Source: a virus. Taken from it: a stretch of 25,444 nucleotides of DNA. Positions 1-25,444 of the stretch are shown here, piece by piece (position 1 is the first letter of the stretch; every line of letters begins with the position of its first letter). Location: the IMG/VR virus record IMGVR_UViG_3300028008_000099, positions 1-25,444 of that record, one strand, 5' to 3'. A program made the position numbers and the translations under genes. A model generated the notes under the pieces. The model was given only the letters and a program-made list of their open reading frames with translations, searched no databases and was not told where the DNA came from.

Positions 1-100
1 TTCTAAGCGGGGCCAGAGCATCGGAGATTTCTTTGCCGTTCGCTATGAACTTGCTGATCGTTGCATAAGCGGCGTTGGCCGCTGCCAGTTCAGCCAGCAT
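1..100 (-). CDS. Small conserved phage protein, 5' part only
   Basis: The first 33 codons of a minus-strand gene run off the left edge. It starts at ATG 98-100 and reads MLAELAAANAAYATISKFIA, then NGKEISDALAPLR. A good ribosome site (AAAGGAAA) lies 5 bases upstream. The alanine-rich amphipathic start resembles, from memory, small proteins of unknown function that follow tail-fibre genes in marine phages. It is separated from the rest of the late genes by the two plus-strand genes at 204-1016. Whether it is transcribed with the tail genes is unclear. No function can be given from this fragment. Confidence 0.6.
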   Translation of the reverse strand, partial: MLAELAAANAAYATISKFIANGKEISDALAPLR

Positions 101-133
101 CGCAATTTCCTTTAGATTTTAGAGGTGTAAATT

Positions 134-162
134 TTGGCTTAACCAAGCTGCAAAACTACTTT
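134..162 (+). promoter_or_regulatory. Possible sigma70-like promoter for the 204-1016 gene pair
   Basis: TTGGCT (134-139), a 17-base spacer and TACTTT (157-162) lie between the divergent gene starts at 100 and 204. The match to consensus is partial. The position is right for a private promoter driving the two plus-strand genes, which cannot be served by the minus-strand late transcript. This was found by eye and is weak. Confidence 0.22.
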
Positions 163-203
163 TACTGTTTGCAATTACGTCCAAGCTCAGTAATCGTAGT
201 TTC

Positions 204-434
204 ATGTTGATAGTAGTTTTTAATATTCTTGGAATTTTGCTTTTATTTGGAAGCGTGGTTCCGCTTTTATTGATGTTTCAAGAATACGAAATGTTTCGCA
301 CATATTGGCCGAATACTGACCCTGATAGTTTTTTTTGGGGTTTGTTTGCTGCGCTGGTCTTGCTGTTCATGGCCCGAGTTATGGCGGAACTCCAAGACAT
401 AAAAGAAAAGCTAGATAGACCAGACGAGAAATGA
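204..434 (+). CDS. Small two-helix membrane protein (moron candidate)
   Basis: This 76-residue protein has two strongly hydrophobic segments, about residues 2-24 and 43-60, joined by a short loop containing EYEMFRTYWPNTDPDSFF. A charged tail (LQDIKEKLDRPDEK) could be a short coiled coil. It is probably an inner-membrane protein with both ends on the same side. No clear Shine-Dalgarno site precedes the ATG, although the frame is open back to 123 without another good start. The stop lies 3 bases before the next plus-strand gene, so the two probably form an operon. It runs opposite to the phage structural genes. I do not recognise the family. A holin is possible by topology, but the strand and partner gene favour a host-envelope role. 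Confidence 0.7.
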   Translation: MLIVVFNILGILLLFGSVVPLLLMFQEYEMFRTYWPNTDPDSFFWGLFAALVLLFMARVMAELQDIKEKLDRPDEK

Positions 435-437
435 CCC

Positions 438-1016
438 ATGCTTAAGCGCCTTGCCCTTACCTTACTGCTTATTGCGCCAAGCTTGGCTGGTGCGGAAAGT
501 TATGACATAAAGTACACCCTACTGGCGACGTTTGGAAAAAACAAAAATCAGCACAGCTTAGATATAAAAACATTTTCAACTCCAAAAGAATGTAAAGACG
601 CAAAAAATTTTATCTCAAAACATTTAACGGATCACAAAAATTATAGTGAATTGTTGCTTTCTTCCGAACTTGCAACGCTCAAAATAGATGGCTGCTATAA
701 GAAATTTCAAAAAGCTGCCAGTGAAACCAATATTGTCAAAAAATTTACTTTGCAGGAGCTATTAAATGTTAATTTTGATAGTGACGACGAACTTAAGGCA
801 CTAGCAATACTTGATCGAGAAAAATTTATGGAAGGTAAAAGCTTTGTGACTACTTCTGCCGAATGCGCCTCTAAAATTTACTACTCCGTCCGTGAACGAA
901 AAAACTCATTAAAAGAAATTAACAAGCTCGAGGAAAAAGGAATAAAAGACAGAAGTTTTTCATTTGATTTTTCACCAGAAGGTTTGAGCTATACTTGCAT
1001 CCCAATAATTGAATAA
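438..1016 (+). CDS. Exported cysteine-containing protein with a duplicated two-Cys module (moron candidate)
   Basis: The protein has 192 residues. Residues 1-19 form a classic signal peptide (MLKRLALTLLLIAPSLAGA), so the mature protein should be periplasmic or outer-envelope. It has four cysteines, C52, C86, C143 and C187, that appear as two units. Each unit opens with a K-x-F-x-T motif leading to Cys (KTFSTPKEC at 44-52, KSFVTTSAEC at 134-143) and closes with a second Cys 34 or 44 residues later. The region is very AT-rich: bases 541-600 hold 18 G+C and 601-660 hold 14. It follows the 204-434 gene by 3 bases and ends directly against the convergent gene stop at 1017, with no terminator seen. 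I do not recognise the family. Superinfection exclusion or another envelope role is inference from export and context. Confidence 0.75.
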   Translation: MLKRLALTLLLIAPSLAGAESYDIKYTLLATFGKNKNQHSLDIKTFSTPKECKDAKNFISKHLTDHKNYSELLLSSELATLKIDGCYKKFQKAASETNIVKKFTLQELLNVNFDSDDELKALAILDREKFMEGKSFVTTSAECASKIYYSVRERKNSLKEINKLEEKGIKDRSFSFDFSPEGLSYTCIPIIE

Positions 1017-1247
1017 TCACCTTTCCCTCAGCGCCTGCTCGATATTGTCCAGCTTGGCAGCTATGGACCGCAGCGCCTCTTTCACGTCTTTCATTTCACG
1101 ATCATGCGCAAGCTTATCTGACATTATCTGAGATTTTAACACAGCAATATCAGTATCATGCCGACTGACTTTAACGTGCATCATCCAAACAAAAGCCGCG
1201 ACAGGTGCAATCAGCCACTGAATTATAAATAAAACCGTATCCATCAT
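1017..1247 (-). CDS. Single-span membrane protein with coiled coil, holin-like candidate
   Basis: This 76-residue protein has one N-terminal membrane segment (about residues 4-22, LFIIQWLIAPVAAFVWMMH) followed by a charged heptad-like region to the end (about 29-76) that looks like a coiled coil. The ATG at 1245-1247 overlaps the stop of the upstream gene (TGATG), so translation is probably coupled. A second ATG follows at once. It is the last structural-strand gene before the divergent plus-strand pair. A small membrane protein at the end of a tail-fibre module could be a holin or lysis helper, but no endolysin is visible beside it. The lysis role is only a suggestion. Confidence 0.65.
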   Translation of the reverse strand: MMDTVLFIIQWLIAPVAAFVWMMHVKVSRHDTDIAVLKSQIMSDKLAHDREMKDVKEALRSIAAKLDNIEQALRER

Positions 1248-1570
1248 CAGGCGATGTCATCAATAATTTCGATTGCAAGGAAGCCATCGTTTGGAAAAGT
1301 CTCAATCTCGCCAGTGGCATAAGTAACCTCAAACTCACCTTGGAATGTGCCGGGGGTATCAGTATCCGCAGCCTGCCAAGCATAGCGCACCCGCCCCGCA
1401 TCATCGTCTAATATACTTGCAGAACCATCAACCTTAACAGTAGCTTGGTTTATTCGCTTCATGTGAAACCTGACCGTTGCAGCCGTTAGATCAATAGCGT
1501 TTCCAGCTGCGTCCTTTAACGTGACCACCATCAAGGGAGACGTGTCATTTTGTTTTATTTTAAAGCCCAT
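1247..1570 (-). CDS. BppU N-terminal-like baseplate/fibre domain protein
   Basis: The 107-residue protein begins GFKIKQNDTSPLMVVTLKDA, followed by a predicted beta sandwich rich in D, T and V. It closes with a pattern of the form GxFxGEFEVTYATGEIETFP. This matches my recollection of the BppU N-terminal family: a start with a disordered request for a default value, then LTGATVRFHM-like and GxYxAEFEV-like strands. In lactococcal phages that domain attaches receptor-binding proteins to the baseplate. Here it stands alone at the end of the fibre module. A ribosome site (GAGG) lies 8 bases before the ATG. Its stop overlaps the next start. It is probably a virion attachment or decoration protein. 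Confidence 0.6.
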   Translation of the reverse strand: MGFKIKQNDTSPLMVVTLKDAAGNAIDLTAATVRFHMKRINQATVKVDGSASILDDDAGRVRYAWQAADTDTPGTFQGEFEVTYATGEIETFPNDGFLAIEIIDDIA

Positions 1571-1587
1571 ATTCTCGCCTCTTAAGT

Positions 1588-3036
1588 TTAAGCAACCAGC
1601 ACTTGATTGACGCTGTTTTCTGCGGCCACCACGTTATTGGACGGCTCGTGAAAATCGATTTGTCTTGGTATTCCGATGTCATAGACCAGTGCTGGGATCT
1701 CCGGCGCAACCAGTGCAAGCTCTGGCGCAGCCAGGTTATGATCCTGATTAATAGACGTCTCAGCTATTGAGGGAGATTGCGCGCTAAACCCTACACCAGA
1801 CAGCAAATGGTTTTGGATAAATATAACGTTTGAAACATCGGCTGAGCCTACATCCAAATTCGTGCCCACAAGTTCATGATGCTGAGCAATCGTAGCACTG
1901 CCAATCTCATGCGAAGCCGTTAGCTCAGGGGCGCTTAGTTTATGGTCTTGCTCAATAACCGTGCTGGCCAGCTCAGCTGCTGCCGTATGAATATCAGCGC
2001 CGCCAAGTGTATGATCCTGGTTTAGCGTGGCGCTATCTAAAACTGGGGCCGCTGTGGCAAGGTTAGGAGCCTCAAACGTCTCTTCCTCTGACATTGTCAG
2101 GGTATTTAAAACAGGCGACTGTGTGGCCAGCTCAGGCGCAGCCAGGGCATGATTTTGCGATATCGCTGCAGAGCTCAACACAACCGGGAAAGTAATTACG
2201 TTGTTGCCGCTTATGTTGTGATCCTGGCTAATTGCAGCCGTATCAAATTGTGGTGCCTGCAACGTCAGCCCAGCGCCAGTCAGCTGATGATCTTGGTCGA
2301 TCTCTGTCGTTGCCAAACTTGGCGCGCTTGCAGCAATATCAGTAGCACCCAGATCATGCGTTTGATTGATCGCAGCCGTTGCCAAATCTGGGCCGCCTAG
2401 CGCAAACCCTGCCCCAGCGATATTATGATCTTGGTTAATCGTTACGCTGCCAATATCTGGAGCGTCACTTTCGCAAGCTGACCCCGCCAATTGGTGGTGT
2501 TGATTGATCGCTGCGGATGCAACGCTTGGGGTGCCAGCGGATAAATCAGGCAGTGTAATAAGATGCGTTTGCCCGATGGCAGAAGATGCCAAAGTCGGGC
2601 TGCTAGTTGTAATCGCCACAGCTGTCATTGGCACGACTGACTGAGCAGGCGGTGAGCCGAGAGATGCCGCGCCAGTTGTGATGTCAGACCCAGCAAGCTG
2701 GTGGTCTTGGCTAATTGCCGTGGTGTCTACGATTGCAGAATATGTGAGCAAGTTGGACGTCACAAACGTCTCTTCCTCGCTCATTGGCAAGCTATCTACA
2801 TCTGGAGCGCCTGTGGCAAAGCCCGTGCCGCCTAACTGGTGATCTTGGTTGAGTGTGGCGTTGGCTAAGATAGGCGCTGCAGTAATGACCCCAGAGGCTG
2901 TTAGACCATGCTGTTGGGATATTGCAGACGTGGCCAGCGTTGGCGACCCCGCAGTTATCCCATCAGCTGAAACAACATAGTTGAAGGAGCCGAGCGCCGC
3001 TATGGCGTCAGCTGAAATGGGGATCATCGCTGTCAT
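1588..3036 (-). CDS. Tandem-repeat tail fibre or adhesin-like protein (18 x 23 residues)
   Basis: The protein has 482 residues. Residues 1-34 are a short head and 448-482 a short tail. Residues 35-447 are eighteen back-to-back units, seventeen of 23 residues and one of 22. The consensus is close to A-x-A-I-N-Q-D-H-x-L-x-x-x-x-L-x-x-x-x-P-x-L-x. Fifteen units keep the histidine; units 3 and 13 replace the QDH part with SEEETF. The regular spacing suggests one coil or one beta-hairpin layer per unit in a rod, perhaps trimeric. Similar Q-x-H-x-L repeats occur, from memory, in alphaproteobacterial phage tail proteins. It lies between the assembly-chaperone-like gene and the BppU-like gene, consistent with a virion surface fibre. 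No clear ribosome site precedes ATG 3034-3036; ATG 3025-3027 is an alternative. Confidence 0.75.
   Translation of the reverse strand: MTAMIPISADAIAALGSFNYVVSADGITAGSPTLATSAISQQHGLTASGVITAAPILANATLNQDHQLGGTGFATGAPDVDSLPMSEEETFVTSNLLTYSAIVDTTAISQDHQLAGSDITTGAASLGSPPAQSVVPMTAVAITTSSPTLASSAIGQTHLITLPDLSAGTPSVASAAINQHHQLAGSACESDAPDIGSVTINQDHNIAGAGFALGGPDLATAAINQTHDLGATDIAASAPSLATTEIDQDHQLTGAGLTLQAPQFDTAAISQDHNISGNNVITFPVVLSSAAISQNHALAAPELATQSPVLNTLTMSEEETFEAPNLATAAPVLDSATLNQDHTLGGADIHTAAAELASTVIEQDHKLSAPELTASHEIGSATIAQHHELVGTNLDVGSADVSNVIFIQNHLLSGVGFSAQSPSIAETSINQDHNLAAPELALVAPEIPALVYDIGIPRQIDFHEPSNNVVAAENSVNQVLVA
1696..2934 (-). repeat. Tandem coding repeat, about 69 bases per unit, 18 units
   Basis: This region codes residues 35-447 of the repeat protein. 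The unit is conserved mainly at protein level: the plus-strand trace of the I-N-Q-D-H motif recurs about every 69 bases (for example atgatcctgattaat, tgatcttggttaat). Third positions differ between copies, so the array is old or under protein-level selection rather than newly expanded. Confidence 0.85.
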
Positions 3037-3060
3037 GGGTTAGCCCGTTTTTAGAGGGGT

Positions 3061-3348
3061 TTACTCTGGCTTGGTCGGCCAATCGCTATCAGCCAAATTA
3101 GGCCAATTCGCATGGGTAGTTATATCCCGCAAAGCCTGTCTGTAGCTTCGCATTTCATCGCTCACCGTTCTATCTGCCAGCGCATAAACGTCTGTTTCTT
3201 CTAGCAGCATATTTCTTGTGCGCGTATTTGCTCTTTCTATTTCAGACAGAAATAAACCTAAATCTGTGTAACCTTCAAATTGTCCAGTAGTTTCCGCATC
3301 CGCTGCTACAACAATGATATTTCCGTCTTTTTCAAACTTCTTAAACAT
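3061..3348 (-). CDS. Phage tail assembly chaperone-like protein (APC family)
   Basis: With the ATG at 3346-3348 the product is 95 residues; GAGG lies 9 bases upstream. A longer frame with upstream ATG at 3399 exists, but it would overlap the glycine-rich gene and lacks a ribosome site of this quality. The C-terminus, YRQALRDITTHANWPNLADSDWP plus TKPE, has the WxxYRQALRDI...FP...WPxxP pattern I associate with the phage tail assembly chaperone family near Pfam Phage_tail_APC. Members sit next to fibre or adhesin genes and are thought to help fold or attach them. Here it directly follows the glycine-rich adhesin, which fits a chaperone and client pair. The exact client is inference. Confidence 0.7.
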   Translation of the reverse strand: MFKKFEKDGNIIVVAADAETTGQFEGYTDLGLFLSEIERANTRTRNMLLEETDVYALADRTVSDEMRSYRQALRDITTHANWPNLADSDWPTKPE

Positions 3349-3361
3349 TATTAAAATCCTC

Positions 3362-4120
3362 TTATAATTCAGCGTAACAAATGTAATGGAAAGCGCCACT
3401 CAGACCATCTACAATAGTGGGATGACCGCTAAGTGATGTATGGCTCAGACCGCCCGCTCCATAACCACCCAAGTCAAGGTATATTGTTACACCCCCATTG
3501 CTAATTTGGCTGCCACCATTGCCAGTGCCGGTGTCGTTACCCTCCTGAAAAGTTTTTGGAACATTCAAATCTGACTTATAACCACCAGCCTTACCACCAT
3601 TGGCATCCGTAGCTGTTGCCCCATTAAAGTTTAAAGAGCCACCAGAAGCAGTGCCACCAGCTTGCGCAGATGTTCCAATTACGCCAGCACCGCCGCCGCC
3701 AGCAGTAAGGGTTGTGCCATTTATCGTGCAAGAGGAAGCACTCCCTGCAACCCCGTTTTTATCGGTTCCTGATGGCGTGTCACCGCCAGCACCAATCGTG
3801 AATGAAAAACTTGTGTTTGCTGTTAAGCTAGTGTCAAAAACAACCATCGCACCGCCGCCGCCGCCACGCATAGTGAGACTGCCGCCCGTGTTACTAGACC
3901 AGCCACCGCCACCGCCGCCGAATAAAAAAAACCTATAATCACCAGTATAAGGCGCAGTGAACGTGCCACTGGTATTAAGAGTTTTTTGCTCAGTAATCAT
4001 TTTAGTACCACCACCCGCAGCCGCCGCAATTGTGCTGGTAGTGGTGCTGTCTAAACTGGCAATATTCTGTAATTCCCTTGAGTTATTTACGACCGTTGTG
4101 CCGCTTATCTGTAAAGCCAT
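3362..4120 (-). CDS. Glycine-rich tail-tip adhesin-like protein
   Basis: The 252-residue protein has three parts. Residues 1-30 (MALQISGTTVVNNSRELQNI and on) resemble the conserved start of many phage fibre proteins. About residues 40-70 form a beta-rich segment (GTFTAPYTGDYRFFLFGGG). From 68 on, glycine-rich runs (GGGGGG, GGGGGA, AGGGGAG, GGSL, GGYGAGG) alternate with variable segments. This layout resembles polyglycine-II adhesins such as gp38 of T-even-like phages, where loops between glycine strands bind the receptor. The ribosome site AGGAAG lies 5 bases before the ATG. The putative chaperone gene follows directly. Receptor binding is inference from composition. Confidence 0.65.
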   Translation of the reverse strand: MALQISGTTVVNNSRELQNIASLDSTTTSTIAAAAGGGTKMITEQKTLNTSGTFTAPYTGDYRFFLFGGGGGGWSSNTGGSLTMRGGGGGAMVVFDTSLTANTSFSFTIGAGGDTPSGTDKNGVAGSASSCTINGTTLTAGGGGAGVIGTSAQAGGTASGGSLNFNGATATDANGGKAGGYKSDLNVPKTFQEGNDTGTGNGGSQISNGGVTIYLDLGGYGAGGLSHTSLSGHPTIVDGLSGAFHYICYAEL

Positions 4121-4138
4121 CGTCGCTTCCTTTCGCTA

Positions 4139-6913
4139 TTAGCTTTTCATGGATTGAATTTCAGCTTTCAGATCATCAATCTGAGTTTGCTGCGTTTTAA
4201 TTGCCTCAACCAGATGACCAATCAGGCCCACATAGTTGATAGATTTCATGCCAGTATCTTGGTCAGTATTCACAACGTCTGGAATGATCGGCTCAACTTG
4301 CTGCGCTATAAAGCCTTGGCCCTGAGTGCCAGTATCGCGCCAATCAAATGTAACGCCCTCAAGCTGACAAATATCAGAGAGCGCATTATCAATTGGTTTA
4401 ATGTTTTTCTTTAGCCGCTCATCAGATGTGCTGTTTAGATCGCCAGAAACCAAAACATGCGGAGATGAGTTTTTAACCTCTAGCCGCTCTGATCCACCAA
4501 CAACAACGCGCCACTGATCGGCTGCGTGAAATTGCATGTATGTATTGGTGTCGCCGTGATGAAATATCTGATCACATCCATAGATGTCATAGTTATTCAT
4601 ATCTAAGTGGCGAGCCATTTCAAGATAAGTCGCACCTGTGGTGAAGTTAGCGACATTATTGTGGTAGAGCGTAACTCCACCGTTTTCTTGCATCTGCACA
4701 GCCCAATCGCCGTTCTCATCATCATAAAAACCAGCCGTTGAGCCATCGGTCATAAATGACCAGCGACCTTCATTTGAGCTATTACGAATTTGCAAGCCAG
4801 CCCAAGTAGAAGTCACTGAGGTGATTTGCAGCAAGTCTGCGCGGTCTGTGCTTTCCCGTAGCTGAACCTCTGAACCAAGATGCACCTCTGTTACGTCAAT
4901 TGTGCTATCAAGATTGAACGTAATAGTTTCGTTGGAGCTTTGGTTTGTCGTAAAGTTGCCGCCACCGCCTAAGTTTGTACCCGCGCTCAGTGTTATAGTC
5001 GCATTATTAGCGGCAGAGGGAATAGACAGAGCCTTAGATGTTAATCCTGTGACATGGCCGTAGCCATCAAGAGTGACATCTTGGATTACCGTGTTGCCGC
5101 TGTTGTTTACTGAGGCTTGGCTGGATGTGTCGTTGTGATTAAACGTAACCGTTGGGTTTGTTTGATTAACAACAACCGCTGTCGTAGCATTTCCATTTAT
5201 AAAATTAACTTCTTCACCCGCACTTATATTTACTTGTGTGCCGCCATTGGCTTGGACGTTGAAATTAGTTGTATTGGTATCAGTATTAACTACCGTTTCA
5301 GTGGCGCTGGTGATGCCCGTGATATGACCATAGGTATCTAGCGTAATATCTTGGATGTAAGTGCGGCCCGAATTGTTTACCGACGATTGGCTGGACGTAT
5401 CACTGTGGCTCAATGTAACCGAACCAGATGATCCACCGCCTGTTAAACCACCACCCGCAGATACTTGAGTGATGTCACCTACGTTGGCTGTTGCTCCATT
5501 TGCTACGTTGAGAAAGCTTCTGACCGCAGCGGCAGATGCGTGACGAATATAACCGTCATTGCCGCTTTCCGCACAAATTTTAGTAATAGAGCCAGTAGAA
5601 ATATCATTGGGCGTTGTGTTGAAGTAATTTGCAAAGATGTAACCAGACGAATGCCTCTGAACGACTGTGCCATTACTTGCGCTTGCGGAAACAGTATAAG
5701 GAAAGCTGTAGTTATTAGCGTCTGTCGCGCCAGTATAACCAAGATTGGCAAGCGTTAGTGTGTGTGAACCCAACCCCGTAACATGACCATATGTGTCCAG
5801 CGTAACATCTTGAATTACCGTTGCGCCACTGTTGTTTGCAGAGCCTTGGCTAGATGTGTCTGAGTGGCTGAAAGTTGTGCCGCTTAACGATAGTCCAGAC
5901 CCCGCGCTGTAAGTGGTATTCGTATCAGTATTCGTGTCCGTTGACGAAATCGTAATTTTTTGAGTTGAAGCATCAAAGGAAACGCTTGTTGCCCCTGATC
6001 CAGAAAACCTAACACCTTCAGCCGCGCTCACCGCAAATTGCTGTGTGCCGCCTGAGTTTTGAACCCGCCAATCGGTTGTATTTGTATCGGTGTTGACCAC
6101 CGTTTCAGTAGCCGTTGCCAGCCCCGTGACATGCCCATATGCATCAAGCGTCACATCCTGAATATACGTTCGCCCAGACCCGTTTACAGAGGCTTGGCTA
6201 GATGTGTCATCGTGCGAAATGCTGATTGTAGTGTCACCGCTTTGATTGGCCGTAAACGTACCAGAGCCGCCCAAAGCACCAGTGCCTTGCACCGTTAACG
6301 TACCATCGCCCACTGATACTGACCCAGTGCCTACAGCCGTGACATGGCCGTAAGTGTCAAACGTCAAATCTTGGACAAATGTATTTCCACTGTTGTCGGT
6401 GCTGGAAACGCTGCTCGTATCAGAATGGCTAATAGTAACATCACCCGTGCCGCCGCCAGTTAGCCCACCGCCCGCCGTGATCGTCTGATCGTTTTTCGCG
6501 TTAGCTTCTATGTTGTCCAGTTTGCTGCCATCACTGGCAACATCGCGCCCGTCAACGGTTCCGCTGATTGTGAGATTGCCTGTTAGACTGACATTGCCGC
6601 TGGCATCCCGCACTAGGTACTTTTCAGCAGGAACTGTGACAAAGATTTCTTTTGTGCCAGCGCCCCAGTTTACAGCAGCATCGCTGTTTGAACTTTCCAA
6701 AATCGTAATGCGGCTGAGGGTCGTGCCAGAGGCAGTGTAGCTTCCAAGGCCAACCTCGTAATCTGTACCATCGGTGCAAGCGTAATAAGTCGTATTGCCA
6801 TCACCTACGGCTGCAAATGATTGGAACCCGTCCACAGCTCCGGCCAACGCATAGGTGCCAGTTGACGTAGTGGTGGTCGTCTCTTTTACGCGATCTGCGA
6901 TCTGTAAAGCCAT
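4139..6913 (-). CDS. Long tail fibre with C-terminal S74 intramolecular chaperone
   Basis: The protein has 924 residues. The start (MALQIADRVKETTTTTSTGT) is typical of marine phage fibre proteins that I recall. Residues 162-624 carry five repeats of a DTSSxxSxxNSGxTxIQDxTLDxYGHVTG block separated by serine- and threonine-rich linkers (NTDTNTT). Residues 675-828 may be the receptor-contacting part. The C-terminal 95 residues are a peptidase S74 domain: S830 and K835 in SDERLKKN are the expected self-cleavage pair, then GVTFDW, GFIAQQVEPIIP and a final coiled coil. By family knowledge this domain guides trimer folding and then cuts itself off. AAGGAA lies 7 bases before the ATG. Confidence 0.88.
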   Translation of the reverse strand: MALQIADRVKETTTTTSTGTYALAGAVDGFQSFAAVGDGNTTYYACTDGTDYEVGLGSYTASGTTLSRITILESSNSDAAVNWGAGTKEIFVTVPAEKYLVRDASGNVSLTGNLTISGTVDGRDVASDGSKLDNIEANAKNDQTITAGGGLTGGGTGDVTISHSDTSSVSSTDNSGNTFVQDLTFDTYGHVTAVGTGSVSVGDGTLTVQGTGALGGSGTFTANQSGDTTISISHDDTSSQASVNGSGRTYIQDVTLDAYGHVTGLATATETVVNTDTNTTDWRVQNSGGTQQFAVSAAEGVRFSGSGATSVSFDASTQKITISSTDTNTDTNTTYSAGSGLSLSGTTFSHSDTSSQGSANNSGATVIQDVTLDTYGHVTGLGSHTLTLANLGYTGATDANNYSFPYTVSASASNGTVVQRHSSGYIFANYFNTTPNDISTGSITKICAESGNDGYIRHASAAAVRSFLNVANGATANVGDITQVSAGGGLTGGGSSGSVTLSHSDTSSQSSVNNSGRTYIQDITLDTYGHITGITSATETVVNTDTNTTNFNVQANGGTQVNISAGEEVNFINGNATTAVVVNQTNPTVTFNHNDTSSQASVNNSGNTVIQDVTLDGYGHVTGLTSKALSIPSAANNATITLSAGTNLGGGGNFTTNQSSNETITFNLDSTIDVTEVHLGSEVQLRESTDRADLLQITSVTSTWAGLQIRNSSNEGRWSFMTDGSTAGFYDDENGDWAVQMQENGGVTLYHNNVANFTTGATYLEMARHLDMNNYDIYGCDQIFHHGDTNTYMQFHAADQWRVVVGGSERLEVKNSSPHVLVSGDLNSTSDERLKKNIKPIDNALSDICQLEGVTFDWRDTGTQGQGFIAQQVEPIIPDVVNTDQDTGMKSINYVGLIGHLVEAIKTQQTQIDDLKAEIQSMKS
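5042..6430 (-). repeat. Five dispersed fibre repeats of about 100 bases
   Basis: Blocks at about 6329-6430, 6119-6217, 5771-5869, 5312-5410 and 5042-5140 code the DTSS...YGHVTG unit of the long fibre. On the plus strand each shows a recurring gtgacatggccgta-like then catcttggat-like pair. The copies are close enough in sequence to allow recombination that would change fibre length. Confidence 0.8.
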
Positions 6914-6934
6914 GGTCGGGTTCCTTGTCTTAAG

Positions 6935-7306
6935 TTACGCTGGGTCTGGGATGCCGATGTCAAAAGCGGCAAGCGTGAACGTGTTTCCGCTGGTTACAGA
7001 CTGCGAAGCAGTCAAAGCGCCAGTGGCCAGCAAACGTGTGTTTGAAACATCCACGAGAGCGTAATGCGTCGCGGTGCCTGTGCCTGTCACAGAGCCATCG
7101 GTGATTTGAGCCACAGTAACCTTGCGGCCCCCGCCAGTGCGATCACCCGGCGTCCCAATTGACAGCGATGTCGAATTGCCAAGCGTGTGGGTAGAGGTTG
7201 CAGAGGTATAGGTCGTGGCCTCTTGCGAGGTGACGTGAACCGCGCTTGCTTCTGTGTCGAGAACGGTCAGCCCGTTGTCAAACACCCGATCATTTAAAGT
7301 AGCCAT
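6935..7306 (-). CDS. Conserved phage virion-associated protein of unknown function
   Basis: The 123-residue, beta-rich, lysine-poor protein starts MATLNDRVFDNGLTVLDTEA. I recall this N-terminus from small proteins that precede fibre genes in marine alphaproteobacterial phages. Threonine and serine are abundant, and the C-terminus is FDIGIPDPA; a similar YDIGIP tail end occurs in the repeat protein at 1588-3036. The ribosome site GGAGA lies 6 bases before the ATG. It sits between two S74-domain genes, so a role as tail-tip decoration or fibre adaptor is likely but unproven. Confidence 0.65.
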   Translation of the reverse strand: MATLNDRVFDNGLTVLDTEASAVHVTSQEATTYTSATSTHTLGNSTSLSIGTPGDRTGGGRKVTVAQITDGSVTGTGTATHYALVDVSNTRLLATGALTASQSVTSGNTFTLAAFDIGIPDPA

Positions 7307-7307
7307 A

Positions 7308-7856
7308 TTAAGTCTCCTTTGAGGGTTGGCCGTTTTCGAGAGCCGAGACTTTTGCCGACAGCTCCTTTACCGCCTCGATCAAAACCGCGACGATATTCTG
7401 GTAGGACACCGAAAGAAGGTTGGCTTCTGTTTGGTGAACTAATGAGGGGATGATCTGCTGGACCTCTTGAGCAATCAGGCCGACAGAAGGTTTATTATTG
7501 TGCGCCCAATCAAATCGAACGCCACGTAAAGCGCCCACAAGAGCAAGAGCGTTTTCCAGCGTGGATACATTCTTTTTAAGGTTGGCGTCCGATAGGGCGT
7601 TAAGCGTGACAGCAGTGACCGTATCAACGCGATCATTTGTTTGGTCCAGCGTAAGCAAGGTAATCCACGCATCGTCGGCTTCGTTCCGCATTCTCAGAGT
7701 ATTGGTGTCAGTCTCGTACCAAAGTTGGTTTGCAAAGGTTGTGGATGGCGCAGCATCACCACTGCTCAACGAGGCTAAGGCTTGCAGCGCGCTGTTTATA
7801 TCGGATCGCGCATTTGCTGCCGTTTGGTTTGCAATATCAAAATCATGTTGTGACAA
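7308..7856 (-). CDS. Miniature tail fibre: short attachment domain plus S74 chaperone
   Basis: The 182-residue protein uses a TTG start (7854-7856) with GGAG 8 bases upstream. The start is supported by the MSQHDFDIANQ beginning, which I recall as conserved in marine phages. Residues 1-70 form that attachment domain (ANQLWYETDTNTLRMRNEAD). From S89 a full S74 domain follows: SDANLKKN (S89, K94), GVRFDWA, GLIAQEVQQIIP and a C-terminal coiled coil. Arginine of the usual SDxRLKKN is Asn here. Almost no shaft lies between head and chaperone, so the mature product after self-cleavage would be only about 88 residues. It may be a short spike or an adaptor. Confidence 0.8.
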   Translation of the reverse strand: MSQHDFDIANQTAANARSDINSALQALASLSSGDAAPSTTFANQLWYETDTNTLRMRNEADDAWITLLTLDQTNDRVDTVTAVTLNALSDANLKKNVSTLENALALVGALRGVRFDWAHNNKPSVGLIAQEVQQIIPSLVHQTEANLLSVSYQNIVAVLIEAVKELSAKVSALENGQPSKET

Positions 7857-7858
7857 TT

Positions 7859-10528
7859 TTAAAACTCCGCTGTTGCAGTCAGTTCGGAAACGACAGGCGT
7901 TATGTTTGCAGTTGTGTTTGAAAGAACCGCTCTAAAGCGCACGTAGCGGGCCTCTACTTCGCCAGCGGCGAGTGAATATGCAGACCATGTTGAAGCGTCA
8001 TTGCTGGTCGCAACTTGGACCTCAACATCATAATCTGAGTAGCCTTCAGTTTCGTTTGTCCAATCGTCAAAGTTGCCCGGCCAAGTATCCCAGTTCCCCG
8101 GAATATCATCCCAATCCACAACTCCGAACGAAGCGTTGGTATTTTTACGAGTTACAACAAATGCGCTCGAAACTCTTATTGTTCGCGTCGAGCCTGCGTC
8201 TATGTACCCCGCACCGTCATGGGCAAAGTCGTATGTGCCTGATGCCCCGGCGCTGCTGGCATTTGTAAGCAAAATTGTAGATCCGGTTTTTGTTACATTG
8301 GACTTTACACCGTTGAATGGTGTCGGATCGTTATGCTCTTCATCAACATGCGTTGTGCCTAAACTTGGCAGCTCACTTGCGAGAACCACGGTGCTTGCGG
8401 CAGTTGTGCTTTCGTTTCCAGTTTTATCCACGGCTGTTAGGAAAAAACTGCCTGCAGATGCTGGATAGCTGATGCTTGTTGCTGGCCTTGCAATCTTATC
8501 GATTTTGCGCAGCGTGCTGGAATTAGCAAACGTGCCAGACGTATTTGGATTAAACCACAGCGAGTAATGCGAAAGGTCCAGATCAGTAACAGCAGGCCAA
8601 TTAAAAAACACGGTCCCGCCAGCAATCGAGCGCGTCAGCGTAGTTGGTGCAGATGGCGGCGTATTATCTGCAGTGACATTAAAAGTTGAAGTTAAAGCAT
8701 CGCCTCGAAAGCCAAACGAATTAACAGGCGTAGCGCGGACCGTGTAATTTATTGGAGCCTCGCTAACCTGTGGCACTTCGATGTCGTTAGCTTCAAAGCG
8801 CGCGATATTGGTGGACCCTGCAATGCGGCCCTGCCCCATTAACTTAAAATCACTGTCCGACGTCTTTTTATATTCCAGCGTGACGTAATCAATTCGCTCG
8901 CCACCACTTGTGTTTACGTTCGCCACCAGAGCCGTGGTCACGTTTTCGTTTACGATCCGATATTCTTGGCTAAGCGTTAGCCCAATCGATGGCACTTCAT
9001 AGTAAGGCAGCAGGGTCGTATTGTTTGACGAAACCTCTTGTTCGTTTGCAACGGACCACTGATGCGCTGCTTGGCTGGTTTCACGCAGCTGAAGGTTCAC
9101 GCGCAGATCGCGGTTTTCGCCAGCCACTAAGCGCCAGCCCGTTACCTCGAACTGCTTTTCACCGTTCTGCCAGCCATAGCGATCATTGTCGAAAGCGATA
9201 ATATCACCAACCGCCACATCTATGGCATTGAGGCCAAAGTCAGCGCTCATGGCTATTTGCTCGCGGCTGCGAAGCAAGGTGAGCTTTGCTATGCGCTGTG
9301 CCGCTGCACTTGATGTCGTATATGGAAAATCAAGATTGGTGGCGACCGTTTCGGTATCTTCTGTGACAAAGGTAGCAGATGCATATTCTGGATAATCCGC
9401 AGACACCCAATCATTAGCCGCATCGATATGGGTGCCACGCACCGTGTTAAAGTTATCTCGCATCGGCACTTTGGTATCTATCGAAATGCCAGAGCGTAGA
9501 TCATCAAGCGTCAAGGTTTTGGTTGGCGTTACATAGTTGGCCACATTGAGCCGCCAGTAACCGCCGCCAAAGTAAAGCGTCCCGCCGCAGGCCGTCATAA
9601 AGTCTTGCAGCACATCCCCGATTTTTTCATTGGCTTTCACGACGCCGTTGATTTCGTATTTGGCTTCATTGCCGTTCAGTGTTGAAACCGTATCCGCGCA
9701 AATAGAAGCCGATGCTTCAAACGATGTGTCATCTGTCTGATCGTCGCTCAGGCCATAGGCAGAGGTTATAAAATCACGAATGACCAAGGCTGCGTTTGGG
9801 CTATAGGCCGTGGAATTTGTGGCGCTGTTATAAACCTTTTTACCTTCTACAATCGCGGTGATCGTTGGAATGCCGTTAGCAAACACGTTCTGATCATATT
9901 CAAAGCGCACATAGAGGTAGCAGATGCCCTTGCCGATGAAGGTGCTTTCAACGCCAGCCTCGCTGTGGAGCGTATTGGCGAGCGTGGCGCTAGAGCCATT
10001 AAACGCATCAGAGGCAGCGGTCTGCGCACCAAGGTGCTTATAGACTTTTATTTTACTGTCCCAAGGCTCGCTCGTTACCGTGTCACCGCTAAGCGTTACG
10101 ATCTCATCATTAAGATAAATATCCGTAATGGCATTACACTCATGACCCGCCAGAACGATAACCTTGTGCAGAATTTTGTTATTATTCCCGGTGGTCTTTA
10201 AAAATATCTCCGTGCCGCCTTTGCGGATTTTACCGTAAACAAATTCCTGCGGATTGATTGCGCCTCGCGCGTTTACCAACGTGCCTCCACTATCCGTTTT
10301 TGGCTTTGGCTTTAGTGCGTCCAGCGCCCAATTAACGACCATCGAGATTGCCAAAGATGCAATGGCATAGACTGCAACCCAGCCCCACATGCCCGCTGCA
10401 ATGGCTGAAAACAACGTGGTCCCAGCGGCAGCGCCCGTGATGTAGGTCGCGATCAGGGCAGCGCGCGGTGACTTTGTATATTCATCACGTTGATGTGGCT
10501 GAACGACGACTGGCAGATTATTTTTCAT
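7859..10528 (-). CDS. Tail tip / host-specificity protein (lambda gpJ-like)
   Basis: From the ATG at 10526-10528 the product is 889 residues; AAGGA is 9 bases upstream and the stop of the preceding gene overlaps as ATGA. A GTG two codons earlier is less likely. Residues about 20-75 are hydrophobic and alanine-rich. Then comes VNARGAINPQEFVYGKIRKG, typical of gpJ-like tip proteins, and a long hub region. Residues about 620-710 are a fibronectin type III-like module (NTPPSAPTTLTRS...HYSLWF). Near the C-terminus (806-823) a Trp-rich DIPGNWDTWPGNFDDW block precedes a beta sandwich (YDVEVQVATSND...EARYVRFRAV). The protein caps the tail and carries fibre attachment or receptor contacts. Confidence 0.88.
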   Translation of the reverse strand: MKNNLPVVVQPHQRDEYTKSPRAALIATYITGAAAGTTLFSAIAAGMWGWVAVYAIASLAISMVVNWALDALKPKPKTDSGGTLVNARGAINPQEFVYGKIRKGGTEIFLKTTGNNNKILHKVIVLAGHECNAITDIYLNDEIVTLSGDTVTSEPWDSKIKVYKHLGAQTAASDAFNGSSATLANTLHSEAGVESTFIGKGICYLYVRFEYDQNVFANGIPTITAIVEGKKVYNSATNSTAYSPNAALVIRDFITSAYGLSDDQTDDTSFEASASICADTVSTLNGNEAKYEINGVVKANEKIGDVLQDFMTACGGTLYFGGGYWRLNVANYVTPTKTLTLDDLRSGISIDTKVPMRDNFNTVRGTHIDAANDWVSADYPEYASATFVTEDTETVATNLDFPYTTSSAAAQRIAKLTLLRSREQIAMSADFGLNAIDVAVGDIIAFDNDRYGWQNGEKQFEVTGWRLVAGENRDLRVNLQLRETSQAAHQWSVANEQEVSSNNTTLLPYYEVPSIGLTLSQEYRIVNENVTTALVANVNTSGGERIDYVTLEYKKTSDSDFKLMGQGRIAGSTNIARFEANDIEVPQVSEAPINYTVRATPVNSFGFRGDALTSTFNVTADNTPPSAPTTLTRSIAGGTVFFNWPAVTDLDLSHYSLWFNPNTSGTFANSSTLRKIDKIARPATSISYPASAGSFFLTAVDKTGNESTTAASTVVLASELPSLGTTHVDEEHNDPTPFNGVKSNVTKTGSTILLTNASSAGASGTYDFAHDGAGYIDAGSTRTIRVSSAFVVTRKNTNASFGVVDWDDIPGNWDTWPGNFDDWTNETEGYSDYDVEVQVATSNDASTWSAYSLAAGEVEARYVRFRAVLSNTTANITPVVSELTATAEF

Positions 10529-10929
10529 CTCCACGCGTCCTTCACGTCAATTTCGCCCAGCCGATAAATATTAGATTTTCCCAGGAACAGGCTGCGCGTT
10601 CCGATGCATATGCCCAGCGCTGCACCAGTCACCCAACGCTGCGCTTTATCGGTTGTGACAAGGCTAAACCGCTGGGGTTTATTAAGCCGCTCCAGCCGCT
10701 CGTCTAAGGCTCTCTCAAGGCTGTGAAAGCCAAACTCTTTGATCATTTCTCGGCGGCGCATGGGCCTGCCATCAATCATGTAGCGACCAACCCAATCGTC
10801 CGCATAACCCTCGCCATAAAGGATGCGCCATGCAGTATTGCTAAAGGTAAAGCAGTCGTGAAATCCCCAGCAAAAAGGTCGATCTTTGACCTCATTGATG
10901 TAAGCGTTTAATCGGTCTTGCGGCCCCAA
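10525..10929 (-). CDS. DUF6950-like tail hub protein, NlpC/P60-type candidate
   Basis: The 134-residue protein has an N-terminal DRPFCWGFHDCFTFSN motif with C20, H24 and C26, and FGF and GRPMRRREM further on. This matches the DUF6950 family seen between hub and tip genes of alphaproteobacterial phages. It occupies the place of the NlpC/P60 peptidase gene of gene transfer agents, with C26 as a candidate nucleophile. Cell-wall cleavage during entry is plausible but not shown. The only usable start is TTG at 10927-10929, inside the upstream gene (overlap 22 bases). The stop overlaps the tip-protein ATG. Confidence 0.7.
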   Translation of the reverse strand: MGPQDRLNAYINEVKDRPFCWGFHDCFTFSNTAWRILYGEGYADDWVGRYMIDGRPMRRREMIKEFGFHSLERALDERLERLNKPQRFSLVTTDKAQRWVTGAALGICIGTRSLFLGKSNIYRLGEIDVKDAWR

Positions 10930-11471
10930 GGAACGCTCACATCTTGGATGCTTTGGACATATGAAAAGAAACTGTCTCCCGGCTGGCGCGCTAGGTGGCT
11001 GTCGTTAGTATAGCGATAGTTTGAAGCGCGGGCTAACTCGACAAGCTTGCTTTCAATCGTCAGCTCAACTTCGCTGGCCTCAACCTCATCAACCAGTCGC
11101 ATTGTGTTCATTTTGCCCGAAAAGATTTCAACAACAGCAGTTTGTGACAGCTCTCCAAAGTATATGCTGGCGCGCCGTCTTTGATAGTTTTCCGTCAAAG
11201 CCAAGGAGACGATGTTTGAGGGCAAACCGCTGAGCTTAACGGTGACGCTTTTTGCAGTTAAGTCTCCAATTTCTTCCAAACCAGAGATCGTAAGCAAGTT
11301 GCCCGATCCCGTGAATGTTTGCGATGCACCCCTAACCGTAATGTCTTTATCGCCAAGACCAGTCCAAAGCCGCACCGCGCCACTATCGAACATAAATTCA
11401 CAGGCGAAATATGGCTCAATCGATAAACCCTGCAGCGCCGTAATTAGACCACTATCAATCGTGCGCGACAT
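10908..11471 (-). CDS. Tail hub protein (DUF2163-like)
   Basis: The 187-residue protein starts at ATG 11469-11471 in a TGATG overlap; the TTG just upstream is less likely. It begins MSRTIDSGLITALQGLSIEP and contains FMFDSGAVRLWTGLGD, beta strands and VELTIESKLVELARASNYRYTNDSH. The pattern from hydrophobic strands to a C-terminal RYTNDSHLARQPGDSFFSYV is what I expect of DUF2163/baseplate hub proteins, where the end contacts the next hub component. Its neighbours are the distal-tail gene upstream and the DUF6950-like gene downstream, the order seen in related phages. The SFFSYVQSIQD ending supports this. The exact family name is uncertain. Confidence 0.68.
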   Translation of the reverse strand: MSRTIDSGLITALQGLSIEPYFACEFMFDSGAVRLWTGLGDKDITVRGASQTFTGSGNLLTISGLEEIGDLTAKSVTVKLSGLPSNIVSLALTENYQRRRASIYFGELSQTAVVEIFSGKMNTMRLVDEVEASEVELTIESKLVELARASNYRYTNDSHLARQPGDSFFSYVQSIQDVSVPWGRKTD

Positions 11472-12064
11472 CAAATGACCTCCATCGCAGCAAAGGTAAT
11501 TCCGTAATGGCGAAGCTCATTGAGCGACCAATTGGTTTCATTACTAGCGAGACGAAAGCGGCCTCGTGGGTTTATTAAAACGAGGCTTGTTGCTGAATTC
11601 AAATTTGCTCGCAAAAACGGCCACACTTCTAGCGTTCCGCTGTTCTCTTTGGTTACTAAAACCTTATGTAAAGTTGCGCTACTAGAACTGCCAATCTGAA
11701 TGTAATCGCCAGCCGTAATTGTTCCCGTCATTGCCACCGCGAGCGATCCACTACCCGCCGATCCAGTTATTGTTGCGCTGCTGGGAGCTGCTCCAGATTG
11801 CAGTGAATAACCGCCCGGATCACCAAGCAAGAAGGTGCCATATTGGCCGCGCAAACTTACTAGGAATGCCAGCCAAGCCTCAGCGTCTGAGCGCACCATT
11901 GGCTTCAAATTAACCGTCGCTTCCCATTGTTGGCCACTATAGCTGTGAACTTGCTCAGCGTAGGTGAAGGGCGAGCGAGACACGGCGATTGCGTTTCGGG
12001 TCGTAAGATCAATAGAGCGGATCGAGCTATTGTTTGGAAAGCTAAGCGGATAACTGATAGCCAT
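11471..12064 (-). CDS. Distal tail protein candidate (Dit / DUF2460-position)
   Basis: The 197-residue protein begins MAISYPLSFPNNSSIRSIDL and contains SYSGQQWEATVNLKPM, DAEAWLAFLVSLRGQYGTFL and LGDPGG. The predicted fold is mostly beta. The W-x-A-x-x-x-L-x-P-M and RGxxGTFLLGDP features are ones I recall from proteins directly after the tape measure in marine siphophages. Position just after the tape measure and before the hub suggests it forms the ring joining tail tube to tip. ATG overlaps the tape-measure stop (TAATG). Confidence 0.65.
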   Translation of the reverse strand: MAISYPLSFPNNSSIRSIDLTTRNAIAVSRSPFTYAEQVHSYSGQQWEATVNLKPMVRSDAEAWLAFLVSLRGQYGTFLLGDPGGYSLQSGAAPSSATITGSAGSGSLAVAMTGTITAGDYIQIGSSSSATLHKVLVTKENSGTLEVWPFLRANLNSATSLVLINPRGRFRLASNETNWSLNELRHYGITFAAMEVI

Positions 12065-14046
12065 TATGAAAACGCCTTTGCATATGGACCACCGCGCCTT
12101 GCAGCATCGGCCACCGCCGCTTTTGTCGCCTCAGTAATCCGCGGCAACATTTGCTGCACTTCCGCGCGCACAGTTTGAGACACGCCGGTTGAGAGATTGA
12201 TGTTTTGATGGACAACGACGCCCGTACCACCACCGCCTAACGCATTGTTCGTTTGCACTGGACTTAAAAGCCGACCTGGTGTGCTTGGCACAAATAACTC
12301 TCTGCCAGATTCGCCTGTCATATACGGCGTCCCAGCATGAAGTTGACGTCCATGCGCACCGCCCTGGACAGCTCCTCCGCCAGACAAATCCGGCAATCCA
12401 AAGATCTGTTTAATTCCAGCAACCAATTGCTGAACCACATAGACGCGGTAAAGCTCTTTAATGACCGCGCTGGCCATATCGCTAACCGCATCCTTAAATG
12501 ACTTTGTGCCATCCACCATATTCATGAACGCACTTTCCATTTCACTATCCAGCGTATTCATCACAGACTTTAGATTGTCCAAATCTTGCGCGGTTGCGTC
12601 AGCACCAAGGCCCAAAGCCTGCAAAGATATCGGAGACAAATCGAGTTGAGCAATTAACTCTTGAAGGTTTGCCGCTGCGTTGCCCGCGGAGCCCGCCAAA
12701 CGATCACTTTTAGTAATTGGCTCAACGACCCCATTGCCAAACGAAACCATGCCGTCTTTTGCATTGTCTAGAGCCGTGCGAAGCGTGTTAATATTTTCTG
12801 CCGTAATACCCGCCTGTTCCGCTAGATCGGCGTCCGTATCAAGCATTGCAAATAGCTGCTTTTGCGCATCAACAATTGATTGCTCCAACTCTTCATAAGC
12901 CGCTTGCTGCGTTAGTTTTGGACCACTTATTGGGGATGCCATACCCGCAAGCGCCTCGCGCATCTGCCCAACGCGATCAGACAAGCTCTTATAAGCAGGC
13001 GACGATAGAACTAATGCACGCGCTTCGTCGATTGCAGCTTGCGCGTTTGCATGTCTGGCCTCAGCTTCATCAAGCTTTTCTGTGGCCATAGCCACTGACA
13101 TGTCTTTGGATTTTCCAAGCTGAATGTTCAGCTGACGAGACTGTCTAATTTCATCGCCCATCGCCAAAACAACATTATCCAGTGCAGTCTCAAGCTGGGC
13201 GTTTGGATTTAAAAACTCATGGACCGCTGAGTAAGCAATTCCAATATTCCTGGCGATTTTAGCCGCGGCTTCTGCCCCGCCAACTAACAGCGGAATGAGA
13301 TCCGCGAGCGCAACGTTTAAATTCGCCTTTATAACCTGAGAGGCAATTGCCAATTCTTCCTTAGCTTCGCGCGCTTCTTTAATCAGACTGTCTGACATCA
13401 CACCGCCAGCGTCGCGCAGCTTTTTACTCAAACGATCAAGCTCAGCGCCGTTGTCTCTAAATACGCCCTGCAGCAAAGTTGCATCAGAAGCCAACGCCTC
13501 AAGATAGAATGTCATTTCCTGTTGCGAGACGCCTGCCGTCTCTAGCGCGTTCACATACGCTCCCAGCTTTTGTTCCGACGAGAGATCCGCAAATGCATCC
13601 GCCGTTAAGCCAACTTTAGGTGCTATATTCTCAAAAAAGTCAGCCAGCGGCCCAGCGCCAGTAGCAGCATAGTCGCCAAACTTATCATTCACGTCCTTAA
13701 GGATATCCGACAGCTTGTCTTGCTGGATGCCAAAGTTAGAAGAGGCAAAAGCCAGTTCTTGAAACCGAGACGCGCTAACGCCTGCCACATCCGATAAATT
13801 GCCAATTTCAGCAGTAGCGTTAACCATATTTTGAAGCTGATTTACGCTAAATGCAGCCGCTAAAACAGGAGCAAACCGTTTTGCAGCACTTGCCAATTGG
13901 CCAAACGCTGCGCTGGTGCCGCCCAAATCCTTTTTTGATTTATTTGCAAACCGCTCAACACGGCGCTGCGCGCGATCCATTGCCTTGGTAAACTGCTTAT
14001 CTCGCGCGGATAATATGACGTTAAGCTCTTGAGCGCTGATTGCCAT
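12064..14046 (-). CDS. Tail tape measure protein
   Basis: The 660-residue, alanine-rich and mostly helical protein sets tail length and is held inside the tail tube. Early residues (AQELNVILSARDKQFTKAMD) and RAQRRVERFANKSKKDL are basic and amphipathic. Hydrophobic stretches occur near 53-75 and 240-275. A SLPDLSGGG-like glycine segment (about 555-570) leads to a C-terminal region with GTPYMTGESGRELFVPSTPG, a motif I know from tape-measure ends. At about 1.5 angstroms per residue the tail would be near 100 nm (family rule of thumb, not measured here). ATG overlaps the frameshift-frame stop of the chaperone gene (TAATG). Confidence 0.9.
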   Translation of the reverse strand: MAISAQELNVILSARDKQFTKAMDRAQRRVERFANKSKKDLGGTSAAFGQLASAAKRFAPVLAAAFSVNQLQNMVNATAEIGNLSDVAGVSASRFQELAFASSNFGIQQDKLSDILKDVNDKFGDYAATGAGPLADFFENIAPKVGLTADAFADLSSEQKLGAYVNALETAGVSQQEMTFYLEALASDATLLQGVFRDNGAELDRLSKKLRDAGGVMSDSLIKEAREAKEELAIASQVIKANLNVALADLIPLLVGGAEAAAKIARNIGIAYSAVHEFLNPNAQLETALDNVVLAMGDEIRQSRQLNIQLGKSKDMSVAMATEKLDEAEARHANAQAAIDEARALVLSSPAYKSLSDRVGQMREALAGMASPISGPKLTQQAAYEELEQSIVDAQKQLFAMLDTDADLAEQAGITAENINTLRTALDNAKDGMVSFGNGVVEPITKSDRLAGSAGNAAANLQELIAQLDLSPISLQALGLGADATAQDLDNLKSVMNTLDSEMESAFMNMVDGTKSFKDAVSDMASAVIKELYRVYVVQQLVAGIKQIFGLPDLSGGGAVQGGAHGRQLHAGTPYMTGESGRELFVPSTPGRLLSPVQTNNALGGGGTGVVVHQNINLSTGVSQTVRAEVQQMLPRITEATKAAVADAARRGGPYAKAFS

Positions 14047-14611
14047 TAGCCATATCTCCTAGCCAACTCTCTGGCCTCTTCTAAAGACGGTGCGTCCGTG
14101 CCTGCGCTTTTGGGGCTGTGCGCTTCGTTCCAACCATCAAATATTAAGAAAACATCGCGCGGGATCATGTCCCGAATTTCGTCAGGCTTATAATTCGCAA
14201 CAACAGTGTTTTTGATTAAGCTGCGGACGTTAAGACTGCGGGGTTTTCGCCCTCGGTTACTTTTTTTTTGACCTTCGCGTCGTCTAAAACATCCGGCATA
14301 AACGCCACGCCCAGGACAGCTTGTGCCACTTGATAGTATCGCATCAAATTAGCTGGGCCAGACGCCTCAACCAATCGATCCGCATCCGGGTCTTTCATAC
14401 CCCCGCCAACCAAGGCCAAAGCGATCAAATCTTTTATTTCTTTAGAATTGGGCTTGGTGCCGCGGTCAAAAAAGCCATCCCAAACCTCAAAAATACCTCG
14501 GTGCTTATCTTCAAACCGCTCGATCTCACGGTTGCGCAGCAGAAACGCATAGGTGACGCCATCGATTTCCTCGACAACGCCACCACGGGGTGCATCAGCA
14601 GTAATAGCCAT
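14046..14611 (-). CDS. Tail assembly chaperone, long form made by -1 frameshift (G-T type)
   Basis: The short chaperone frame ends at 14216. The -1 frame is open from the A9 run at 14261-14269 through to a TAA at 14046-14048 and lacks any early start codon of its own. Slipping back one base after K115-K117 would give a 188-residue product whose added part includes NYKPDEIRDMIPRDVFLIFD and GWNEAHSP...LEEARELARRYG. The TAA overlaps the tape-measure ATG, as expected when the extension is a real gene end. In lambda and many siphophages the two forms are made in a fixed ratio and help load the tape measure and tube. The extension is coding-like, and this is my explanation for the otherwise gene-free 169 bases. 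Confidence 0.75.
14216..14611 (-). CDS. Tail assembly chaperone, short form (GTA gp10 / TAC-like)
   Basis: The 131-residue acidic and helical protein has an N-terminal beta part (EEIDGVTYAFLLRNREIERF) and a helical part (SKEIKDLIALALVGGGM, RYYQVAQAVLGVAF). This is the layout of phage tail assembly chaperones, including the gene-transfer-agent gp10-like type. It lies between the major tail gene and the tape measure, the standard place. ATG overlaps the upstream stop (TAATG). Near the end, K115-K117 are coded by nine A in a row, the slip site for the longer form. The family assignment is from position and pattern. Confidence 0.78.
   Translation of the reverse strand: MAITADAPRGGVVEEIDGVTYAFLLRNREIERFEDKHRGIFEVWDGFFDRGTKPNSKEIKDLIALALVGGGMKDPDADRLVEASGPANLMRYYQVAQAVLGVAFMPDVLDDAKVKKKVTEGENPAVLTSAA
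14261..14270 (-). promoter_or_regulatory. Slippery heptamer region for -1 frameshifting (C then A9)
   Basis: On the coding strand the site reads GTC AAA AAA AAA GTA in the chaperone frame. Nine A allow A-AAA-AAA tandem slippage by one base. The downstream -1 frame stays open to the tape-measure start, and the zero frame stops 45 bases after the run. No pseudoknot was identified by eye. Confidence 0.72.
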
Positions 14612-15033
14612 TATGCGTATGCAATGGTCCCATTGCTTTCTAGTGAAAGCGAAAAGGTGGTTGCCCCTTCTGTTTCACCGCCAAACTCAAGCGATGTAAC
14701 TCGAAACTCGCCAGAGTAAGCTCCAAAGTCGGGCACAACGATCTGAAAATTAGCAACCGGATCAGCGGCAGTCGCAATCGTGTTTAAACGACCTTCTTGC
14801 GCGCTTTCATCTAGAAATATGCCATCACCAGATATGCTGACAGATTTCAGACCGTTCAGGTTTGAGGCCCAAAGCGCGCCGCCCGGTGCCGTTGCATCTG
14901 GCGTTGTCACATCGATGCTAGAGTTATTGATCGTGATAGACTTAGAGTTAAGTCCAGCGATTGTTGTAAAGGCTTCAGAGCCTGCGCCATCACCAATTTT
15001 GATGAGCAGGCTGCGCCCTAGTTGCTTTGCCAT
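14611..15033 (-). CDS. Major tail tube protein (TP901-1-like)
   Basis: The 140-residue protein begins MAKQLGRSLLIKIGDGAGSE and continues FTTIAGLNSKSITINNSSID, the classic start of TP901-1-type phage major tail proteins. It then has TPDATAPGGALWASNL, a flexible loop, and strands ending EGATTFSLSLESNGTIAYA. Hexamers of this protein stack to form the tail tube. A strong ribosome site (AAGGAG, 6 bases before ATG) and a separate 85-base structured leader fit high expression. It is followed without a gap by the chaperone gene. Confidence 0.88.
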   Translation of the reverse strand: MAKQLGRSLLIKIGDGAGSEAFTTIAGLNSKSITINNSSIDVTTPDATAPGGALWASNLNGLKSVSISGDGIFLDESAQEGRLNTIATAADPVANFQIVVPDFGAYSGEFRVTSLEFGGETEGATTFSLSLESNGTIAYA

Positions 15034-15118
15034 GACAGGCTCCTTCTAAGGGATTATGGACGCCTCACGGCGTTCGTCTAAGACCTTGCCCAAGGGTCAG
15101 AGAAAGGGCGAGCGGCGT
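15034..15118 (-). promoter_or_regulatory. Structured leader between minor tail and major tail genes
   Basis: This is one of the few gaps in the tightly packed late operon. One hairpin uses ACGCC (15060-15064) with GGCGT (15069-15073) around TCAC and can be extended with wobble pairs to 15056-15077. A second is the inverted repeat in gaccttgcccaagggtc (15081-15097), with one bulge. Neither is followed by a clear T run on the coding strand. The leader may hold a promoter, an RNA processing site or a stability hairpin for the abundant tail protein. The structures were drawn by eye. Confidence 0.4.
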
Positions 15119-15532
15119 TTAAGCCGTTTCCATTAAAGCCGTAAAAATAATATTGGCATTATGACCGCGGCCTTCCCGATCACGATCAACCACATATGTC
15201 TCACAGCGCATTTCGATAAGATTAAAACCGGTTAAACTGACCGATCCTTCTTGGCGATGCAGCGCTGTGCGAACCGCCTCGGCAATCTGTGTCGCTTCAA
15301 CCCGTCCGGTTGTTTGAGAATAACCCTCAATGTTAAAAGTTACGTCCGCGCCAGTGCTGCCGTCAGTGTCCATAGAGCGGGGCTGTATGTCGCCAAACCT
15401 CACGAACGGGTAAGTCACGTTTTGCGGTGGTTCATCGTAAACACGGGCCGCCACAAGCGCTGTCAGACTGCTATTAGCAACCAATGCAGCGCGCACACCT
15501 TTCTGCAGCTCCAAGGCAAAGGAATTACTCAT
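15119..15532 (-). CDS. Tail terminator / DUF3168 family protein
   Basis: The 137-residue protein starts MSNSFALELQKGVRAALVAN, then SLTALVAARVYDEPPQNVTY plus PFVRFGD, followed by TGADVTFNIEGYS and ending in FTALMETA. The LxxxVxARVYDxxPQxxxxPFVxxG signature is that of DUF3168 (phage tail terminator or minor tail proteins, including gene-transfer-agent gp8-like members). It caps the tail tube where it meets the neck. It overlaps the upstream gene by 4 bases (ATGA). Confidence 0.82.
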   Translation of the reverse strand: MSNSFALELQKGVRAALVANSSLTALVAARVYDEPPQNVTYPFVRFGDIQPRSMDTDGSTGADVTFNIEGYSQTTGRVEATQIAEAVRTALHRQEGSVSLTGFNLIEMRCETYVVDRDREGRGHNANIIFTALMETA

Positions 15533-15984
15533 TTCAGCCCTGCCTCTTTTGCCGCTTTATTCATAGCCCGGCGCACCCGACCGACATGCTTTGGCCCAAT
15601 AATTGTCTGGGTTCTACGCATTACAGGTACGGGTTCCGTGCGTCCGGTATCTCTAAAATCTGTGCCCTTTGGTTGCCGACGCTTGCCACCTTTATATTGG
15701 CGGCCAAATTCAATCGACATTGCTTTTACCTGGGCATCTCGCGTTGCCGGTGCAGCTTCTATTGAGCCAACAAAAGCATGCTCTTCGACCTCAAATTTTG
15801 CATGTATGCCATCCTTAAAGCGTCCAAGGTCAGGATCTCTTGCGCCGCTGCCAACAGGAGCCATAGACTTAGCCAATGCCACGCCTTCATATACGCTCTT
15901 GCGGATTGCATCACCGATGTATTTGCGCTGTTTGCGAGGTAGCTGCTTAAAGGCGCGTTGCAGCCCCTTAGACTGGACCTTCAA
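15529..15984 (-). CDS. HK97 gp10-like neck / tail-completion protein
   Basis: The 151-residue basic protein begins with a TTG (15982-15984), MKVQSKGLQRAFKQLPRKQR. It then has VALAKSMAPVGSG (about 36-48), FVGSIEAAPATRDAQVKAMSIEFGRQYK and a basic C-terminus (GRVRRAMNKAAKEAGLK). The A-P-V-x-S-G turn followed by an EFG strand is the usual HK97 gp10 pattern. The protein belongs to the neck, between connector and tail. TTG is chosen because the family begins near this residue and the next ATG is 40 codons on. It overlaps both neighbours by 4 bases. Confidence 0.8.
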   Translation of the reverse strand: MKVQSKGLQRAFKQLPRKQRKYIGDAIRKSVYEGVALAKSMAPVGSGARDPDLGRFKDGIHAKFEVEEHAFVGSIEAAPATRDAQVKAMSIEFGRQYKGGKRRQPKGTDFRDTGRTEPVPVMRRTQTIIGPKHVGRVRRAMNKAAKEAGLK

Positions 15985-16316
15985 GTCGCTATCCCTTTTT
16001 CGAGGCGCATTTCCAAGACATCACCTTTAGCCGTAACCTGCATTATAGCTGTGATTGCCCAATAGTGACTGCGCGCCAAAATGCGATCCGCAGTGGTGAT
16101 TGCGTTTGTAATAGTATCAGAACGCACGCGCATGGTTGCCACAGAAGCATCACGCAAAACGCCCTGTTCGATATCCTCCTGACCAAGACGCTCAATCAAA
16201 TGCGCTGATCGGGTCGCGTGATCAGACCAGTTACCAGTGGTGTTGCCATAATCATCAGTGGCTGACGCCATACGCTGAAAAACAACGCGCTCGCGATACA
16301 TGCCTGCCCTAGCCAT
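15981..16316 (-). CDS. Head-tail joining / head closure protein
   Basis: The 111-residue protein begins MARAGMYRERVVFQRMASAT, followed by DDYGNTTGNW, WSDHATRSAHL, and later MRVRSDTITNAITTADRI plus GDVLEMRLEKG. The RERVxFQR...DxYGNTTGxW start and the W-ATRSAHLIER step are characteristic of SPP1 gp16-like head closure (phage head-tail joining) proteins. It closes the portal channel and gives the tail a docking ring. It overlaps the connector gene by 8 bases. Confidence 0.82.
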   Translation of the reverse strand: MARAGMYRERVVFQRMASATDDYGNTTGNWSDHATRSAHLIERLGQEDIEQGVLRDASVATMRVRSDTITNAITTADRILARSHYWAITAIMQVTAKGDVLEMRLEKGIAT

Positions 16317-16911
16317 AAAACGATGCTCGCTCGGTGCCGATCAGATCATCAAAGCCAAAAGGAAGCGTCTTGCTATTCACGCCTACCAATTCGATTTCTC
16401 GGTTTTCGTAATAATGCGCGACCAGCATCAGCAAAGCATGACGAACAGATGATGGGATATCAGCGCGGGTGGCACCGTAGCCAATCACATATTCAATCTT
16501 TATCGCATCATCGCGCTGAAAAGTGGTCGGCCAGCTAAAGCCGGTCTTGGGACTAACAACGGTTCTGCCGGAAGTTCCGAGCACATTGTAATTTGAAAGC
16601 GTATCGATCTGCAGCGCATTGGCTGTGTCGTAATACTTGATCGCGGAAACTGACTGCACCGGTCCTAACGAAAGATAAACAACGGATGGGTTTGGACCCA
16701 ACCACTCGCCCCAAGTCTGACTAATCATTGCCTTGCCCAGCGCGCCCCGCACATCAACAAAGCTCACTGCAACATCAATAAGGCGGGCAATCAACGCGTC
16801 GTCATCGGAATGCTCGATGCGCATCTGTGCTTTTGCTTCAGACACAGTAATCGGCTCAACGGCGGGCGCGGATACGATTTGAAAGCGATGCTGCAAAGGA
16901 AGATCGGGCAT
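16309..16911 (-). CDS. Head-tail connector protein (HK97 gp6-like)
   Basis: The 200-residue protein has EPITVSEAKAQMRIEHSDDD followed by ALIARLIDVAVSFVDVRGA, the helical opening of gp6-like connectors. A YLSLGPVQSVSAIKYYD segment follows, then SSVRHALLMLVAHYYENRE and a C-terminal PFGFDDLIGTERASFYG. These are hallmark parts of the gp6-like family. It adds a ring below the portal. AAGGA precedes the ATG by 7 bases, near the upstream stop at 16915. Confidence 0.85.
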   Translation of the reverse strand: MPDLPLQHRFQIVSAPAVEPITVSEAKAQMRIEHSDDDALIARLIDVAVSFVDVRGALGKAMISQTWGEWLGPNPSVVYLSLGPVQSVSAIKYYDTANALQIDTLSNYNVLGTSGRTVVSPKTGFSWPTTFQRDDAIKIEYVIGYGATRADIPSSVRHALLMLVAHYYENREIELVGVNSKTLPFGFDDLIGTERASFYG

Positions 16912-16914
16912 TTG

Positions 16915-17106
16915 CTATTCCTTGACCGCTTTCCGTTTTGCAGGAGTCTTTTTCGTAGCCGTTTCTTTGACAGTTTTGGCCACAATTGGTTCAGCAATAT
17001 TGCGCTCGATATATCGCTTTGCAGTGGCGTCATCGACGTCGACTTCATCACCGGCGTTGAGCGATACATTTGGACCAGCCATGCTAGTCAGAAGCCTGAG
17101 TTTCAT
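16915..17106 (-). CDS. Small protein between capsid and connector genes
   Basis: With ATG 17104-17106 the product is 63 residues: MKLRLLTSMAGPNVSLNAGD, EVDVDDATAKRYIERNIAEP, and a basic lysine- and alanine-rich tail (TATKKTPAKRKAVKE). GGAG lies 7 bases before the ATG. I recall MKVRLKTxxAGPxGxxxPGDxVDV-type genes at this site in many phages; they are sometimes called head-fibre or head-joining proteins, without proven function. The basic tail could bind DNA or capsid. A longer upstream frame exists but would run across the divergent gene at 17142, so I reject that start. Confidence 0.75.
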   Translation of the reverse strand: MKLRLLTSMAGPNVSLNAGDEVDVDDATAKRYIERNIAEPIVAKTVKETATKKTPAKRKAVKE

Positions 17107-17141
17107 GTAGATACTCCAGTTAAGTTGCGGGAGAATTAAAA

Positions 17142-17354
17142 ATGAGCTGGATTTTATTTTTAGTGTTTTTGGAAACGGGCCATGAGCCACTGCTTCAGTT
17201 TGACGACGCGGAAACATGCTACAAATGGGCCAACAATCTGTCACAGCGAGATCAAGCAATGAGATCGCAATTTACAGAAGGCATGATGGGCGCAATGTCT
17301 ATGCACACTTATGTTTGCGCAGCTGTTCCAAAAAAATACAAAATGGATAAGTAG
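17142..17354 (+). CDS. Small plus-strand protein with two-Cys motif (moron candidate)
   Basis: The 70-residue product has a short hydrophobic start (SWILFLVFLE), then LQFDDAETCYKWANNL and MSMHTYVCAAVPKKYKMDK. C26 and C59 are 33 apart, like one half of the exported protein at 438-1016. The ATG has a strong ribosome site, GGAG 8 bases upstream, within GGGAGAATTAAAA. The gene sits between the major capsid gene and the small gene at 16915-17106 and faces against both. A hairpin begins at its stop codon. It is probably membrane-associated or exported without a classic signal, but the hydrophobic part is short. I do not recognise the function. Confidence 0.7.
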   Translation: MSWILFLVFLETGHEPLLQFDDAETCYKWANNLSQRDQAMRSQFTEGMMGAMSMHTYVCAAVPKKYKMDK

Positions 17355-17369
17355 GGGCGCGAACGCCCC
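17354..17369. terminator. GC-rich hairpin between 17142-17354 gene and capsid gene end
   Basis: GGGGCG (17354-17359), loop CGAA and CGCCCC (17364-17369) form a perfect 6-bp stem. It lies between the convergent stops at 17354 and 17382, so it could act on both strands. No strong T run follows on the plus strand, and only a loose T-rich stretch (17325-17353 read in reverse) follows on the minus strand. It may end transcription or protect the capsid mRNA. Confidence 0.5.
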
Positions 17370-17381
17370 CACCATAATTGC

Positions 17382-18620
17382 TTAGGCTTGGACCAAATGC
17401 TTGATCGCGGCGGTATCAGCCAACACGCCATCAAATCTAATGTAACCAAGAATACCAAAGTCAGGCGCGAAACGCTCACGCGCAACATAGATGGCCGGTT
17501 GACCAACCTTGCGCACGTAATACTGAGACATATCGCCAAACAAGATGGACTTTTTCGCAGTCGCGATTGAATCCATGTCTTGGTTAATCACTACGTTATA
17601 CCCCAGCAAGTTTTGCGGAACTCCAGCTTGGTAATTCCCCATTTGCCACAGGTAATTCCCATCACCATCCTTCAGCTTACGAATGGCGGCCAGTGTGGAG
17701 TCATTCATCATGAAGGCTGAGTTTCCGACGCGATATGCCGGGTCTACGCTATGGACCAAATCAATGATTTCATCCGCAGTGACGGCATTTGCGCTTGCAG
17801 CGGTAACGCCAGCAGCAGAGTTGGTAACAATGCCCTCAACATCTGACGAACCAGAGCCCGTTGTCAGCTTTGAGTTTGCAATGCGCGCCATACGCTGGCC
17901 CAACAAACGTCCAAGGAAAGATTCCATGTTTAAAACGCTGTCAGTGTTTAGTTCAGCAGACCAACGCACCCACTCTGTATTGAACGCGAACGCTCCCAGA
18001 GACTTTTGGCCAAATACCGCGTCTTTACCGCCATCATCTGTCGGCTGCGTGCCTTCAGTATGGGCCTCTGCGGTCTTGGTGGTGTCATCGTTCGTTGGAA
18101 TGTTGAACGTATTACCAGTCGTATCGTTGATGACGCTAAATAGCTCAGACGAATACATGGGGCCATGCGCCTTCATCGACTCTACGATAAAGTTTGCGAG
18201 CGTAACCGGAACGGTAAACCCACCGCTTGCATTAGTACCGCCAACTTGCACGCGATATTCTTTTAAAACATTGCGCACCTCTTGGTCGACATAAGCATCA
18301 CCACCGTTGGCAACCATTTCTGCAAAAGCAGTCCGGTAGTCCATAGTCAGGCCATTATCGACGGCTGGAGCGGAACGCCCTTCAACCACTGGCACTTTTG
18401 AAGTGTCCGGCTCTTGGATTGCCGCCATTGCTTTAGCAGCACGATCTTCGCGTTCTACTCTTGCCTGTAGCTTGTCGTGATCAGCCATCATGGCATCAAA
18501 CTCACGTTCGATCTCCGCAGCACGCTCATCAGGGGTTTCATTTGTCACTTCCGACAGTTTTGAACGGGCCTCGGTGGCGATGTTCGCCATCTGCTCCCGC
18601 AATTCTTTTACTTCAGCCAT
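17382..18620 (-). CDS. Major capsid protein, HK97 fold
   Basis: The 412-residue protein starts at ATG 18618-18620 with an excellent AAGGAGG 6 bases upstream; longer frames upstream lack that. Residues 2-68 are charged and helical (EVKELREQMANIATEARSKL...), the delta or scaffold domain removed by the prohead protease in this family. After a linker with KVPVVEGRSAPA come DYRTAFAEMVANGGD, QVGGTNASGGFTVP, and FNTEWVRWSAELN, matching HK97-type capsids. The C-terminal part includes PAIYVARERFAPDFGILGYI. It forms the shell and is the dominant virion protein. A hairpin precedes and another follows the gene. Confidence 0.93.
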   Translation of the reverse strand: MAEVKELREQMANIATEARSKLSEVTNETPDERAAEIEREFDAMMADHDKLQARVEREDRAAKAMAAIQEPDTSKVPVVEGRSAPAVDNGLTMDYRTAFAEMVANGGDAYVDQEVRNVLKEYRVQVGGTNASGGFTVPVTLANFIVESMKAHGPMYSSELFSVINDTTGNTFNIPTNDDTTKTAEAHTEGTQPTDDGGKDAVFGQKSLGAFAFNTEWVRWSAELNTDSVLNMESFLGRLLGQRMARIANSKLTTGSGSSDVEGIVTNSAAGVTAASANAVTADEIIDLVHSVDPAYRVGNSAFMMNDSTLAAIRKLKDGDGNYLWQMGNYQAGVPQNLLGYNVVINQDMDSIATAKKSILFGDMSQYYVRKVGQPAIYVARERFAPDFGILGYIRFDGVLADTAAIKHLVQA

Positions 18621-18697
18621 TTCGGGCCTCCTTCGTTGGGAATTGGACGTCATCTCGACGTTCAGTGAGCTGGCCAAAGGCTCGGATGAGGCCGACA

Positions 18698-18713
18698 AAC
18701 CGCGAGAGCGGTT
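18698..18713 (-). terminator. Hairpin between prohead protease and major capsid genes
   Basis: On the coding strand AACCGC and GCGGTT pair with a TCTC loop, giving a perfect 6-bp stem that begins at the protease stop codon. A short TTTG follows. It lies in a 91-base gap before the capsid ATG. It is either a weak terminator or an RNA processing or stability element that separates capsid dosage from the upstream genes. Confidence 0.42.
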
Positions 18714-19284
18714 ATCCTTGCAAGCGTTCCTTCATCCGCAGCCTGCGCGGTGCTTGCGTTATTCTTTGTGATTTTCGAAAATCTTCGAGTGATCTGAGCC
18801 CGATTTCGGTGCCAGGATACGCCGGAGTGGTAACTATTGAGACGTCAAATAGCTCTGCCTCTTCAATTGTGCGGCGCGGCAGTTCCTTGCCATCAGCGTC
18901 TTTCCACTTTTGACGGGTCGGAACGAAGGCAAAGCTCATCTTATCCAAATCGCCCCTGCGCATTTTAGGTACAATCGCGCGTACATCTGGGTCAGTCATG
19001 TCCAATGAGGCGCGCATTTTTAACCCACGTTCATCCTCTGACAGCTCCAAAGTCCCGGATCTGGTGCGCGCAAGTGGTAAACCTTCGTGGTTGATCAAAA
19101 ACACAACATCATCACGGGTCACAGCGTCAGTAAAAGCGCCCGGTGCTATGCGCTCCAAGAATTGGCCGCCTATATTAGTGTCTTCGTTAAAAACGCTGGC
19201 GTAACCTTCAACAACTGCCACGCCATCATCTTCGGCTCGCACTTCAAACGAAGTGGAGACCCGGCTTTCACGGTTTTTCATCAT
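18712..19284 (-). CDS. Prohead protease (HK97 gp4-like, peptidase U35)
   Basis: The 190-residue protein has the family opening V-x-GYASVFNEDTNIGGQFLE (26-44), IAPGAFTDAV (46-55), catalytic His H66 in LINHEGLPLART and catalytic Ser S117 in GDLDKMSFAF. ELFDVSIVTTPAYPGTEIG (144-162) is the typical end of the domain. It cuts capsid delta domains, and itself, during head maturation. ATG follows the portal TAA with no gap, and GAGG overlaps the portal C-terminal codons. Confidence 0.92.
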   Translation of the reverse strand: MMKNRESRVSTSFEVRAEDDGVAVVEGYASVFNEDTNIGGQFLERIAPGAFTDAVTRDDVVFLINHEGLPLARTRSGTLELSEDERGLKMRASLDMTDPDVRAIVPKMRRGDLDKMSFAFVPTRQKWKDADGKELPRRTIEEAELFDVSIVTTPAYPGTEIGLRSLEDFRKSQRITQAPRRLRMKERLQG

Positions 19285-20502
19285 TTATTCCTCTTCAGCG
19301 TTTGGCTGGCTTCCAATCGGCACGGTTGCCCCTTGGATAAGCAAATCATCACCATTATCGCGCGGAGCTAACTCTTCATGCTGCCGCACTTCGTTGGGCG
19401 TCTTGATACCGTTTTGAACGGCGGTTGCGTGCGCTTCCATCCGCGTTTTCAAATCCCCGCGCAGCAAGCTATCGACGTTAAACCGAACATGCAGATCGCT
19501 TGTTCTGCCAAAAAGCTTTAAATTTAGCTCCTGTTCGGTTTGCTCAATCCAGCGGCGCAGCGTGTGCTTTACCAGCAAAATGTCTTGCTGCTCGGTATTG
19601 CTAAAAGTGCCAGTTGAGAGATCCTGCAAAAACACAGGCGGCAGCGAATAAATACGCGCGATCTGCTCAACGCAAAACTTCTGCAGCTCAATCAATTGCA
19701 TTTCATCGGGACTAAACCCGACAGATTTCAACTCATGCCCAGCAGGCAATGCCATTACTGGCCGCCCTTCCCTAGCAAGCCGCGCCGTGGCCTGCGCTAC
19801 ATCATCTGACGCGCGCTGCGCTGCCGCTCCGCTTTGAAATGGCCCCTGTAAGACTGCCGGTGGAATACCCCCAGCTTGAAATGCCTTTGCACCGTAGCGC
19901 GTGGCCGCAATCGCCATCCCAATTACGTCTTTGTGGTGCATAATCGGACCGCGTATATCGATCTGGTTGTGCTTCAGCATAAAGGTGAGATCAATTACCT
20001 CGCTGGCGTCATATGTTTGGCTTCGCGCGCGGTATCCCCGCCCTGAAAAGCCGCTGTTGTTAGTCTCAAAGACATGCAGATTGGCGGTATCTAGCGGCAC
20101 CAAATCGGTAACAACGCCCGCTGTATTGCGCACAATTAGCGTTACTGAGCGCCCGCCGGTTAGCACCTGCTCAAAAATATACTTGCGCCAAGCGAACGAG
20201 CTGAGCGTTGGGTTAACCGCACGATCTAACCACGCCGCAACGCCGCTTCTGATGCGCTCATGCCCGGTATCTGTGGTGCGATAAACTTCAAGCGGCATTG
20301 ACGCCAACGTGCCAGAGATAAAGTTAACCGCTGCCCAAACCGCAGGCACGCCAAGCGCATTATCCACGTTGACCGTTACCCCGGCAGAAGATGAAAACTC
20401 ACCCCACCCCATAATATGCAAAAAGTCATCTGCAGACACAGGCGCATTTGGATTTTCGAGCGCACGCTCTTCTGTCTTTAAAAATCTGTCGAACATGCCC
20501 AT
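19285..20502 (-). CDS. Portal protein, HK97 type
   Basis: The 405-residue protein begins with MGMFDRFLKTEERA, then VTVNVDNALGVPAVWAAVNF and ISGTLASMPLEVYR (residues about 42-75), a hallmark opening of phage portal family Phage_portal. GGIPPAVLQGPF and later IARIYSLPPVFLQDLSTGTF plus SNTEQQDILLVKHTLRRWIE (about 285-330) are the wing and stem markers. It forms the dodecamer through which DNA passes and joins large terminase to the neck. The two plus-strand genes at 20532-21323 separate it from terminase. Confidence 0.92.
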   Translation of the reverse strand: MGMFDRFLKTEERALENPNAPVSADDFLHIMGWGEFSSSAGVTVNVDNALGVPAVWAAVNFISGTLASMPLEVYRTTDTGHERIRSGVAAWLDRAVNPTLSSFAWRKYIFEQVLTGGRSVTLIVRNTAGVVTDLVPLDTANLHVFETNNSGFSGRGYRARSQTYDASEVIDLTFMLKHNQIDIRGPIMHHKDVIGMAIAATRYGAKAFQAGGIPPAVLQGPFQSGAAAQRASDDVAQATARLAREGRPVMALPAGHELKSVGFSPDEMQLIELQKFCVEQIARIYSLPPVFLQDLSTGTFSNTEQQDILLVKHTLRRWIEQTEQELNLKLFGRTSDLHVRFNVDSLLRGDLKTRMEAHATAVQNGIKTPNEVRQHEELAPRDNGDDLLIQGATVPIGSQPNAEEE

Positions 20503-20531
20503 AGTTGTGAAGCCTCATTTGGAGATTCGAG

Positions 20532-20831
20532 ATGCGAGTAATCTTGGGATTATTATTTACTGCTGTCGCAACTTTTGTGCAGGCTCATGAACCCCAAAAT
20601 GGGATCAAGTTTATTTCTGCATATGATAAGTACAGCGAAGTGTTTACCGTTTTAGTTTCAAATACTTCACGGTCGCAAGGCAGGTACCTAAAATGCGTTG
20701 CATTCGATGGACGCGGAGTGCCATTATCGCAATCAATAGCCATGACAGTAGAGTATGCCACCGAACTCGATTTTTCACATAACGGTAGTATTCGCGCAAA
20801 CGAAGTTAAAAATGTTAAATGTCATTATTAA
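20532..20831 (+). CDS. Exported small protein, beta-rich with two cysteines (moron candidate)
   Basis: The 99-residue protein has a signal peptide (MRVILGLLFTAVATFVQA, then HEP). The mature part carries FTVLVSNTSRSQGRYLKCVA, then FDGRGVPLSQS and ends NEVKNVKCHY. C55 and C97 could pair. The pattern, a strand holding VSNTS, a Cys-aliphatic-FD-x-xG turn and a final strand, resembles small beta-sandwich carbohydrate-binding or adhesion folds, but this is shape only. The ribosome site GGAGA precedes ATG by 6 bases. The next plus-strand gene starts 22 bases on, so the two form a pair inserted between terminase and portal. Confidence 0.75.
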   Translation: MRVILGLLFTAVATFVQAHEPQNGIKFISAYDKYSEVFTVLVSNTSRSQGRYLKCVAFDGRGVPLSQSIAMTVEYATELDFSHNGSIRANEVKNVKCHY

Positions 20832-20852
20832 TTGAACCGGTGGAGAATTAAG

Positions 20853-21323
20853 GTGCGGAAACTTTTTTTGACCATTTTATTCAGCTTAGGATTTACAACA
20901 TCTTTTGCAGGTGAAAATGACACTTACCTACTTAAAAAATGCACCCTTATTTCAGACGTATTTTGGCAATTGGAAGCTTCAAAAAAAAATTCGGCAGGGT
21001 TTCACGATTTTTTTGAAGAATCCACTAAAGATGGACCAGTTGTGATAAACGTAAATTATGTCAAAGATATTTTAACTTACTCATACGACACCGGATTTCC
21101 GAGAATTTTTAAATTATTTCATCGAAATGAATCGAACACCGTTTTAGGCACTTGGGAAATGATTTTTAAAAGTCATGAGGATTGGAGCGACGCGACAAAC
21201 CAAACTACCTTAAGAATCTCAGACCCTTTTTGTGAGCAACGAGAAAAAAAATCGCAGCTCGCTGAACACTGGGTCAGTGCGAATGTTTTTTACCATCGTA
21301 TCTTCGATTGCCCATGTGAATAA
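20853..21323 (+). CDS. Exported protein with C-terminal CPC motif (moron candidate)
   Basis: I place the start at GTG 20853-20855 (156 residues) because GGAG lies 7 bases upstream and the signal peptide (MRKLFLTILFSLGFTTSFAG) begins there; a TTG 7 codons earlier has no such site. The mature protein has C30, C127, C153 and C155, the last two in a C-terminal FDCPCE. There is a stretch of aromatic residues (NVNYVKDILTYSYDTGFPRI) and a WEMIFKSHEDW segment. CPC could bind a metal or exchange disulfides. It ends 2 bases before the convergent stop of large terminase. I do not recognise the family. Confidence 0.72.
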   Translation: MRKLFLTILFSLGFTTSFAGENDTYLLKKCTLISDVFWQLEASKKNSAGFHDFFEESTKDGPVVINVNYVKDILTYSYDTGFPRIFKLFHRNESNTVLGTWEMIFKSHEDWSDATNQTTLRISDPFCEQREKKSQLAEHWVSANVFYHRIFDCPCE

Positions 21324-21325
21324 AA

Positions 21326-22840
21326 CTAAACCGCCATTTTAAACTCAGGATCGTCCCACGGGCTGGTCGGCAAAAACATCTCTTCTGCGCTCATTGATCC
21401 AAGGGCCATAGCTAAAGCTACAAGCCCGTCAATCTTGCTGTAGCTTTTGGCTTTGTGCAGCTTTCGGTTTCCAGCCGGATCGCTTTGCACCACAGCGCCA
21501 GCCGCGTTCATATTTAAGATCGGATTGCCACCGTGGCGCAGTTTGCGCTCAGCTACATATTGCTCCAATCGATCAACCGCTGGAGCCATATCTTTAAACC
21601 CCTGCCCAAACGGCTGCATCGGTATTTGCGCGCCAATATTATCTAGCTCGCGCTTAAAATCGGATATCCTCCAGCGATCATATGCCAACAAATGCAAATC
21701 ATATTCTTCAGCGACTTCAGCTACCGCCATAGCTATGACTTCTGGCTGAATAACAGGCCCGCTGATGGTGGTTAAGTAACCTTGGTCGGCCCATGTATCC
21801 CACGGCACTTTCTCGCTTTGCGCCTTGTCTCTGAGCCCGTCCTGGGGCAGCCAAAAGCGCGGCACAACATTAAAATGTCCATCCTTTGGAAACACCAAGA
21901 CAAGTGCAGTCAAATCCCGGCTTGCCGATAGGTCAAGGCCCGCATAACAAACATCGCCAACTTCAACATTTGGTTGGCTATCGTTAGCCTCCCACTCTGC
22001 GCGAGACAGAAACGGTGACTGAGCCTCAATCCGTTGGTTAAGAAATAGCCAGCGGAAGGAGTTTGCTTTTGCCGGAAGCCTATCGGCCTGTTCAGCAAAA
22101 TCTTCTATGTCCTTTAATGATCTAAATTTACCCAGCGCGGGGTTCGCTACTTTCCACGCCTTTCGGTCCAATACCGTGCAATCTTTCGGAGCCGTGTAAA
22201 GATGCGAAACAATCCTCTTATCCTGCGCAGCGGCTGCATCATCGAGCCATATAGAAAAGAGATCCCCATCCGTGGCAGCTTGCGTAGAAATTGCGATAAG
22301 TAACGGTTCATCGTGTGCGCCTTGCGCGGTTTCAATTGCCTCTATGAATGGATCGTGAGGACCACGTACTTGCCCGACTTCGTCTAAGATGGCTAGAACC
22401 GGTGAAAGGCCGTGCGCAGTCCCCGATTCCGCAGATATTGCCCTATATTCTACGTTGCAAACCAAACCGATCAACATTTTTTGGCTTGGCACAATACGAA
22501 TAATTTTTGATAGATCCGGCGACAACCTGACCATTTTTTCAGCAAGTTTAAAAACCAAAGCCGCTTGATCGCGCGACCTAGCACCAGAGATAATCTGGCT
22601 GTTTTGCTTTGCTTCTGGCCCGACCAGGTGGGCTAAAAGTATCGCCGCAATTAAAGCCGACTTACCGTTTTTTCGCGCCACTGAAAGATAAGCCCGGCTG
22701 CTGCCTTGCGGATTGTCATAAACCGCCAAGACAAACTTGCGCTGAAAAGGCATTAGCTTCATCGGCTGCCCAACATGCGCGCCTTCTGGGATCAGGACAT
22801 AGCGTTCAATAAAGGCACAAATCTTCTCGCCGCGCGTCAT
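21326..22840 (-). CDS. Terminase large subunit (HK97-like)
   Basis: The 504-residue protein starts at ATG 22838-22840, coupled as TGATG with the upstream stop; a GTG 9 bases earlier is possible. The N-terminal ATPase has Walker A VARKNGKS (54-61), Walker B VLAILDEVG (148-156) and a QxxxISGARSRDQAALVF segment. The C-terminal RNase H-like nuclease has YAGLDLSASRDLT (D303) and a late acidic KIDGLVALAMA (D471). It uses ATP to drive DNA into the head and cuts the concatemer. It lies after the methyltransferase and small membrane gene and before the portal, with the two plus-strand genes between. Confidence 0.94.
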   Translation of the reverse strand: MTRGEKICAFIERYVLIPEGAHVGQPMKLMPFQRKFVLAVYDNPQGSSRAYLSVARKNGKSALIAAILLAHLVGPEAKQNSQIISGARSRDQAALVFKLAEKMVRLSPDLSKIIRIVPSQKMLIGLVCNVEYRAISAESGTAHGLSPVLAILDEVGQVRGPHDPFIEAIETAQGAHDEPLLIAISTQAATDGDLFSIWLDDAAAAQDKRIVSHLYTAPKDCTVLDRKAWKVANPALGKFRSLKDIEDFAEQADRLPAKANSFRWLFLNQRIEAQSPFLSRAEWEANDSQPNVEVGDVCYAGLDLSASRDLTALVLVFPKDGHFNVVPRFWLPQDGLRDKAQSEKVPWDTWADQGYLTTISGPVIQPEVIAMAVAEVAEEYDLHLLAYDRWRISDFKRELDNIGAQIPMQPFGQGFKDMAPAVDRLEQYVAERKLRHGGNPILNMNAAGAVVQSDPAGNRKLHKAKSYSKIDGLVALAMALGSMSAEEMFLPTSPWDDPEFKMAV

Positions 22841-23046
22841 CAGTCCCACCGATTAAACAAGCGGCGCAAGAAATAACTGCGCAACATGCTGATCACGGTA
22901 AATACCCACCCAATGGCAAAGCTATCGCCAATTGTAACCGCGTAGCCGAAGGCGGGCAGCACCAACAAGTTAGCTCCAACTGCGACTAAAAACCCAACAG
23001 TGACGTTGGTAACGGCCTCAAGCGCGCTTCTTTTTATTGTCTGCAT
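22840..23046 (-). CDS. Small two-span membrane protein beside terminase (DUF7220-like)
   Basis: The 68-residue protein has two hydrophobic segments, about 12-35 and 41-55 (NVTVGFLVAVGANLLVLPAF, AIGWVFTVISMLRSY), and a basic end (FLRRLFNRWD). The E-x-x-x-NV-x-VGF start, GDSFAIGWVFTVISMLRSYF and RRLFNR are features I recall from a conserved phage family placed next to terminase genes. Function unknown. It starts inside the methyltransferase gene (29-base overlap) and its stop overlaps the terminase start. Confidence 0.72.
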   Translation of the reverse strand: MQTIKRSALEAVTNVTVGFLVAVGANLLVLPAFGYAVTIGDSFAIGWVFTVISMLRSYFLRRLFNRWD

Positions 23047-24256
23047 TGGTTAATTCAAAATATGTCTTGCCGCTTTCGACATGAATAGCCTGTTGCCCGG
23101 TGTAATCTTGCCAGCGGTTAATGATGACATCGCAATAGACCGGATCTAGTTCCATCATCCGTGCGCGCCGTCCGTGTTTTTCGCAGGCGATAGCTATGGT
23201 GCCGGAACCAGCAAAACTATCCAGCACAAGATCATCGCCCTTTGTGTTGTTCAGCATTTGATATTCAAACAGCTCCACTGGCTTCATCGTTGGGTGCTCT
23301 GCATTCCGGTTTGGACGATCAAAGTTCAAGATCGTGGTCTGCTTGCGATCCGCGGCCCACAGATGCGCAGCGCCATCTTTCCAGCCGTATAAACAGGGTT
23401 CATGCTGCCAGTGATAATCTTGGCGACCCATAACCATCGATTGTTTTTTCCAGATTAAACACTGCCGGATCGTCCAGCCAATGTCGTGCGCCGCGCCGCG
23501 GAAGTTGTAACCCTCGCTATCTGCGTGCCAGATATAAAAGACAGAGCCAGCCTTCATGACCGCGTCCGCAGCAGTGTAACTATCCGCCAAGAATTGACGG
23601 AAATCCGTATCGCTCATTTCATCGTTTTTAATCACCAAGGCATCCGCGGTTTTGCCTTCATAGGCTACGTTATAAGGCGGGTCCGTTAGCCACATATCTA
23701 CAAGCTGATTTTCGCAAAGCTGCTCTAGTTGGTCTATGCTAGTCGCATCGCCGCACATCAAACGGTGCTTGCCCAAGGTCCAAATATCGCCTGGCACCGT
23801 AACAGGGTTGTCTTTTGCCTCCGGCACCTCATCGTCATCGGTAAGCCCCTCGCCCGCTTTGTGCAGCAAGCTAACCAGCTCGTCTTGGCTGAAGCCCATC
23901 AGTTCACCGAAATCGCCAGCTAAATCTTCCAGCTCAACTTTTAACGCGTCGATGTCCCAATCAGCATTCAGAGCGAGTTTGTTATCAGCAATCACCAGCG
24001 CCCGGCGCTTTCGATCATCAAGACCAGTAACTACTATGGCAGGAACAGTATCCATCTTGAGTTTTCTGGCAGCCAATACGCGCCCGTGCCCAGCGATAAG
24101 GTTGTTGCTGTCATCAATCAGAACAGGATTCGTAAACCCAAATTCACGGATTGATGCGGCAAGCTGAGCAACCTGATCATCGCTATGGGTGCGACTATTT
24201 AATGCGTATGGGATCAAATCCTCAACGCTGGTGATTTTATGTTGGTAAAATGTCAT
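23018..24256 (-). CDS. ParB-domain / beta-class DNA methyltransferase fusion
   Basis: The 412-residue protein has two parts. Residues about 8-130 are a ParB/Sulfiredoxin-like domain (LNSRTHSDDQVAQLAASIRE, then NNLIAGHGRVLAARKL). Residues 155-390 are an N6-adenine or N4-cytosine methyltransferase, with DPPY at 192-195 before FAGSGT at 348-353. That motif order is that of the beta class (as in CcrM). The segment between (roughly 270-325) is the likely target-recognition part. AAAGGCAA lies just before ATG. No cognate nuclease is visible, so it is probably an orphan enzyme that protects phage DNA or tunes packaging. Position between the two terminase genes is common for this fusion in phages. 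Confidence 0.88.
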   Translation of the reverse strand: MTFYQHKITSVEDLIPYALNSRTHSDDQVAQLAASIREFGFTNPVLIDDSNNLIAGHGRVLAARKLKMDTVPAIVVTGLDDRKRRALVIADNKLALNADWDIDALKVELEDLAGDFGELMGFSQDELVSLLHKAGEGLTDDDEVPEAKDNPVTVPGDIWTLGKHRLMCGDATSIDQLEQLCENQLVDMWLTDPPYNVAYEGKTADALVIKNDEMSDTDFRQFLADSYTAADAVMKAGSVFYIWHADSEGYNFRGAAHDIGWTIRQCLIWKKQSMVMGRQDYHWQHEPCLYGWKDGAAHLWAADRKQTTILNFDRPNRNAEHPTMKPVELFEYQMLNNTKGDDLVLDSFAGSGTIAIACEKHGRRARMMELDPVYCDVIINRWQDYTGQQAIHVESGKTYFELTNADNKKKRA

Positions 24257-24317
24257 TTTTGCCTTTGGGAAATTCTAGAAGGTTGTCAAAATCCTTAGAT
24301 CAACAAGAGATTCGACA

Positions 24318-24446
24318 ATGATTTACAAGTTTAAGAGTTCGCGCTTCCTGCGCTTGAAACGATACAATCAACAGATTTTGCAGCGGCTAAAGTTCAAAGC
24401 CTCAAAGGACAGCAATATCATAGATACTAATCACAAATGGGCCTAG
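24318..24446 (+). CDS. Possible 42-codon basic protein
   Basis: ATG 24318-24320 opens a frame to TAG 24444-24446, product MIYKFKSSRFLRLKRYNQQI then LQRLKFKASKDSNIIDTNHKWA. It has 11 Lys or Arg residues. An AAGAGA site lies about 7 bases before the ATG. It fills most of the gap between the divergent methyltransferase start and the plus-strand gene at 24487. Short length makes chance possible; a small regulator or nucleic-acid binder is conceivable. Confidence 0.35.
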   Translation: MIYKFKSSRFLRLKRYNQQILQRLKFKASKDSNIIDTNHKWA

Positions 24447-24486
24447 TGAGCTGGCATTGCGATTAAGGCTTACGGAGAAATGATCT

Positions 24487-24879
24487 TTGGATGAGTATGA
24501 CGAAAAAAGGATGGAAGAAGTCCATCAAGAAAATATTCGCAAAGCAAAAGAAGCTGCAGCCACTTCTTCTTTGAGCAGTGTTACCGAGCCAACAAGTCAA
24601 ATCGCTTCAAGTACTTCTGTCCAATCTACCTCTGATCGTATTGCAAAAAAAATCACTGACGGCTTTGGCATAACTAGAGATGGACCGCCACGAAAAGTAT
24701 CAGACGACGAAATAAGTGAATACCAAGGCTGGAGCGGTAGTAAGGCTAAACAAAAAAAACAGTCACGCAAGCGCACCCAAGCTCGGAGAGATGAACCATA
24801 CTTTGTTAAATTGACCATGGCTCTGGTAATTGGTGGGATTGGCTTAATGCTTTTTGTAGCGATTATCTCCAGTTTTTAA
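24487..24879 (+). CDS. Tail-anchored membrane protein with disordered basic region (moron candidate)
   Basis: The 130-residue protein starts with TTG 24487-24489; GGAGA lies about 9 bases upstream. ATG at 24511 is the only other in-frame start and has poor spacing. An acidic, charged N-terminus (DEYDEKRMEEVHQE) is followed by a Ser/Thr-rich region (about 25-48), a basic patch (SKAKQKKQSRKRTQARRDEP) and a C-terminal membrane segment (LTMALVIGGIGLMLFVAIISSF). The protein should hang from the inner membrane with its body inside the cell. No cysteines. It ends 11 bases before the convergent end of small terminase. Function unknown; a role in host takeover or exclusion is inference. Confidence 0.68.
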   Translation: MDEYDEKRMEEVHQENIRKAKEAAATSSLSSVTEPTSQIASSTSVQSTSDRIAKKITDGFGITRDGPPRKVSDDEISEYQGWSGSKAKQKKQSRKRTQARRDEPYFVKLTMALVIGGIGLMLFVAIISSF

Positions 24880-24890
24880 TTTGAGTAAGC

Positions 24891-25409
24891 TTAATGCGCA
24901 GGCATGGCGATTAAACCCTCAACCCCAATATCATGCAGCAAGCCGCGCGCCTGCGTTTCGTTCTTAGCCGTTCCGTTTATAGTGCGCGGATCACTGGAAA
25001 GCTGATTTAAAGACATGCTGCGGATCACAGCGAGCTGACGGCGCTCTAAATTATCCACCACAGCAAGCAGCGGATTTGCAATAAGCGTGCCGCGTTTATT
25101 TGAAATCAAAACGCCAGAGCGGTCCAACGTGGATTGGTGCTCGCGGATATCCGCTTCCATGCGAACAACCTTTGCCAGCAATATTAAATCCAAGTCTCGC
25201 CAATCCTCGCGTGCGCGTGCGCGGGTGAACTGGTTCCAAATGGTGTGCTCATCCTCTGATCGCAGAGCTATACCCTCCGGCAATGGCACGCTTTCAATAG
25301 CACCGGCGAAACCTGTCACGGCTGCCGTTGCGCTGTTCTTGTCAGATCGTTTTTTCAATGGTTTTTTCCGTAAACGCGATAACGCTCGACTGGGGGCGCT
25401 GGTTTCCAA
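24891..25409 (-). CDS. Terminase small subunit (P27-like)
   Basis: The 172-residue protein has an unstructured basic start (RLRKKPLKKRSDKN), then TIWNQFTRARAREDWRDLDL, LAKVVRMEADIREHQSTLDR, SGVLISNKRGTLIANPLLAV and DNLERRQLAVIRSMSLN. The VLxxNKRGxxxxNPLLxxxDxLxRRQLAxxRxxxL pattern matches P27-type small terminases that bind the packaging site. The only upstream start in frame is TTG 25407-25409; an AGGAAG site lies 14 bases before it, too far for comfort, and GTG near residue 31 is another choice. The gene is the first structural-strand gene of the window. Packaging recognition sites usually lie near or just upstream. Confidence 0.8.
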   Translation of the reverse strand: METSAPSRALSRLRKKPLKKRSDKNSATAAVTGFAGAIESVPLPEGIALRSEDEHTIWNQFTRARAREDWRDLDLILLAKVVRMEADIREHQSTLDRSGVLISNKRGTLIANPLLAVVDNLERRQLAVIRSMSLNQLSSDPRTINGTAKNETQARGLLHDIGVEGLIAMPAH

Positions 25410-25444
25410 AGACTAGGATTGAGCTTCCTACCCACCCCCCCAAT

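Follow-up and report, generated by a model that had tools for sequence, protein, structure and literature searches.

A conserved run of nine adenines in siphophage tail chaperone genes suggests that the long chaperone form is made by transcriptional slippage

Introduction

How does a tail assembly chaperone gene that stops in one reading frame give rise to a longer product whose remainder is encoded in another? The usual answer lies with the ribosome: tail-chaperone frameshifting is textbook ribosomal recoding, and in lambda it yields short and long forms in a ratio of about 30:1 (PMC5009743). The question arises afresh for a marine phage sequence, IMG/VR record IMGVR_UViG_3300028008_000099, which was analysed over its whole length of 25,444 bases (hereafter the window), since the frame change here coincides with an uninterrupted run of nine A (A9) on the coding strand. 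In a literature search conducted mostly outside subscription journals, the recoding of tail chaperones was described as ribosomal and polymerase slippage was described for dnaX, IS elements and secretion genes, and no paper joining polymerase slippage with tail chaperones was found.

Results

The features on which the argument turns are the following (window coordinates).

15033-14611, minus strand: major tail (tube) protein, upstream of the chaperone (PF06199 Phage_tail_2, E 1e-27)
14611-14216, minus strand: tail assembly chaperone, short form, 131 aa, zero frame (PF11836 Phage_TAC_11 / GTA-gp10, 30.2 bits)
14269-14261, minus strand: candidate slippage site, nine A on the coding strand, read AAA AAA AAA and followed by G
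14261-14046, minus strand: second half of the long form, 71 codons and TAA, -1 frame
14046-12064, minus strand: tape measure protein (phrog_2854, E 9e-65)

The order tube, chaperone, tape measure is the usual one and puts the chaperone in the G/GT-type position, and the match of the short form to its profile exceeds the curated cut-off of PF11836 (30.2 versus 27.8 bits). Fusion of the two frames after residue 117 gives a long form of 117 + 71 = 188 residues, and the TAA of the -1 frame (14048-14046) overlaps the ATG of the tape measure gene at 14046. An initial annotation had already placed the A9 near the end of the 131-residue chaperone, described the -1 frame as open from there to the overlapping TAA and used it to account for 169 otherwise gene-free bases between the zero-frame end and the tape measure gene (14215-14047); all of these coordinates, the size of the gap and the 188-residue product are confirmed. 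The same annotation noted that the -1 frame has no early start, and this holds as well: the frame has its upstream stop at 14351 and its first ATG at 14168, already within the conserved part, with no ATG, GTG or TTG between the two in the window. A Pfam search with the second half of the long form returned no family above cut-off.

In order to see what is conserved at this site, we assembled 401 loci from IMG/VR, GTDB genomes and phage records, corresponding to 217 distinct loci and, after clustering at 90% amino acid identity, to 109 lineages. As the later queries stopped short of the A-run, the run could not bias the catch. The first and the second half, used as separate queries, retrieved sets of loci that overlap and in which the second half occupies the -1 frame. 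The alignment with relatives that the initial annotation had proposed shows that almost all of some 200 distinct relatives conserve this frame, with protein-like substitution. Counted over the last 45 codons of the frame in ten pairs of relatives, the substitutions were distributed over the three codon positions as 56:25:153, a pattern expected of coding sequence, which argues that the extension is a real part of the protein. From this conserved reading, the short form appears to carry an overlapping-frame extension as in G/GT-type chaperones, and a recoded chaperone of the GTA-gp10 type, predicted to exist in two forms, is well supported.

Having a conserved reading frame of its own past the zero-frame stop, the second half might instead be a separate gene with its own start. 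However, in 98 of the 109 lineages the stretch from the nearest upstream stop to the conserved part contains no start codon (ATG, GTG or TTG), so that the second half must be reached from the first, and in Rhodobacter phage RcapNL a single ORF covers both halves; a separate gene is thus highly improbable. The RcapNL protein, gp16, is homologous to both halves (48% and 39% amino acid identity) but differs in being a single fused ORF of 190 residues, with A7 at the junction and a long form that needs no shift. It is encoded at 2501-3073 of locus L099, where a short form may be made as well or the A-run may have been miscalled. Roseobacter phage CRP-6 and Paracoccus phage Pthi1 had also been considered and were rejected, being relatives in the tape measure protein only, with different chaperones.

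Next to the second half, it is the length of the run that stands out. Exactly nine A are found in 88 of the 109 lineages, whereas ten occur in 5, eight in 1, seven in 5, six in 7, and three or four in 3. Each of the three codon phases is represented among the 88 A9 lineages (33, 6 and 49), and the tree requires a minimum of eight changes of phase; the base 3' of the run is G in 81, C in 7 and T in none. No other sense-strand run of nine or more A exists in the 327,721 bases of the same loci, where runs of eight and seven number 5 and 20, respectively, and this absence covers GC-rich loci too, in which AAA makes up only one third of the lysine codons. Likewise, none of the 7 other Lys-Lys-Lys stretches in these loci is written AAA AAA AAA. 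The use of all phases, together with the lack of comparable runs elsewhere, indicates that homopolymer length is conserved rather than a series of codons, and selection on the KKK peptide alone was rejected as the cause on these grounds. The two frames, the fixed A9 and the conservation of the second half can be read directly from the sequences; judged by these comparisons, the site is more than chance, since the second half is conserved in the frame that is needed and the related loci hold no second run of such length. The initial annotation had regarded the homopolymer site, as well as the coupling of the long form's stop to the tape measure start, as specific to this phage. Neither is: the first recurs across the family as described, and the overlap is also present in several close relatives.

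Homopolymers are error-prone, and one contig of 2,140 bases (L336) reads A10 at 1814-1823, with the frames fused in the sequence itself. Such a case recalls the objection, raised along with the first description of the site, that the run length differs and the frames fuse without slippage. The run length would then be miscalled and the frames truly fused, be it through an indel error or in a decayed gene. Yet independent metagenomes and isolate genomes share this A9, in about 190 distinct loci altogether, a recurrence that refutes this reading in practice. The isolate genomes include those of Rhodobacteraceae such as Oceaniglobus, Salipiger, Oceanicola, Aquimixticola, Sulfitobacter and Roseovarius, which rules out an artefact of metagenome assembly; isolates with a prophage and A9 are, for example, Sulfitobacter sp. 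HI0040, Roseovarius aestuarii G21610-S1, Oceanicola sp. 22II-s10i and Aquimixticola soesokkakensis CECT 8620. The A10 of L336, of which one nearest relative (L309) has A9, may reflect natural variation, an error or an RNA origin of the contig; the only A8 lineage (L228) is a single contig whose nearest relatives, L221 and L222, have A9.

In light of this, which machine slips on the run? The initial annotation invoked G/GT-type ribosomal frameshifting, of which the recoded long form is well supported and the ribosome as the slipping agent is the weaker reading. Programmed -1 frameshifting would proceed by a tandem slip of tRNA-Lys on A_AAA_AAA or A_AAA_AAG inside the A9. A heptamer of the form X_XXY_YYZ is indeed available in every phase, as each A9 contains A_AAA_AAA in reading phase, and those phase-2 sites that are followed by G also contain A_AAA_AAG, which is among the most efficient motifs in E. 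coli (PMC4066793). A slip of this kind is possible without stimulators, and lambda-type chaperones do slip at the ribosome (PMC5009743). Moreover, close relatives use sites of the ribosomal type. Among the 15 lineages with shorter runs, which include the fused RcapNL, a ribosomal motif of the classic kind is seen in most: A_AAA_AAG limited to six A in, for example, L104, L357, L359 and L362, runs of A7 in others, and the lambda heptamer G_GGA_AAG in place of the A-run in L361 and L412, which belong to the same gene family.

What ribosomal slippage leaves unexplained is the run itself. A ribosome needs seven bases in a single phase to slip on A_AAA_AAG, and does so more often where stimulators help (PMC4066793), whereas here nine A are held in all three phases, with A7 and A8 nearly absent, which favours the polymerase. 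Two features sought in a transcriptional slippage site are found here, a homopolymer of A or T that is at least about nine bases long and a length conserved whatever the codon phase, and in many bacteria transcription slippage turns productive once a run reaches A9/T9 (PMC1088944; PMC5009743). A further sign of polymerase slippage that we looked for, early closure of the frames other than -1, did not differ clearly from shuffled sequences.

RNA structure points in the same direction, albeit less firmly. The window has no downstream hairpin at its site (z +1.1), as opposed to strong examples among the relatives without A9 (L108, z -5.3), and the downstream hairpins of those 15 relatives are more stable than those of GC-matched A9 sites (-25.3 versus -18.3 kcal/mol, p 1e-3). 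The difference is modest after normalisation to shuffled sequences (p 6e-3) and reaches no significance in phylogenetically independent pairs, of which too few are supported, so that the contrast between the two kinds of site is suggestive only. Shine-Dalgarno-like motifs lie upstream of the site in 8 of the 15 heptamer lineages and in 28 of the 94 others, against a background of about 10-11%; at A9 sites they are weak and their enrichment is mild, leaving room for some ribosomal share there. One might accordingly imagine polymerase and ribosome slipping at the same run and contributing comparable shares of the long form, as A9 satisfies both kinds of site. We consider this very unlikely, given that the ribosomal share lacks independent support and that one subclade of relatives needs no ribosomal slip.

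In that subclade, comprising six contigs (L306, L310, L313, L315, L318 and L319), the A9 is present and the second half has to be read in the +1 frame, whose open stretch begins only within the A-run. One ribosomal slip by -1 ends at a stop in these contigs, whereas removing one A or adding two produces the fusion. Ribosomal frameshifting would place the second half in the -1 frame of every member that shares the site; this is the case in the window but not in these contigs, whose long form lies beyond the reach of a single -1 slip. The +1 arrangement thus favours the polymerase as well, with the limit that it represents one subclade. Given the A9 in three phases, the +1 subclade and a structure that is absent from the window and strong at relatives' heptamers, we regard ribosomal frameshifting as an unlikely source of the long form at the A9 sites.

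Discussion

Taken together, the comparisons lead us to propose, with a probability of roughly 0.7, that the host RNA polymerase makes the long form possible by transcriptional slippage at A9. The templated mRNA with nine A would encode the 131-residue short form. In a minority of rounds the polymerase would realign the transcript by one base on the run, and mRNAs with ten or seven A would then yield long forms of 188 or 187 residues by ordinary translation, while those with eight or eleven A would meet a stop right after the run and give products of 117-118 residues. A transcript computed with ten A encodes exactly the 188-residue fusion. The rate of slippage would set the ratio of short to long form and, if lambda gpG/gpGT is a guide, the short part may coat the tape measure protein as the extra domain recruits tube subunits. 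What we infer from these patterns is the identity of the slipping machinery, polymerase and not ribosome, together with the resulting ratio and the gpGT-like role in assembly.

Akin to lambda gpG/gpGT and its siphophage counterparts, the gene lies between the tube and tape measure genes, the short and long forms would share an N-terminus, and the -1 extension reaches up to the start of the tape measure gene. As opposed to lambda, where a heptamer acts with stimulators, the run here is fixed at nine A in all codon phases; moreover, the chaperone belongs to the Phage_TAC_11/GTA-gp10 family, and one subclade shifts by +1. A parallel in the site itself is dnaX of Thermus thermophilus, which likewise has nine A on the sense strand and two product lengths. 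Thermus dnaX relies on polymerase slippage and its E. coli counterpart on a ribosomal frameshift, and the A9 sites and heptamer relatives described here appear to alternate in the same way. It differs in being a cellular gene in which slippage makes the shorter product, whereas the longer one would be made here in a phage tail chaperone, and in that RNA heterogeneity, here a prediction, has been reported for it. Bacterial IS elements, Shigella mxiE and Citrobacter tssM slip on A or T runs of about 9-11 bases; in these, too, a base added within the homopolymer restores the long product and no hairpin is needed, although they are not phage structural genes. Nor is their run length known to stay at nine over a family of such breadth. 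For Citrobacter tssM, slippage on A11 takes place without stimulators and gives products of 10 to 15 A (PMC4256274).

It also seems reasonably likely that a mostly marine, alphaproteobacteria-associated family of siphophages and prophages sets its chaperone ratio in this manner, by polymerase slippage at a run kept at exactly nine A, with repeated switching between this and ribosomal frameshifting at hairpin-associated heptamers. If the polymerase indeed slips here, the same stoichiometry would be set one step earlier than in the textbook case, and natural relatives would show how, in a single gene family, either mechanism takes the place of the other, as is known for dnaX. The long chaperone is probably missing from the annotation of hundreds of viral contigs, and the prophages of the Rhodobacteraceae isolates provide ready test material.

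Several other features of the window may be recorded. A second A9 run is located at 20981-20989 on the plus strand, inside the ORF 20832-21323; this ORF and its neighbour 20532-20831, also on the plus strand, lie between the minus-strand portal and terminase genes, and both have signal-peptide-like starts. The minus strand at 23018-24256 encodes a fusion of a ParB N-terminal domain with an N6/N4 DNA methylase domain, and a run of seven C (25435-25441) is found at the end of the contig.
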